Of a stretch of 64,000 nucleotides of DNA, positions 1-64,000 are shown piece after piece. A program made the position numbers and the translations under genes. Every line of letters begins with the position of its first letter. The first letter of the stretch is position 1. The DNA is from Acidimicrobiales bacterium (lineage in GTDB: Bacteria > Actinomycetota > Acidimicrobiia > Acidimicrobiales > Iamiaceae): positions 1 through 64,000 of the forward strand of contig JAODBM010000184.1 in NCBI GenBank assembly GCA_025463985.1, in the 5' to 3' direction. The notes beneath the pieces are model-generated. The model saw nothing but the letters and a program-made list of their open reading frames with translations, was not told the origin of the DNA and ran no database searches.

Positions 1-179
1 GTTGGCCATCTGGCCGGCCATGGCCACGCCCATGCCCATGCCCATCATGTCGCCCATGGCGCCGCCGCCCGGGTTGCCGGCCGCGGCCACCATCGCTTCG
101 GCCGCCGCTGGCCGGGCCCGCCGGCACACCGCCGCCACCTCCGATCGCCCCGGGTGAGCCCGCCGGCGGACCTCCGCCG

Positions 180-1394
180 TTGGCGGACGTGCCACCGAGC
201 CCGGACGCGCCGCCCGCCGCGGAGCCCCCGCCGCTCGGCGAGCCGGACGCCCAAGCCGTGGCCCAAGTGCGGGCGATGCTCCAGGTCACCGAGCAGACGC
301 GGACCTATCCGTGTCCCCAGTGCGGCGATCAGTACCGCTTCGACGCCGCCATCCAGGCCCTCCTCTGCCCGAGCTGCGGCAACCGCGCCGACATCGTGAT
401 CGACCCGAGCCTCAGCCGGACCGACCACGACCTGGCCACGACGATGGCGGCCCTGCGCCAGGTCCTCGCGTCGCAGACCGGCCCGGACCTGAACGACAAG
501 GAGGTCGTCTGCCAGAACTGCGGCGGCCACACGACGTTCACCGGCACGCTCACCGCCACCCGCTGCCCGTACTGCGCCACCCCGATCCAGCGCGACGACG
601 TGCAGGACGCGCCCACCCGGCTCCCGGTCGACGGCGTGCTCCCCCTGAAGGTCGACGAGCAGCAGGCGCGCACGCAGCTCGAGGACTGGGTCAACCACCG
701 GTGGTTCGCGCCCAGCGAGTTCAAGAAGTACAAGACGGCCGGGTCGTTCACCAGCATCTACTGCTCGTTCTTCACCTACGACGCCGAGACGGACACCTGG
801 TATCAGGGCCAGCGCGGCGAGCACTACACGGTCACGGTCGGCTCCGGCGACGACGAGCACACCGAGACCCGCACCCGCTGGTACTCGGCGTCGGGCCAGG
901 TGCACGACTCCTTCGACGACGTGGCCCAGCTCGCCAACACCGGCTTCGACGACAACAAGATCGGCGCCCTCGAGCCGTGGCCGACCGCGCAGGCCCTGCC
1001 GTACACCGGCGAGTTCCTGGCCGGGCACCTCTGCCGCACCTACGACTACGACGCCGAGGCCGCGTTCCAGCTGGCGCAGCCCCGGATCGACAGCGCGATC
1101 GACTCGACGATCCGCGCCGACATCGGCGGCGACGAGCAGCGGATCGACCGCAAGGAGACCCGCTACAACCTGCTCACGTTCCAGCACCTGCTGCTGCCGC
1201 TGTGGCTGCTCACGGTGACGTTCGACGGCAAGCCGTTCCAGGTCTTCATCAACGGCGTGACCGGCGAGGTCCAGGGACAGCGCCCGTGGAGCAAGGTCAA
1301 GATCATCGCCGCGGTCATCGCCGCGCTGATCGTGATCGGCATCGTGCTGGCCATCTATGCGGCCACGAAGCACAAGACCGGCACCGGCCGCTGA
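180..1394 (+). CDS. zinc-ribbon (CxxC x4) membrane-anchored protein
   Basis: ORF with CPQCG..CPSCG and CQNCG..CPYC pairs and a C-terminal TM segment; TTG start uncertain because the frame is open upstream. Confidence 0.75.
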   Translation: MADVPPSPDAPPAAEPPPLGEPDAQAVAQVRAMLQVTEQTRTYPCPQCGDQYRFDAAIQALLCPSCGNRADIVIDPSLSRTDHDLATTMAALRQVLASQTGPDLNDKEVVCQNCGGHTTFTGTLTATRCPYCATPIQRDDVQDAPTRLPVDGVLPLKVDEQQARTQLEDWVNHRWFAPSEFKKYKTAGSFTSIYCSFFTYDAETDTWYQGQRGEHYTVTVGSGDDEHTETRTRWYSASGQVHDSFDDVAQLANTGFDDNKIGALEPWPTAQALPYTGEFLAGHLCRTYDYDAEAAFQLAQPRIDSAIDSTIRADIGGDEQRIDRKETRYNLLTFQHLLLPLWLLTVTFDGKPFQVFINGVTGEVQGQRPWSKVKIIAAVIAALIVIGIVLAIYAATKHKTGTGR

Positions 1395-2017
1395 TGGGGG
1401 TCGTGCTCTTCCTGCTCGTCGTCGTGATCGCGCTGGTGATCGGCGCGGTCGTGCTCCTCCGGCTCATGAAGCACCGCTACGTGGGGTCGGGCGAGCTCGT
1501 TCCGGGCCAGCACGGGGTCGCGCCCGATGCGTGGGCCGGCTCGCACGACCCGGAGGCGCTGCTGCACCGGCGCTTGCGCGACGCGCTCGCCGCGCTGCGG
1601 GCCAACCAGGCGTTCGACGACGACGGTGCGCTGCTGGACGTGCGGGTGACCCTCGAGCAGGAGGCGCTGGGTCTCGACCAGCGCCTCGTGGCCATCGCCG
1701 CCCTCGCTCCCCGGCTGCGGGCCGAACCGCTGGCCCGGGCCACCGAGGCGGTCGAGACCATCGAGGAGACCGTGGCCTCCACCGTCGGCATCTCCACCGC
1801 GGCCGCCGCGCCGCGCCTGCAGGCCGCGCTGGACCAGGTCCGGGCCCGCACCGACCTCGTCGGCCAGGCCTGGGCCGAGCTCACGACCGGCACCCCCGCC
1901 GCCGAGACTGTCACGCCCGCGACGCCGGCGCCCGAGCCCGCCCCCCTGACCACCGAGCCGCCGCCCCCGCCTCCCGCGGCCGCCCCGCTCACCGACCCCC
2001 CGACGAAGGACGAGTAG
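1394..2017 (+). CDS. membrane-anchored LemA-like/coiled protein, hypothetical
   Basis: ATGA overlap with preceding stop; N-terminal TM (MGVVLFLLVVVIALVIGAVVLL), Pro-rich C-terminus. Confidence 0.7.
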   Translation: MGVVLFLLVVVIALVIGAVVLLRLMKHRYVGSGELVPGQHGVAPDAWAGSHDPEALLHRRLRDALAALRANQAFDDDGALLDVRVTLEQEALGLDQRLVAIAALAPRLRAEPLARATEAVETIEETVASTVGISTAAAAPRLQAALDQVRARTDLVGQAWAELTTGTPAAETVTPATPAPEPAPLTTEPPPPPPAAAPLTDPPTKDE

Positions 2018-2164
2018 CCGCCCGGCCTCGGCTGGGGACACCAGTTGTGCGGTTTCGCGGTGTTTGCCGCAACGCCTCCCAGGCGACGGCCGCAGGCGTC
2101 GCTGATCGTCTGTGGTCGCTCGCCGACATCGCTGGAATGCTCGGCTGAGCGATCATTGGCGCCA

Positions 2165-2593
2165 GTGGCACACCAGACGGGGCGAGAGATCGGTGCCGCG
2201 CTGGCGTGGTCCGTCCTGACCCCGTCGCTGCTCATTGGTATCGGGACGGTGCTCGGGACGGCGATCGGTCAGCCAGCGTGGTGGCTGCTCGCTCCCGCGC
2301 CGTTGATCATGGGCGCAGCCGGTGGCCTTGTGCTCGGCCGAGGCAAACCGTGGACGTACATCCTGTTCCTGGCCGCGATCGCCGCGGTGACCATCTCCGG
2401 TGCCGGCCTGATGGCCGGCACTGCGACCACGCCCACCGATTGCCCGCCCCGTCCCGCCGTCGACTGCGACACGAGCGGCTATGGCCTCGGAGCCGCAATC
2501 ATCTTCGTCTGTCTCTTCGTCTCGCTCCTGCCGGGCCTGGCCGCAGGCATGGCGATCGAGCGCCGACGACGCGGACCTCTCGTCCCCTTCTAA
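2165..2593 (+). CDS. small multi-TM membrane protein, hypothetical
   Basis: Hydrophobic segments in the 2045..2593 ORF; start placed at internal GTG. Confidence 0.5.
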   Translation: MAHQTGREIGAALAWSVLTPSLLIGIGTVLGTAIGQPAWWLLAPAPLIMGAAGGLVLGRGKPWTYILFLAAIAAVTISGAGLMAGTATTPTDCPPRPAVDCDTSGYGLGAAIIFVCLFVSLLPGLAAGMAIERRRRGPLVPF

Positions 2594-2709
2594 CGGCTCC
2601 AGATCAAACCGAGTCGGTTTGAGTAATGACTGCTCACGGAGGCCGGGCCATCGGCGGCGCACAGTACGGGCGAGGGACCCAGCCCGCCGACCACACAGGA
2701 GCTTCGACC

Positions 2710-3093
2710 GTGGGAATGTTCAAGCAGTTCAAGGATCTGAAGGCCACCGTGCACGAGGCGCCGGCGATGATCGCCAACGCCCAGCAGCTCGGGGCCAACG
2801 CCCAGGCCATGGCCGCGGCGCAGCAGGCGGCGATGCAGCAGGCTGCGGCCGCACCGGTCGCCGCCGCCGGGCCCGACTTCGAGCCCATTGCCGGGGTCAG
2901 CCTCGCCCTCTACGTCGACATCTCGAAGAGCCTGGCCACGGTCAACTACGACCAGGCCCGGGCGCCCGAGATGGCCGCCGCGAAGGGCGTCGACGGCGCC
3001 AGCTGGGCCGCCGCCGTCGATGGTTGGAACGTGCGGATCAAGGCCAACCCGGCCGTGGCCAAGCAGTTCAACTCGCTGTACACCGGGCGCTGA
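2710..3093 (+). CDS. hypothetical protein (MGMFKQFKDLK...)
   Basis: ORF continues to 3093; GTG start chosen after Gly/Arg-rich non-protein-like leader. Confidence 0.6.
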   Translation: MGMFKQFKDLKATVHEAPAMIANAQQLGANAQAMAAAQQAAMQQAAAAPVAAAGPDFEPIAGVSLALYVDISKSLATVNYDQARAPEMAAAKGVDGASWAAAVDGWNVRIKANPAVAKQFNSLYTGR

Positions 3094-3094
3094 C

Positions 3095-3496
3095 ATGGGG
3101 TTCTTCAAGGACGTGCACGCGCTCTCCAAGCAGGCCAAGGAGATCGACAAGACCTGGGATCCTGGCGCTCAAGCCCGCCAGGCCAACGCCCGCATGGCCG
3201 AGATGAACCAGGTGTTCGCCTCAGCCAACGCGGCCATGAGCGCCCCTCCCGGCGACGCCGTGGCCGCGACGGCGGAGGTCGTCTCGGTGGGGATGGCCGC
3301 CGGCATGCTCAACACCGACCCGATCATCCCGGTCGAGCTGCTCGTCCTCCAGCCCGGCCTGCCGCCCCGGCCGGCCTCGGTGTCGGTGGTCGTGCCGATC
3401 AGCCAGATGCACCGGCTGCAGGCCGGTTCGTCGCTGGCGGTCAAGATCAGCGCGTCCGACCCGTCCGCCATCGCGGTGGACTGGGCCGCGTCCTGA
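3095..3496 (+). CDS. hypothetical protein, N-terminus similar to preceding gene (MGFFKDVHALSKQ)
   Basis: ORF frame 888 series; ATG 1 nt after upstream stop. Confidence 0.65.
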   Translation: MGFFKDVHALSKQAKEIDKTWDPGAQARQANARMAEMNQVFASANAAMSAPPGDAVAATAEVVSVGMAAGMLNTDPIIPVELLVLQPGLPPRPASVSVVVPISQMHRLQAGSSLAVKISASDPSAIAVDWAAS

Positions 3497-3507
3497 ACCG
3501 CGCCTGA

Positions 3508-3533
3508 GCGGCCCGCGGCGGTCAGCGGGCCGC
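3508..3533. terminator. hairpin between convergent genes
   Basis: Perfect 9-bp inverted repeat GCGGCCCGC / GCGGGCCGC, 8-nt loop, at convergent 3' ends. Confidence 0.5.
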
Positions 3534-4268
3534 GGCGGGCGTTCCGTCGACGAGGATCTCGAGGGCGGGTTCGCGCTCGGGCCAGAAGGCGAGCAGACCG
3601 GCGATCTTGGCGCTCTCGACGAAGGGCGACGGGTAGTGCCAGACGACGTCCTCGGCGACGGCATCGCCGACGCGCACCGAGTGGTAGGACGCCGTCCCCT
3701 TGTACGGGCACTGCGAGGTGGTGGCGCTCGGCACCAGCAGGTCGAGCCGCACGTCGGTCGGCGGCAGGTAGTAGCGCGTCCGTAGACCGGTCTCGAACAG
3801 CAGCGTGGCCCGCGAGCTCTCGGCCACGAGCTCGCCGAAGAGCCGCACCTGGACGAGTCGCGAGCTGCGCAGGGCGTCGATGCGCACGTAGGGGCTCCGC
3901 GGATGGACGAAGACCTCCTCGTCCTCCTCGAACCAGTGGTCGGCCGCGCTCCACTCGAACCGGAGATGGCCGCGCAGCTCCGCGACGGGCGAGTCGGGGA
4001 ACTCCCACGCGGCGTCGACCGCCTCGCGCCCGCCGGCGCGCAGGGTGAGGTAGCGGGCGTTGCCGCGGCTGGGCGACCGGGAGGTGTGCTCGGAGGGAAC
4101 CAGCAGGTCGGAGCGGGCGTCCGCGATCGGCACGTAGTACTGCGGGTAGTGCGGCCCCTCCCACACGAGCAGCGCCCGCGTCGTGTCGGCCACGATCTCG
4201 CCCGCGAAGACGATGCGCACCCGCTTCGGGCTCGGTTCGACCTTCACCCGTGCTGCCGGCGTCTCCAT
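3522..4268 (-). CDS. DUF427 domain protein (two tandem domains)
   Basis: Translation METPAARVKVEPSPKRVRIVF... with two DUF427-like blocks (..SRSPSRGNARYLTLRAG.., ..TTSQCPYKGTASYHSVRVG..). Confidence 0.85.
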   Translation of the reverse strand: METPAARVKVEPSPKRVRIVFAGEIVADTTRALLVWEGPHYPQYYVPIADARSDLLVPSEHTSRSPSRGNARYLTLRAGGREAVDAAWEFPDSPVAELRGHLRFEWSAADHWFEEDEEVFVHPRSPYVRIDALRSSRLVQVRLFGELVAESSRATLLFETGLRTRYYLPPTDVRLDLLVPSATTSQCPYKGTASYHSVRVGDAVAEDVVWHYPSPFVESAKIAGLLAFWPEREPALEILVDGTPAAAR

Positions 4269-4406
4269 GGCCACCCCTTCCGCTCGCTGCCGTTCGGACG
4301 CTATCGACGCCCTCGGCCGACCCCCACCAACGGGCGACTTGCGCGTGGCGCCGAGTGGGCCGCCGAGGTCCGGTCGCGTACGGGAGGAACGTTCTTCGGC
4401 GCGAAC

Positions 4407-4435
4407 TGTCGATCCTGGCGGGTCGCGTTCGTGTA
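4407..4435 (+). promoter_or_regulatory. candidate ECF-type promoter (TGTCGA-N17-CGTGTA)
   Basis: TGTCGA at 4407-4412 upstream of the DGPF gene at 4485. Confidence 0.35.
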
Positions 4436-4484
4436 GGAAGCGAGCACGGCACGACGGCCGGGCCACCCGACAGGAGGATCTGAC

Positions 4485-4835
4485 ATGACCCAGTACCTGC
4501 TCTCCGTGCACTCGGTCGAAGGCAAGGAGAACTACGCCTCCGAGGAGGACATGCAGGCCGCGTTCAAGGCGGTCGACACGTTCAACCAGAAGCTCCAGGA
4601 CCAGGGTTCCTGGGTGTTCGCCGGCGGCCTCCACCCGGCCGACACGGCGACGGTGGTCGACAACACTGGCGGCGAGGGCCTCGTCACCGACGGGCCGTTC
4701 GCCGAGGCCAAGGAGCAGCTCGGCGGCTTCTGGGTGGTCGAGGCGCCCGACCTCGACGCCGCGCTGGCCCTCGCGCAGGAAGCCAGCGCGGCGTGCGCCG
4801 GCCCCGTCGAGGTCCGGGCCTTCCAAGGGGAGTGA
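4485..4835 (+). CDS. YCII/DGPF domain protein
   Basis: TDGPFAEAKEQLGGFWVVEA motif. Confidence 0.92.
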   Translation: MTQYLLSVHSVEGKENYASEEDMQAAFKAVDTFNQKLQDQGSWVFAGGLHPADTATVVDNTGGEGLVTDGPFAEAKEQLGGFWVVEAPDLDAALALAQEASAACAGPVEVRAFQGE

Positions 4836-6079
4836 GCGGCGGCGCTGTGCCGCAGGTCGAGCCGACCGACATCGAGCGCGTCTTCCGCTCCGAGTCGGGC
4901 CGTGCCGTGGCCAGCCTGGTCCGCTTCTTCGGTGACATCGACGTCGCCGAAGAGGCGGTCCAGGACGCGTTCGTCGAGGCCCTGCGCCGCTGGCCGACCG
5001 CCGGCCTGCCGCCCACCCCGGCCGGCTGGAACATCACCCCCGCCCGCAACCGCGGGCTCGACCGCATCCGCCGCGAGTCGACCCGCGACCACCGCGAGGC
5101 CGAGTCGCAGCGGCGGCACGAACCCGACGAACCCGAGGAGGTGGGTCCCGTGGTCGACGACCAGCTCCGCTTGATCTTCACCGGCTGCCACCCGGCCCTC
5201 GCACTCGAGGCGGAGGTCGCGCTCACGCTGCGGCTCGTCGGCGGGCTGCAGACGCCCGAGATCGCCCGTGCGTTCCTCGTGCCCGAAGCCACGATGGCGC
5301 AACGGCTCGTGCGGGCGAAGAACAAGATCCGGGTGAACCGCATCCCCTACCGGATCCCGTCGGCCGCCGAGCTGCCCGACCGCCTCCGCCCGGTGCTCGC
5401 CGTCGTCTACCTCGTGTTCAACGAGGGCTACGTCGCCTCCGAGGGCGACCAGCTCATGCGCAGCGAGCTCTGCGCCGAGGCCGTGCGCCTGGCCCGCCTC
5501 CTGGCGGACCTCATGCCCGACGAACCCGAGGCCCTGGGCATCCTCGCCCTGCTCCTGCTCACCGAGGCCCGGCGCCCGGCCCGCACCGACGCCGGGGGCG
5601 ACCTCATCCGCCTCGCCGACCAGGACCGCTCACGCTGGGACCGGGCGCTCGTCGCCGAGGGCCAGGCGATCGTCCGCGCCTGCCTGCGGCGCAACCTGCC
5701 GGGCCCGTACCAGCTCCAGGCCGCGATCGCCGCCGTCCACAGCGATGCCCAGATCGCGGCCGACACCGACTGGGGCCAGGTCGTGGCGCTCTACGACCAG
5801 CTGTTGGCCCGCTCGCCCTCGCCGATCGTGGCGCTCAACCGCGCCGTCGCCGTGGCCGAGCTGCACGGTCCCGGGCCGGCCCTCGCCCTGCTCGACGATC
5901 TCGACCTCGACCGCTACCACCTCTTCCACGCGGCACGCGCCGACCTCCTCGAACGGCTCGGCCGCCACGACGAGGCGTTGCGCGCCTACGACGAGGCCCT
6001 GGCCCGCACCACCAACCGCGCCGAGCAGGCCCTGCTCGAGCGCGCCCGCGACGCCTGCTCGTCCGGCGCCGGCACGTAG
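4832..6079 (+). CDS. RNA polymerase sigma factor, ECF42-like with long TPR-like C-terminal extension
   Basis: Sigma-70 regions 2/4 then a ~200 aa extension (LNRAVAVAELHGPGPALALLDDL...); GTGA overlap with DGPF gene. Confidence 0.9.
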   Translation: MSGGAVPQVEPTDIERVFRSESGRAVASLVRFFGDIDVAEEAVQDAFVEALRRWPTAGLPPTPAGWNITPARNRGLDRIRRESTRDHREAESQRRHEPDEPEEVGPVVDDQLRLIFTGCHPALALEAEVALTLRLVGGLQTPEIARAFLVPEATMAQRLVRAKNKIRVNRIPYRIPSAAELPDRLRPVLAVVYLVFNEGYVASEGDQLMRSELCAEAVRLARLLADLMPDEPEALGILALLLLTEARRPARTDAGGDLIRLADQDRSRWDRALVAEGQAIVRACLRRNLPGPYQLQAAIAAVHSDAQIAADTDWGQVVALYDQLLARSPSPIVALNRAVAVAELHGPGPALALLDDLDLDRYHLFHAARADLLERLGRHDEALRAYDEALARTTNRAEQALLERARDACSSGAGT

Positions 6080-6091
6080 GGCGGCCGCGTG

Positions 6092-6499
6092 TCAGTCCAG
6101 CTCGCGTAGGACGTCGTTCATCTCCCGCCGGAAGCGGCGCAGCTCGTCTCGGTGCAGCACCGACAGCCGGGCCAGCTCGACCGCGCCCGCGGCGGTGAGC
6201 CCGACCAGCGTTCGCCGCCCGTCGGTCGGGTCCGGCCAGCGCTCCACCAGCCCCTTCTCGACGGCTCGACCCGCCAGCTCGCCCGCGGAGTGGAGCTTGA
6301 GCTGCAATCGATCGGCGACCTCGGTGAGCGACGGCGCGCCCTCGCCATCGTGCCCGCGGATGGCGAGCAGCAGCTGGTGCTGGGCCGGGGTGAGCCCGGC
6401 CTCGCGGGCCGCGGTCTCGGAGAACCGCTGGAAGGTCCGCAAGGCGTGGCGAAACCGCGCCAGCGAGCGGTAGGCGGCATCCGACATCGGCTCGGTCAT
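6092..6499 (-). CDS. MarR family transcriptional regulator
   Basis: wHTH LTPAQHQLLLAI...DPTDGRRTLVGLTAAG. Confidence 0.88.
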   Translation of the reverse strand: MTEPMSDAAYRSLARFRHALRTFQRFSETAAREAGLTPAQHQLLLAIRGHDGEGAPSLTEVADRLQLKLHSAGELAGRAVEKGLVERWPDPTDGRRTLVGLTAAGAVELARLSVLHRDELRRFRREMNDVLRELD

Positions 6500-7782
6500 G
6501 CCGAGTGCCCCTTGAGCTCGCCGTCGCTCGGATCGAACCGGCGGCGCTGGCTCTCGATGAAGCCGACGCTGGACGTGAGGACGAGGCTGACGAGCGCCGC
6601 CAGCAGCGTGGACGGCAGCACGGCCATGCCCGCCATCTCGGTGACCACGAGCGTCGAGCCGATGGGCGTCTTCGTGACCCCCACGTTGCACGCCACCATC
6701 AGCGCGGCGGCCAGGATCCACGGGTCGCTGCCCGGCAGGTGGCCGGCGCTGGCGCGGGCCAGGCAGAAGCCGATGAAGAACAGCGGGATGATGAAGCCGC
6801 CTTTCCAGCCGGTGACCACGGTGACCGCAGCCGCGATCAGCTTCATCGCCGCCGCGCCGAGGAGGGTCAGCACGGCGAGCTTCGTCGTGGTGAGGTGCTC
6901 GATCTGCAGCTCCCCGTTGGTCAGCGCGTACGGGGACGCGAACGCGCAGGCGCCGAGCAGGCCACCGCCCAGGACCGGACGGAGCCCGGGCGGCACGACG
7001 TCGACGATGCGCCGGAGCCCGCCGCACAGGTAGGTGAACCCGAAGGCGACGGCGGCGCCGGCGACGCCGGCAGCCGCGCCCCAGCCCAGATCGGCCAGCC
7101 GCAGCGGCCCCGCCACGGGGAAGTGGAAGATGGGTTCGAGGCCTGCTCCGGTGGCCACGACGTAGACGACGTAACCACAGAGCGCGCCGACCGCGGCCGG
7201 CACGAGCGCCTCGTAGTACTCCAGGCCGCGCCGGTGCAGGATCTCCAGGGCGAAGATCGCGGAGCCGAGGGGAGCGCCGAACAGGACGGTGAAGCCGGCG
7301 GCCATGCCGGCGATGCTCACGATCCGCAGTTCGTCGCGCCGCAGGCCAGCGCGGCCGCCGATCCAGGAGCCGAGCGTCCCCGTGGTGGTGACGAGCGGCG
7401 CCTCCGGTCCGAGCGCGCCGCCGGCGCCGATGCAGAGGAGGGAGACCGGGATCAGCGAGCGCAGGCTGCGGACCTCCTCGGCGCCGCCCAGCACGTGGAT
7501 GTTGTCGACGAGCAGCTCGACGTCGGAGGGGTTGCCCAGCCAGCGGGTCAGCAGGGCCACGACGCTGCCGACGGCCACGAGCACCACCATGTGCGCGGTC
7601 AGCGACCACCGCGACGGGCCGAGGGCATGGTCCGCCAGCTTGAGCAGGCCCAGGTAGGCGGCGCCGACCAGGCCACCGAGCAGCCCGGTGATCACGACCG
7701 TGCCGAGCAGGCGGTTGCGCGGTCGCTCGAACACGCCCCGCAGCGCGCCGCGAGGGTCGACGCGCGTGCGAACCCAGACCAT
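6496..7782 (-). CDS. ClC-type voltage-gated chloride channel/antiporter
   Basis: GGALGPEAPL and GWKGGFIIPLFFIG motifs, many TM segments; 4-nt overlap with MarR gene. Confidence 0.9.
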   Translation of the reverse strand: MVWVRTRVDPRGALRGVFERPRNRLLGTVVITGLLGGLVGAAYLGLLKLADHALGPSRWSLTAHMVVLVAVGSVVALLTRWLGNPSDVELLVDNIHVLGGAEEVRSLRSLIPVSLLCIGAGGALGPEAPLVTTTGTLGSWIGGRAGLRRDELRIVSIAGMAAGFTVLFGAPLGSAIFALEILHRRGLEYYEALVPAAVGALCGYVVYVVATGAGLEPIFHFPVAGPLRLADLGWGAAAGVAGAAVAFGFTYLCGGLRRIVDVVPPGLRPVLGGGLLGACAFASPYALTNGELQIEHLTTTKLAVLTLLGAAAMKLIAAAVTVVTGWKGGFIIPLFFIGFCLARASAGHLPGSDPWILAAALMVACNVGVTKTPIGSTLVVTEMAGMAVLPSTLLAALVSLVLTSSVGFIESQRRRFDPSDGELKGHSA

Positions 7783-7785
7783 GAC

Positions 7786-7803
7786 ACTACATCGTAGTAC
7801 GAT
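7786..7803. promoter_or_regulatory. overlapping palindromes, candidate MarR operator
   Basis: ACTAC-atc-GTAGT (7786-7798) and ATCGTA-g-TACGAT (7791-7803), just upstream of ClC start. Confidence 0.45.
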
Positions 7804-7888
7804 CTAACTCAGCCCGGCGAAGGCGCGCCTGCGGGACGGGTCCATGCCCAGCGCTCGGCTCGCTCGGCGCGCTCGGGCCGCCGACCGA

Positions 7889-8344
7889 TCAGCGGCCGAC
7901 GGTGGCCGGGGCGTCCAGGTCGGCCAACAGGGCGCGGTAGCGCTCAGCGTTGGCGGCCAACTCGTCGAGGTAGCCGTGGAGGGACGCGAGCTTGGCCGTG
8001 ACCTGCTGCTGCATGTGGGCGTTGACCTCGATGGCCTCGCGGACGATCTCGCGGCGACGGCGTTCGGTCGGGCCCTTGCGGGCTTCGGTGCGCAGCTCGT
8101 CAAGCCGGTCCTCCGCCCGAAGGATCTCGCCGATGCGCTCGAGGTCGAGCCCCATCACGTCGCGCAGCTCGATGATCCGCTCGAGCCGGCTCACGTCGCG
8201 GTCGGTGTAGAGCCGCGTGCCGCCCGGGCTCGTGGCCGGCGAGAGCAGACCGAGCTCTTGGTAGTAGCGCAACGTCCGCGTCGTGACGCCGGCCTTGGAG
8301 GCCGCGGCGCCGATCCGGTAGCGCTGCTCGGTCACGCCATCCAC
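7889..8344 (-). CDS. MerR family transcriptional regulator
   Basis: RIGAAASKAGVTTRTLRYYQELGLLSP...GTRLYTDRDVSRL. Confidence 0.93.
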   Translation of the reverse strand: MDGVTEQRYRIGAAASKAGVTTRTLRYYQELGLLSPATSPGGTRLYTDRDVSRLERIIELRDVMGLDLERIGEILRAEDRLDELRTEARKGPTERRRREIVREAIEVNAHMQQQVTAKLASLHGYLDELAANAERYRALLADLDAPATVGR

Positions 8345-10191
8345 TCTTCCATCACCGGCGCCGCGTCGGGGTCGGCGACCGGGTCGAGCGGGACACCGAA
8401 CGGCCCCGTGCCTTCGTCGGATCGGCCGTCACCAGCACCGTCGCCATGGACGTACTTCGACCCCCGCAGCCACGACGCCCACGCCGCCACGAGGCACAGC
8501 AGCAGCGAGGCGCTGAACGCGATCACCAAGCCGTGTTTGAACGGATTGGAGATGAGGTTCGGGAAGAAGCGGGTGCCGGTCAGCGTGGCCGCCTTGTCCT
8601 TCGGCAGCTGCGCCAGGACGCTCGGGGTGCCGCCCTTGCCCGGCGCCTCGAGCAGCTTCTGCATCGGGTTGTAGCCCAGAAAGGCGGCGAACAGGCTGCC
8701 GACCGGCGGCCGGTTGGCGATCTGCTGCGCGTTGGCCGCGGGCACGCCATTGGCCCGCAGCCCCGCGCTCATGGTCTGGGGCAACGTCGACGAGAGGCCC
8801 ACGATCATGAGCGAGAAGAAGACCCCGATCGACAGCACCATTCCGGTGTTCTGGAACGTGGCGCGCATCCCCGATGCCGCGCCGCGCTGCTCGGGCGGTG
8901 CTGCGTTCATGATCCCGGCCATGTTCGGCGCCGAGAACATCCCGGTGCCGATCCCGTTCAACAGCAACAGCAGCGCGAACGCCAGGAACGAGAAGTTGGC
9001 GGGCAGGGTCATCAGCAGGCCGAAGCTGGCGGCGGTCACGAGCATGCCGCCCACGGTGAACAGCCGGGCGCCGTAGCGGTCCGAGAGCCAGCCGGCCACC
9101 GGCCCGGCCAGGAGGAACCCGCCGGTGAGCGGAAGCATGTAGATGCCGGCCCACAGCGGCGTGCGCTCGAAGCTGTATCCGTGCAGCGGGAGCCAGATCC
9201 CCTGCAGCCAGATGATCAGCACGAACTGCAGCCCGCCGCGGCCGATGGCGGCGAGAAGTCCCGCGATGTTGCCGGCCGCGAACGCCCGGATCCGGAACAG
9301 GTCGAGCCGGAACATGGGGCTCTCCACGCGCTGCTCGATGAGGCAGAACACGATGAGGAGCGCCGCGCCGCCGAGCAGCTCGAACAGCACCCAGGGCCCG
9401 GTCCAGCCCATGTTGCTGTGGCCGTGGGGCAGCAGGCCGTACGTGAGGCCGATCAACACCATGATCAGCCCCGCGCCGAACGTGAGGTTGCCCCACCAGT
9501 CGATCTTGGCCCGGGTGCGGACGCCGGTCTCACGCAGCTTGAGGTAGGCCCAGACCGTGCCGAACACGCCGATCGGCACGTTGATCCAGAACACCGCTCG
9601 CCACGCGACGTCGGCCAACAGGCCGCCCACGATCAGGCCGATGAACGAGCCGGCCATGCCCGCCACCACGCTGATCCCGACGGCCAACCCCCGCTCGCTC
9701 GCCGGAAATGCGTCGGTGAGGATCGCGGCCGAGTTGGCGGTGAGCAGCGCGCCGCCGATGCCCTGGACGACCCGCCAGATGATCAGCCACAGCGCGCCCT
9801 TGCTGCCGCTCCACGGGCACAGCGACAGGGCCAATGACGCCACCGAGAAGACAGCGAAGCCGGCGTTGTACATCCGCACGCGGCCGAACACGTCGCCGAG
9901 CCGACCGAACGTCACGACGAGCACGGCCGTGACGACGAGGTAGCCCATGAGCATCCACAGCAGGTAGCCGACGTTCGAGGGCTTCAGCGGGTCGAGGCCG
10001 ATGCCCCGGAAGATCGCCGGCAGCGAGATCAGCACGATCGACGAGTCGAGCGAGGCCATGAACACGCCGAGCGTGGTGTTGGACAGGGCGGTCCACTTGT
10101 AGCGATCGGGCCGCTCCGGCGCGGCACGGCGGTCTCGCCGTCCGGCGTCGCCACGGCCTCCGACTTGCGTGCTCACCATGGTCCGCGGCAC
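8332..10191 (-). CDS. MFS transporter, DHA2 (EmrB/QacA) type
   Basis: Multi-TM; GRLGDVFGRVRMYNAGFAVFSVASL; LSDRYGARLFTVGG. Confidence 0.92.
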   Translation of the reverse strand: MPRTMVSTQVGGRGDAGRRDRRAAPERPDRYKWTALSNTTLGVFMASLDSSIVLISLPAIFRGIGLDPLKPSNVGYLLWMLMGYLVVTAVLVVTFGRLGDVFGRVRMYNAGFAVFSVASLALSLCPWSGSKGALWLIIWRVVQGIGGALLTANSAAILTDAFPASERGLAVGISVVAGMAGSFIGLIVGGLLADVAWRAVFWINVPIGVFGTVWAYLKLRETGVRTRAKIDWWGNLTFGAGLIMVLIGLTYGLLPHGHSNMGWTGPWVLFELLGGAALLIVFCLIEQRVESPMFRLDLFRIRAFAAGNIAGLLAAIGRGGLQFVLIIWLQGIWLPLHGYSFERTPLWAGIYMLPLTGGFLLAGPVAGWLSDRYGARLFTVGGMLVTAASFGLLMTLPANFSFLAFALLLLLNGIGTGMFSAPNMAGIMNAAPPEQRGAASGMRATFQNTGMVLSIGVFFSLMIVGLSSTLPQTMSAGLRANGVPAANAQQIANRPPVGSLFAAFLGYNPMQKLLEAPGKGGTPSVLAQLPKDKAATLTGTRFFPNLISNPFKHGLVIAFSASLLLCLVAAWASWLRGSKYVHGDGAGDGRSDEGTGPFGVPLDPVADPDAAPVMEEWMA

Positions 10192-10221
10192 CTCCGTCGT
10201 CCGAACCTCACGTGGACGGAA

Positions 10222-10250
10222 GATCTACCGCGATCTCACGTGAACGTCAA
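10222..10250 (-). promoter_or_regulatory. candidate MerR-controlled promoter of the MFS gene
   Basis: Minus strand TTGACG-N17-TAGATC with partial dyad TTGACGTTCACGTGAG. Confidence 0.4.
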
Positions 10251-10284
10251 CTATCTCGGGTGCTCACGGTCGCGCGCTCGGGGG

Positions 10285-10749
10285 TCAGGGCGCGAGCCGC
10301 GCGGGGAAGCCCCCGGTCGCGATGGGCCCCCAGCGGCGGGGCGTGATGCGGATCAAGGCCTTGTTCTGGCGGCGCATCGCCTCGCGATACTCGTCCCAGT
10401 CCGGGTGCTCGCCCGAGATGCAGCGGAAGTACTCGACGAGCGGCTCCACCGCATCGTCCCCCTCGAGCACCTCGGCCGCGCCATCCACCTGCACCCACGG
10501 GCCGTTGAACTCGTCGGACAGCACGACGATCGAGGCCGTGCCACTCCGGCGGGCATTCACGGTCTTGGCGCGCTCCGGATAGGTCGAGATCACGATGCGC
10601 CCGCCGGGGTCGACACCCATGGTGACCGGCGACCCTTGCGGCGTGCCGTCGCGACGAACGGTCAACAGCAGCCCGCGATGGCGCGTGCGGACGAACTCGA
10701 GCAGCGCGTCGACGTCGACGGCCGTGTTGGTGGCGATCTGTGGGGGCAT
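10285..10749 (-). CDS. PPOX-class F420-dependent/pyridoxamine-oxidase-like protein
   Basis: Split-barrel fold-like sequence RHRGLLLTVRRDGTPQGSPVTMGVDPGGRIVISTYPERAKTVNARR. Confidence 0.88.
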   Translation of the reverse strand: MPPQIATNTAVDVDALLEFVRTRHRGLLLTVRRDGTPQGSPVTMGVDPGGRIVISTYPERAKTVNARRSGTASIVVLSDEFNGPWVQVDGAAEVLEGDDAVEPLVEYFRCISGEHPDWDEYREAMRRQNKALIRITPRRWGPIATGGFPARLAP

Positions 10750-10782
10750 GGAGCCGACGCTAGCGACGGCCGCCGCCGACGG

Positions 10783-11805
10783 TCAGACCCGCTGCGTGGC
10801 GGCGTGGCAGGCGGGACACGCCACCGTGCTCGTGCCCACCGGGAAGCTCAGCGACGCCCCGCAGCCACGGCAGGTGATCGGACCCGCGGCGATGTCGAGT
10901 CGCCGGCCGCACGCCTCGCACACCACGATCCGCGCCCCGGGCACCGTCTGCAGTTCGGCGCCACAGCCGCCGCAGGTGTGCGCGAGCGTCGGCTGCGGCT
11001 CGAGCTTCACGTAGTCGCCGGTGAGCTCGAGCTCGGCGAGCAGCCGCACGCCGTCTTCGGGCGAGAGGTGCGGCAACCATCCCTGGCAGAACGTCGAGCA
11101 CTCCATCCGCAGGGCCACGCCTGGCGGCGGTTCGTCGGGATCCATGGCCAGGACGCCGACTCGGTCGAGCAGCGCGTACACCTGCTCCATCTGGGCCTTG
11201 AACAGGGCCGCCATCTCCCAGAACGGACCGGCGACCCGCCATGCCCCGTCGGGGGTCGGGATCCGCTGCAACGACCGACCGAGGATCTCCATCTCCGCGT
11301 TCTGCTTGAGCTGGCTCGGTTCGAGATCTTTGGTGACCGCGGCTTCGGCGAGGTAGGCGATCAAGCGCTCACGGAAGGCCTCGTCGGTCTTGGCCCGAGG
11401 CGACACCGCCTGGGGGCACAGCTCGACCCATTGCCGGAAGATGTCGAGCTGGATCGTGCGGTAGGCATCGCGATCCTTGGCGACGATGGCCGCTTGCATC
11501 GCGGCCGAGACGGGAGCCACCAGGCGATGGAACACCGTGTTGGTGAGCCCCGCATTGGTGTCGGCGTTGGCGATCCGGAAGTCGTAGTCGATCAACGACG
11601 CGCAGAAGTCGCAGTACAGGTAGGCCGTGATCGACGGGAGCGTCTTCGGGGCTCCGCAGCGGGTGCAGACGGCCCGCTTGATGAACCCCGAGTGCGCGGC
11701 CAGCGAGGCCGGGATCGGGGCGCCGGCGGTCGGCAGGTCGGCGACGATCGGTGACACGGGCGGCGGCGCCGGACCGGTCGACGTGCGCTTCTTGAACAGG
11801 CCCAT
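10783..11805 (-). CDS. multi-zinc-ribbon protein
   Basis: CTRCG..CDFC, CGGCG..CEACG, CRGCG..CPAC; start at MGLFKKRTSTGP. Confidence 0.75.
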   Translation of the reverse strand: MGLFKKRTSTGPAPPPVSPIVADLPTAGAPIPASLAAHSGFIKRAVCTRCGAPKTLPSITAYLYCDFCASLIDYDFRIANADTNAGLTNTVFHRLVAPVSAAMQAAIVAKDRDAYRTIQLDIFRQWVELCPQAVSPRAKTDEAFRERLIAYLAEAAVTKDLEPSQLKQNAEMEILGRSLQRIPTPDGAWRVAGPFWEMAALFKAQMEQVYALLDRVGVLAMDPDEPPPGVALRMECSTFCQGWLPHLSPEDGVRLLAELELTGDYVKLEPQPTLAHTCGGCGAELQTVPGARIVVCEACGRRLDIAAGPITCRGCGASLSFPVGTSTVACPACHAATQRV

Positions 11806-11896
11806 CGCCCCCACCTTGCCAAAGACCGGCACCGGCTCGGGCGATGCCGCGCCCGATCTCGGGGCGGCCCACCCGCCGCCAGGTAGCTTGCCGCGC

Positions 11897-12883
11897 ATGA
11901 CCGCGCTGCGAATCGGTGTGCTCGGGGCGGCTCGCATCGCCCCGATGGCACTCATCAAACCGGCCCAGGCCAACCCCGAGGTGGACGTCGTCGCCGTCGC
12001 CGCCCGGGACAAGGACCGCGCTCAGGCCTTCGCCACCAAGCACGGCATCCCGAAGGTGCACGACAGCTACGACGCCTTGATCGCCGACCCCGACATCGAC
12101 GCCGTCTACAACCCGCTGCCGAACGGGCTGCACGCGTCGTGGACGATGGCCGCGCTCGAGGCCGGAAAGCACGTGCTCTGCGAGAAGCCGTTCACGTCGA
12201 ATGCGGCTGAGGCGTCCGAGGTGGCCGAGGTGGCGGCGGCCCATCCCGACCAGGTCGTGATGGAGGCGTTCCACTACCGCTACCACCCCTTCGCGCAGCG
12301 CCTCCAGGAGATCGTGCAGAGCGGTGAGCTCGGCACCCTGCAGTCGGTCGAGACCTGGATGTGCATCCCCCTGCCGAAGTTCAACGACATCCGGTATGAC
12401 TACGCGCTGGCCGGCGGCGCCACCATGGATCTCGGCTGCTACACCATCCACTTCATGCGCCTGTTGGCGGGTGCCGAACCGCACGTGGTGTCGGCCAAGG
12501 CCGCGCTCCGAGGTCCGAAGATCGATCGGGCCATGGAGGCCGACATGCGCTTCGACTCGGGCATGACCGGCCACATGCATTGCTCGATGTGGTCGACCTC
12601 GTTGTTGTCGCTCGGCGCCAAGGTGGTGGGCGACCACGGCCAGATGACCGTGCGCAATTTCACGATGCCGCACATCCTGGGCAAGGTCACCGTCACCACG
12701 CCGTCGGGCAAGCGCACCGAGCGGGCCGGCAAGGGCCGCACCTACCGCTACCAGCTCGAAGCGTTCTGCGAGGCCGTCCTCCGCGATGGTCCCGTGCTGA
12801 CGCCACCCAGCGACTCGATCGCCAACATGGCCGTGATCGATGCGGTGTATGAGGCTGCCGGGCTCCCGCTCCGCGGCCTCTGA
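11897..12883 (+). CDS. Gfo/Idh/MocA family oxidoreductase
   Basis: RIGVLGAARIAP; AGKHVLCEKPFTSN. Confidence 0.93.
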   Translation: MTALRIGVLGAARIAPMALIKPAQANPEVDVVAVAARDKDRAQAFATKHGIPKVHDSYDALIADPDIDAVYNPLPNGLHASWTMAALEAGKHVLCEKPFTSNAAEASEVAEVAAAHPDQVVMEAFHYRYHPFAQRLQEIVQSGELGTLQSVETWMCIPLPKFNDIRYDYALAGGATMDLGCYTIHFMRLLAGAEPHVVSAKAALRGPKIDRAMEADMRFDSGMTGHMHCSMWSTSLLSLGAKVVGDHGQMTVRNFTMPHILGKVTVTTPSGKRTERAGKGRTYRYQLEAFCEAVLRDGPVLTPPSDSIANMAVIDAVYEAAGLPLRGL

Positions 12884-12917
12884 CGCGTACTTCCCCAGCG
12901 CGTGGGCAAATGGCCGA

Positions 12918-13172
12918 TCAGGCGCCGTCGACCGGACCCGCTGGACCGGTCACGGCGGTGGTGCTGGAGACACGGACGCGGCGCGCCGCGTCCGTGGTGG
13001 ACACGGCCAGCAGGGCCGACACCGCGACCGGCAGCGCCCACCATGGGTCGACGCCGTGGTGCGCGGACAAGAACCCCGCGGCGAGCACGATGACGATGCC
13101 GGCCGCGAGCCGCCAGTCGTCACCGACGATGAAGTCGTACCAGAAGGTGCCGAACGTCTTGAGGTGCCTCAT
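12918..13172 (-). CDS. small membrane protein
   Basis: Two hydrophobic stretches; 4-nt overlap with upstream gene. Confidence 0.65.
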   Translation of the reverse strand: MRHLKTFGTFWYDFIVGDDWRLAAGIVIVLAAGFLSAHHGVDPWWALPVAVSALLAVSTTDAARRVRVSSTTAVTGPAGPVDGA

Positions 13173-13918
13173 GCGAGGGCTCCGATCGTCTCGAGGTGGG
13201 TGTGCTTACGGCGCAGGGCCCAGCTGAGCAGCATGCTGCCGGCCACGACATAGGCGAGGATCGCGAGGAGCGAGACATCTTGGCCCGGCCACTTGACGCC
13301 CGCTCCTTCGCCCGCCCAGAACATGCCGAACGTCGTCAGCATCACGCCGACCGCGTACTTCATGGTGTTCTCCGGAACCTGGCTCAGCGGCCGGTGGACG
13401 CACAGCCCGATCACCAAGGTGAGGACCGCGGAGATGCCGGCGCCAAGAGCGGCGAGGCCGACGTCGTGCTGCGCGCCGCCGAACGTGACCACGATGAACG
13501 CCACTTCGAGCCCTTCGAGGAAGACGCCCTTGAAGGACACGGTGAACGTGTACCAATCCAGCCGTTCGCGGCCCCGGGGAGCGGCCAATGCCGCCCGCTC
13601 CTCGTCGCGAAAGATGGCGTCCTCGTCGTGGAGCGCTTTGAAGCCGCTCGAACGCAGGATGGCCTTGCGCAACCACTGCAAGCCGAACACGAGCAACAGC
13701 CCGCCGACGACGAGGCGGAGCCCGCCGATCGGCAGCGCCGAGAGTGCCGGACCGAGCGCGGCGACCACGACGGCGAGGCCGAGGAGCGCCGTGCCGGAGC
13801 CGATGATGGCCGAGCGCCAGCCCCGCGTGACCCCGACGGCCAAGATGATCGTGAGGGCCTCGACCATCTCGACCACGCAGGCGAGCGATGCGGCCACGAC
13901 CAGGAAGACGTTGTGCAC
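13169..13918 (-). CDS. COG4280-like membrane protein with FTR1-like ExxE motifs
   Basis: EMVEALTIIL and FLEGLEVAFIV motifs in multi-TM protein. Confidence 0.7.
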   Translation of the reverse strand: MHNVFLVVAASLACVVEMVEALTIILAVGVTRGWRSAIIGSGTALLGLAVVVAALGPALSALPIGGLRLVVGGLLLVFGLQWLRKAILRSSGFKALHDEDAIFRDEERAALAAPRGRERLDWYTFTVSFKGVFLEGLEVAFIVVTFGGAQHDVGLAALGAGISAVLTLVIGLCVHRPLSQVPENTMKYAVGVMLTTFGMFWAGEGAGVKWPGQDVSLLAILAYVVAGSMLLSWALRRKHTHLETIGALA

Positions 13919-13931
13919 GACCTGCTCCTTA

Positions 13932-13977
13932 TGTAGTATTCGCTACAGATGACAACTATTGATGGAGTAGACACTAC
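13932..13977. promoter_or_regulatory. pair of inverted repeats in divergent promoter
   Basis: TGTAG-N6-CTACA (13932-13947) and GTAG-ACA-CTAC (13967-13977). Confidence 0.45.
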
Positions 13978-14830
13978 AGAGCCGTTGGGGCGCCGTCTAG
14001 CGCGGGTCACCACGGCGACCGAGCGCAAGGTCGCCGAGTACCTGCTGCAGGCCGGAGCCCGGGCCGCCGCCATGTCCGCCCAGGAGATCGCGGCGGCCGT
14101 GGGCACGAGCGACGCCACGGTGGTGCGCACGGCCAAGACCTTGGGCTATCCCAGCCTGCGCGACCTCCGCCGCGCCCTCGCCACCGAGGTCGACGACGCC
14201 GACCTGGCCTCCCGCCTCGACGCGACGCTCAGCAGCGGCGGGGCCGGCGCCGACCTCCTCGCCACATCGGCCGAGCGCCACATGCAGGCCCTCGACGGCA
14301 TGCTGCAGCGCATCACGCCCGACCGCTTCCAATCGGCGGTGACGCTGCTCCGAGGCGCAACCCACACCTGGTGGTGCGGGACCGGTCCCTCGGCCCACCT
14401 CGCGGGCTACGCGGCCTTCCTGTCTCGGCGCCTCGGCCGGCCGTCGGGGGCGTTCACGCACTCGGGCACGGGCCACGCCGACGAGCTGCTGTCGGTCGCC
14501 GACGGTCACGCGGTCGTCGTGCTCGCGTACGGCCGACTCCACCCCTACACGCGGGTCCTCCTGCGCCGGGCGACGCAGGTCGGCGCCCGCACGGTGCTCG
14601 TCACCGACACCGTCGGGCACAAGCTGGCCACGCCCGTCGACGTCGAGCTCGATGCCGGCCGCGGCACGCCCGGGCTGTTCGCCAGCCACGCCACCACGAT
14701 CGTCCTCCTCGAGGCCCTCGTCCTCGGGGTCGCCGCGGCTGACCCCGAGCGGGCCGACGGTGCGCTGGCCACGCTCAACGACCTCCGCAGCCAGCTCGCC
14801 GGCAAGCGCCTCGACGTCGACCCGTCCTGA
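13949..14830 (+). CDS. MurR/RpiR family transcriptional regulator (HTH + SIS)
   Basis: TATERKVAEYLL...AQEIAAAVGTSDATVVRTAKTLGYPSLRDLR plus SIS-like domain. Confidence 0.9.
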   Translation: MTTIDGVDTTEPLGRRLARVTTATERKVAEYLLQAGARAAAMSAQEIAAAVGTSDATVVRTAKTLGYPSLRDLRRALATEVDDADLASRLDATLSSGGAGADLLATSAERHMQALDGMLQRITPDRFQSAVTLLRGATHTWWCGTGPSAHLAGYAAFLSRRLGRPSGAFTHSGTGHADELLSVADGHAVVVLAYGRLHPYTRVLLRRATQVGARTVLVTDTVGHKLATPVDVELDAGRGTPGLFASHATTIVLLEALVLGVAAADPERADGALATLNDLRSQLAGKRLDVDPS

Positions 14831-14935
14831 GCGATCCGGTCCGCCGCCCGCGAGCAGCCGGCCTCGGTCGCAGCTCCGACGGCGGACAGGAGGGCGGAGA
14901 CGTGGCGGGCGGTGTCCGACCTTCGAGGCCCGGGC

Positions 14936-15994
14936 TCAGGATGCCAGGCCGAACCCGGCTGCGTACGCCTCGAGGTCGGCGAGGTAGGCATCGCGGGCGC
15001 GCGGCGTGAGCCAGGCGACCTCGAACGCGTTGCGGGCCAGCCGCAGCAGGTCAGCCGGGGCGAGGCCGGCATGGTCGGCCAGCGCGGCGTAGTTCTCGGT
15101 CATGTAGCCACCGAAGTAGGCGGGGTCGTCGGAGTTCACCGTGACCCGGACGCCATCGCGCAGCAGCGAGACGATCTCGGTCGCCTTCATGTCGTCAGTG
15201 ACGAAGCTGTTCGAGACCGGACAGCATGTGAGGCCCACGCCGCGCCGCTTCACGTGGTCGACGAGCGCCGGCGATTCGACGATGTTCGTGCCGTGATCGA
15301 TGCGGTCGACGCCGATGTCTTCGAGGGCTTGGCGGATGTTCTCGATGCTGCCGACCTGGTCGATGTCGCAGTGCATCGTGAGGAGATATCCCTCCTGTCG
15401 AGCACGCGCGAAGACGGCGGCGAACTTGCTCGGCGGGTTGTCGCGCTCGTCGGAGTCGAGGCCCACGCCGATGATCCAATCCTTGTGTGCGAGCGACTCC
15501 ATGAGCGTTGCCATCGCGAACTCGGCGGAGAGGTCGCGCAGGAAGCACATGATCAGCTCGGCGGAGATGCCGAGCTCAGCCCGCGCCGCGACGATGGCTT
15601 GGCGATAGCCCTCGATCACCGTCGAGAACGGCACACCTCGACCCGTATGGGCCTGCGGGTCGAAGAACATCTCGACGTAGCGAACCCCCTGCGAGGCGGC
15701 TTTGGTGAGGTAGGCGTACGCGAGATCGCGGAAGTCGTCGGCCGTCACCAGCACGTTCATGGCCGGGTAGTACACCGCGAGGAAGCTGGCCAAGGAGTCG
15801 AACTGATAGGTCGCCTCCACCTCGGCCACCGTGGTCTGGCCGATCGCGATGCCGTTGCGCTCGGCGAGCGCCAGCTTCAGCTCCGGGCTCAGCGTGCCCT
15901 CGAGGTGCACGTGCAGCTCGCACTTGGGGAGGCCGGCGATGAAGTCGGCAAGGTCGATCTCGGCGGCGCCGTCGGACTCGGTATGGGTGCTCAT
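14936..15994 (-). CDS. adenosine/adenine deaminase family protein
   Basis: PKCELHVHLEGTLSPE; RIDHGTNIVE; VTVNSDDPAYFGGYM. Confidence 0.92.
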   Translation of the reverse strand: MSTHTESDGAAEIDLADFIAGLPKCELHVHLEGTLSPELKLALAERNGIAIGQTTVAEVEATYQFDSLASFLAVYYPAMNVLVTADDFRDLAYAYLTKAASQGVRYVEMFFDPQAHTGRGVPFSTVIEGYRQAIVAARAELGISAELIMCFLRDLSAEFAMATLMESLAHKDWIIGVGLDSDERDNPPSKFAAVFARARQEGYLLTMHCDIDQVGSIENIRQALEDIGVDRIDHGTNIVESPALVDHVKRRGVGLTCCPVSNSFVTDDMKATEIVSLLRDGVRVTVNSDDPAYFGGYMTENYAALADHAGLAPADLLRLARNAFEVAWLTPRARDAYLADLEAYAAGFGLAS

Positions 15995-16141
15995 CCGGCG
16001 CACCGTACGAGCCCGGAATCGGCGCCGTCGGCACCTGACGGCAGAGTTCACATTTCGTAACAGGAACCTGCAACCCCCGGGCGGCCCCTGGCCGCCAAAG
16101 CCGCGGCGTAGGGTGCCCCGCGATCTGCGACATGGTCGGCA

Positions 16142-17287
16142 GTGCGGAGGATGGGCATGGGCGAGCGCGTGGCACCCGAACGGGGCCGCATGACCGCGCC
16201 CGCTCCCCCGGGCTATGACGCGTGTCGCGCCGCGCTCGACGCCGTGCTCGCCATCCGTGATCCGGAGGTCGGCAACCTCCAGGTCACCTGCGCCCACTAC
16301 GAGCTCTCGCTGCTGCTCGGTCGCCGGCTGGGCCCGGACGCGGGCGCCAACTTCCACACGTGGGCGGTGTGGGGATCACGAGAGGCCGGCACGACCATCG
16401 GCCGCCGCGACGTCGATGGGCTCACGCCGCGGATGGCCGCGCTGGGCGCCGGCGTCGGTGCGCTGCTCGGGTTCACCGGTCGTCGGCCCCGGCGAGCGCT
16501 CGTCGGCCTCGGCGTGGGGGCGGCGCTCGGTGGGCTGGCCACGCGCTTCGCGCTGCGGAACGCACGTGACCGCATCGCGCACGGCAACCGGATCGTGGTC
16601 GACGAGATCGGCGGCGCGACCGCTCGCTTCGCCACGACGTTCGCCGACGACGTCGAGCCCGACGGCGACCGGCTGCTCGACTTCCTCGCCTGGCTGCGGC
16701 CTGGTCCGGCAGCGGAAGGCGGCCAGGACGACCTCCGGCGAGCGTTCACCGCCTATTACCGCGCCGCGTTCGAGCCCGACCGTCACCGACGACACCAGCT
16801 CGTCTTCGCCGCCAACTGCATCGTCGTGGCCCACGAACACGTGCGCCTCCAGACCGACATCGCCACGGCCATGCCCCCGTTCATGCGGCGCTGGATCACG
16901 CGGACGCTGCTCGACTTCCGCGTGGGGCGCGAGGTGCTCCATGTCGCGCACGACCTGACGCCGTCGCAGGGCGCGCCCTACCCGACCACGTTGGCGAGCC
17001 TGACCGAACCGGAAGCGATCTCGGCGGTCGCGTCCTTGCGCGACGCGCGCCGTCCGGCGGGGACGTTGACCGGGAGTGGGGCGAGCGACTGGTCCGCCTT
17101 TGCGCAGCGGATGAACTACGTCGTCGAGCTCTTCCGCTCCCGCCACCTCGTGGCCGACGTGTTCGCCGAGCCTTATCCCGGCGAGATGATCGCCGTCCTG
17201 CCCAAGCTCCGCGTATCTGCCTTGTCCGCTCAACCCGAGGCACAACGACGAGTCCGGGGTACCACTGCGAAGTCGGTTGCTTCATAG
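16142..17287 (+). CDS. hypothetical protein
   Basis: Long ORF, protein-like composition (NFHTWAVWGSREAGTTI...); start uncertain. Confidence 0.7.
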   Translation: MRRMGMGERVAPERGRMTAPAPPGYDACRAALDAVLAIRDPEVGNLQVTCAHYELSLLLGRRLGPDAGANFHTWAVWGSREAGTTIGRRDVDGLTPRMAALGAGVGALLGFTGRRPRRALVGLGVGAALGGLATRFALRNARDRIAHGNRIVVDEIGGATARFATTFADDVEPDGDRLLDFLAWLRPGPAAEGGQDDLRRAFTAYYRAAFEPDRHRRHQLVFAANCIVVAHEHVRLQTDIATAMPPFMRRWITRTLLDFRVGREVLHVAHDLTPSQGAPYPTTLASLTEPEAISAVASLRDARRPAGTLTGSGASDWSAFAQRMNYVVELFRSRHLVADVFAEPYPGEMIAVLPKLRVSALSAQPEAQRRVRGTTAKSVAS

Positions 17288-17312
17288 GACTCACTGGGTT
17301 ACGGTGCGTCGC

Positions 17313-18812
17313 ATGACACAACTGACGTCGCCGGATGCCCCAGCCCCCGCACGGCCCGCCGGACGGCTCCGTCCGCCCCGCTCCCCCGCCAAGCCGACGA
17401 CGGTCCTCATGATCCTTTGTGCTGCGGCCTTCATGGCGACGCTCGACCTTTTCATCGTCAACGTGGCGTTCCCCGACATCGGGCGCAGCTTCCACGGCGC
17501 GTCGCTGTCGGACCTCAGCTGGGTGTTGAACGCGTACGCGATCGTCTACGCCGCGCTGCTCGTGCCGCTCGGACGGCTGGCGGATCGCTACGGGCGCAAG
17601 GCGTTCTTCATCGGCGGCCTCGCCCTGTTCACGGTCGGCAGCGCGGCCTGCGCCGCCAGCCCGAACCTCTGGGGCCTGGTCGCCTTCCGGGTCCTCCAAG
17701 CGGCCGGCGCCGCGGCGTTGACCCCCACCAGCCTCGGACTTCTCCTCAACGCCACCCCGCCCGAGGCGCGGGCACGCGCCGTGCGCATCTGGGCCGCGTC
17801 GGGAGCGCTCGCCGCCGCGGTCGGGCCGGTCGTCGGCGGACTGCTGGTGCAAGCGGCGTGGCAGTGGGTGTTCATCGTGAACGTGCCGGTCGGGCTGCTC
17901 GCGATCGTCGCGACGCTCCGATCGGTGCCCGACTCGAGGGACGGGGCCGTGACGCGCGTGCCGGACCTCGTCGGCGCCGCGGTCTTGGCCGGCGCGATCG
18001 GTGCCCTCGCGCTCGGGCTGGTGAAAGGCCCCGACTGGGGTTGGTCCTCCGGGCGGGCCGTGGTGTCGTTCGCGGTGGCCGCCCTCGCCGCGCTCGTCTT
18101 CGCGCAGAGGATCCGCACCCATGCCGCTCCGGTGATCGAGCCCGCGCTGCTGCGGGTCCGGTCGTTCGTGTGGTCGAACGTCACGGCGCTGGCCTTCAGC
18201 GCCGCGTTCGGCGGATCGCTGCTCGCGGTCATCTTGTGGATGCAGAACGTGTGGCACTACAGCGCGGTGCGCACGGGGTTCGCGATCGCGCCGGGCCCGT
18301 TGCTGGTGCCGGTCTTCGCGGCGATCAGCGATCGCTTGGCCCGACGCGTCCCGGCGGGCGTCATCGCCGCCGCGGGCTGCACGCTGTCCGCCCTCGGCAG
18401 CGTGCTGGTGCTGCTGAGCGTCGGACCCCACGCCCACTACGCCGCCGAGATCCTGCCGGGCTGGCTCATCGGCGGCGCCGGCGTCGGCTTGGCCCTGCCG
18501 ACCATCATCTCCTCGGCCACCGCCGGCCTCCCGCCGGCTCGCACCGCCACCGGAAGCGCGATCGTCACGATGAGCCGCCAGATCGGCATCGTGCTCGGCA
18601 TCTCGATCCTCGTCGCCGTCCTTGGCAAGCCGGTGGGCTATGCGAACGCCCATCGGGCGTTCCAGCACGGTTGGTGGGCCATCGCCGGCGCCGCGCTCCT
18701 CGGCACGTTCACCGCGTTCGGCATGTCGCCACGACGGCGGGCCGCACCTAGCGCCGACCCGTTGCCCGTGATGGAGCCGGCCTCCGTCCTCGCGACCGGG
18801 GCCGTCCGATGA
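17313..18812 (+). CDS. MFS transporter, DHA2 type
   Basis: ATLDLFIVNVAFPDIGRSF; GRLADRYGRKAFFIGGLALF. Confidence 0.92.
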   Translation: MTQLTSPDAPAPARPAGRLRPPRSPAKPTTVLMILCAAAFMATLDLFIVNVAFPDIGRSFHGASLSDLSWVLNAYAIVYAALLVPLGRLADRYGRKAFFIGGLALFTVGSAACAASPNLWGLVAFRVLQAAGAAALTPTSLGLLLNATPPEARARAVRIWAASGALAAAVGPVVGGLLVQAAWQWVFIVNVPVGLLAIVATLRSVPDSRDGAVTRVPDLVGAAVLAGAIGALALGLVKGPDWGWSSGRAVVSFAVAALAALVFAQRIRTHAAPVIEPALLRVRSFVWSNVTALAFSAAFGGSLLAVILWMQNVWHYSAVRTGFAIAPGPLLVPVFAAISDRLARRVPAGVIAAAGCTLSALGSVLVLLSVGPHAHYAAEILPGWLIGGAGVGLALPTIISSATAGLPPARTATGSAIVTMSRQIGIVLGISILVAVLGKPVGYANAHRAFQHGWWAIAGAALLGTFTAFGMSPRRRAAPSADPLPVMEPASVLATGAVR

Positions 18813-19414
18813 CGGGCGAGGACGGCGTGGTCACCATGTCCCGCCGCCGCGACGTGCGCTGGGATGATCCGCTGATCGGTGCGGCCCTCGCCCGCCAGAT
18901 GAGCGGCCTCGACTACCTGCAGGCCGTGGCCGACGGGCGCATCGCCGCACCACCGGTGGCCGCCCTGCTCGGCATGAGCATCGACCGGGTCGCGCCGGGG
19001 CGGGTCGACTTCCGGCTCGACATCGGCGAGCACCTCTACAACCCGATCGGCTCGGTCCACGGCGGCATCTTCTGCACGCTGCTCGACTCGGCCATGGGCT
19101 GCGCCGCGCACACGACCCTTCCCCTCGGGCACGCCTACACGACCCTCGAGCTCAAGGTGAACCTCGTGAAGCCGCTGACGGTCGCGACGCCCTGGGTCGT
19201 GGCCGAGGGTGAGGTCCTCAGCGCCGGCCGTCGCGTCGTGACCGGCAGCGGCCGCATCGTCGGTCCCGATGGCGCGCTGTACGCCCACGCCACCACCACC
19301 TGCCTGGTCTTCCCGGTCGATCCCCCATCCGCCGACCCTGCCGCGAGCGTGGCGCCGGCGCCGCCAGCAGGGCTGCGAGGGTTCAGTCGGGGCGATGGAC
19401 GCGGATCGCGATGA
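18809..19414 (+). CDS. PaaI-type hotdog thioesterase
   Basis: YNPIGSVHGGIFCTLLDSAMGCAA; ATGA overlap with MFS. Confidence 0.9.
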   Translation: MTGEDGVVTMSRRRDVRWDDPLIGAALARQMSGLDYLQAVADGRIAAPPVAALLGMSIDRVAPGRVDFRLDIGEHLYNPIGSVHGGIFCTLLDSAMGCAAHTTLPLGHAYTTLELKVNLVKPLTVATPWVVAEGEVLSAGRRVVTGSGRIVGPDGALYAHATTTCLVFPVDPPSADPAASVAPAPPAGLRGFSRGDGRGSR

Positions 19415-19856
19415 CCGTCTCGCCCGGGACTCGGGAGCAGCGCAGCTCCAGCGACCGGTCGAACCCGCCGCCGGAGCCAGGGGTGGCTTTTGCCGGCAGC
19501 TGGAAGGCGGTGGCGTCACAGGGGATGGTCATGGCCGCCGCTCGTTGCCCGTAGGCACCGAGGACTTCGGACCACACCGTCTTGGGGGCGCCCCGGAACG
19601 CGAACGTGCGGTCTACGTCGAACGCCGAGCTCGATGATTCGAGGCGACGCGCGCCGGCGGGAAGGTTGGCAACCATCTCGTCGGCCGCCTGCACCAAGAG
19701 CTTCGTCTGCCCGTTGGACGCGCCCGGATTGAGGTAGCGCACGCCCAGCAGCGCGACCGCGATCAGGCCGCCGACGAGCGCGAGGACCGCCACGGTCGTG
19801 ACCACGCGACGCGCCAGCGTGGGGAGCAGCTCGAACGGCGGATCACTGCCCCGCAT
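19383..19856 (-). CDS. membrane-anchored hypothetical protein
   Basis: N-terminal TM then extracytoplasmic domain. Confidence 0.6.
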   Translation of the reverse strand: MRGSDPPFELLPTLARRVVTTVAVLALVGGLIAVALLGVRYLNPGASNGQTKLLVQAADEMVANLPAGARRLESSSSAFDVDRTFAFRGAPKTVWSEVLGAYGQRAAAMTIPCDATAFQLPAKATPGSGGGFDRSLELRCSRVPGETVIAIRVHRPD

Positions 19857-19939
19857 CGCCGAACGCTGCCCGCGCCATTCGCCCCACGCGCGGGACGTTA
19901 CCGCCCGCCGACAGCGCTGACCCGCCACACCCCACCCCC

Positions 19940-20062
19940 GAACTGGGCGGGGTTGCGGTCGCCGGGACCGCCGAGTCCCCGCCCAGTTCCAGATGGGGGG
20001 CCACCCAACCCCGAACTGGGCGGGAGTGCGGTCGCCGGGACAGCCGAGTCCCCGCCCAGTTC
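19940..20062. repeat. two tandem ~73-bp hairpin units
   Basis: GAACTGGGCGGG...CCCGCCCAGTTC at 19940/19989 and again at 20013/20062; copy 1 has an inner GCGGTC-gccgg-GACCGC stem. Confidence 0.85.
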
Positions 20063-20110
20063 CAGCGGGGGGTGGTGGACGACCGGCGAGGGATGACGCA
20101 GGATGGCCCG

Positions 20111-20830
20111 ATGGCGGAGGCCGTGGGGGCTGAGAACCGGGTCGAGCGGCCGTCCACGAGGCGCACCGCCGCGCTGATCGTCGCGGGAATCGTGGCCGGC
20201 CTGGCGGTGGTGGCCCTGCTGGTCGTGACCGTCGCGTTCGACCGATACACGATCCCCAGCCAATCGATGGTGCCGACGGTCGGGCCCGGTGGGTCGGTCC
20301 TGACCCGCCCTTCGTCCGGCCGCGGTCTTCATCGCGGCGACATCATCGTGCTGCGACCACCGCTGTCGCTGGGCCGGTCGCTCGGGGTCGACCAGGTGAT
20401 CGGCCGCGTCGTCGCCATCGAGGGCGACACCGTCTCCGCGACCGGTGGCCACCTCCAGATCAACGGTGCGGATGCCAACGAGGCGTACCTCCCGAGCGGC
20501 ATCACGACGCCGGACATCCCGCAGACGCCCGTGCCCGCCGCGCACGTGTACGTGCTCGGTGACAACCGGACGAACTCCCAAGGGTCCCGGATCTTCGGGC
20601 CGGTGCCGTTCGCGAGCGTGAACGCTCGGGTCGTGCGGATCGGCGCGCCGAGCAGCATGGCCATGCTCGGCGGAACGCTGGTGCTCTGCCTGCCGCTGAT
20701 CTTCCTGCTCGCCGCCCGTCGACGGTCTCGACGGCAGGGCCGGGAACCGAGGCGCGGCCGCGAGCGGCGCGAGCGATCCGAGTACGCCGACTGGGCCGAA
20801 GCACGGCGATCGGAGCGCCGCCGGAGCTGA
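20111..20830 (+). CDS. S26 family signal peptidase, atypical
   Basis: TM then IPSQSMVPTVGPGG, RVVAIEGDTV, VYVLGDNRTNSQGSRIFGPVP; start MAEAVGAENR chosen. Confidence 0.85.
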   Translation: MAEAVGAENRVERPSTRRTAALIVAGIVAGLAVVALLVVTVAFDRYTIPSQSMVPTVGPGGSVLTRPSSGRGLHRGDIIVLRPPLSLGRSLGVDQVIGRVVAIEGDTVSATGGHLQINGADANEAYLPSGITTPDIPQTPVPAAHVYVLGDNRTNSQGSRIFGPVPFASVNARVVRIGAPSSMAMLGGTLVLCLPLIFLLAARRRSRRQGREPRRGRERRERSEYADWAEARRSERRRS

Positions 20831-20852
20831 TCGGCGCGATCCGGCGCCGATC
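20829..20852 (+). terminator. hairpin at end of signal peptidase gene
   Basis: GATCGGCGC / GCGCCGATC perfect 9-bp repeat, 6-nt loop; no clear U-tract. Confidence 0.4.
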
Positions 20853-21017
20853 TATCGTCGAAACCCATCAACGGGCCCGCCGAAGCTTGCGCAAAACGCC
20901 CTAATACGCCGAAACCCTGCAAAACACTCGAGTCGGGGAATGCGGGTATTCTTTTGTTTACCTGGGCTGAACCGCTTCTTTGCGTGAATAGCCGATGAAT
21001 GGACTAGACATCGGCCG

Positions 21018-21902
21018 ATGGATCTTCGGCAGCTGGAATGCTTCTTAGCGGTCGCAGACACCCTGCATTTCGGGCATGCGGCGGAGCAGCTCCACCTGGC
21101 CCAGCCCACGGTGAGCGAGTCCGTTCGCCGGCTGGAGCGCGAGGTCGGCGGCCCGTTGTTCGATCGGACGACGCGCAACGTCACGCTGACGGCGCTCGGT
21201 GTCGCGTTCCGCGGCGAGGCCGATGCCGCCTATCGCCGGGTGCAGGACGCCTACACCACGGGCCGAATCCTGGCGCAGCGTCGACCCGAAGCCTGCTTCG
21301 TCGGGCACGCCATGGACGTGAGCGAGAACATCCTCCGACTCGTGCCGGAGATGGGCCGGCGGTGCCCCGAGATCGTGCTCACCCTGCAGTACATGTCGAC
21401 GATGCAGCAGCTCGAATCGTTGCGGCGGCGACGGTTGCAGTTGGGTGTGTGCTGGCAGCCCGACCTCAGCGGTGAGCTCGTGGCGATGCCGATGGGCGAG
21501 GCCACACTGCTCGCCGTCGTCCCGGCCGATCATCCCCTGGCCGACCACGAGGAGATACCGCTTGCGCTGCTGGCGACCGAGCCGTTGATCGGCTGGCCGC
21601 GCGAGCTGCACCCGGGCATGTACGACCGCTTCGCGAACGCCATGGACGCGCTCGGTGAACCGTGGGCGTTGGTGGGCACGACGGTGGGGTTCGACAACGT
21701 CGCTTCTCGGGTGCTGGCCGGGCATGGGGTGGGCGTCGTGCCGGGCCCGGCCGTGGGCGAATCGCGGGTGCCGACCCTGGCGTACATCCCGGTCACGGAT
21801 GGACCAGCGTTCGAGCGCGTCGCAGTGTGGCGCCGGGGCGAGACCAACCCCGCGGTGCCGGTGCTCGTGGACTTGATGTCGGAGGCGTTCGCTCCCTGCT
21901 GA
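21018..21902 (+). CDS. LysR family transcriptional regulator
   Basis: MDLRQLECFLAVADTLHFGHAAEQLHLAQPTVSESVRRLEREVG. Confidence 0.95.
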   Translation: MDLRQLECFLAVADTLHFGHAAEQLHLAQPTVSESVRRLEREVGGPLFDRTTRNVTLTALGVAFRGEADAAYRRVQDAYTTGRILAQRRPEACFVGHAMDVSENILRLVPEMGRRCPEIVLTLQYMSTMQQLESLRRRRLQLGVCWQPDLSGELVAMPMGEATLLAVVPADHPLADHEEIPLALLATEPLIGWPRELHPGMYDRFANAMDALGEPWALVGTTVGFDNVASRVLAGHGVGVVPGPAVGESRVPTLAYIPVTDGPAFERVAVWRRGETNPAVPVLVDLMSEAFAPC

Positions 21903-22029
21903 TCGGGCCCGGACGTTCATCGCGGATCGCTATGGATCCCGAAACCTTCGACCTTGTTGGCCACGAGCCCCTCGGCTCATGCTGGCTCGGACGCGGCAAT
22001 CCTGCCGTCGCAGACCGAGGTCGAGCGTC

Positions 22030-22833
22030 ATGACGGAGCCGAGTGCCGACGGCGAGCAGGCGGTCGCCGACCCGCCACCTCCGGTGCTGCGCGCCGAGGG
22101 CATCACCGTCCGCTACGGCGGCATCGCGGCACTGTCCGACGTGAGCTTCGACCTCGACGCCGGCTCATGTCGCGGGTTGATCGGCCCGAATGGTGCCGGC
22201 AAGACGACCCTGTTCGACGTGCTGTCGGGCATGTGCTCGACCTCGTCGGGCACGGTGACGTTGCTGGGTCACGACATCGGTCGGCGGTCGTCGGCCTGGC
22301 GGGCCCGCCACGGCATGCGCCGGACCTTCCAGCGCCAGCAGATCTTCGGTCAGCTCAGCGTGGAAGCCAACGTGCTGGTCGCTTTGGAGTGGCAAGGCGG
22401 CGGCGGCGGCATCGCCGCGGACATGCTGCGCGCGCCGTCGCGACGCCGCCGCGAGGTCGAGCGGCTGGCGCGGGCCGACGAGGTGATCGAGCTGTGCGGG
22501 CTCGGGCCGCTCCGGAGCCAGCTGGCGGGCCGCCTGCCGATCGGCCAGGCCCGGATGGTGGAGATGGCCCGCGCGATCGTCGACGACCCGAAGGTCTTGC
22601 TCCTCGACGAGCCCACGTCCGGGCTGGACCCGGCCGAGGTCGAGCGCTGCGCGGGCCTCTTGCGGTCGATGCGCGCCGCGGGCTGCGCGATCGCGCTCGT
22701 CGAGCACGACATCGGGTTCGTCATGCGCGAGTGCGACCGGATCATGGTCCTCGAAGTCGGTCAGGTCATCGCCGACGGCCCGCCGGACACGATCGCAAAC
22801 GACCCTCGGGTCAGCGCCGCCTACCTCGGTTGA
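22030..22833 (+). CDS. livG: branched-chain amino acid-type ABC transporter ATPase, LivG-like
   Basis: Walker A GPNGAGKTT, LPIGQARMVEMARAI, LLLDEPTSGLD; no permease gene adjacent. Confidence 0.88.
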   Translation: MTEPSADGEQAVADPPPPVLRAEGITVRYGGIAALSDVSFDLDAGSCRGLIGPNGAGKTTLFDVLSGMCSTSSGTVTLLGHDIGRRSSAWRARHGMRRTFQRQQIFGQLSVEANVLVALEWQGGGGGIAADMLRAPSRRRREVERLARADEVIELCGLGPLRSQLAGRLPIGQARMVEMARAIVDDPKVLLLDEPTSGLDPAEVERCAGLLRSMRAAGCAIALVEHDIGFVMRECDRIMVLEVGQVIADGPPDTIANDPRVSAAYLG

Positions 22834-22903
22834 CGGCACGTCTCTCGCGTCACCATTTGGGTCGCCCGTTCATCGCTTCGTCAACACCTTTGGAGAGCAT
22901 CGA

Positions 22904-24097
22904 GTGAAGGACTTCCCCAAGATCATCTCGGTCGACGATCACGTGATCGAGCCGCCGCACGTCTGGCAGGACCGGCTTCCGAAGAAGTATCTCGACGTGG
23001 GGCCGCGCATCGTGAAGGCGCCCCTCGGCGAGTACACGTTCGTCGGCGGCAAGGCCGCGTTCCGCGTCGGCGGCCCCGACGACGGGCCCGACGTCGACTG
23101 GTGGTTCTACGAGGACCTGCGCCGGCCATTGCTGCGCCTCGATGCGGCCGCCGGGTACCCCCGCGACGAGATCGACCTGCGGGCTATCACGTATCAAGAC
23201 ATGCTGCCGGGCGCGTGGCAGGTCGAGCCCCGCCTCAAGGACATGGACACGAACTGGACCGAAGCGCAGATGTGCTTCCCGACGTTTCCGAGGTTCTGCG
23301 GCCAGACCTTCACCGAGGCCAAGGACCGAGAGCTCGCGCTGCTGTGCGTCAAGGCCTACAACGATTGGATGGTCGACGAGTGGTGCGGACCGTCGGGCGG
23401 CCGGCTGATCCCGCTGATCATCATGCCGCTGTGGGACGCCGAGCTGTGCGCCCAGGAGATCTACCGCAACGCCGCCCGCGGGGTGCGTGCCACCTGCTTC
23501 TCCGAGATCCCTGCCTACCTCGGCCTGCCGTCGATGCACGGCAACGACTGGGACCCGTTCCTGCGCGCGTGCGAGGAGACGGGCACCGTCATCAACATGC
23601 ACATCGGGTCGAGCTCGAAGATGCCCTCGACGTCGGCGGACGCGCCGCCGGCCGTCGGTTCGAGCCTCACGTTTGCCAACGCCTGCTTCTCGCTCGTGGA
23701 CTGGCTGCTGTCGGGGGTCTTCACCCGGTTCCCGAAGCTCACGATCGCCTATTCCGAGGGCCAGATCGGCTGGATCCCCTACATCCTCCATCGCGCCGAC
23801 GTGGTCTGGCAGGAGAACCGCGCGTGGGGCGGGGTGGCCGACCGGGTGTTCGAGCCGCCGAGCGAGCTGTTCTCACGGCACGTCTACGGCTGCTTCTTCG
23901 ACGATCCCCACGGCCTGCGCTCCCTCGACGAGATCGGCGCCACGCGGGTCACGTTCGAGAGCGACTACCCGCACTCCGACAGCACCTGGCCCAACACGCG
24001 CCAGGTCGCGGAGGAGCAGACCAAGCACCTCGACGACGCCACGATCGAGCTGCTCATGCGGGGCAACGCGATCCGCATGCTCGGCCTCGACCTGTGA
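22904..24097 (+). CDS. amidohydrolase-2 family metal-dependent hydrolase
   Basis: ISVDDHVIEPPHVWQDRLP...; FESDYPHSDSTWPNT. Confidence 0.9.
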   Translation: MKDFPKIISVDDHVIEPPHVWQDRLPKKYLDVGPRIVKAPLGEYTFVGGKAAFRVGGPDDGPDVDWWFYEDLRRPLLRLDAAAGYPRDEIDLRAITYQDMLPGAWQVEPRLKDMDTNWTEAQMCFPTFPRFCGQTFTEAKDRELALLCVKAYNDWMVDEWCGPSGGRLIPLIIMPLWDAELCAQEIYRNAARGVRATCFSEIPAYLGLPSMHGNDWDPFLRACEETGTVINMHIGSSSKMPSTSADAPPAVGSSLTFANACFSLVDWLLSGVFTRFPKLTIAYSEGQIGWIPYILHRADVVWQENRAWGGVADRVFEPPSELFSRHVYGCFFDDPHGLRSLDEIGATRVTFESDYPHSDSTWPNTRQVAEEQTKHLDDATIELLMRGNAIRMLGLDL

Positions 24098-24098
24098 G

Positions 24099-24932
24099 CT
24101 AGGCGGGCGGCCCGGCGTCGAGGATGGCGTCGAGCCGCGCCTGCATCTGCGGGGCGTATTGGGTGTGGGGCAGCACCCAGAACCGCTCGTTGCGGATCGC
24201 GTCCACGACCATCTCGGCGATGACCGCCGGGTCGGTGCCGGCGGCGATGCCCGTCCGATAGCGCTCCTCCAACGCGACCTCTTCTGCCGACGGTGGCGAC
24301 GTGGCCTCGTCGCTCGTCCAGCGGCTCGGCCGATGCCGGGGCGCGGCAAGGATGTCCGTGCGCACGAAGCCGGGGCACAGGACCGACACCCCGATCGGTG
24401 CCTGGATCTCGGCGAGGTCCAGCGCCAGCGATTCGGACAGCGCGACGACCGCGGACTTGGACGTGTTGTACAGCGCCGACCTCGCTCCCGGGAGCAAGCC
24501 GGCGATGGAAGCGGTGTTCACGATGTGCCCGCCGCCCTGCTCGAGCATCAGCGGCACGAACGTGGCCGCCGAGCGCACGACGCTCCACAGGTTCACCCCG
24601 AGCAGCCACTCCCAGTCCGCCTCGGAGCGCTCCCAGACGAGCCCGCGGATGCCGACCCCGGCGTTGTTGCAGACGACGTCGACCACACCCCAGGCCTCGA
24701 TCGCGACATCGGCCACCGTGCGCATCGCCGCCGGGTCCGACACGTCGACCGCCAGCGCGACCACAGCAGCGCCCCGCTCGCGGAGCGCCTCGGCCACCAC
24801 GTCCAGCGGCGCGGCGTCGATGTCGACGAGCACCACCCGCATCCCCTCGGCCACGAACCGCTCGGCCAGCCCGCGACCGATGCCGCTGGCCGCGCCAGTG
24901 ACCACCGCGACGCGGGAGCGCAGATCCTTCAC
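24099..24932 (-). CDS. SDR oxidoreductase
   Basis: VTGAASGIGRG; CNNAG; LYNTSKSAV. Confidence 0.93.
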   Translation of the reverse strand: MKDLRSRVAVVTGAASGIGRGLAERFVAEGMRVVLVDIDAAPLDVVAEALRERGAAVVALAVDVSDPAAMRTVADVAIEAWGVVDVVCNNAGVGIRGLVWERSEADWEWLLGVNLWSVVRSAATFVPLMLEQGGGHIVNTASIAGLLPGARSALYNTSKSAVVALSESLALDLAEIQAPIGVSVLCPGFVRTDILAAPRHRPSRWTSDEATSPPSAEEVALEERYRTGIAAGTDPAVIAEMVVDAIRNERFWVLPHTQYAPQMQARLDAILDAGPPA

Positions 24933-25462
24933 GAACGCCGGCGGTCGAACTCGGCGCCGTAGGCGAGCGGGTCCATCGCGAGGTGGTGCGACAGATCACC
25001 CGAGTGGTCCGCATAGATGGCGCGCGACGTGAAGCGCCACGTCCCGTCCACCCGCTGGAACCCGTCGTGATAGCGGCCGGCGCAGATCGCCTGGAGGGCG
25101 AAGTCGGGCCGGGACTGGTACACGACGTAGTACGAGCGGGCCGTCGCTCGGTCGTTAGGCGCGTCGACCTCGATGATGAGGTTCGTGGTGACGTACTGCG
25201 TGTGCGGCAGCTCGTCTTCGTACACGCGCGACGTGGTGCGGAAGAGCTCGGCCGTCTCGGCGATGCCGCGCTGCACGCCGTGGCCGCCGGGCTGGCGGTC
25301 CGCGACCTCGTCGGCCGGCACCCCGACGCCGGGATAGCCGGCCGGGTAGTGCGTCTCGAACGTGGCGTCGGCGAACAGCTCCGCCGCGCCCAGCCAGTCG
25401 CCCCGGTCGCGACATTCGGCGACCGCGTAGATCAGGTTCGCGATGGCCTGCTCGTCGGTCAT
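24929..25462 (-). CDS. NTF2-like/SnoaL-like protein
   Basis: AIANLIYAVAECRDRGDWLGAAELFADATFE...; ATGA overlap. Confidence 0.82.
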   Translation of the reverse strand: MTDEQAIANLIYAVAECRDRGDWLGAAELFADATFETHYPAGYPGVGVPADEVADRQPGGHGVQRGIAETAELFRTTSRVYEDELPHTQYVTTNLIIEVDAPNDRATARSYYVVYQSRPDFALQAICAGRYHDGFQRVDGTWRFTSRAIYADHSGDLSHHLAMDPLAYGAEFDRRRS

Positions 25463-26367
25463 GAGCGCGTCGCCTCAGTGCCCGCGATCGCCTCGCCGTT
25501 GCGGGTGAACGGCAGGCGCCCGAGCTGCTCGCGGATCGGCACGAACTCGGGCTGGAGCATGGCGCGACGCTGCCAGTTGGCACCGTCGACGACCATCGTG
25601 TGGCCGGTCACGTAACGAGCGAACGGGGAGGCCAAGAAGACCGCGGCCCAGCCGAGCTCGCGGGGCTGGCCCACGCGGTGTGCGGGCGAACGACGATCCT
25701 CGTTGTCACCGCGGCCCGGGACGGCGCGGATGGCCGCGACCTCGTCGACGTGGGGGAACAATCCGGGGACGAGCCCGTTCACGCGTATGCCATATGGCCC
25801 CCACTCGACGGCCAGCGATTCGGTGAGGTTCTTGACCCCGGCCTTGGCCGCCGCTGAGTGCGCATGACCGGGACCGCCGGTCCAGGCATAGGAGGCGCCG
25901 ATGTTGATGATCGATGCCGGCGTGCCGCGCTCGATGGCCCGCCGCGCCACCTCGCGCGAGCAATAGAACGTGCCGTTGAGGACGATGTCGGTGACGGCGC
26001 GCCAGGCGTTCGGGCTCATGTCCTCGGCCGGGACCGGGAAGTTGCCGGCCGCGTTGTTCACCAGGATGTCGACCGGCCCGAGCACCGTCTCGACCTCGTC
26101 GACGGCAGCGGCGATCTGCTCGGGCTTGCGGATGTCGCACGCCACCGCGTGGGCCGCCGCGCCCTCGGCCCGCACGGCGTGCAGGCCAGCGTCGAGGTGG
26201 GCCGTATCGCGGCTGAGGATGCCTATCGCCGCCCCGAGCCGGGAGAACTCGGTGGCGATCGCCTTGCCCAGGCCGGTGCCGCCGCCGGTCACGATCACCA
26301 CCGAGCCGTCGAAGGTGCCGGCGGCCAGGGGCGTCGTGCCCAGCGGTGGCGGTTCAGGCAGTCCCAT
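25459..26367 (-). CDS. SDR oxidoreductase, 2,4-dienoyl-CoA reductase-like
   Basis: VTGGGTGLGKA; VNNAAGNFPVPAEDMS; HSAAAKAGVKNLTESLAVEWGPYGIRVNGLVPG. Confidence 0.9.
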   Translation of the reverse strand: MGLPEPPPLGTTPLAAGTFDGSVVIVTGGGTGLGKAIATEFSRLGAAIGILSRDTAHLDAGLHAVRAEGAAAHAVACDIRKPEQIAAAVDEVETVLGPVDILVNNAAGNFPVPAEDMSPNAWRAVTDIVLNGTFYCSREVARRAIERGTPASIINIGASYAWTGGPGHAHSAAAKAGVKNLTESLAVEWGPYGIRVNGLVPGLFPHVDEVAAIRAVPGRGDNEDRRSPAHRVGQPRELGWAAVFLASPFARYVTGHTMVVDGANWQRRAMLQPEFVPIREQLGRLPFTRNGEAIAGTEATRS

Positions 26368-26398
26368 GTCGCGCAAGGTAACAGCGCGCTGAAGGGCT

Positions 26399-26419
26399 GA
26401 CGAGAGTTCAATTCTCGTC
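26399..26419. promoter_or_regulatory. 21-bp near-perfect palindrome in divergent promoter
   Basis: GACGAGAGTTCAATTCTCGTC, one mismatched pair. Confidence 0.5.
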
Positions 26420-26601
26420 CTTCATCGATCAGGGCGATGAGCGAGAGCGCGCTGGGAACCGTCGGCCGCACTGATCGTCGGCCGCGATGAATGTCGCCGC
26501 GATTTGGCTTGTCCGGATGCGGGTCGCGGTCGAGAGTGGCCACTACCGACCCGAGCGGTTGCGCGAGACGCCCGCTTGCCCGAGCTGTAGGGGAAAAGAC
26601 C

Positions 26602-27723
26602 ATGGAGTTTTCGATCTTCGTCCAGATGTACATCCCTGGTGCGAAGGCCCACGATCCCGCCGCCGAGCATCAATCCGTGATGAACGAGCTTGCGCTCATC
26701 AAGGCGGCCGACGAGCACAACTGGAAGTACGCGTGGGTCACCGAGCACCACTCGCTGCCCGAGTACTCCCACCTCTCGGCCAACGAATCGTTCATGGCGT
26801 ATGCCCTGGCGATCACCGAGAACATCCACATCGGCTCGGGGATCATGAACCTCAATCCGATCGTGAACCACCCGGTCCGCGTCGCCGAGCGGGTGGCCAT
26901 GCTCGACCACCTCGGCGAGGGACGGTTCGAGATGGGCACCGGCCGTGGCGCCGGCAGCTGGGAGATCGGCACCTTCAACCTTGACCCCGAGCAGACCCGC
27001 GAGCCCTGGGAAGAGGTGGTCTGGGAGTTCAAGAAGATGTGGTCCCAGCAGGAGTACTCCTTCGACGGCAAGTACTTCCAGACGCCGCCCCGCAACATCC
27101 TCCCGAAGCCCTATGGCGGCTTGACGACGCACCCCCCGATGTGGGTGGCGGCCGGCAACCCGCCCACCTATGAGAAGGCCGCCCGGCACGGCATGGGCGT
27201 GCTCGGCTTCAACATCACGGCCATCCACGACATGAAGGCTCACGTCGACTCCTACAAGGCGCACATCGGCGACGCCGTCCCGGTCGGCCAGTACGTGAAC
27301 GACAACGTGATGATCTCGAACGCGCTGGTCTGCCTGGAGGACGGCCAGGAGGCCCGCCGCGTGGCCACCGACATGAGCCTGTCGTACCTGCAGAGCCTCA
27401 TGCTCCTGTACCACGACACGTTCGCCGTCGATCCGTCCCTCAAGGAGAAGGTCTGGCCGGCCAAGTTCGCCGAGCCGACCCTCGACGACATCGAGGAGCG
27501 CATCGAGCAGGGCTTCCTGCTCTGCGGCGATCCCGACGAGGTCCTGCAGCAGGTCAGCCGCTACCAGGACGTCGGCTGCGACCAGGTCTGCTTCGGCATG
27601 CCGGTGGGCCTCTCGCAGGAGCACGCGCTGAAGACGATCGAGCTCTTCGGGGACCTCGTCATCCCGAAGCTCGACTTGGATCCGGTCCACCGCAGCACGA
27701 AGATGCGGCAGGGCCTGGCGTAG
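26602..27723 (+). CDS. LLM class flavin-dependent oxidoreductase
   Basis: MEFSIFVQMYIPGA...WVTEHHSLPEYSHLSANESFMAYA; luciferase-like fold. Confidence 0.92.
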   Translation: MEFSIFVQMYIPGAKAHDPAAEHQSVMNELALIKAADEHNWKYAWVTEHHSLPEYSHLSANESFMAYALAITENIHIGSGIMNLNPIVNHPVRVAERVAMLDHLGEGRFEMGTGRGAGSWEIGTFNLDPEQTREPWEEVVWEFKKMWSQQEYSFDGKYFQTPPRNILPKPYGGLTTHPPMWVAAGNPPTYEKAARHGMGVLGFNITAIHDMKAHVDSYKAHIGDAVPVGQYVNDNVMISNALVCLEDGQEARRVATDMSLSYLQSLMLLYHDTFAVDPSLKEKVWPAKFAEPTLDDIEERIEQGFLLCGDPDEVLQQVSRYQDVGCDQVCFGMPVGLSQEHALKTIELFGDLVIPKLDLDPVHRSTKMRQGLA

Positions 27724-27760
27724 CGAGCCACCGCAGTTTCGTCGGTCCAAGGGGGACACC

Positions 27761-28648
27761 ATGAAGTTCTGGTACGCCATCGCGTTCGCGCCGATGGACC
27801 ACATGATGGGCATCGCGAAGACCGCCGATGAAGTCGGCTTCGAAGGGCTCAACCTGGCCCATCACATCGTGACGCCGGAGACGATCCGGTCCCCGTATCC
27901 CTATACCGACGACAACACCATCTGGTGGGACCCGGCAGCACCCTTCCCTGATCCCTGGGTGCTGTCGGCCGCGCTCGCTGCGGTCACCACGAGGATCAAG
28001 TTCTGCACCAGCATCTTCATCCTGCCGTCGCAGGACCCGTTCACCGTAGCGAAGGCGGTCTCGACGGCCGCGGTGATCTCCGGTGACCGCATCGTGCTGG
28101 GCGCGGGTGCCGGATGGATGAAGGAGGAGTTCGACCTGACCGGTCAGGACTTCGCCACCCGAGGGCGCCGCATGGACGAGATGCTCGAGGTCATGGCCAA
28201 GCTCTTCTCCGGCAAGATGCTCGACCACCACGGCGAGTTCTACGACTACGAGCCCGTGCAGATGTCTCCGGTGGCATCCAAGCCGATCCCGATCTACGCG
28301 GGCGGTCATAGCGCCCCAGCGTTGCGGCGCGCCGCCCGCGTCGACGGATGGTTCGCAGCCGGCCCCTACACCTTCGACGAGTCGGTCGTGGCCCTCAAGG
28401 GCCTCGCCGATGCGCGGGCCGAGGCCGGCACGGCGGACGACCCCTACGAATGCATCGTGGGGCTCATCACGCCACCGAACCTCGACGAGTTCTACGCCCT
28501 CGAAGCACTCGGCGCGACCGCGTTCACGATCGTCCCCGGCTACTACACCGGCGACCCCAACCCCACGCTCGCGCAGCGCCAGGCATCCATGGAGAAGTTC
28601 GCCAGGGAGATCATCGAGCCCGCGTCGGCTCACCGGCGCACGGCCTGA
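27761..28648 (+). CDS. LLM class F420-dependent oxidoreductase
   Basis: VLGAGAGWMKEEFDLTGQDFATRGRRMDEMLEVM. Confidence 0.92.
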   Translation: MKFWYAIAFAPMDHMMGIAKTADEVGFEGLNLAHHIVTPETIRSPYPYTDDNTIWWDPAAPFPDPWVLSAALAAVTTRIKFCTSIFILPSQDPFTVAKAVSTAAVISGDRIVLGAGAGWMKEEFDLTGQDFATRGRRMDEMLEVMAKLFSGKMLDHHGEFYDYEPVQMSPVASKPIPIYAGGHSAPALRRAARVDGWFAAGPYTFDESVVALKGLADARAEAGTADDPYECIVGLITPPNLDEFYALEALGATAFTIVPGYYTGDPNPTLAQRQASMEKFAREIIEPASAHRRTA

Positions 28649-28681
28649 GCCGCGCTGACCGCCACAACAGAAGGCCTGCAC

Positions 28682-29407
28682 ATGCCCCAAGACATCGCCC
28701 CGTTCGAGTGGTCCGACGATGCCCTGCGCCTCCGTCAACTCGTCTACGAGCACTGGTGCGAGCACGGTCGGGGTCCCAACCTCCGCGACGTGCACGAGGC
28801 CATCGGCCTCACGCGCCGCCAGACCGTGCAGGCCTACCGGCAGCTCCAGCTCGGCATCTGCGGGTGCATCGACCTGTTCAGCCAGAACGCCAGCGTCTAT
28901 CGGTTCATGCCGTTCGCCTCGTTCCCGACGCAGGTGAAGGCGTACGTCGACGACACCTTTCACAGCTTCGCCGGCTGCGCCATGGAGACGATGCCGTTCT
29001 CCAAGATGCCCCCGTTTGCGGACAGCACCGTGACGTTCGAGTCGTACTGCTCGTGCTGCCTCGAGCCGGTGCGCTTCACAGCCAAGGCCGGACAGTTCCT
29101 CTCGCGCGAGCCCGACGGGCTGCTCATCCACGTCAGCACGTCACCGTGGGACTGGCAGCTGATCGACACCATGTACCAGTGCGACAGCATGAACTTCGTG
29201 ATCGACGCCGATCACGCCGAGCGCTACGAGCGTGAGATCGGCCGGCGCGGGGTGCTGTTCACGCTCGAGCAGGCCATGGTCTTCGCTGGCGGATCCGGTG
29301 ATCGGCGGATGTGGAACTTTCACGCTCCGCCGGAGACCTCGAGCCCCGAGAAGGTCATCAACGGGGCTCGCGGCCTCGGCGTCGACGTCGCGAACTGGGA
29401 TGCCTGA
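28682..29407 (+). CDS. alkylmercury lyase (MerB)-like protein with N-terminal winged helix
   Basis: AGCAMETMPFS, FESYCSCCLEPVRFTA and DTMYQCDSMNFV align by eye with MerB blocks AWCALDTLIFP, VSSHCAATGAPVSLTV and RQSFCCHVHFF. Confidence 0.78.
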   Translation: MPQDIAPFEWSDDALRLRQLVYEHWCEHGRGPNLRDVHEAIGLTRRQTVQAYRQLQLGICGCIDLFSQNASVYRFMPFASFPTQVKAYVDDTFHSFAGCAMETMPFSKMPPFADSTVTFESYCSCCLEPVRFTAKAGQFLSREPDGLLIHVSTSPWDWQLIDTMYQCDSMNFVIDADHAERYEREIGRRGVLFTLEQAMVFAGGSGDRRMWNFHAPPETSSPEKVINGARGLGVDVANWDA

Positions 29408-29409
29408 GG

Positions 29410-30234
29410 GTGGTTGACCCACGCGACCAGAACTGGAGCCCGACGGCCGCGTTCGACCTGACCGGCCGCGTCGCCGTCGTGACCGGCGCCGGCAGCGGGA
29501 TCGGCGCGGCGGCGGCCGAGCACCTCGCCGGTGCCGGCGCGGCCGTGGTCCTGGCCGACCTCGACGAGGGGGCGCTCGGGCGGGTGGCGAAGGCGATCGA
29601 GGGCCGCGGCGCGCAGGCCACCATCGTGGCGACCGACGTGAGCCGCCAGGCCGAGGTCGACGCGCTCGTCGACCTGGCCGTCTCGACCTACGGACGCCTG
29701 GACGTGATGGCCAACGTCGCCGGCATCCCCGGCGACGGCCTCGTGCGCGACATCACCGAGGATCGCTTCGACCAGGTGATGGCGGTGAACGTGAAGGGCG
29801 TGCTCTTCGGCTGCCAGGCCGCCATGCGGGTCATGGCCGAGCAGGGCTCCGGGAGCATCGTGAACGTCGCCTCCGCGGCGATCGACTGCGCCGTCGCGAA
29901 CGCGGCCCTCTACGCCATGACCAAGGCCGCCGTGGTGATGTTGACCATGGACCTGGCCGTCGAGGCCGGACCGTCGGGCGTACGGGTCAACGCCATCGCG
30001 CCGGGGCCGACGCTGACCGCGTTCACGACCCGGCACCTCGTGAACGATCGCGGCGAGCGCGACGAGGCGCAGTACGACCAGCGCGTGGCGGCCATGGCGG
30101 CCATGAGCCCGCTGGGCCTCGTGGGCGAGGCCGACGACCAGGCGCTGCAGATCCTCTACCTCGCGTCCGACGCCGCGAGGTACGTGACCGGATCGATCAT
30201 GCGGGCCAACGGCGGCGTGGGGATCGTCTGGTGA
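29410..30234 (+). CDS. SDR oxidoreductase
   Basis: VTGAGSGIGAA; ALYAMTKAAVVMLT. Confidence 0.93.
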   Translation: MVDPRDQNWSPTAAFDLTGRVAVVTGAGSGIGAAAAEHLAGAGAAVVLADLDEGALGRVAKAIEGRGAQATIVATDVSRQAEVDALVDLAVSTYGRLDVMANVAGIPGDGLVRDITEDRFDQVMAVNVKGVLFGCQAAMRVMAEQGSGSIVNVASAAIDCAVANAALYAMTKAAVVMLTMDLAVEAGPSGVRVNAIAPGPTLTAFTTRHLVNDRGERDEAQYDQRVAAMAAMSPLGLVGEADDQALQILYLASDAARYVTGSIMRANGGVGIVW

Positions 30235-30698
30235 CCACACCGACCGACGCCGACGAGGCCCGCACCGAGGTCGCCGTCCAGAACCTCGTGCATCGTTGCG
30301 CCGAGCTCATGGACCTCGGCGAGGCCGAGGCGGCGGCGGCCCTGTTCGACGGAGCCACGCTCATCGTCGAGCACGACGGGGTCAGCGAGACGCACGATGG
30401 AGCGGCCGCGGTGCTGACCGGCCACCTGCTGCCGACGATGGTCGGCAGCCGCAGCGCGCCGCGCTCGAAGCACATCGTGACCAACCTCGCGGTGACGGTG
30501 CGGGCCGACGGCGCGACGGCCGAGGCCAGGTCGTACCTGACCGTGCTCCAGGCGCCGACCGCCGGCGCCATGCTCCAGCCCGTGCGCTGCGGGCGGCAGC
30601 TCGACGAGCTCGCACGGGTCGGCGACGCCTGGCGCTTCCGCAGCCGCCGGATCATCGTCGACCTCGACCACGGACAAGAAGGAGCTGGCCATGGCTGA
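30231..30698 (+). CDS. NTF2-like/SnoaL-like protein
   Basis: AVQNLVHRCAELMDLGEAEAAAALFDGATLI... Confidence 0.82.
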   Translation: MTTPTDADEARTEVAVQNLVHRCAELMDLGEAEAAAALFDGATLIVEHDGVSETHDGAAAVLTGHLLPTMVGSRSAPRSKHIVTNLAVTVRADGATAEARSYLTVLQAPTAGAMLQPVRCGRQLDELARVGDAWRFRSRRIIVDLDHGQEGAGHG

Positions 30699-31590
30699 AG
30701 GTCGTCGGGGCAACTGGGGACGCTGGGGCGACGACGACGAGCGCGGCGCGCTCAACCTCCTCGGTCCCGAGATGCTGCTGCGCGCCACCCAGGCGTGCCG
30801 GACCGGGAAGCTCTACAGCCTCGGGCTGCCCATCGCCCGCGCCGCCGGGCCGGTCTACGACTACCGGGGCGCGCCGCAGCGCCTCACGCTCACGAGCCGG
30901 GCGGACGCGGCGATGTTCGCGGCCTACGGCGCGAAGGACGGGACCGGCTCGAACGAAGACGTCCTCGTGCTCGCCTCCCACACGCTCACCCACATGGACG
31001 CGCTCAGCCACGTGTTCGCCGAGGGCGGCATCTACAACGGTCACGCCGACGAGTTCGCGTCGACCTCGGGCGCGGCCCGCTGCGGCATCGAGAAGACCGC
31101 GGCGTTCGCCGGCCATGCCGTGCTGCTCGACGTGGCCGCGCACCAGGGCGTCGACTGGCTGGAGCCCGGCCACGTCATCGACGCCGCCCAGCTCGAGGCC
31201 TGCCGGGCCGCGCAGGGCGTCGAGCTCGCCGCCGGCGACATCCTGCTCGTGCGCACCGGCTGGCTGGACTTCTACCGGTCGCTGCCGGAGGGCTCGTCGC
31301 CGCCCATGGAGCAGTCGGGGCTGGGCCTCGACGCCGTCTCCTTCGTGCGCGATCACGACGTCGCCGCCGTCGGCGCCGACAACCCGGCGATCGAGTGCAT
31401 GCCGTTCGATCAAGGCGAGTTCCTCGGCGTGCACCGGGCGCTGCTCGTCGACCTCGGCGTGACGCTCATCGAGAACCTCGACCTGCGGGCGATGGCCGAC
31501 GACCGCTGCTACGAGTCGCTGTTCTGCGTGGCCGGCCTGCCCGTGACCGGCGCGACCGGCAGCCCGGTGAACCCGATCGCGATCGGCTGA
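30691..31590 (+). CDS. cyclase family protein (kynurenine formamidase-like fold)
   Basis: HTLTHMDALSHVFAEGGIYNGH; AGDILLVRTGW. Confidence 0.9.
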   Translation: MAEGRRGNWGRWGDDDERGALNLLGPEMLLRATQACRTGKLYSLGLPIARAAGPVYDYRGAPQRLTLTSRADAAMFAAYGAKDGTGSNEDVLVLASHTLTHMDALSHVFAEGGIYNGHADEFASTSGAARCGIEKTAAFAGHAVLLDVAAHQGVDWLEPGHVIDAAQLEACRAAQGVELAAGDILLVRTGWLDFYRSLPEGSSPPMEQSGLGLDAVSFVRDHDVAAVGADNPAIECMPFDQGEFLGVHRALLVDLGVTLIENLDLRAMADDRCYESLFCVAGLPVTGATGSPVNPIAIG

Positions 31591-31593
31591 GCC

Positions 31594-32238
31594 TTGCCGC
31601 TCGACCTGGTCGGCCTGCTCGATCCGCGGCACACCGCCGTGCTCACCCAGGAGTGCCAGTCGGGCGTGATCGGCGCGGTGTCACCGTTGCCCGAGCTGTC
31701 GGATGCGGCACGCGAGATCCTGCCGAACGTCATCGGCATCGTCGACGCGGCACGGGCCGCGGGCGCGCCCGTGGTCCACTGCGTCGGTGTGCGGCGGCTC
31801 GACGGGCGGGGCGCGAGCGGCAACGCCCGCATCTTCAACTACATGGCCCACACGCCTCTGCCGCTGACGGCCGGCAGCCCGGCCGCCGCGGTGATCCCCG
31901 AGCTGGGGCCGCACGAGGACGACTTCGTGCTGGCCCGGCTGCACGGCCTCTCGCCGTTCCCCGGGAGCGAGCTGGATCCGATCCTGCGCAACCTCGGCGT
32001 GCGGACCGTCGTGATCGTGGGCGTGTCGGTGAACGTGGCGGTGCAGAACCTCACGTTCGACGCGGTGAACGCGGGCTACCAGGTGGTGCTCCCCCGCGAC
32101 GCGGTGGCGGGCTGGCCCCGCGAGTACGTCGACGCCGTGTTCGAGCACACGCTCGGAGCGGTCGCGACCGTGATCTCCAGTGCCCGGATCATCGAGATCT
32201 GGGCCACCGACCGAAGGGATTCGCATGGGACGACTTGA
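31594..32238 (+). CDS. isochorismatase-like hydrolase, altered active-site residues
   Basis: VLTQECQSGVIG...LSPFPGSELDPILRNLGVRTVVIVGVSVNVAVQNLTFDAV; TTG start. Confidence 0.85.
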   Translation: MPLDLVGLLDPRHTAVLTQECQSGVIGAVSPLPELSDAAREILPNVIGIVDAARAAGAPVVHCVGVRRLDGRGASGNARIFNYMAHTPLPLTAGSPAAAVIPELGPHEDDFVLARLHGLSPFPGSELDPILRNLGVRTVVIVGVSVNVAVQNLTFDAVNAGYQVVLPRDAVAGWPREYVDAVFEHTLGAVATVISSARIIEIWATDRRDSHGTT

Positions 32239-33007
32239 TGGCAAGGTGGCGCTCATCACGGGCGCGGCACGCGGCTCCGGGGCCTCGACCGCAGAGCTGT
32301 TCGCAGCCGAGGGCGCCAAGGTCGTGGTGACCGACATCCTCGACGACCTCGGGCGAGAGCTGGTGGCGAACATCGGGCCGGCGGCGATCTATGAGCGGCT
32401 CGACATCACCGACGAGTCCCGCTGGTCCGAGGTGGTCGACGTCGCCGTCGAGACGTTCGGATCGCTGGACGTGATGGTCAACAACGCGGCGATCCTCGAG
32501 TTCGGCTCGCTGCTCGACACGACCCTGGACGCGTTCAAGCGCACGGTCGACGTCAACCAGGTCGGCGTCTTCCTCGGCATGCGCACCGCGGTCCCGGCCA
32601 TGCGGGAGGCGGGCGGCGGCTCGATCATCAACATCTCGTCGGTCGACGGGCTCCGCGGCCTCAACGGCGTGTTCGCCTACGCCTCCACCAAATGGGCGGT
32701 GCGGGGCATGACCAAGTGTGCGGCGATGGAGCTCGGACACCTCGGCATTCGGGTGAACTCGGTGCACCCGGGCGGTGTGCGGACGCCGATGAACGACCCG
32801 CACATCGGGGATATGGACATCGATGCGATGTTTGCCAATCTGCCAATTCCTCGGCTCATGGAGCCCGAAGAGGTGGCGCAGTTGAACCTGTTCCTGGCCT
32901 CGGATGAAAGCTCATACTGCACGGCCGCAGACTTCACCGCCGATGGCGGTTGGACGGCCGGTGTGCGCGAACCGGCCCTGCCAGGACTCGAGATTTCGAA
33001 GGCATGA
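32225..33007 (+). CDS. SDR oxidoreductase, 3alpha,20beta-hydroxysteroid dehydrogenase-like
   Basis: MGRLDGKVALITGAARGSGAS; FAYASTKWAVRGMTK; ASDESSYCTAADFTADGG. Confidence 0.92.
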   Translation: MGRLDGKVALITGAARGSGASTAELFAAEGAKVVVTDILDDLGRELVANIGPAAIYERLDITDESRWSEVVDVAVETFGSLDVMVNNAAILEFGSLLDTTLDAFKRTVDVNQVGVFLGMRTAVPAMREAGGGSIINISSVDGLRGLNGVFAYASTKWAVRGMTKCAAMELGHLGIRVNSVHPGGVRTPMNDPHIGDMDIDAMFANLPIPRLMEPEEVAQLNLFLASDESSYCTAADFTADGGWTAGVREPALPGLEISKA

Positions 33008-33154
33008 GCGCCGATCGGTCGGAACGATGAGCGCGCAAGTTCTGGAGGTTGCGCTCGCCGATGAGTCATCCACAATGGACGAGCAGCGGCTCCGACGTGG
33101 AACGTCACTCGACACAGTAGAGCCCAGTTGGAAGCCGAGCGTGAGGAAGAGAGC

Positions 33155-33910
33155 ATGGCGGTAATCGTCAGTATCGAATCAGGTGTGGCCGAGGTGGTCA
33201 TGGCGAGCCCGCCCGTGAATGCGATCACGGTGGCGGACACGTGGAAGCTGCGTGACGCGTTCCGCGACCTGTCCGAGGATCCCGCTGTGCAGGTCGTGAT
33301 CCTGACCGCGTCGGGCAAGGGCTTCAACGCTGGCATCGACATCAAGGAGATGCAGAGCACCGGCGGCTTCGACCACCTGCTCGGTTCGGGCGCAGCATGC
33401 CACGCGGCATTCGACGCCATCTACCGCTGCCCAGTCCCCGTGATCGCGGCCGTCAACGACTTCTGCATGGGGCTCGGCATCGGCCTGGTCGGGAGCTGCG
33501 ACTTCGTCGTGGCGTCGCGCGATGCACGCTTCGGTCTTCCCGAGGTCGACAACGGCGCACTTGGCTGCGCGTCGCACCTCGCAAAGCTCGTCTCACCGAT
33601 GAAGCTGCGCCAGATGGTCTTCACCTGTGAGACGGCCAGCGCCGCTGAGCTCTATGCCTGGGGCTCGGTCTACAAGCTGACCGAACCAGAGGATCTGATG
33701 CCCACCGCGCGGGAAGTCGCGCGCCGCATCACCCAGAAGCTCCCCCGCGTGATTCGGGCGGCGAAGGCCGGTCTCAATGGGATCGACCCGTACCGCCTGA
33801 GCGAGAACTACCGACTGGAGCAGGGCTACACGTACGAGCTCAACCTGCAGGGCGACGGCACCCGCGCCCGGGATGCGTTCGTGCGCAAAGAGCGCGTCAT
33901 CACCCGGTGA
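33155..33910 (+). CDS. echA20: enoyl-CoA hydratase family, EchA20-like
   Basis: ASGKGFNAGIDIKEMQ...GFDHLLGSGAACHAAFDAIYRCPVPVIAAVNDFC; C-terminus YRLEQGYTYELNLQGDGTRARDAFV matches remembered mycobacterial EchA20. Confidence 0.78.
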   Translation: MAVIVSIESGVAEVVMASPPVNAITVADTWKLRDAFRDLSEDPAVQVVILTASGKGFNAGIDIKEMQSTGGFDHLLGSGAACHAAFDAIYRCPVPVIAAVNDFCMGLGIGLVGSCDFVVASRDARFGLPEVDNGALGCASHLAKLVSPMKLRQMVFTCETASAAELYAWGSVYKLTEPEDLMPTAREVARRITQKLPRVIRAAKAGLNGIDPYRLSENYRLEQGYTYELNLQGDGTRARDAFVRKERVITR

Positions 33911-33928
33911 CCGAAGATCGGAGTCAGG

Positions 33929-34720
33929 GTGCATCGCAGCGAGCTGGAGCCGCTCATCGATCTTCGCGGGCGGACCGCCATCGTCACCGGCGGACGTTCG
34001 GGCATCGGCGAAGCGATCGCGCTCGGCTTTGCCGCCGCCGGCGCCAGTGTGCTCATCGTCAGCCGCAACGCTGAGGCGTGTGACGAGGTGGCGGCCCGGA
34101 TCCGGGCCGACGGCGGGCGAGCGGCGGGCTTCGGCGCTGACATGTCCGTGCTCGACAGCCATGCCGAGATCGTCGGCGCCGCGCTCGAGGCGTTCGGCCG
34201 CGTCGACATCCTCGTCAACAACGCCGCGGTGCTGCGCCCCCACCACATTCGCCGGCTGTCCCCCGCCGAGTTCGACGAGATCTTCGCGACGAACGTGCGG
34301 GGCACGCTGTTCCTGTGCCAGGCCGCGTTCGACGCCCTGGCCGCTGACGGCGGCGGCACGATCATCAACGTCGGCGCTGTCGGCGCGATCGCCCCGATGC
34401 CCGGCATCGGCGCGTACTCGGCCAGCAAGGCCGCCGTGGTCAACCTGACCCGGCTCCTCGCCAACGAGTGGGCCGAGCACGGCGTGCGCGTCAACGCGCT
34501 CGTGCCGGGACCCGTCGCCACCGAGATGATCCTGCCGCGCGACCTCGCCGCCAAGGGACGCTTCGTCGAGGAGATCGGGGCCGGCACGCTCATGCAGCGC
34601 ATCGGCGAACCCCACGAGATGGTCGGGCCGGCCATCTTCCTGGCCAGCGAGGCGTCGTCGTACGTGACCGGCCAGTGCCTGGTGGTCGACGGCGGCATGT
34701 TGGCCCGGAGCGCCGGATGA
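33929..34720 (+). CDS. SDR oxidoreductase
   Basis: VTGGRSGIGEA; AYSASKAAVVNLTRLLANEWAEHGVRVN. Confidence 0.93.
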   Translation: MHRSELEPLIDLRGRTAIVTGGRSGIGEAIALGFAAAGASVLIVSRNAEACDEVAARIRADGGRAAGFGADMSVLDSHAEIVGAALEAFGRVDILVNNAAVLRPHHIRRLSPAEFDEIFATNVRGTLFLCQAAFDALAADGGGTIINVGAVGAIAPMPGIGAYSASKAAVVNLTRLLANEWAEHGVRVNALVPGPVATEMILPRDLAAKGRFVEEIGAGTLMQRIGEPHEMVGPAIFLASEASSYVTGQCLVVDGGMLARSAG

Positions 34721-35502
34721 CCGACACGGCGAAGCGCCCAGCCACGCTCGGCCACGGCCTGCTCGAGGGCAAGGTCGTGGTCGTCACCGCCGGTGCCGGC
34801 ACGGGCATCGGGTACGCCACGGCCCGTCGGTGCGCCGAGGAAGGCGCCACGGTCGTCCTGTCGGACCGCCATCCCGTGCGGCTCGACGTGTACGCCAGGG
34901 AGCTGGCCGAGATCGTCGGCCGCGCGGTGCCGTCGATCGTGTGCGACGTGACGGTGCAGCAGGACGTGGAGCGGCTGTTCGACTTCGCGGAGGCCCAGGC
35001 GGGTCCGATCGACGTCCTGGTCAACAACGCCGCGCTCGGCGGTACCTGCGACGTGCGCGAGCTCTCCGACGACCAGTGGTCGGACATCCTCGACGTCACG
35101 CTCACCGGGACGTTCCGCTGCACCCGCGCCGCCCTCCGCCAGATGTGCCCGCGTGGCTCGGGCTCGATCGTCAACATCTCGAGCGTCGTCGCCTGGCGGG
35201 CCGAGGCCGGCCAGGGCGCGTATGGGGCCGCGAAGGCGGGCGTGCTGGCCCTGACCCGCGCCGCGGCCCTCGAAGCCGCGCCGTCCGGCGTGCGCGTCAA
35301 CGCGGTGGTGCCGAGCCTGGCCCTCCACCCCAACCTCGCGAAGGTCAGCTCCGACGAGCACTTGGCGAACCTCGCGGCCAAGGAGGCGTTCGGTCGTTCC
35401 GCCGAGCCGTGGGAGATCGCCAACGTCGTCGTCTTCCTCGCCAGCGACCTGGCGTCCTACCTCACGGGCGAATCGATCTCGGTCAGCAGCCAGCACCCGT
35501 GA
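34717..35502 (+). CDS. ipdF: SDR oxidoreductase, IpdF-like
   Basis: GHGLLEGKVVVVTAGAGTGIGYATARRCAEEGA... and C-terminus FLASDLASYLTGESISVSSQHP closely match remembered IpdF (Rv3559c). Confidence 0.8.
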   Translation: MTDTAKRPATLGHGLLEGKVVVVTAGAGTGIGYATARRCAEEGATVVLSDRHPVRLDVYARELAEIVGRAVPSIVCDVTVQQDVERLFDFAEAQAGPIDVLVNNAALGGTCDVRELSDDQWSDILDVTLTGTFRCTRAALRQMCPRGSGSIVNISSVVAWRAEAGQGAYGAAKAGVLALTRAAALEAAPSGVRVNAVVPSLALHPNLAKVSSDEHLANLAAKEAFGRSAEPWEIANVVVFLASDLASYLTGESISVSSQHP

Positions 35503-35530
35503 ACGACCGGGCCGCGGAAAGGAGTGCGCG

Positions 35531-36301
35531 ATGAAGCGCTTGGAGGGCAAGGTCGCGGTGATCTCGGGAGGGGCACGCGGCATCGGCGCGGCGATGGTGC
35601 GGCGCTTCGCCGCCGAGGGCGCCAAGGTCCTGATCGCGGATCGGCGAGTGGATCAGGGCGAGGAGCTCGCCGCTGAGGTCGGCGAGGCGGCCGCCTACCA
35701 CGAGCTCGACGTCGCATCCGAGTCCGGCTGGGACGCGCTCGTCGACGACGTCACCGACCGGTGGGGCGGCATCGACGTGCTCGTCAACAACGCCGGGATC
35801 AACCGGGTCGGGCCGCTCGTCGATTGCACGCTGGACACGTTCCGGATGGTGCTCGACGTCAACCTCGTCGGGACCTTCCTCGGGATCCGCGCCGCAGCGC
35901 GGTCCATGGGCCCGCGTGGCGGCGGGTCGATCATCAACCTGTCGTCGCCCCAGGGCGTCGAGGGCCGCGAAGGGATGGCGGCGTACACGGCCTCGAAGTT
36001 CGGGATCCGCGGCCTCACCCGCACCGCCGCGATCGAGCTGGGCCCGCTGGGCATCCGCGTCAACGGGCTCATCCCCGGCCCGATCCGGACGGCCATGACC
36101 GACCGGCGCGACTGGACCGAGGACGACTACCGCCGCGCCTACGGCGGCTACCCGCTCGGCCGGCGCGGCGAGCCGGAGGAGGTCGCGGCAGCGGCCGCCT
36201 TCCTCGCATCCGAGGACGCCGCGTACTGCACCGGCAGCGATCTCGTCGTGGACGGCGGCGTCCTCGCGGGCAAGCCGCTCGCAACCCGTACGGAGGTCTG
36301 A
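35531..36301 (+). CDS. SDR oxidoreductase, 3alpha,20beta-HSD-like
   Basis: ISGGARGIGAAMVRRFAAEGAKV; AYTASKFGIRGLTRTAAIELGPLGIRVN. Confidence 0.93.
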   Translation: MKRLEGKVAVISGGARGIGAAMVRRFAAEGAKVLIADRRVDQGEELAAEVGEAAAYHELDVASESGWDALVDDVTDRWGGIDVLVNNAGINRVGPLVDCTLDTFRMVLDVNLVGTFLGIRAAARSMGPRGGGSIINLSSPQGVEGREGMAAYTASKFGIRGLTRTAAIELGPLGIRVNGLIPGPIRTAMTDRRDWTEDDYRRAYGGYPLGRRGEPEEVAAAAAFLASEDAAYCTGSDLVVDGGVLAGKPLATRTEV

Positions 36302-36735
36302 TGAGCAAGCCGCTGAAGGACGAGACCAGGGCGCTCATCGATCGCCGGAACCCCGCGCACCTGTCGACGTTGATGCCCGACGGCCACCCGAAGGTCGAGC
36401 CCGTGTGGATCGGCCGGGAGGGCGACCGCCTGCTCATCACGTCCGACCGCAAGGCCGTGAAGTCACGCAACCTCGCCGCCGATCCTCGGGTCGGGTTCTC
36501 GATCGTCGACGCCGCCAACCCCTACGAGCAGGTGCTGCTGCGCGGGCGCGTGGTCGAGGAGCGTCCCGACGAGGACCTGGCCGTGCTCGACGCGCTGTCG
36601 CAGAAGTACCTCGGCCGCGCGTTCCCGCGGCGCTCGTGGTCCGGCCGGGTCGTGTTCGTGATCGAGGTCGAGGTCGAGCGGTACTACCGCTCGCCGCTGG
36701 CCGACCTCGTGGTCGAGCCGGAAGCGCCGGCGTGA
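36301..36735 (+). CDS. PPOX-class F420-dependent oxidoreductase
   Basis: RNPAHLSTLMPDGHPKVEPVWIGREGDRLLITSDRKAVKSRNLAADPRVGFSIVD. Confidence 0.92.
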   Translation: MSKPLKDETRALIDRRNPAHLSTLMPDGHPKVEPVWIGREGDRLLITSDRKAVKSRNLAADPRVGFSIVDAANPYEQVLLRGRVVEERPDEDLAVLDALSQKYLGRAFPRRSWSGRVVFVIEVEVERYYRSPLADLVVEPEAPA

Positions 36736-37838
36736 CCACGCGGCGACGGCTGCGGACGCCCCTGTGCGACCTGCTCGGCATCGAGCACCCGATCGTGCAG
36801 ACGGCGATGGGCTTCGTGGCCGACGCCCGGCTCACGGCGGCGACCTCCAACGCGGGCGCGCTCGGCATCCTGGCCGCGGCGATGCTCGATCTCGACGAGC
36901 TCGATGCGGCGATCGCCGACGTGCAGGAGCGCACGGATCGCCCGTTCGGCGTCAACATCCGCTCGGATGCGCCCGACGCGCGCGACCGGGTCGACATCAT
37001 GGTGCGGCGCGGCGTCCGCGTGGCCTCGTTCGCGATGGCGCCACGCGAGGACCTCATTCGCCGGCTCAAGGACGCCGGCCTCGTGTGCATCCCGTCGGTC
37101 GGCGCCCGGCGCCACGCCGAGAAGGTCGTCGGGTTCGGCGCCGATGCGGTGATCGTGCAGGGTGGCGAAGGCGGCGGCCACACGGGCCAGACGGCGACCA
37201 CCGTGCTCCTGCCGGACGTGCTGGCCGCGGTCGACGTGCCTGTGATCGCGGCGGGCGGCTTCTTCGACGGTCGAGGCCTGGCGGCCGCGCTGGCCCATGG
37301 CGCGGCCGGGGTGGCGATGGGGACGCGCTTCCTGCTCACGGCGGAATCCCCGGTGCCGGCGAACGTGAAGGCGACCTACCTCGAGCAGCCGGTGGGGACC
37401 ACGGTCGTGACGAGCAAGGTCGACGGCCAGCCGCACCGCATGATCAGGACCCCGTTCGTCGAGCAGGTCGACGGCAGCCATGGTCGAGCCCTGGTGCGAT
37501 CGGCCCGGAACGCGGTCGCCTTCAAGAAGATGTCGGGCCGTCCCTGGAGCGCCATCCTGCGGGAGGGCCGGGCGCTGCGCACCGAGCAGGGCTACAGCCT
37601 CCAGCAGATCGTGATGGCGGCGAACGCGCCGATGCTGTGCCGGGCCGCCATGGTCGACGGGCGGCTGGACGTCGGCATCCTGTCGAGCGGCCAGGTCACC
37701 GGCGTCATCGACGACCTCCCGACCTGCGCGGTGCTCGTCGACCGGATCGTGGCGGAGGCGCTCGCGCAGATCGATCGGCTGGCCGAGTACGCCACGTCGG
37801 CCGCTTCGGACGCAGCGAGCGAGGTCGAGGCGTCGTGA
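36732..37838 (+). CDS. ipdC: nitronate monooxygenase family, IpdC-like
   Basis: IEHPIVQTAMGFVADARL..GGEGGGHTGQTATTVLLPDVL..VIAAGGFFDGRGLAAAL matches remembered IpdC (Rv3553). Confidence 0.78.
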   Translation: MTTRRRLRTPLCDLLGIEHPIVQTAMGFVADARLTAATSNAGALGILAAAMLDLDELDAAIADVQERTDRPFGVNIRSDAPDARDRVDIMVRRGVRVASFAMAPREDLIRRLKDAGLVCIPSVGARRHAEKVVGFGADAVIVQGGEGGGHTGQTATTVLLPDVLAAVDVPVIAAGGFFDGRGLAAALAHGAAGVAMGTRFLLTAESPVPANVKATYLEQPVGTTVVTSKVDGQPHRMIRTPFVEQVDGSHGRALVRSARNAVAFKKMSGRPWSAILREGRALRTEQGYSLQQIVMAANAPMLCRAAMVDGRLDVGILSSGQVTGVIDDLPTCAVLVDRIVAEALAQIDRLAEYATSAASDAASEVEAS

Positions 37839-38485
37839 CCGCCGGTTGGCCGACGAGCGGCGCGTACGCCATCGACGGGGTGACCCCGGTCGTGCACCCG
37901 ACCGCGTTCGTGCACCCGGCGGCCGCGCTCATCGGCGACGTGCTGGTCGGGGCCGGCTGCTACATCGGCCCGTTCGCCTCATTGCGCGGCGACTTCGGCC
38001 AGATCGTCGTCGAGGCCGGCGCCAACATCCAGGACGGCTGCGTCCTGCACTGCTTCCCCGGCGACCGGACGCTCGTGGAGCGCGACGGCCACGTCGGCCA
38101 CGGCGCGATCCTGCACGGCTGCGTGGTGGGCCGGGCCAGCCTGATCGGCATGCGCTCGATCGTGATGGACGGCGCGAGCATCGGCGAGGAGGCCTTCGTC
38201 GGGGCCGGCAGCGTGGTGCCCGCCAAGTTCGACCTTCCCGCCCGCATGCTCGCCGTCGGGACGCCGGCCACGATCCTCCGGGCGCTCACTGCCGACGAGA
38301 TCGCCTGGAAGGCGAACGGGACGCGCGCCTACCAGCACCTGGCGGAGCGAGCGAACGAGTCGCTCGTGGCCACGTCCCCGTTGACCGAGGTCGAGCCTGG
38401 GCGGCCGGCCCTGCGCACCATCGCCGCCGTGCCCTTGCAGGAGTACCGAGCTCGTGCCGCCGAGCGGCTCGATCGACGGGCCTGA
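37835..38485 (+). CDS. gamma-carbonic anhydrase-like hexapeptide protein, PaaY-like
   Basis: Left-handed beta-helix repeats; LRGDFGQIVVEAGANIQDGCVLH; AFVGAGSVVPAKFDLPARMLAVGTPA. Confidence 0.88.
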   Translation: MTAGWPTSGAYAIDGVTPVVHPTAFVHPAAALIGDVLVGAGCYIGPFASLRGDFGQIVVEAGANIQDGCVLHCFPGDRTLVERDGHVGHGAILHGCVVGRASLIGMRSIVMDGASIGEEAFVGAGSVVPAKFDLPARMLAVGTPATILRALTADEIAWKANGTRAYQHLAERANESLVATSPLTEVEPGRPALRTIAAVPLQEYRARAAERLDRRA

Positions 38486-39092
38486 CCGTCTCGCGGCAGG
38501 GGCCGGCTCGCCGGACCCACTGGCCCGCCTCCTCCGCGACCTCGAACGGCGCGCGATCGGGCCGAACCTCGACGCCGACCAGCGACGCCGGCTAGCCGAC
38601 GACCTTGCCGGCGTCGTCGCGCGGCTCGACGGCCCGCGCGGCCCCACGAGCCGCTACGGCGCAGCCGATCGGGCCCACCTGGCTCAGGGCGGCGACACGC
38701 TGCGCTGTCGCTACGCGAGCCATCCCGTCCACGGGCCGCAGCACCCCGGATCGCTGGTCACCGACGTCAGGCTCGGCGAGGCCACCATCGACGTGTCGGT
38801 CATGTTCGACCTGCGCCACGAGGGCCCCCCGGGCCGGGTCCACGGCGTCTACGCCGGCGGCCTGTTCGACTACGTGCTGGGGCGCCTCGCCATCGCCCGC
38901 TGCGGGCCGGGCGTCACGGCCGAGGTCACCGTGCGCTTCCAGGCCCCGATGCCGACCGGCGCGGTCGTGCGGTATGCGGGGTCCGTGGGTGAGCGCCTCG
39001 GACGCAAGACGCGGCTGGCCGGGACGGCCAACGACGCCCACGGCCGGGTGCTGGCCACGGCCGCCATGCTGTTCGTGCACCCGCGAGCGTGA
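38454..39092 (+). CDS. hotdog-fold thioesterase-like protein
   Basis: GPPGRVHGVYAGGLFDYVLGRLA...AEVTVRFQAPMPTG. Confidence 0.78.
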   Translation: MPPSGSIDGPDRLAAGAGSPDPLARLLRDLERRAIGPNLDADQRRRLADDLAGVVARLDGPRGPTSRYGAADRAHLAQGGDTLRCRYASHPVHGPQHPGSLVTDVRLGEATIDVSVMFDLRHEGPPGRVHGVYAGGLFDYVLGRLAIARCGPGVTAEVTVRFQAPMPTGAVVRYAGSVGERLGRKTRLAGTANDAHGRVLATAAMLFVHPRA

Positions 39093-39187
39093 TTGACGGG
39101 GCCGATGAATGGACGGGCGTTTCCCCTAGGACCCGCCGGCTGCGGCGGCGACACTGAGCTTCTAACCCGAGCGTCAAGGGGCTGCAG

Positions 39188-39973
39188 GTGGCAGGGGAAC
39201 CGAGCGTCAAGCTCACGATGGACGACGGCGTGGGCATCATCACGTTGAACCGTCCCGAGCGGCACAACGCCGCGAACGACGAGATGGACGAGCGGCTGTG
39301 GGACGCGTTCCGCGAGCTGCACGCCGCCGCTGACCTGCGCTGCCTCGTGATCCGCGGCGAGGGCAAGTCGCTCTCGTCGGGCCGCGACACCAGCGAGCTG
39401 GGCATGCGGGACGGAGACGTGAGCCATTTCGCGTTCATCGAGCGCGGCCACGAGAACACCAAGCTGCTCACGTCGCTGCCGTGCCCGATCGTCGTCGCCA
39501 TGAAGGGCTGGATCATCGGCGGCTGGTTCGAGCGCGCGCTGCTGTGCGACATCCGGGTCGCCGCGACCGACGCCAAGATGTCGCTCCCCGAGGTCATCCA
39601 CGGCGTCGTGCCCGACACCGGCGGCACGTGCCGGCTCTTCCAGATGGCGGGCCACGGCATGGCGTTCGACCTCGCGCTGACGGGCCGGGTCCTCAGCGCG
39701 GAGGAGGCGCTCACCCACGGCATCGTCTCGCGCCTCGTGCCCGTCGAGCAGCTCGACGAGGTCGTGCTCGGGATCGCCCGCGACATCGCCACGCGCCCGC
39801 CGCTCGCCGTGAAGCTCGTGAAGCGGATGCTCAACGGGCTGGCGCTCCCCCAGGTCGAGAAGGCCATGGGCGAGGAGCTGTTGGCCCAGGTCGTCGTCTA
39901 CGGCAGCGACGACTACGCCGAGCAGCGCAAGGCCCGCGCCGAGGACCGGCCCCCGGTGTTCCGCGGCCGCTAG
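39188..39973 (+). CDS. enoyl-CoA hydratase/isomerase family
   Basis: GIITLNRPERHNAANDEM; IRGEGKSLSSGRD; GTG start. Confidence 0.92.
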   Translation: MAGEPSVKLTMDDGVGIITLNRPERHNAANDEMDERLWDAFRELHAAADLRCLVIRGEGKSLSSGRDTSELGMRDGDVSHFAFIERGHENTKLLTSLPCPIVVAMKGWIIGGWFERALLCDIRVAATDAKMSLPEVIHGVVPDTGGTCRLFQMAGHGMAFDLALTGRVLSAEEALTHGIVSRLVPVEQLDEVVLGIARDIATRPPLAVKLVKRMLNGLALPQVEKAMGEELLAQVVVYGSDDYAEQRKARAEDRPPVFRGR

Positions 39974-39993
39974 CGGCCCCCGACCCCTCTGCG

Positions 39994-41145
39994 ATGGATC
40001 TGCACGCCACGCCCGAGGACGAGACGTTCCGCCGGGAGGTCGCCGACTGGTTGCAGACGGTGCTTCCCGCGCTGCCACCCCAGCCGGCGGCCGACGACTG
40101 GTCGGGCCGCCGCGCCTTCGACCTCGCCTGGCAGCGGCAGCTGTTCGAGGCCGGCCTCGGCGGGGTCAGCTGGCCGAAGGAGTTCGGCGGGCTCGACGCC
40201 TCCCCCACCCAGCACCTCGTGTTCCTGGAGGAGCTCGAGCGCGTCCGCGCGCCCGGGGTCGGCGTGCTGTTCGTGGCGCTCCTGCATGCCGGACCCACGC
40301 TCATCGCCGAGGGCACGGAGGCCCAGCGCGCGCGCCACGTGCCCGCGATCCTGCGCGGCGAGGAGGTGTGGTGCCAGGGGTTCTCCGAGCCCGACGCCGG
40401 CTCCGACCTCGCGTCGCTGCGAACCCGCGCGGTGCGCGATGGCGACTCGTACGTCATCTCGGGCCAGAAGGTCTGGACGTCGAACGCCCAGGTCGCGGAC
40501 TATTGCGAGCTGCTCGTGTGCACCGACCCCGCGGCGCCCCGCCATCGCGGGCTGTCGTGGCTGATCATGCCGATGGACGCGCCGGGCGTCACCGTGCGGC
40601 CGCTGCGCACGATGACGGGGTCCGAGGAGTTCAGCGAGCTGTTCCTCGACGAGGTGCGGGTGCCTGCCTCAAACCGCGTCGGTGGCGAGGGCGACGGGTG
40701 GCGGGTCGCCATGGTGACGTTCGGCTTCGAGCGCGGCACCGGCTTCGTGCGCGAGCTGCTCGAGTCGCAAGAGCTCATGCACGATCTCCGCGCCACCGCG
40801 CAGGCCGCGGGCCTGCTCGCCGACGCCGGGGTGCGGCGCTCCTTCGGGCGGCTGGTCGGGACCTATGACGCGCTGTGGGCGCTCACGCAGCGGAACGTGT
40901 CGAGCGCGGCCCGGTCCGGCGTGCCCGGCCTCGGCGGCTCGATCTTCAAGCTCGCGTACTCCCAGTTCCGCGACGACCTCGGCGAGCTCTCCATGCTCGT
41001 GCAACCGCCGAGCCGGCGGACCATGGCCGACCCGCAGCTGCTCGGGCACTGCCACGCCATCTCCACCGCCATCGCCGCGGGCACCTCCCAGGTGCAGCGC
41101 AACATCATCGGCGAGCGGTTGCTCGGCCTGCCGAAGGAGCGCTGA
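39994..41145 (+). CDS. acyl-CoA dehydrogenase (full-length subunit)
   Basis: WCQGFSEPDAGSDLASLRTRAV; WTSNAQVADYCELLV. Confidence 0.93.
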   Translation: MDLHATPEDETFRREVADWLQTVLPALPPQPAADDWSGRRAFDLAWQRQLFEAGLGGVSWPKEFGGLDASPTQHLVFLEELERVRAPGVGVLFVALLHAGPTLIAEGTEAQRARHVPAILRGEEVWCQGFSEPDAGSDLASLRTRAVRDGDSYVISGQKVWTSNAQVADYCELLVCTDPAAPRHRGLSWLIMPMDAPGVTVRPLRTMTGSEEFSELFLDEVRVPASNRVGGEGDGWRVAMVTFGFERGTGFVRELLESQELMHDLRATAQAAGLLADAGVRRSFGRLVGTYDALWALTQRNVSSAARSGVPGLGGSIFKLAYSQFRDDLGELSMLVQPPSRRTMADPQLLGHCHAISTAIAAGTSQVQRNIIGERLLGLPKER

Positions 41146-42089
41146 TGGACCTCCAGCTCGACGACATCGAGGCCGAGCTCCAGGCAGGCGTCCGGCAGCT
41201 GTGCGAGCAACGGGTGTCGTTGCCCGCGCTGCTCGATCTCGCCACGCACCGGCAGCTCGACCGCAGCCTCTGGGACGCGCTCGGCGCCATGGGCGTGTTC
41301 TCGCTGCGGCTCGAGGCCGCCGCCGGCGGCGTCGGGCTCGGCACGACCGAGGCGGTCGTCGTGTACGAGGAGCTGGGCCGGTCGCTCGCGCCGGGCCCGC
41401 TCGTGGCCACGCACCTCGCCGCCGGGCTCGTGACCGGCACGGTGGTCGGTTCGGTCGAGCGGACCGATGGTCCGGCCATCGTCGAGCACCTCACCGCCTC
41501 GGATGCCTTGGTGGTCACCGACCCCGACGGCCTGTGGCTGGTCGAACCCACAAGCGTGTCCGCGCAACCGGTCGACGCTCCGATGGATCCGCTCACCCCC
41601 ACCCACATCGTCGACCGGCTCCCGCAGGGCGAGCAGCTGGGCGGTCCGGCCGAGTCGGCGCGCTGGATCCTTGGCGGACGCCTCCTGACGGCAGCGCTGC
41701 TGCTCGGCGTGTCCGCGAGGGCGACCGACGCCGCTCGGGACTACGCGCTCGCCCGCGAGCAGTTCGGGCGGCCGATCGGCACCTTCCAGGCGGTCAAGCA
41801 CCTCGTGGTCGACATGCTGGTGCGCACCGAGCTGGCCCGCTCGGCGATCTACGCCGCCGCGGCCACCCTCGACGAGGCCGGGACGGACGCGGGGCGGCTC
41901 GCGATCGCCTCGGCCAAGCTCGCCGCGGGAACGGCGGCGGTCGCCAACGGCAAGGCCTGCATCCAGGTCCACGGTGGCGTCGGGTTCACCTGGGAGGCGG
42001 AGCCGCACCTCTACCTGAAGCGGGCCTGGGCGCTCGATGCGGCGTTCGGCTCGGCGCACGAGCAGGCCGACGAGCTCGCCTTGCGGTGA
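41145..42089 (+). CDS. acyl-CoA dehydrogenase-like second subunit
   Basis: AREQFGRPIGTFQAVKHLVVDM; IQVHGGVGFTWE; TGATG overlap. Confidence 0.9.
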   Translation: MDLQLDDIEAELQAGVRQLCEQRVSLPALLDLATHRQLDRSLWDALGAMGVFSLRLEAAAGGVGLGTTEAVVVYEELGRSLAPGPLVATHLAAGLVTGTVVGSVERTDGPAIVEHLTASDALVVTDPDGLWLVEPTSVSAQPVDAPMDPLTPTHIVDRLPQGEQLGGPAESARWILGGRLLTAALLLGVSARATDAARDYALAREQFGRPIGTFQAVKHLVVDMLVRTELARSAIYAAAATLDEAGTDAGRLAIASAKLAAGTAAVANGKACIQVHGGVGFTWEAEPHLYLKRAWALDAAFGSAHEQADELALR

Positions 42090-42128
42090 CCCGTGCATGA
42101 AGGCGAAGCGAGGCGGTGCGGCCCGGCG

Positions 42129-43850
42129 TCAGGCGGTCGCGACGGTCTCGGTGTCACGGCCAGACCGCAGCACGCTCCCCGACCGGGCGCCGGTCAGCGC
42201 ACCGTCGCGGACGCTCGCCTCGCCGTTGACGAGCACCAGCACGATGCCGTGCGCGGTCGCGATGAGCCGGGGCGAGTCGCCGGGCAGGTCGCGCACCAGC
42301 GTCGCCGGACCCGAGTCGATCTCGGCCGGGTCGAACACGACGAGGTCGGCCCACCACCCCGGCTCGATCCGGCCGCGCTCGCGCAGGCCGAACAGGCGGG
42401 CCGGCGCGTCGGTCATCAGCTGGACGGCACGCTCGAGCGGCACGAGGCGTCGACCCCGGATGACGTCGCCGAGAAAGCGCGTCGGGTATGGGGCGCCGCA
42501 CATGCGATCGAGGTGCGCGCCAGCGTCGGAGCCGCCCAGCAGCACCCGATCGTCGGTCCACACCTCGCCGCGCAAGGTCCAGCTCGCCTCGTCGTCGTCA
42601 GGCGGCGTGGGCCACAGCACCGTGCGCAGGTCGTCGTCGATCGCGATCGCGACCAGGGTGTCGAACGCGCGGGTGCCGCGCTCGGCCGCGATGTCGCCCA
42701 CCACCCGGCCCTTCAGCCCGGCGTTCGCCTCGGAGAACGTCTCGCCGATCACGTAGCGGGCGAAGTCGGCGTGGCGGCGGTGCAGCCCGGCCTCGGGGCT
42801 GTGGGCGCTCACCTCCATCGTCCGCCGCACGTCGGGATCGCGGAGCTGCGCGATGCGCTCGGGGAGCGGCAGGGACAAGATCGCGCCCCAGCCCGGCAGC
42901 AGGTGCAGCGCACAGAACGTGAGCAGGCTCATGTTCATCGGCACGAGGATCGGCATGGTCAGCGCCACGAGCGATGCGCCCGCGGCGCGGGCGCTGGTCG
43001 ACGCGCCGAGCTGGCGGGGAACGCGGGCGGGCACGCGCGAGTCCACGGTCAGGACGTTCCAGTTGAGCGGCCGGCCGGCCGCGGCCGACATGGCCACGAG
43101 CAGGTCGATCTCGTCGTCGGCGAACTGGTCGAGGCACCCGTCGACGATGCCTTCGAGCGTGGTGCCGGGATGCTCGCCGACCACCCGGCACAGCGCGAGC
43201 AGCTCCTCGTGGGTCGCCCACCGCGAGGCCACCGGCCGGCCATCGCCGTCGGAGTGCGTCGACGACAGCGTGGTCGACAGGCCCAGGCCGCCCGCGGCGA
43301 TCGATGCGGCGAGCAGGTCGCACATGGCCGCGAGCTGCTCGTCGGTGGCCTCGCTCCCGACGGCGTCCTCGCCCATCACGTACCGCCGCACGGCGCAGTG
43401 GCCCACGAGGAAGCCGGCGTTGACGCCGATCGCGCCGTCCAGCCGGTCGAGGAAGTCGCCGAACGTCTCCCAGTTCCAGGGGACGCCCTCCTGGAGCGCG
43501 GCGAGCGACATCCCTTCGACCCGGGCCATCATCCGGCTCGTGTAGTCGACGTCGGCCGCCTTGATCGGGGCCAGCGTGAACCCGCAGTTGCCGCCGACCA
43601 CGGTGGTGACGCCGTGCTCGCTCGACGGGGTGGCGAACGGGTCCCAGTGCAGCTGCGCGTCGTAGTGGGTGTGGGGATCGATGAACCCGGGACACACGAT
43701 CAGCCCAGTCGCGTCGACGACCTGCTGGGCGGGCTCGTCGGCGGCCGCGAGAGCGACGATCCGGCCGTCCCGGACGCCGACGTCGCGCACCTCGCCGGGT
43801 CGCCCCGAGCCATCGATGACGGTTCCACCGCGAATCACGTAGTCGAGCAC
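42129..43850 (-). CDS. N-acyl-D-amino-acid deacylase-like amidohydrolase
   Basis: CPGFIDPHTHYDAQLHWDPFATPSSEHGVTTVVGGNCGF; GGSDAGAHLDRMCGAPYPTRFLG; GTG start. Confidence 0.9.
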   Translation of the reverse strand: MLDYVIRGGTVIDGSGRPGEVRDVGVRDGRIVALAAADEPAQQVVDATGLIVCPGFIDPHTHYDAQLHWDPFATPSSEHGVTTVVGGNCGFTLAPIKAADVDYTSRMMARVEGMSLAALQEGVPWNWETFGDFLDRLDGAIGVNAGFLVGHCAVRRYVMGEDAVGSEATDEQLAAMCDLLAASIAAGGLGLSTTLSSTHSDGDGRPVASRWATHEELLALCRVVGEHPGTTLEGIVDGCLDQFADDEIDLLVAMSAAAGRPLNWNVLTVDSRVPARVPRQLGASTSARAAGASLVALTMPILVPMNMSLLTFCALHLLPGWGAILSLPLPERIAQLRDPDVRRTMEVSAHSPEAGLHRRHADFARYVIGETFSEANAGLKGRVVGDIAAERGTRAFDTLVAIAIDDDLRTVLWPTPPDDDEASWTLRGEVWTDDRVLLGGSDAGAHLDRMCGAPYPTRFLGDVIRGRRLVPLERAVQLMTDAPARLFGLRERGRIEPGWWADLVVFDPAEIDSGPATLVRDLPGDSPRLIATAHGIVLVLVNGEASVRDGALTGARSGSVLRSGRDTETVATA

Positions 43851-44025
43851 CCGTTGATGGTGTCCCGATCGATGCCTCGATCCAAGGCCGATCTTCTCGC
43901 GATCCATCCTGGAGGCCGATCACTCGTCCGATCGGCGGTGGCGATGGATCCGCAGTGACCGGGTGTTGCCAGCGCTCACCTGGGCGCGGAAGGTTGTTGG
44001 GCCGGATCAAGGGGGGTTCCGAACC

Positions 44026-44973
44026 GTGAGCATCGTGCCTGAGGGCCAGCTCGTCTATGGCATGCAGCTGCCCATCCAGACCGTGAGCCGCTCGTTCGCG
44101 GAGCCATGGGAGTCGTCGACCGACGTCGAGGGCCTCATCGCCATCATCCGGCACGCCGACGCCACCAGCTTCTTCTACGTCGCGGCCTGCGACCACGTGG
44201 GCATCCCCGCCGGCGCCGCCGCCGAGCAGATGGGGACCGCCTGGTACGACCCGGTCGCGGTGCTCGGCATGGCCGCGGCGCTCACGACCAACGTCCGCCT
44301 CTTGTCCAGCGTCTACATCGTCGCCCTGCGCCATCCGCTGCACACGGCAAAGGCGTTCATGACGCTCGACCGCCTGTCTGCCGGCCGGGCGATCCTCGGC
44401 GTGGGCGCGGGCCACCTGCAGGAGGAGTTCGACGTCCTCGGGGTGCCGTTCGCCGATCGCGGCGCGGTCACCGACGACGCCATCGACTGCATCCGCGCCG
44501 TGCTCGCCGACGAGTTCCCCCGCCACCCCGGCCCGCGCTTCGCCACCGGCGACCTCGGCGTGGGGCCCCGGCCAGTGCAGGAGCGACTGCCGATCTGGGT
44601 CGGCGGCCGCGGCCGTGCCGCGCTGCGACGGGTCGCGGCGCGTGGGGACGGTTGGATCCCGCAGGGCTCGGAACGCGCCGCGATGCCCGAGGCGATCGGG
44701 TTCATCCGCGCCGAGCTCGAGCGCCTCGAGCGCGACGTGTCCGTGGACATCGGCTTCGTGACCGAGGCGATCCACGTCGGCCACCCCACCTGGGACCTCG
44801 GGGATCGGCCGACGTTGAGCGGCCCGGCCGAGCAGATCGCCGAGTCCATGCGGGACATGTCCGCGCTCGGCGTGAACCACCTGCAGGTTCGGTTCCGGAG
44901 TCGCTGCCTCGCTGAGCAGCTCGAACAGATGTCGGCGTGGCACGAGCAGGTGGCGCCGCTGCTGCCGTCGTGA
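44026..44973 (+). CDS. LLM class F420-dependent oxidoreductase
   Basis: LGVGAGHLQEEFDVLGVPFADRGAVTDDAI; PIWVGGRGRAALRRVA. Confidence 0.9.
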   Translation: MSIVPEGQLVYGMQLPIQTVSRSFAEPWESSTDVEGLIAIIRHADATSFFYVAACDHVGIPAGAAAEQMGTAWYDPVAVLGMAAALTTNVRLLSSVYIVALRHPLHTAKAFMTLDRLSAGRAILGVGAGHLQEEFDVLGVPFADRGAVTDDAIDCIRAVLADEFPRHPGPRFATGDLGVGPRPVQERLPIWVGGRGRAALRRVAARGDGWIPQGSERAAMPEAIGFIRAELERLERDVSVDIGFVTEAIHVGHPTWDLGDRPTLSGPAEQIAESMRDMSALGVNHLQVRFRSRCLAEQLEQMSAWHEQVAPLLPS

Positions 44974-45065
44974 CCACCAGCTTTTGGCGACGAGCGCCGC
45001 GCGATCCGCTCATCGGGATGATCAATGAATGCAGGGAACGTTCGGCTTGCCGAGCCGCAACCAAG

Positions 45066-45178
45066 GTTCTCCAATGAGAACGCTGGAACGCACGATTGTT
45101 CCAGCATAGGGGGAGCGATCGGGGAGTGAAGGCTGGGGGTCATCACATCCCCGTTCGCATGCCTCTATTTGCGAACGG
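45066..45178. promoter_or_regulatory. cluster of three inverted repeats upstream of the Liv-type SBP gene
   Basis: GTTCTC-caat-GAGAAC (45066-45081); GCTGGAAC-N8-GTTCCAGC (45082-45105); CCGTTCGCA-N10-TGCGAACGG (45151-45178). Confidence 0.6.
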
Positions 45179-45253
45179 ACGTGACACCTTCGTCTTCATC
45201 TTGATCTTTGCTCGCGCGTTCGGCAGTTCCAAAAGCTACTCAGAGAGGCCAGC

Positions 45254-46543
45254 ATGAGATACCGACTAAGGGGCGTCTTCGCAGTCGCGACGATGTGTGC
45301 GCTCGTTGCCGCCGGTTGCGGCAGCAGTTCCAAGAGCTCGACCGCCACGACCACGACGGCCGCATCGTCAAATACGACCGCAGGTGGAAGCGGCGGCGGT
45401 GGCGGCACCGTGCGTGGTGTCACCGACAAAGAGATCGTCATCGGTGGCGTTGCGGAGGCGAAGAACTACCAAGGCATCGACGACGGGGCCAAGGCGCGCT
45501 TCGACCGCGTCAATCGCTCCGGCGGCATCAACGGCCGGATGATCAAGTACCTGCCGGTTGCCGACGACGGCAGCGACAACAGCCGCAACCTCGACGCCGT
45601 CCGGCAGCTCGTCACCCGTGACAAGGTGTTCGCGCTCGCTCCGGTCGCCTCGCAGTCGTTCCTGCCGGCATCGTCGGACTACCTCGCAGCGCAGAAGGTG
45701 CCGTTCGTCGGCTGGGGCTTCATGCCCGGCTTCTGCGGCAACGACTTCGGCTACGGGTTCAACGGCTGCCTCATCGGCAACACCGAGATCCAGGGCTCGT
45801 ACCTGGCCCCGATGATCAAGATCAGCGGGAAGGCCGCCAAGGACGTGAAGTTCGCCTTCCAGTCCGAGGACGGCGACGCCGGCAAGACGGCGCTGCGCGA
45901 CTTCGGGGACATCTGCAAGAAGGAGGGCTGCCAGGTCGTCTACACGAAGAGCAACATCCCGCTGAACACGACGGTGACCGACTACACGCCCTACGTGCAG
46001 GCGATCATGGCCTCGAACCCCGACGTGGCCTACGTCAACGTGAGCTTCGCCAACGCGCTGGGCCTCACCGGCGCCTTGAAGGCGGCAGGGTTCAAGGGCC
46101 TCATGGTCAACTTCGTGACCTACGCCCCGGGCCTGCTCGAGACGCAGCCCGCGGTGGCCAAGATCCTCGAGGGCACCTACATCAACGTCCAGATCCCGCC
46201 CGCCGAAGCCGGCGACGCGGCGTCCAAGCAGGTCATCGCCGACCTCACGGCGAGCGGTGCCAAGCCGTTCGTCTCCTTCGGCGCCTCCGTGGGCTACTGG
46301 AGCGCTGACGTGCTCGTGCAGATGCTGGAGAAGGCGGGCAAGGATCTGACGCCCGACACCTTCCAAGCGGCCATCAACGGTGGCGGCGGGTTCACCTACA
46401 AGCCCGTCGCCGGTGGACTCGGCCCGGTTGCCTTCCCTGCGGATCACACCGCACCGAACTCCTGCACCTCACTGGTCACGGTGAAGAACGGCAAGTACGC
46501 CGTCGCCCTCCCGATGACCTGCTACCCGAACTACAAGCGGTAG
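45254..46543 (+). CDS. branched-chain amino acid-type ABC transporter substrate-binding lipoprotein
   Basis: Lipobox LVAAGC; Peripla_BP_6-like ITGG-type fold (VTDKEIVIGGVAEAKNYQGIDDGAKARFDRVNRSGGINGR). Confidence 0.92.
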   Translation: MRYRLRGVFAVATMCALVAAGCGSSSKSSTATTTTAASSNTTAGGSGGGGGTVRGVTDKEIVIGGVAEAKNYQGIDDGAKARFDRVNRSGGINGRMIKYLPVADDGSDNSRNLDAVRQLVTRDKVFALAPVASQSFLPASSDYLAAQKVPFVGWGFMPGFCGNDFGYGFNGCLIGNTEIQGSYLAPMIKISGKAAKDVKFAFQSEDGDAGKTALRDFGDICKKEGCQVVYTKSNIPLNTTVTDYTPYVQAIMASNPDVAYVNVSFANALGLTGALKAAGFKGLMVNFVTYAPGLLETQPAVAKILEGTYINVQIPPAEAGDAASKQVIADLTASGAKPFVSFGASVGYWSADVLVQMLEKAGKDLTPDTFQAAINGGGGFTYKPVAGGLGPVAFPADHTAPNSCTSLVTVKNGKYAVALPMTCYPNYKR

Positions 46544-46555
46544 TTCCCACGATCA

Positions 46556-46602
46556 CCGGGTTGTCCTCGCAGCACCCCCTTCCCCGTGCGAGGACAACCC
46601 GG
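46556..46602 (+). terminator. strong hairpin between SBP and permease genes (candidate attenuator)
   Basis: CCGGGTTGTCCTCGCA-N15-TGCGAGGACAACCCGG, perfect 16-bp stem. Confidence 0.75.
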
Positions 46603-46652
46603 GGTGTTCGGTCCAACGACTCCGCCGCGGGGTGCGGCGAAGGAAAGGTGCG

Positions 46653-49454
46653 ATGAACAAGTTCGCCAGCCTCACCATCAGCGGCCTCGTCTCGGGCGCG
46701 ATCTTCTCGCTCATCGCCTGCAGCCTGGTGCTCTCATATTCGGCATCAGGCATCTTCAACCTCGCCTACGGCGGCGTGGCGTTCAGCACGGCATTTCTGT
46801 ATTACGAGCTGCATGACGGCTTGCATTGGGACGTATGGCCGGCAGTTGCTGTGTCGGTCTTGGTCTTCGCCCCGCTCCTGGGCATCCTGCTCGATCGCCT
46901 CGTGTTCCGGCGCTTGGCCGACAAGGACGACTCCGCAAAGATCGTTGCTGCCGTCGGCCTGATGGTGGCCCTTCCGGCGCTCATGCGCTGGGTCGTCGAG
47001 CGGCTGGTCTTCGTCGGCAAGTTCGAGATCCCGCTGGGCAACGAGGTGTACACGCTCCCCGGCCTCGGCCCGTCGCCGCCCAAGGTGTGGACCTTGCCCA
47101 CCGGCGGCACGTTCAACTCGAACCAGGCCGTCGTCTTCGCCGCCGCCGCGGCCTGCGGGCTCGGCCTTTGGTACCTGCTCCGCCGCACCAGCACCGGTTT
47201 GCACATGCGGGCCGTGGTCGATCGGCCTGCCCTCGCATCGTTGCGCGGCGTCGATCGCGATCGGCTCTCGACGGTCATCTGGACGCTCGGCACGATGCTG
47301 GCCGGGCTCACCGGCGTCATCGCGCTGCCGATCCTCAACAGCCTCGACCAGAACGCGTTCGTGTTCGTGACGTTCGTGGCCATCTCGGCCTGCGTGTTCG
47401 GTCGGCTGCGATCGATCCCGTTGGCGTTCGTCGGCGGCCTCGTGCTCGGCGTGGCCCAGAACCTCACGGCCGGCTACGCCACGTTCGCCAGCTCGATCTC
47501 CGGCTTCAACTCGTCGGTGCCCTTCGTGATCCTGCTGCTCGGCCTCGCCCTCTGGAACCGGGATCGCTCGCGCACCGCCGGCGTCGCCAGCGAGGAGCTG
47601 CCCGCGCTCGGGCCCGCCACTGACCAGCCGCCGTGGCGCCGGGGCGCACCATGGGCGATCGGCGCCGCGGTCCTGTTCGTCTACGTCGCCTTCCTCGCCG
47701 ACAGCTTCGCCCTCGGCCTCGTCGCCAACGGCCTGGTCCTCGGCGTGATCTTCCTGTCGTTCGTCGTCGTGACCGGCGAGGGCGGCATGGTCAGCCTCGC
47801 TCAGTCGGCGTTCGTGACCGGCGCCGGCCTGACCACGGGGCTGCTGCTCTCGCACGGCGCTCCCCTCTTCGTCGCCGCGCTCGGCGGGATCGTGGTCGCC
47901 ACGCTGCTCGGCGTGGTCGTGGCCCTGCCGGTCATGCGCCTCGGGCGGCTCCCGTTGGCCCTGGCCACCCTCGGCCTCGCCTTCCTCGGCGATCGGGTGC
48001 TGTTCGCCTGGCAGTACCTCAGCAACGGCCAGCTCGGCTGGAAGGTGGTGCGGCCGCACATCGGGCCGTTCGACCTGGCGCAGCCACGGACGTTCGCGTT
48101 CGCGATGGCGATCGTGCTCGGCGTGGTGACAGTGCTCGTGCGGAACCTGCAACGGTCCGCGTCGGGCCGCGCCATCGTCGCCGTCCGCTCTGCCGAGCCC
48201 GGCGCCCGCATGTCCGGCATCGCGCCGAGCCGGACGAAGCTGAAGGTCTTCATGGTCTCGGCTGCTATCGCCGGGCTGGGCGGCGTGCTCCTCGCCGCCT
48301 ACAACGGCAGCGTCACCGGCACCACGACCCCGCCGATCACCGGCTTGATCTGGCTGTCGACGATCGCCATCTGGGGCATCCGCAGACCGGCCGGCGCGAT
48401 CATGGGCGGGCTGTTCGCCGCGCTCTTCCCCCAGTGGCTCAGCGGCGGCGTCCACTGGCCGTCGTGGGTGCCCAGCTTCCTCAGCTGGAACGGCACCACC
48501 TCGATCTACCTCGCCCCCATCCTCTTCGGCCTCGGGGCCGTGCAGCTGGCCAGCAACCCCAACGGGATCTTGAGCACGGCGCACCTCCGGCGCCAGGCGC
48601 GGCGGGCCAAGGAGCAGAGCGCGCTCGTGGCCTCCGGCCTGGCCGTGGTGCCGGTGTCGGGCGCTCGGGAGGAGGAGCTGCTCCACCTCGGGGTGGTGCG
48701 CAATTCCACGATCAACGGCGCCGAGCCCCTCGTCGACCGTCCAGCGCCGATCCTCACCATGCAGGGGGTCCACGCCGGCTACGGCGACGTGGAGGTGCTG
48801 CACGGCATCGACCTCACGCTGCGGCCCGGCACCACCACGGTCCTGCTCGGCTCCAACGGAGCGGGCAAGTCCACCCTCTGCGCGGTGATGAGCGGGCTGG
48901 TCGCGCCCACGGCCGGCCACATCCGCTTCGACGATCAGGACGTGACCGCGCTCGGCGCGCACGAACGGGCCCGCCTCGGCCTCGTGCTCGCTCCCGAGTC
49001 CCGCGGCGTCTTCCCGTCGCTCAGCGTCGACGAGAACCTCAAGATGCGCCTGCGCACGGCCCAGGAGATCACCGGCGCCTACGACCGCTTCCCGGCGCTC
49101 GGCGAGCGTCGCTCCGTGGCTGCCGGCCACCTCTCCGGTGGCGAGCAGCAGATGCTCGCCCTCGCGCCGTTGCTCATCCAGCCGCCGACCGTGCTGATCG
49201 TCGACGAACCGACTCTGGGCCTCGCGCCGCGCATCGTCGGACAGGTCCTCGACTGGATCGAGGAGATCAGGGAGTCGGGCGTCGCCGTGCTCCTCGTGGA
49301 GGAGAAGGCCCGCAACGTGCACGCGGTGGCCGACGATGTGATCCTCTTCGAGCTGGGCCGGGTCATCTGGTCGGGCGCGTGCGACCTCGTCGACGCCGAC
49401 CGGCTCGTCGACATGTACATGGCTTCGACCGGCGATCGTGATCCCGCACGATGA
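46653..49454 (+). CDS. LivH-LivM-LivF triple fusion: two permease domains and an ATPase domain in one polypeptide
   Basis: LivH-like N-terminus, LivM-like middle (GEGGMVSLAQSAFVTGAG), LivF-like C-terminus (GSNGAGKST, LSGGEQQMLALA, LIVDEPTLGLAP) in one ORF. Confidence 0.92.
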   Translation: MNKFASLTISGLVSGAIFSLIACSLVLSYSASGIFNLAYGGVAFSTAFLYYELHDGLHWDVWPAVAVSVLVFAPLLGILLDRLVFRRLADKDDSAKIVAAVGLMVALPALMRWVVERLVFVGKFEIPLGNEVYTLPGLGPSPPKVWTLPTGGTFNSNQAVVFAAAAACGLGLWYLLRRTSTGLHMRAVVDRPALASLRGVDRDRLSTVIWTLGTMLAGLTGVIALPILNSLDQNAFVFVTFVAISACVFGRLRSIPLAFVGGLVLGVAQNLTAGYATFASSISGFNSSVPFVILLLGLALWNRDRSRTAGVASEELPALGPATDQPPWRRGAPWAIGAAVLFVYVAFLADSFALGLVANGLVLGVIFLSFVVVTGEGGMVSLAQSAFVTGAGLTTGLLLSHGAPLFVAALGGIVVATLLGVVVALPVMRLGRLPLALATLGLAFLGDRVLFAWQYLSNGQLGWKVVRPHIGPFDLAQPRTFAFAMAIVLGVVTVLVRNLQRSASGRAIVAVRSAEPGARMSGIAPSRTKLKVFMVSAAIAGLGGVLLAAYNGSVTGTTTPPITGLIWLSTIAIWGIRRPAGAIMGGLFAALFPQWLSGGVHWPSWVPSFLSWNGTTSIYLAPILFGLGAVQLASNPNGILSTAHLRRQARRAKEQSALVASGLAVVPVSGAREEELLHLGVVRNSTINGAEPLVDRPAPILTMQGVHAGYGDVEVLHGIDLTLRPGTTTVLLGSNGAGKSTLCAVMSGLVAPTAGHIRFDDQDVTALGAHERARLGLVLAPESRGVFPSLSVDENLKMRLRTAQEITGAYDRFPALGERRSVAAGHLSGGEQQMLALAPLLIQPPTVLIVDEPTLGLAPRIVGQVLDWIEEIRESGVAVLLVEEKARNVHAVADDVILFELGRVIWSGACDLVDADRLVDMYMASTGDRDPAR

Positions 49455-49485
49455 CGAAGCGCCGAACGACGACAGGAGCGGTCCG

Positions 49486-50046
49486 ATGATCGAGCACGTC
49501 CGTCTCCCCTCCGACGACTCGTCGATGCTCGAGGTGATCTGGCCCCTGGGGGTGATGGCGGACACGCCGGTCGTGATCGCCGTCCTCGACCGCGGCACGC
49601 CGCCGCCGAGCTGGTTGACCGGCGAGGAGCTGGCCCGGTCGCTGGGCGTGGTCGTCATCGTCCTCCGCGTCGATGCCGACGAACCGCCGGAGTCCGTAGG
49701 CCACAAGGTCGTCGCCGCCGGCACCTGGGCCCGGTCCAACGAGCACCACCTGATGGCGAACGCGAGCCGTCTGATGGTCGTCGGGGTCGACGGCACCGCC
49801 GCCGCGGTGTCGTGGGCCCTCCGCCGATTCGCCACCGACGGCCCGGCCTCGCGCGTCTTGGGGGCGGCGGTTCGCGTGCGCGACCTGCCCCGCGGCATCC
49901 GCGTCACGGCCAGCGGGTCCGACCACGGCCTGGCGCTCCTCAGGCGGCAGGCCGGCCAGGACACGAGCGGCCGGTCGATGTTGCGCGTCCTGCGCCTCGC
50001 CCTGCGGGACACGGCGCTGCTGCGCGACCGAGCCGTTGCGCACTGA
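49486..50046 (+). CDS. hypothetical protein, possibly degenerate alpha/beta-hydrolase fold
   Basis: GVVVIVLRVDADEPPESV...ASRLMVVGVDGTAAAVSWALR resembles HSL-type hydrolases without the GxSxG serine. Confidence 0.6.
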   Translation: MIEHVRLPSDDSSMLEVIWPLGVMADTPVVIAVLDRGTPPPSWLTGEELARSLGVVVIVLRVDADEPPESVGHKVVAAGTWARSNEHHLMANASRLMVVGVDGTAAAVSWALRRFATDGPASRVLGAAVRVRDLPRGIRVTASGSDHGLALLRRQAGQDTSGRSMLRVLRLALRDTALLRDRAVAH

Positions 50047-50142
50047 GCACGGCGGGGCGCGCACCACGGCTCGCGGGCCCGTCGCCAGGGCGGCACCGGT
50101 AGCGGCACCGGCACCGGCCTGGCGTCGTCGAGCGGCGCCGCG

Positions 50143-51093
50143 ATGAAGGTCTCGTTCGGTCTGCCGACCCACCGCGTCGATGCGGGCCCGGAGCTGATCT
50201 CGGGCGAGGCGATCGCCGAGCTGGCCGCCGCCGCCGAGCGCGCCGGGTTCGCCGCCGCCTACACCACCGAGCATCCGTTCCCGACGACCGACTGGCTCGC
50301 CGCGGGCGGACACCACGCCCTCGACCCGCTCGTCGCGTTGAGCTTCGCGGCCGCCGCCACCACCACGTTGCGGCTGCACACCAACCTGTTCATCGCCGCC
50401 TACCGCAACCCGTTCCTGGCCGCCAAGGGACTCGCCTCCCTCGACGTGCTGAGCGGCGGGCGACTCATCGTCGGCATCGGCGCCGGCTACCTCGAAGGCG
50501 AGTTCGACGCGCTCGGCTCGCCGTACACCGACCGCAACGACCGCACCGACGACGCCATCCACGCGATGCGCCAGGCGTGGAGCGGCGAACCCATCACCGC
50601 CGTCGGCCACGGCTGGACCGCCGTCGGCAACACGATGCTCCCCCGCCCGGTCCAGCAGCCCGGCCCGCCGATCTGGATCGGCGGCAACAGCAAGCGGGCG
50701 ATCCGCCGCGCCGTCGACCTGGCCGACGGATGGTCCCCGTTCCCGAACCCCGCGCAGGGCGCCGACCGCACCCGCACCGCGGCCCTGGCCAGCACCGACG
50801 ACCTCGCCGACCGCCTCGCCTACGCCCGCGCCTACGCCACCGACGTAGGCCGCACCGCGCCCCTCGACGTCGTGTTCGTGCCGCGCGGCCTGAGCATGAA
50901 CGCCAGCCGCCCAGTCGACCTTGACCGCGTGGTGGCCAGCTGCACCGACCTGGCCGCCGTCGGCGTCACCTGGGTGACCGTGGCGTTCCCTGACGCATCG
51001 CGAGCGGCCCAGCTCGACCACCTCGCCCGCTGGGGCCACGACATCATCCCCGCCCTCACCGCCCTGCCGAGCCCGCCAGCGTTGCAAAGCTGA
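50143..51093 (+). CDS. LLM class F420-dependent oxidoreductase
   Basis: LIVGIGAGYLEGEFDALGSPYTDRNDRTDDAI; PPIWIGGNSKRAIRRAVDLADGW. Confidence 0.92.
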   Translation: MKVSFGLPTHRVDAGPELISGEAIAELAAAAERAGFAAAYTTEHPFPTTDWLAAGGHHALDPLVALSFAAAATTTLRLHTNLFIAAYRNPFLAAKGLASLDVLSGGRLIVGIGAGYLEGEFDALGSPYTDRNDRTDDAIHAMRQAWSGEPITAVGHGWTAVGNTMLPRPVQQPGPPIWIGGNSKRAIRRAVDLADGWSPFPNPAQGADRTRTAALASTDDLADRLAYARAYATDVGRTAPLDVVFVPRGLSMNASRPVDLDRVVASCTDLAAVGVTWVTVAFPDASRAAQLDHLARWGHDIIPALTALPSPPALQS

Positions 51094-51125
51094 CCAGCGT
51101 GGTCAGCGCTGCGTCTCGTTCGGCG

Positions 51126-51911
51126 TCACGCGGGCGGCGGCGATCGGCGACCGAGCGCTTGTCTCAGCAGCTTCTCGGCCTCGGGCGACTTCTTCCAGTT
51201 GCGAGTGGAGTGACGCCAGTACGCGTAGAAGTCGTCTGCCGTCTCGAAGTCGCCGGTGCCGGCGAGGAGCTGTTCGATCTGTCGGACCGAGCCGATGTAC
51301 TCCCGCGTTGCCGATGCGCGGCCCCGGGAGGCGAGCCGCCAGGTCTCGTGGACGACGACCTGGACGTCGGCGATCCGCTGGGGCAGCTCGGGTCGGTACG
51401 TGTAGATCACGACGATCGAGATCAGCTCCTCGTACTGCTCGAACGGTCGCATGATCCCGCCGAACTTCAGCTGAGGCCAAAGGAAGTAGGTGTTGCCCGT
51501 GTAGAGCGCGATGCGATTGCTGAGCGTGGTCGGCGTGCGGCCGGACGGCGATATCTTGCGCCGAGCACATTTGATGTCGACCGCTCGGAAGCCGCCTCCG
51601 AACGCGTCGCCGGAGAGCTCGAGGTCGGGATACGAGCGCTCGGTTCCAGCGGCGACCTCGGCGCCAGGCGTGAGAGCCGCGGCCTCGGCCAGGTGTTGGC
51701 GCAGCTCGATCTCCATGACGTTGGCTAAGGCCGCCGGCTCGCTCGGCAGTGGCAGCAGGTGACCGTGCTCGGTGAGCTGTCGGCGCAGATCGCTTGCCGA
51801 CGAGGCGATCAGCGGCCACTCATGGAGCGCGTCCTCACGGAACACCCCGACGACGGAAGGTCGCCAGCCCGCCGTCTGCTCGCGGAGCCATTCGAGCAGG
51901 GGCGACAGCAT
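51126..51911 (-). CDS. type II restriction endonuclease, EcoRV-like
   Basis: PD-(D/E)xK: SYPDLELSGDAFGGGFRAVDIKCARRK; FEQYEELISIVVIYTYRPE; adjacent to DNA MTase. Confidence 0.8.
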   Translation of the reverse strand: MLSPLLEWLREQTAGWRPSVVGVFREDALHEWPLIASSASDLRRQLTEHGHLLPLPSEPAALANVMEIELRQHLAEAAALTPGAEVAAGTERSYPDLELSGDAFGGGFRAVDIKCARRKISPSGRTPTTLSNRIALYTGNTYFLWPQLKFGGIMRPFEQYEELISIVVIYTYRPELPQRIADVQVVVHETWRLASRGRASATREYIGSVRQIEQLLAGTGDFETADDFYAYWRHSTRNWKKSPEAEKLLRQALGRRSPPPA

Positions 51912-51916
51912 GCGGC

Positions 51917-53092
51917 TCAGCCTCGCTCAGCGCGTCGCCCTGCCGGGAGCCCGGGTGCCGTGGCGTGCACGCCCGCTCCCGCAAGAGCTACGGCAACGTG
52001 CTGGGCCAGCTGCGGAGGCACCGAGTTTCCGATCTGTGACTGGACCGATGACCGTCTCCCGACGAACGCGTAGTCGTCCGGAAAGGTGAACAGCCGCCGC
52101 AGCTCGGCCACCCGCAGCCGACGGTTCTCCCAGTGGAAGGGACCGACGTTCGGCCCGGGCTGGGCCTGGATGGTGGGCGACGGGCGCCCGGGGTCGAGCT
52201 TGAGCAGGAACGACCAGTACCTCGATCGCCACTCGAAGATCGGGTCGGGATGCCCGCGTTCGGCCGTGTAGTGGAGGTAGTTGTCGCCCGGTGGGATCTC
52301 CGGAAGCAGGTGACCCCAACGCCCACGCACGACCTCCTCGGGCTCGGGGGGCGCGACGAGCCCGGCCAGAGCCTGTCCGGTGGTGACATGCGGCAGGGGG
52401 CCGCCTTCGGTCTGGCGCCGCTCCCACCGCCCGTGGTGGGTGGGCTCGGGCAGCTCCGGCAGGCGGTCGCGCTTGCGCGATCCCACGATGAACAGACGTG
52501 GCCTGGCCTGGGGCACGCCGTAGTCGGCTGCGTGCAGGACCCGCCACTGGCACTGATAGCCCGCGGCCTCGATCTCGAGGAGCAGGCGCTGGAAGGCGGG
52601 CTTGCTCGCCTTGTTGTTGAACGTGAGCGCGTACACGTTCTCGAGGATGAAGAAGCGCGGCTTCGCTTCAGCGAGCACGCGCGTGTACGCCTGCAGCAGG
52701 CTGGCCGCGGGGTCGATCCCGTCACGCTTCCAGTCGAGCCAGAACCCGGACTTGGAGAAGGCGACGCACGGTGGTCCGCCGACGAGAAGCTCTGGCCGGT
52801 TCCGACTGCTGAGGCCAGCCACCTTGAGGATGTCCTTCGTGGTGATGCCACCGTCCCCGCCTGTGGCCAGGGGGTAGAGGTTTGCCCGGAGCACCTCCCG
52901 CAGCTCGGGGAAGTAGGTCGGCGCGTTCTTCTCCATCGAGTCGGCCGCGTCGTCGTCCCACTCCACGGCAGCGACCGTGCGGAACCCCGCGTGCTCGATG
53001 CCGAGATCAAGGCCGCCTGCCCCGGAGAAGAGCGAGACTGCGGCGCCGGTCACACCGTCATTCTGGTGTGCGGGGATGGGCCGATCGCGCAT
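51917..53092 (-). CDS. DNA (cytosine-5-)-methyltransferase
   Basis: SLFSGAGGLDLGIEHAGF; GGPPCVAFSKSG; FFILENV; QARPRLFIVG; QIGNSVPPQLA. Confidence 0.96.
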   Translation of the reverse strand: MRDRPIPAHQNDGVTGAAVSLFSGAGGLDLGIEHAGFRTVAAVEWDDDAADSMEKNAPTYFPELREVLRANLYPLATGGDGGITTKDILKVAGLSSRNRPELLVGGPPCVAFSKSGFWLDWKRDGIDPAASLLQAYTRVLAEAKPRFFILENVYALTFNNKASKPAFQRLLLEIEAAGYQCQWRVLHAADYGVPQARPRLFIVGSRKRDRLPELPEPTHHGRWERRQTEGGPLPHVTTGQALAGLVAPPEPEEVVRGRWGHLLPEIPPGDNYLHYTAERGHPDPIFEWRSRYWSFLLKLDPGRPSPTIQAQPGPNVGPFHWENRRLRVAELRRLFTFPDDYAFVGRRSSVQSQIGNSVPPQLAQHVAVALAGAGVHATAPGLPAGRRAERG

Positions 53093-53180
53093 GCCGGCGG
53101 CGAGCCGGAGTCGCGGCTGCTCGTCGGCACTGCCGGGATGCTCGGGTGACCTGCGCATGGGTCGAGTAGACCCGGGGGGT

Positions 53181-53681
53181 GTGACAGCAGCCGGAGGCGG
53201 TCCCGCGTCTGGACCCACCTCGGAGCACCGGACCGTGTCCCTCGGCGCGGGCCTGCGCGTGCCGTATCCGGCGCCGAAAGACGCGGCCGCTAGCCGGGTG
53301 GGTCGAGGCAACCGTCGGGCTGACACGAAGCCCGAGGTTCGCCTGCGCTCCGACCTCCATCGACGCGGCCTCCGCTTCCGAACGAACCTGCTGCTCCGCA
53401 TCGGCGACGTGAAGGTCCGCCCCGACGTGGTGTTCACGAAGGCGCGGGTCGCGGTGTTCGTCGACGGATGCTTCTGGCACGACTGCCCAGAGCACGGGGT
53501 CACGCCGAAGACCAACACCAGCTATTGGACGCCCAAGCTCCAGCGCAACGTCGAGCGCGACCGACAGGCTGACCTTGCGCTGGCCACTGCGGCCTGGACC
53601 GTCGTGCGGGTGTGGGAGCACGAGGAGATCACCGCGGCCGGTGCGCGCGTGGAACACCTGGTTCGGCGCGGCCATGCGTGA
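53181..53681 (+). CDS. vsr: very short patch repair endonuclease
   Basis: NRRADTKPEVRLRSDLHRRGLRFR; RPDVVFTKARVAVFVDGCFWHDCPEH; WTPKLQRNVERD. Confidence 0.95.
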   Translation: MTAAGGGPASGPTSEHRTVSLGAGLRVPYPAPKDAAASRVGRGNRRADTKPEVRLRSDLHRRGLRFRTNLLLRIGDVKVRPDVVFTKARVAVFVDGCFWHDCPEHGVTPKTNTSYWTPKLQRNVERDRQADLALATAAWTVVRVWEHEEITAAGARVEHLVRRGHA

Positions 53682-54087
53682 GCACGTCGATGCGCCACCA
53701 GAGGTCGTCGCGCGGCTGCGGTCGGTCTGCGGGCGGCTGCCCGAGACCGCCGAAGAGCGGGCCTGGGTCGGCACCCGGTGGCGCATCCGGACGCGGACCT
53801 TTGCGCACGTCGTGACCGTCGAAGCCGGATGGCCGCCGTCGTATGCCCGCGCGGCAGGTGACGACGGGCCGATCACGATGCTCATGTTCCGTTCGACCGG
53901 CGCCGAGCTGCACGCGCTGCGCAGCTCGGGCCGTCCGTTCTTCGCCCCGCCTTGGCGCCCGGACGAGGTGGGCATGGTGCTCGACGAAGCGACGGACTGG
54001 GAGGAGATCGCCGAGCTGCTCACCGAGAGCTATCGCGCCATGGCGCCGAAGAAGCTGGCCGCTTTGGTGGACCAACCGCCGGCCTGA
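53674..54087 (+). CDS. MmcQ/YjbR-like protein
   Basis: LPETAEERAWVGTRWRIRTRTFAHVV...; overlaps vsr by 8 nt. Confidence 0.75.
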   Translation: MREHVDAPPEVVARLRSVCGRLPETAEERAWVGTRWRIRTRTFAHVVTVEAGWPPSYARAAGDDGPITMLMFRSTGAELHALRSSGRPFFAPPWRPDEVGMVLDEATDWEEIAELLTESYRAMAPKKLAALVDQPPA

Positions 54088-54274
54088 CGCCACGTGAATC
54101 GACGTGTCGTCTGGGACGTCAATGGTCGTCAAGCGTGGCCTCGGGGAGCGGACGATCACGCGCCCGAACTCCGACATTTCACCCGCTCGATGGTTGCGTG
54201 GTGCCGTGCCCGGTAGTAGACCGCGTTGGAGAGGGCAAGGCGGGAGCGATCTCGCGGGCTGAGGGGGGACAAGC

Positions 54275-55996
54275 ATGGTGATGCAACGCACGGGCCACGC
54301 GCGTGGTCGGGGCTCGATGACGCGGCTGTTGCGGAAGCCGACGACGGTCGCGGCGATGGCGCTCGGGGTGGTGATCGGGGCAACGCAGTTCCCGATCGTC
54401 CAGCCGGTCGCCAACCTCGTGATGGCGAGCCACACTCGCGCCGCACAGACACCGAATGGGGCCACGGCTGCCTCGTCGGTCCAGCAGGCGAAGTCGGGCG
54501 TCGGGCCCGCGCCCGTCCGGGTCTCGGCCAAGAGCCCCCAGGCAACGGCACCGGTGACCGCGGCGCAGATCGCCACCGCCCGGAAGCTCTCCGAGCTGCA
54601 TCCCCGGCCCGGTCCGGCGGCCGCTTCGACGACACCTGCGGCCACGGACGCTTCCCTCGGCGCACCCATGCCCGTGGCGGGCCCGGCGGCTCCGACCTCG
54701 TTCCAGACGTTCCGCAACTCCGCGCCGCCGACCTCGAGCAACGCGTCGATCGTCGACGAGCCCAGCACCGACCAGTCGGGCCGGAACATCCTCCAGACCG
54801 GCAACTGGTACGCGGCGTACTCCCATACGAACGGCACCAGCTGGACAGCGCTGAACCCGTTCTCGATGTTCGGTTCAGGATTCTGCTGTGACCAGGTCGC
54901 GAAGTACGACGCGGGCCGCGACACGCAGTACTGGCTGCTCCAGTACACCGACCATTCCACCATCGCCAACTCGCCCAGCAGCGATCTCACCTCGTGGTGC
55001 AGCTACAACTTCACCGCGACCGCCTTTGGGTTTCCTAGCGGCTACGAGGTCGACTACAACGACCTCGCCGTCGGCACGCGGTTCCTCTACTGGACCGTCA
55101 ACGTGTTCAACACCGGGGGCAGCTTCGTCGGCACCGTCATGGCCCGCATCTCGCTCGACGACATGAAGGCCTGCATCGCGCCGAGCTTTAGCTACATCTC
55201 GCGCACCGACCTCTTCACCTTGAAGGTGGCCGATGGCAGCCACGACGTGGCCTGGGCCGGCTCGTCGACGCCGCTGGACGGCGGGCTCGGCGCGAAGATG
55301 AAGGTGCTGCGCTGGCCGGAGAACTCCACCACGGTCACCACCTACACCCCGTCCATTCCGGCGTTCACCTACATGTCCAACGGCGGCGGCAACTGCGCCA
55401 GCGCGGACGCCGTGGTGAACAACTGGTGCCAGCGCACCGACTCGCGCATCCTCGGTGCCACACGTGGCGAGGGAAATCTGTACTTCTCGTGGAGCGCACA
55501 GCAATCGGGGACCTCTCGTCCATGGCCCTACACCCGGGTCACGAGGATCAGTGAGTCGTTCGTGAGCGTGCAAGCCAACATCGACATGTACAGCACGACG
55601 GTGGCACGTCTCTACACCTCGCTCGCCGCCGACCACCGGGGCCACATCGGCTACGTCAACACGTTCGGCGGCGGGACCGGGACCACCCACTACTTCCCGA
55701 GCGGGACGATCGGTGTGGTCGACGATGTGAACACTGCGTGGCCGGGCGCCACCATCAACGTCGTCACCGGCGGCGGCGGAGGCTGTCTCAACACGGCCGA
55801 CAACAGCTTCCGCTGGGGCGACTACAACACCGTCCGCGCCTGGCCGACAGGTGACGGCGTCTGGGTCGCCACCACCTTCGCTCGAACCGAGAACTCGAGC
55901 GTCACGTGCGGCACGTTCGCCAGCGTCAACGTCCGCAACGTGGTCTTCGGCCGCACGCGGGACCTCGGGAACTACACGCGGTTCGGCTCGTCGTGA
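54275..55996 (+). CDS. secreted protein, probable beta-propeller-like, unknown function
   Basis: N-terminal signal/TM-like segment; Thr/Trp-rich repeats (NWYAAYSHTNGTSWTALNPFSMFGSGFCCDQVAKYD). Confidence 0.75.
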   Translation: MVMQRTGHARGRGSMTRLLRKPTTVAAMALGVVIGATQFPIVQPVANLVMASHTRAAQTPNGATAASSVQQAKSGVGPAPVRVSAKSPQATAPVTAAQIATARKLSELHPRPGPAAASTTPAATDASLGAPMPVAGPAAPTSFQTFRNSAPPTSSNASIVDEPSTDQSGRNILQTGNWYAAYSHTNGTSWTALNPFSMFGSGFCCDQVAKYDAGRDTQYWLLQYTDHSTIANSPSSDLTSWCSYNFTATAFGFPSGYEVDYNDLAVGTRFLYWTVNVFNTGGSFVGTVMARISLDDMKACIAPSFSYISRTDLFTLKVADGSHDVAWAGSSTPLDGGLGAKMKVLRWPENSTTVTTYTPSIPAFTYMSNGGGNCASADAVVNNWCQRTDSRILGATRGEGNLYFSWSAQQSGTSRPWPYTRVTRISESFVSVQANIDMYSTTVARLYTSLAADHRGHIGYVNTFGGGTGTTHYFPSGTIGVVDDVNTAWPGATINVVTGGGGGCLNTADNSFRWGDYNTVRAWPTGDGVWVATTFARTENSSVTCGTFASVNVRNVVFGRTRDLGNYTRFGSS

Positions 55997-56010
55997 GGAT
56001 CTGACCGATT

Positions 56011-56040
56011 CGCTGACCGGCGGGCGCCCGCCGGTCAGCG
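56011..56040. terminator. 30-bp perfect palindrome between convergent genes
   Basis: CGCTGACCGGCGGGCGCCCGCCGGTCAGCG. Confidence 0.75.
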
Positions 56041-56445
56041 GATGCCGGTGTCGCAGCGCAGCGTGACCGGCGTGGTCTGGCCCACGGCGACAGGCACTTC
56101 CACGGTGGCACAGGTCAGGATGCCCGTGCCCTCCGGGGTGAGCTCATAGCTCCCTGGCGGGAGCGACAGTTGGAAGCGGCCGGCGCTGCTGATCGTGCCG
56201 CGACCTGCCTCGTGCCCACCGACGCGGGCCACCACGGCGCCCTTCCCAACCGGCCGGTCGGGGCACGGCGTGTCGGCGTGGGCCACCGGACACGACGGCC
56301 CGGACACGACCGAACCCGTCACCGTCGCCGTCGCCGTCGGACTTGTGGTGCCGCCCGACGACGGCGTCGAGGACGAGCCGCACCCGGCCAGGACCGCGGC
56401 CACCAGGATGCTCATAGCCCCTGACCAGCGCGTTCCCACGGCCAC
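56035..56445 (-). CDS. hypothetical lipoprotein
   Basis: Lipobox VLAGC; Ser/Thr-rich linker; TGSVVSG...PPGSYELTPEG. Confidence 0.75.
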   Translation of the reverse strand: MAVGTRWSGAMSILVAAVLAGCGSSSTPSSGGTTSPTATATVTGSVVSGPSCPVAHADTPCPDRPVGKGAVVARVGGHEAGRGTISSAGRFQLSLPPGSYELTPEGTGILTCATVEVPVAVGQTTPVTLRCDTGIR

Positions 56446-56625
56446 TCCCCTGCAAGGCTCGGCGGGCGCGACGCACGATAGTTGCTGGAGCAGGGGCGGA
56501 GCGCGTCAGCGCATCCCCGTGCGTCGGGCGTGTGAAGTGTTTGTCAGGCACAACCGCGCCATCGAGACCGCGCAGCACCCGCCCGTAGGCTCGGCCGTCG
56601 GCGGCCGCGTCAAGAAGGAGCAGGG

Positions 56626-57684
56626 GTGGAGCATCGACAGCTGGGACGGTCGGGACTGCGGGTGTCGGTGCTCACGATGGGCACCATGACCTTCGGCGGC
56701 ACCGGCACCTTCGAGGGGATCGGCAACACCGACGTGGCCGAAGCCCGCCGGCAGATCGACCAGTGCCTCGACGCCGGCGTCAACCTCCTCGACACCGCGG
56801 ACATGTACTCGTCCGGGCTGTCCGAGGAGATCATCGGCGAGGTGCTGCACGGTCGACGGGGTGACCTGCTGCTGGCGACGAAGGTGCGGTTCGCGATGGG
56901 CTCCGGTCCCAACGATGCCGGCCTCTCGCGCCACCACATCATCGAGGCCTGCGAGGCGAGCCTGCGCCGGCTGCGCACCGACCACATCGACCTCTATCAG
57001 GTCCACCAGTGGGATGGTCTCACGCCGCTCGACGAGACGCTTGAGGCCCTCGATCACCTCGTCCGGTCGGGCAAGGTCCGCTACGTCGGGGCCTCCAACT
57101 ACTCCGCCTGGCACCTGATGAAGGCGCTCGGCATCTCCGCGCGCGACCACCTGGCCCGGTTCGTCAGCCAGCAGATCCACTACTCGCTCATCGCCCGGGA
57201 GGCCGAGTACGAGCTCGTCCCGCTGTCGATCGATCAGGGCGTCGGCGTCCTCGTCTGGAGCCCGCTGGCCGGCGGCCTGCTGTCCGGCAAGTACCGGCGC
57301 GGCCACGAGGCGCCGCCCGGCTCGCGCCAGCTGGGCGACTGGGGCGAGCCGCCCGTGCGCGACCAGGACCTGCTCCACGACATCGTCGAGGTCCTCATCC
57401 GCGTGGCCGAGGAGCACGAGGTGTCGGCCGCGCAGGTGACGCTGGCGTGGCTGTTGCGCAAGCCGGCGGTGACGTCGCTCGTGATCGGGGCCCGCACCAG
57501 CGACCAGCTGGCCGACAACCTGGCCGCCGCCGACCTCGTGCTGACCGACGAGCAGGTGGCGCGCATCGACGCGGTCAGCGCTCCCCCGCTGCTGTATCCG
57601 TACTGGCACCAGGCGTGGCGAGCGAGCGACCGGCTCTCGCCGGCGGACCTGACGCTGCTCGGCCCCCATATCCCGACGGGCTGA
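56626..57684 (+). CDS. aldo/keto reductase
   Basis: EHRQLGRSGLRVSVLTMGTMTFGG; LLDTADMYSSG; DLYQVHQWD; GTG start. Confidence 0.95.
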   Translation: MEHRQLGRSGLRVSVLTMGTMTFGGTGTFEGIGNTDVAEARRQIDQCLDAGVNLLDTADMYSSGLSEEIIGEVLHGRRGDLLLATKVRFAMGSGPNDAGLSRHHIIEACEASLRRLRTDHIDLYQVHQWDGLTPLDETLEALDHLVRSGKVRYVGASNYSAWHLMKALGISARDHLARFVSQQIHYSLIAREAEYELVPLSIDQGVGVLVWSPLAGGLLSGKYRRGHEAPPGSRQLGDWGEPPVRDQDLLHDIVEVLIRVAEEHEVSAAQVTLAWLLRKPAVTSLVIGARTSDQLADNLAAADLVLTDEQVARIDAVSAPPLLYPYWHQAWRASDRLSPADLTLLGPHIPTG

Positions 57685-58912
57685 CCGCGCCGGCCGGCTC
57701 GCCGGCCGCCGCCCGCCCCGGTGCCGACGCCCAGACGAACGGCAGGGAGGCGGTGAAAAGGCCCGTGAGCACCGCGCCGACGACGAACGGGGCCCAGTCG
57801 GCGGCCGCGAACAGGGCCCCGCTCATCGCGGCCGCCAGGGCGGTGGCCGCGGTCTGGCTCGTCGAGAACAAGCCCTGCACCCGACCCTGCTGGGCCGGCG
57901 AGGCGGCCTCGGTGAGCATGGACTGCGCCGCCGGCAGGGCCACCGCGATCGACGCGGCCTCGATCGCGCCGACCGCGAACAGCAGGGGCAGCGCCCCGAG
58001 GTACGGATACGACGCGCAGCACAGCAGCGAGACCGACAGCGACCCGACCACCAATCGGCGCCGGTCCAGATGATCGGCGAGCCAGCCGCCGGGCCGGGCC
58101 ATCAGCACGAACGGCAGCGCGAACAGGGTCCAGGACAGGCCGACCTGCCAGTCGTGCGCGCCGCGGGCCTTCAGCAGCAGCGTCCAGCAGGACTCGTAGA
58201 CGCCCACGCTCACCCCGTAGGCCGCGGCGGTGAGCAGCGCGCCGGTGAGCACCCGGTTCGAGCGCAGGATCGCGGTGGGCGGCGCGCCGCCCGCGTCGGC
58301 CGTGGTGGCCGCGAGCGAGGCCTCGCGGCGGGGGACGCCGACGATCACCGGCACGCACGCCGCCAGCGAAGCCAGGCCGCCGACCACGAACACCACGCGC
58401 ATGGATCCGACCCCGGCGAGCACGCCGATGAGGGGCCCGACCGCCATGCCGGCGAGCAGGGCGGAGTACATCGAGCCGAACGCTCGGCCGCGGCGCTGCA
58501 CGCCGACGTGGGCCGAGAGCATGGCCAGCCCCGCCACCTGGCTGGCACCGACGCCCAGGCCCTGCACGGCCCGCCAGACCACATAGGCGCCCGGGCCGGT
58601 CGGGAGCACGAAGCCGAAGCTGCCGACGGCGAAGCAGACGAGCCCGCCCAGCAGCACGGGCCGGCGCCCGATCCGGTCGGCGAGGCGCCCGGCCGGATAT
58701 TGGAAGACGACGCCGGCCGCGAAGAAGGCGGCGACGATCACGCCGACGAGCTGGTCCGAGGAGCCGCGGTCGCGCAGGTACACCGGCAGCTGCGGCAGGA
58801 TCACCGAGGCACCGACGGACTGCACGAACGTCATCGCGCACAGCGAGCGGACCAGGCGGTCCGACGGCTCGGCCTCGACGCCCGCTGCTCGCGCTCGTTG
58901 GCGCCGGGTCAC
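57575..58912 (-). CDS. MFS transporter
   Basis: QYPAGRLADRIGRRPVLLGGLVCFAVGSF; 12-TM-like; 3' end overlaps the AKR. Confidence 0.88.
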   Translation of the reverse strand: MTRRQRARAAGVEAEPSDRLVRSLCAMTFVQSVGASVILPQLPVYLRDRGSSDQLVGVIVAAFFAAGVVFQYPAGRLADRIGRRPVLLGGLVCFAVGSFGFVLPTGPGAYVVWRAVQGLGVGASQVAGLAMLSAHVGVQRRGRAFGSMYSALLAGMAVGPLIGVLAGVGSMRVVFVVGGLASLAACVPVIVGVPRREASLAATTADAGGAPPTAILRSNRVLTGALLTAAAYGVSVGVYESCWTLLLKARGAHDWQVGLSWTLFALPFVLMARPGGWLADHLDRRRLVVGSLSVSLLCCASYPYLGALPLLFAVGAIEAASIAVALPAAQSMLTEAASPAQQGRVQGLFSTSQTAATALAAAMSGALFAAADWAPFVVGAVLTGLFTASLPFVWASAPGRAAAGEPAGAVSPSGYGGRAASGPPARAGRSLATPGASTDTAAGER

Positions 58913-58923
58913 CGTCCCATCGC

Positions 58924-60321
58924 TCAGGAGCCGGCGCCGGCGAACGACGGCCGCGGCAACGGCATGGCCGCGGGCGTCGACGCGGTCGCCCAGATCTTTT
59001 CCGCCACCCGCTGGGCCTCGGCCACGACCACCGACGTGTCGATGCCGGTGATCCGTCGGTCCTCGACCACCAGCTCGCCGTCGATCAGCACGTGGGTCAC
59101 GTCCCGACCGCTCGCGTTGTAGACGAGCGCCGAGACCGGGTCGTACAGCGGGGCCAGGTGCGGCTGGTCGACGTCGATCAACGTGAGGTCGGCCTTCTTG
59201 CCGACCTCGAGCGAGCCGACGTCGTCGGCCATCCCGAGCATGCGCGCGCTGCCCAGCGTGAACCGCCAGAGCGCCTCGTTGGCGCTGAGCAGGGTCTCGT
59301 CGGCGGTGAGCAGCTGATCGTCGCCATAGGCCATGCGGTAGCCGACGATGCCGAAGCGCATCGCATCCCAGGGGTCCATGGTGATCCAGTCTGTCCCCCA
59401 GCCGACCGTGATGCCGGCGGCGTAGATGTCGCGGTACGGGCCGATCGCGCCGACCGCCTTTGTCACGCACGCCGGGCAGTGCGCGACGTGGGTGTCGGTG
59501 CGGGCCAGCGCGGCGACATCGGGTCCGTCGGCCCAGATGAGGTGGGCGGCGACCGTGTCCGGCCCGAGCACCCCGTTGTGCTCGAGGTGCACGGCCGAAC
59601 CGCAGCCATAGGTCTCGGTGATGAAGGCGTGCTCGACGGGGCTCTGCGCGACGTGGGTGTGGATCCCGGCGCGGTGCCGGCCGGCCTCGTTCACGATCTC
59701 GGCCATCAGGGCCGGTGAGCACGTGTCCGCCGCGTGCAGCCCGAAGCGCACGGCGATGCGCCCGTCCGCGGCGCCGTGCCACGCGGCGTGCAGGCGCACG
59801 TTCTCCTCGAGCCGCTCGATGCCGTCGGAGAACCGGAACTCGCGGCGGCCTTTGCCGATGCCGGGCAGGTCGGCGTCGAAGACCTTGTGCGCGATCTGCG
59901 CGCGGATGCCGGTGTCGCGGGCGGCGCGCGCGGTCTCGGCGGCGTGGTGGAACATGTCGTTCATGACCGTGCAGCCCGAGAGCAGCAGCTCGCTGATGCC
60001 GACCATGCTCAACGCGTAGATGGCCTCGGGATCCATCGCGGGCTCCATCGGCAGTGCGTAGCCGTAGAAGGCGTCGGGCCGGTCCTCGAGCAGGCCGCGG
60101 AACAACGACCCCGCGACGTGCGTGTGGCCGTTGACCAGGCCGGGGATCGCCACGTGGCGCGGGAAGCGCCGCACGTCGGCGTCGCGCTGGTCGATCTCGT
60201 CAGCCGGACCGAGGGCGACGATCCGGTCGCGTTCGATCGCGACCGCGCCGTTGCGGATCACGCGGAACGCGGGATCGACGGTCACGACGTGGCCCGCTTC
60301 GATGACCAGGCGGTCAGCCAC
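58924..60321 (-). CDS. amidohydrolase family (TrzA/AtzA/SsnA-like deaminase)
   Basis: AIPGLVNGHTHVAGSLFRGL; AGIHTHVAQSPVEH; VGWGTDWITMDPWDAM. Confidence 0.92.
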   Translation of the reverse strand: MADRLVIEAGHVVTVDPAFRVIRNGAVAIERDRIVALGPADEIDQRDADVRRFPRHVAIPGLVNGHTHVAGSLFRGLLEDRPDAFYGYALPMEPAMDPEAIYALSMVGISELLLSGCTVMNDMFHHAAETARAARDTGIRAQIAHKVFDADLPGIGKGRREFRFSDGIERLEENVRLHAAWHGAADGRIAVRFGLHAADTCSPALMAEIVNEAGRHRAGIHTHVAQSPVEHAFITETYGCGSAVHLEHNGVLGPDTVAAHLIWADGPDVAALARTDTHVAHCPACVTKAVGAIGPYRDIYAAGITVGWGTDWITMDPWDAMRFGIVGYRMAYGDDQLLTADETLLSANEALWRFTLGSARMLGMADDVGSLEVGKKADLTLIDVDQPHLAPLYDPVSALVYNASGRDVTHVLIDGELVVEDRRITGIDTSVVVAEAQRVAEKIWATASTPAAMPLPRPSFAGAGS

Positions 60322-61354
60322 CTGCGGTCCCCCTCTCGCTCTGGCCGCCCGGCTCTTGGATGCCTGCGATCTTGCGCCGCAGATGGTCACCCGACGTCTC
60401 GGGCGGATGCTTCGCCGCCTCGCCCTCGCCGCGCACGCCGTCGAGGCAGCTGATCAGCGCGTCGTAGTTCGGCTGGTGGAAGAAGGCGATGGCCAGCCGG
60501 CGGCTCTGGCCGAGCAGCTCGAGCGGGGGCGGCACCACCCGGTGCACGGTCGACACCCAGCGGTCGTTCGTCCACTGCGCCATGAGGTCGCCGAGGTTGA
60601 CGACGAACCCGCCGGGCACCGCGGCGACGTCGGCCCACGATCCGTCCTTCGTGCGCACCTGCAGGTTCCCGGGCGCGTCGTCGTGCAGCAGGATCGTGAG
60701 GCTGCCGTAGTCGGAGTGCTCGCCGACGCGCAGCTGGCCCGGCAGCGGCGGCTCGACCAGGTCGGGATAGTTGAGCGCCTCGAGCATCGAGATCGACCGG
60801 TCGATGAAGGGCTCGAAGAAGTCCTCGGGCCGATCGAGCGCGACTGCGAACACCCGCATGAGCGTGCGGGCGAGGTCGTCGAGCGCCCGGAAGTAGTCGG
60901 TGAGCACGGCCTCGAGCGTGGGGATCGCGGCCGGCCAGATGTTGGGGGCGAAGTGGTTCCCGGCCTGCTCGCCCGAGAAGTAGGGGTCGCGGCGATCGAC
61001 GTCGACCGGGCCCATGGCGAACACCTCGCGCAGGTCGGGCGGCGACTCCTTGCCCATGCTGTAGGCGACCGCGGCGCGCCCGAGGGGCACGTAGCCGCGG
61101 AACGCACCGGGCCGATGCGCGGCGACGGGCACCTTCTCGTCCACGGGCTGGTCGAAGAACGCCCGGGCCACCGCCCGGCACGCCGACACGAGATCCGGCG
61201 GGACGCCGTGGCCGACGACGCTGAAGAACCCGATCTCCTCGCACGCGTCTCGCACCTGCTCGGCGACGAGAGCCTTGCCCGGGGCGTCTCCGGCGAGCCA
61301 GGGCGCGAGGTCGACGATCGGCACGCCGGTGACGGTGGACGAGGAGGGCGGCAT
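60314..61354 (-). CDS. isopenicillin N synthase-like 2OG-Fe(II) oxygenase family
   Basis: CEEIGFFSVVGHGVP; GEHSDYGSLTILLHD; WVSTVHRVVPP. Confidence 0.92.
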   Translation of the reverse strand: MPPSSSTVTGVPIVDLAPWLAGDAPGKALVAEQVRDACEEIGFFSVVGHGVPPDLVSACRAVARAFFDQPVDEKVPVAAHRPGAFRGYVPLGRAAVAYSMGKESPPDLREVFAMGPVDVDRRDPYFSGEQAGNHFAPNIWPAAIPTLEAVLTDYFRALDDLARTLMRVFAVALDRPEDFFEPFIDRSISMLEALNYPDLVEPPLPGQLRVGEHSDYGSLTILLHDDAPGNLQVRTKDGSWADVAAVPGGFVVNLGDLMAQWTNDRWVSTVHRVVPPPLELLGQSRRLAIAFFHQPNYDALISCLDGVRGEGEAAKHPPETSGDHLRRKIAGIQEPGGQSERGTAGG

Positions 61355-61431
61355 CGACGAACCTTTCGTTGCGGGGCGAGCCGGCGGCGTGGGCCGCGGC
61401 CGTCGGCGGGTGACGGGCGAGCGGGCGCTCC

Positions 61432-63522
61432 TCAGTCGACCGCGGCGTCCGGCGGTCGATCGGGGCCGGGCACGAGCCAGCAGGCGACCGGCCGGCCGAA
61501 CGCCGGGCTCGGCTCGAACGGCGGCTCGTCGGTCGCGCACCGTGGCAGCGCCTCAGGGCAGCGGGGATGGAACGCACACCCGCCAGGCGGGTGGTGGGGG
61601 CTGGCCGGTTCGCCCTTCAGGGGCACCGAGCGCACCCCCGCCTCGGGCACGGCCGACAGCAGGGCGCGGGTGTAGGGGTGAGCTGGGCGCTCGACCACGT
61701 CGGCGGCGGCGCCGTCCTCGACGATGCGCCCGAGGTACATCACGGCGATCCGATCACCGACCAGCCGCGCCGCCGCCAGGTCGTGGGTCACGAACAACAC
61801 CGCCATGTCGAACTCGCGACGGAGCCGCCCGATGAGGTTCAGCACGGTGGCGGCGAGCGACACGTCGAGCGCGGAGGTGGGCTCGTCGCACAGGAGGATC
61901 TCGGGCGGCACGACGATCGCGCGTGCGAGCCCGACCCGCTGGCGCTGCCCGCCGGAGAGCTGGTGGGCCTTGGCCGCCGCCACGTCCTCGGACAGGCCGG
62001 CCAGGCGGAGCGCGTCGTTCACCCGCGCGCGGCGCTGCAGCTTGCTGAGCCCCTCCGACCGCAGCCGCTCGCCGATCTGCTCGCCGACGGTGAGCCACGG
62101 CGTCAGCGACGCGCCGGCGTCCTGGAAGACCATCTGCGGGCGAGCGCCTTGGCCGACCTCGACCGCTCCCCCGTCGGCCCCGGCCAGGCCGGCCACGATC
62201 CGCAGCAGCGTGGACTTGCCGCAGCCGCTCTCGCCGACGAGCGCGACGGCCTCCCCCTCGCGCACGAGCAGGTCGATGCCCCGCAGCACATGGGCGCCGG
62301 CGGCCCGACGCAGGCCGTGCCGTCCGCCACCGAAGTGCTTGTGCACGCCGACGAGGTTCAGCGCCGCAGGACGCCCCGCGAAGGTCGGACGCTCCCGCAC
62401 GCTCGCCACCCCGACCGCGACCGGTCCCTCCGCGGCCACGAGGTCGCCGATCGCACCGATCCGCAGGCAGGCCGTGGCTCGATCGTCTGTTCCCGTGAGC
62501 GCCACCAGCGGCGGCAAGAGGGCTTCGCACTCGTCGGTGCGGTGGTCGCAGCGCGGCCCGAACGGGCAGCCCGGCGGCTGCGACTCGGGGATCGGCGGCT
62601 CGCCCCGCAACGTGCGGATGGGCTCGAACGTGTCGGTCTCGAGCGTCAGGCGCGAGCGGAGCAGCCCGGCCGTGTACGGGTGCATCGGCCGCTCGAGCGC
62701 GTCCGCCGCAGGGCCGACCTCGGCCAGGCGCCCGCCGTAGAGCACGCCGATGCGGTCGGAGATCTGCGCGGCGACGCCGAGGTCGTGGGTGATGAGCAGG
62801 AACGCGGTGCCCAGCTCGTCGCAGAGGTTGCGCAGCAGGGAGAGGATCTGCGCCTGGACCGTCACGTCGAGGGCGGTGGTCGGCTCGTCGGCGACGACCA
62901 GCTTCGGCTTGCCGGCGATGGCCATCGCGATCATCACCCGCTGGCGCAGGCCCCCCGACAGCTCGTGGGGATAGCTGCGCAACCGGCGGGCCGGGTCCGG
63001 CACGCCCGCCGCGTCGAGCAGGCGCACCGCCTCCTGCTTCGAGCCGCAGGCCTCGACCATCTGGCGCCCGACCCGCATCGTCGGGTTGAGCGAGGTCATC
63101 GGGTCCTGGAACACCGCGCCCAACGACTCGGTGCGCAGGCGCCGCAGCTGGCCGGGGGAGATCGTTCGCATATCGGCGCCGCACACCTCGACCTCGCCAC
63201 GGACCTCGACCGCAGCAGGGAGCAGGCCGAGCACGGACATCCCGAGCACGCTCTTGCCCGACCCCGACTCGCCGACCAGCCCGAAGATCTCGCCCGGCCG
63301 CAGCTCCAGCGACACGCCGCGCAGCGCCGGCACGGCCCGGCCGGCCCGCTGGAACGTGAGGTGGACGTCGTCGAGCCGCACCACCGGCGCGACGTCGGCC
63401 GCCGGTTCCGGCTCGGCGGTGGCCATCACGTGCAGCGCGGCCAGGTCGGGCAGCACGGCGACCTCGGTCTCGTCCTCGTCCGCATCCTCGGACGCACGGG
63501 GGCGCACATCGTGTCGGCTCAT
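61432..63522 (-). CDS. Dpp/Opp-type ABC transporter, two fused ATPase domains
   Basis: Two Walker A ([18 protein letters not shown]), two LSGG signatures, two oligopeptide C-terminal CxxxP motifs. Confidence 0.95.
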
Positions 63523-64000
63523 TGCAGCGCCACCCGGGGGTCGGCCGCAGCTTGGAAGATGTCCACCGCAGCGTTGAGGATCACGAACACCGCGCCGGCG
63601 ACCAGGCTCACCCCGACGATCGCCGGGAAGTCGGAGTTCGTGATCGCGCCGACCGTGTAGCTGCCCAGCCCGGGCCAGGCGAAGATCTGCTCGACCACGA
63701 CGATGCCCGCGAACATGAACCCGACCTGCAGGCCGGTCATCTGGGCCGGGCCGCTGGCCGCGTTGCGCAGCGCGTGCCGCAGGACCACGGCGCTCTCCCG
63801 CAGACCCTTCGAGCGCGCCGTGCGGGTGTAATCGGCGTCCATGCTGCTCATGAGCGAGCTGCGCAGCACCCGACCGATGGCCACGGCCGGGCCGATCGCG
63901 AGGCACGCCGCCGGCATGACCAGGTGCTTCACCGCGTCCATGACCAGCGGCCAGTCTCCGGAGAACAGCGCGTCGAGCACGAGGAACCCGGTGGGTCCGG
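63519..64000 (-). CDS. Dpp/Opp-type ABC permease (partial, N-terminus outside window)
   Basis: TGFLVLDALFSGDW...YTRTARSKGLRESAVVLRHALRNA EAA-like motif; ATGA overlap with ATPase. Confidence 0.92.
   Translation of the reverse strand, partial: GPTGFLVLDALFSGDWPLVMDAVKHLVMPAACLAIGPAVAIGRVLRSSLMSSMDADYTRTARSKGLRESAVVLRHALRNAASGPAQMTGLQVGFMFAGIVVVEQIFAWPGLGSYTVGAITNSDFPAIVGVSLVAGAVFVILNAAVDIFQAAADPRVALQ

Follow-up and report, generated by a model that had tools for sequence, protein, structure and literature searches.

The stretch of DNA analysed here (64 kb, hereafter the window) carries two copies of a nested hairpin at positions 19940-20062, as had been proposed in a preliminary description. 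Both units (19940-19989 and 20013-20062, no strand assigned) measure 50 nt, lie head-to-tail in direct orientation with a start-to-start period of 73 nt and are 94% identical over 50 nt. The 23-nt linker between them (19990-20012) is first G-rich and then C-rich. Their outer stems, GAACTGGGCGGG/CCCGCCCAGTTC, are perfect (13 bp in unit 1 and 12 bp in unit 2). The 6-bp inner stem described earlier was confirmed as intact in unit 1 (GCGGTC/GACCGC), while unit 2 has GACAGC and thereby one mismatch. The units score 67.9 and 70.2 bits with our covariance model and, folded as DNA, reach z-scores of -5.1 and -3.1. Within the 64-kb window the arm pair CTGGGCGG..CCGCCCAG is confined to these two sites, with 0.00 occurrences expected from shuffles.

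On one side of the pair, a gene for signal peptidase I (20093-20830, plus strand, Pfam match to Peptidase_S26) begins with an ATG ∼31 nt beyond the end of unit 2; a GTG at 20072 is an alternative start. On the other side, a minus-strand ORF (19383-19928, likely start near 19856) probably encodes a small membrane-anchored protein. A likely membrane helix and good codon usage were observed in it; the codon score supports coding, and a Pfam search matched no family. The proposed location between a minus and a plus gene is correct for the signal peptidase side, and for the minus side it holds if this ORF is real. No T-run follows the window hairpins and a scan for T-tailed terminators made no call, while a sigma-70 promoter scan returned nothing. 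The divergent placement upstream of the signal peptidase gene is atypical of the clusters described below, since this copy lies ∼31 nt before an ATG and faces a probable minus-strand gene, compared to the usual sites behind stop codons. The window copy forms an array of two units within the signal peptidase gene's leader; it probably has no dedicated function, and it may change local expression.

The unit is not a peculiarity of this locus. A search of the 4.19 Mb assembly for the 12-nt arm gave 55 exact matches, compared to 1 for the reversed control, and a BLAST search with the unit against its own genome gave 109 matches, both strands counted. Searching with a covariance model trained on 48 units yielded at least 150 genome matches, again with both strands of the palindrome counted, and in the fetched loci we counted ∼116 units in 52 clusters of 1 to 6 units each. 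The unit is a near-palindrome with the ends GAA(C)/(G)TTC and the core GGTCGccnnggCGACC, and its length is almost invariably 50 nt (identical arm spacing in 74 of 76 first-pass units). The same genome harbours a second subfamily, GAATGTGGAGTAGAAGCGG..CCGCTTCTACTCCACATTC, with 79 arm matches and ∼40 hairpins (one at L178:1501-1550), which has the GAA/TTC ends and a CGGTCG/CGACCG core in common with the first and differs in the mid-stem. At four of its loci the upstream gene is predicted to stop on a TAG within the unit. With more than 100 units and relatives in other genera, the alternative considered earlier, a unit found only here, unconserved and devoid of any mobility signature, does not apply.

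Neighbouring units in arrays are 87% identical compared to 73% between arrays, and direct orientation aligned better in all 64 of 64 comparisons. Since adjacent units are head-to-tail and more alike than units of different clusters, local tandem duplication is indicated. The array periods fall into two main classes, 59-63 nt for the majority of arrays and 72-75 nt for a minority that includes the window array, and these are about one helical turn apart. This spacing, together with the recurrence of a period near 62 nt in other genomes, would suit arrays of protein-binding DNA, for nucleoid or cooperative binding, in which helical phase sets the distance between units. However, 19 of the 52 clusters consist of one unit, the linker sequence is not conserved, and the intragenic arrays have in-frame periods of 60 and 63 nt, both multiples of three, so that spacing obeys other constraints too. 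We consider protein-binding arrays extremely unlikely as the main explanation.

For the position relative to genes we used a purpose-written codon-usage gene finder, the output of which was corrected by hand for the window and the intragenic cases. Of the 52 clusters, 48 are intergenic (21 convergent, 22 tandem and 5 divergent, the window included), three are intragenic and one lies at a contig edge. The 62 neighbouring gene pairs of the window comprise 45 tandem, 9 convergent and 8 divergent pairs, and convergent gaps are thus enriched among the clusters. The median distance from a cluster to the neighbouring stop codon is 16 nt and to the start 53 nt in this genome; in other genomes the values are 24 nt and 92 nt. 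Both the enrichment and the short distance to stop codons would be expected if the hairpins were selected bidirectional terminators, or stabilisers of mRNA 3' ends, between convergent genes, and flanks read toward the unit are C-rich and G-poor, which also fits. On the other hand, the window hairpins lack a T-run, stem mutations in copies go without compensation, some units lie in frame within genes, other convergent gaps contain no unit, and the window copy is upstream of a gene. Selection for termination or 3'-end stabilisation is therefore an unlikely origin of the repeat, while a terminator role as a by-product of position is possible.

Units were found in 10 of the 24 genomes of the family (its own included) and, under stricter filters, in 28 of 397 genomes of the order. 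The 49-50 nt architecture recurs in these related genomes, where the stems are species-specific and units often form arrays that again have a period near 62 nt; a strict-pattern search returned an Acidimicrobiia MAG as the only named relative. In another carrier, loci L100, L104 and L105 of G002 hold a subfamily with a CGGGGCC..GGCCCCG-like core and unchanged ends and length. Between lineages, two-sided changes occur in 21 of 23 stem pairs among 22 aligned representatives, with 63 two-sided cells compared to 22.4 after shuffling (none of 500 shuffles as high); because a structure-aware model picked the representatives, these values lean toward pairing, but the margin is still large. Among the copies of the genome itself, covariation is absent: units of mixed orientation did no better than shuffled columns, and oriented units were 80.9% paired compared to 83.2% after shuffling. 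Founders thus remain palindromic while copies decay, and pairing that is kept between lineages but not among copies fits a mobile repeat, whereas RNAs under individual selection would not be expected to show it. A structured RNA, one of the two possibilities raised initially, is not supported for individual copies, as pairing within the genome is no better than that of shuffled columns, an Rfam scan gave only chance matches far below the gathering scores, and units occur inside coding frames. Neither subfamily matched viral contigs, and the element matched no plasmids.

The intragenic units are the most informative. In its own genome, dnaE2 (error-prone DNA polymerase), hypF and an acyl-CoA dehydrogenase gene each contain one or two units in frame, and in the relative G013 units are in frame within two genes. 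All 8 intragenic units from these five genes of two genomes are read in one common phase and give ELGGxxVAxATxxPPS-like peptides. For five genes and three phases, such agreement is expected by chance in about 1 of 80 cases, which suggests, although it does not prove, a non-random reading phase. A dnaE2-type match was obtained in 21 other family genomes (G010 and G022 having distant DnaE matches only); 19 of the 21 lack the insert, and the closest of these homologues are 19 residues shorter. Of the remaining two, G015 is unclear and G019 has a different unit: its dnaE2 (L200 / L247) is extended in the same loop by a palindrome of 50 nt that belongs to the G019 subfamily and recurs elsewhere in that genome. 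This looks like an independent insertion into the same permissive loop. In HypF, an insert of ∼40 residues separates the zinc-finger domain from the YrdC domain, and homologues lack it. For the acyl-CoA dehydrogenase, the insert region of homologues on plasmids falls outside the alignment; here and in the G013 genes, insertion is proposed from the open frame.

Further marks of mobility were sought at the flanks. Direct repeats around the units are no longer than those of swapped flanks, so that the target-site duplication considered in the preliminary description was not found. As the family search covered a single genome from this genus, it yielded no empty site at the nucleotide level. Insertion into old hairpins was also considered and rejected, as locus-specific pairing of flanks did not exceed that of swapped flanks.

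REP, BIME and REPIN elements with their RAYT enzymes are known from enterobacteria, Pseudomonas and Stenotrophomonas (PMC2817692, PMC3116915). The repeat described here resembles them as a short palindrome with a common motif and many copies, mainly extragenic near gene ends and in local arrays, that keeps its palindromicity as lineage sequences change (PMC2817692, PMC12306157). It is therefore a REP in the broad sense, and one might regard it as a canonical element mobilised by RAYT. However, no match to the RAYT domain (Y1_Tnp, PF01797) was obtained in its own genome (83% complete) or in 10 other carriers, among them G002 and G014, two single-contig genomes in which the repeat has 42 and 32 matches. 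Only G254, the last of the 12 carriers searched, has Y1_Tnp, in two genes of which neither is flanked by units. Moreover, the 50-nt unit exceeds the 14-40 nt of E. coli REPs (PMC12306157), the arrays are head-to-tail and not alternating, the GTAG tag was not seen at units, and some copies are intragenic and in frame. With PF01797 missing in 11 of 12 carriers and the G254 genes unflanked, we withhold the canonical REP label, and RAYT-driven mobilisation appears very improbable. A strong hairpin, GTAAGAACGCGGGGTCTGACCCCGCGTTCTTAC, was observed in G254 immediately 3' of a Y1 transposase gene (L174:2361-2411). From the preliminary suggestion of a REP/MITE-like dispersed element, dispersal through the genome and into other genera is retained; without a target-site duplication the element does not qualify as a classical MITE, and without a RAYT gene it does not qualify as a canonical REP.

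We consider a mobile palindromic repeat, non-autonomous and lineage-specific, the likely identity of this element, because it combines genome-wide dispersal, a strict 50-nt length, head-to-tail arrays, related subfamilies whose stems changed in a compensatory manner between lineages, a position behind stop codons and in-frame units that are missing in homologues. The best reading is that it works like REPs and Rickettsia palindromic elements and behaves as a piece of small mobile DNA, not as a regulatory RNA. For dispersal, the extruded hairpin would be the substrate of an enzyme supplied in trans, arrays may arise by slippage or unequal recombination, and selection would remove most insertions from coding and promoter DNA. 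Some points speak against a mobile repeat: array periods of 59-63 or 72-75 nt are conserved, which mobility alone does not explain, PF01797 was detected in only 1 of 12 carriers, and neither a target-site duplication nor an empty site at the nucleotide level was found.

Palindromic elements inserted in frame into protein genes are best known from Rickettsia, and a 2024 review considered a similar route of protein evolution conceivable in other prokaryotes (PMC10969869). Like the Rickettsia elements (PMC10969869), the repeat occupies intergenic sites and also lies in frame in unrelated genes with one preferred reading frame. It differs from them in its length (50 nt compared to ∼150 nt), in the small share of its ∼50 clusters that is intragenic, in its tandem arrays and in its unrelated host lineage. 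With bacterial MITEs such as ERIC, Correia and QMITE2 (PMC10969869) it has in common that it is non-autonomous, has inverted repeats and sometimes lies in 3' untranslated regions; unlike MITEs, it shows no detectable target-site duplication, and the transposase survey, which covered PF01797, found no parent insertion sequence. The element is thus a candidate second case of in-frame palindromic repeats, in an unrelated lineage, with insert-free homologues and with one DnaE2 loop that is used in two lineages. The missing RAYT gene makes the means of dispersal a question of its own, and single-contig carriers with many copies are available to address it.

A literature search for Acidimicrobiia together with palindromic intergenic repeats found nothing, and the main text of RepRanger gives Acidimicrobium ferrooxidans only in the form of stem-loop counts. 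Tentatively, and as a possibility that we rate somewhat below even, the repeat could represent a previously undescribed, transposase-orphan class of palindromic repeats of one bacterial order. Its stem would change while remaining palindromic and ∼50 nt long, its arrays would be helically phased, and it would repeatedly have put harmless in-frame peptides into conserved proteins, in two genera independently into the same DnaE2 loop. In one further genome (G004, loci L079, L085 and L091), a different short palindromic repeat, CGCAGAATCTGCG, flanks the units.
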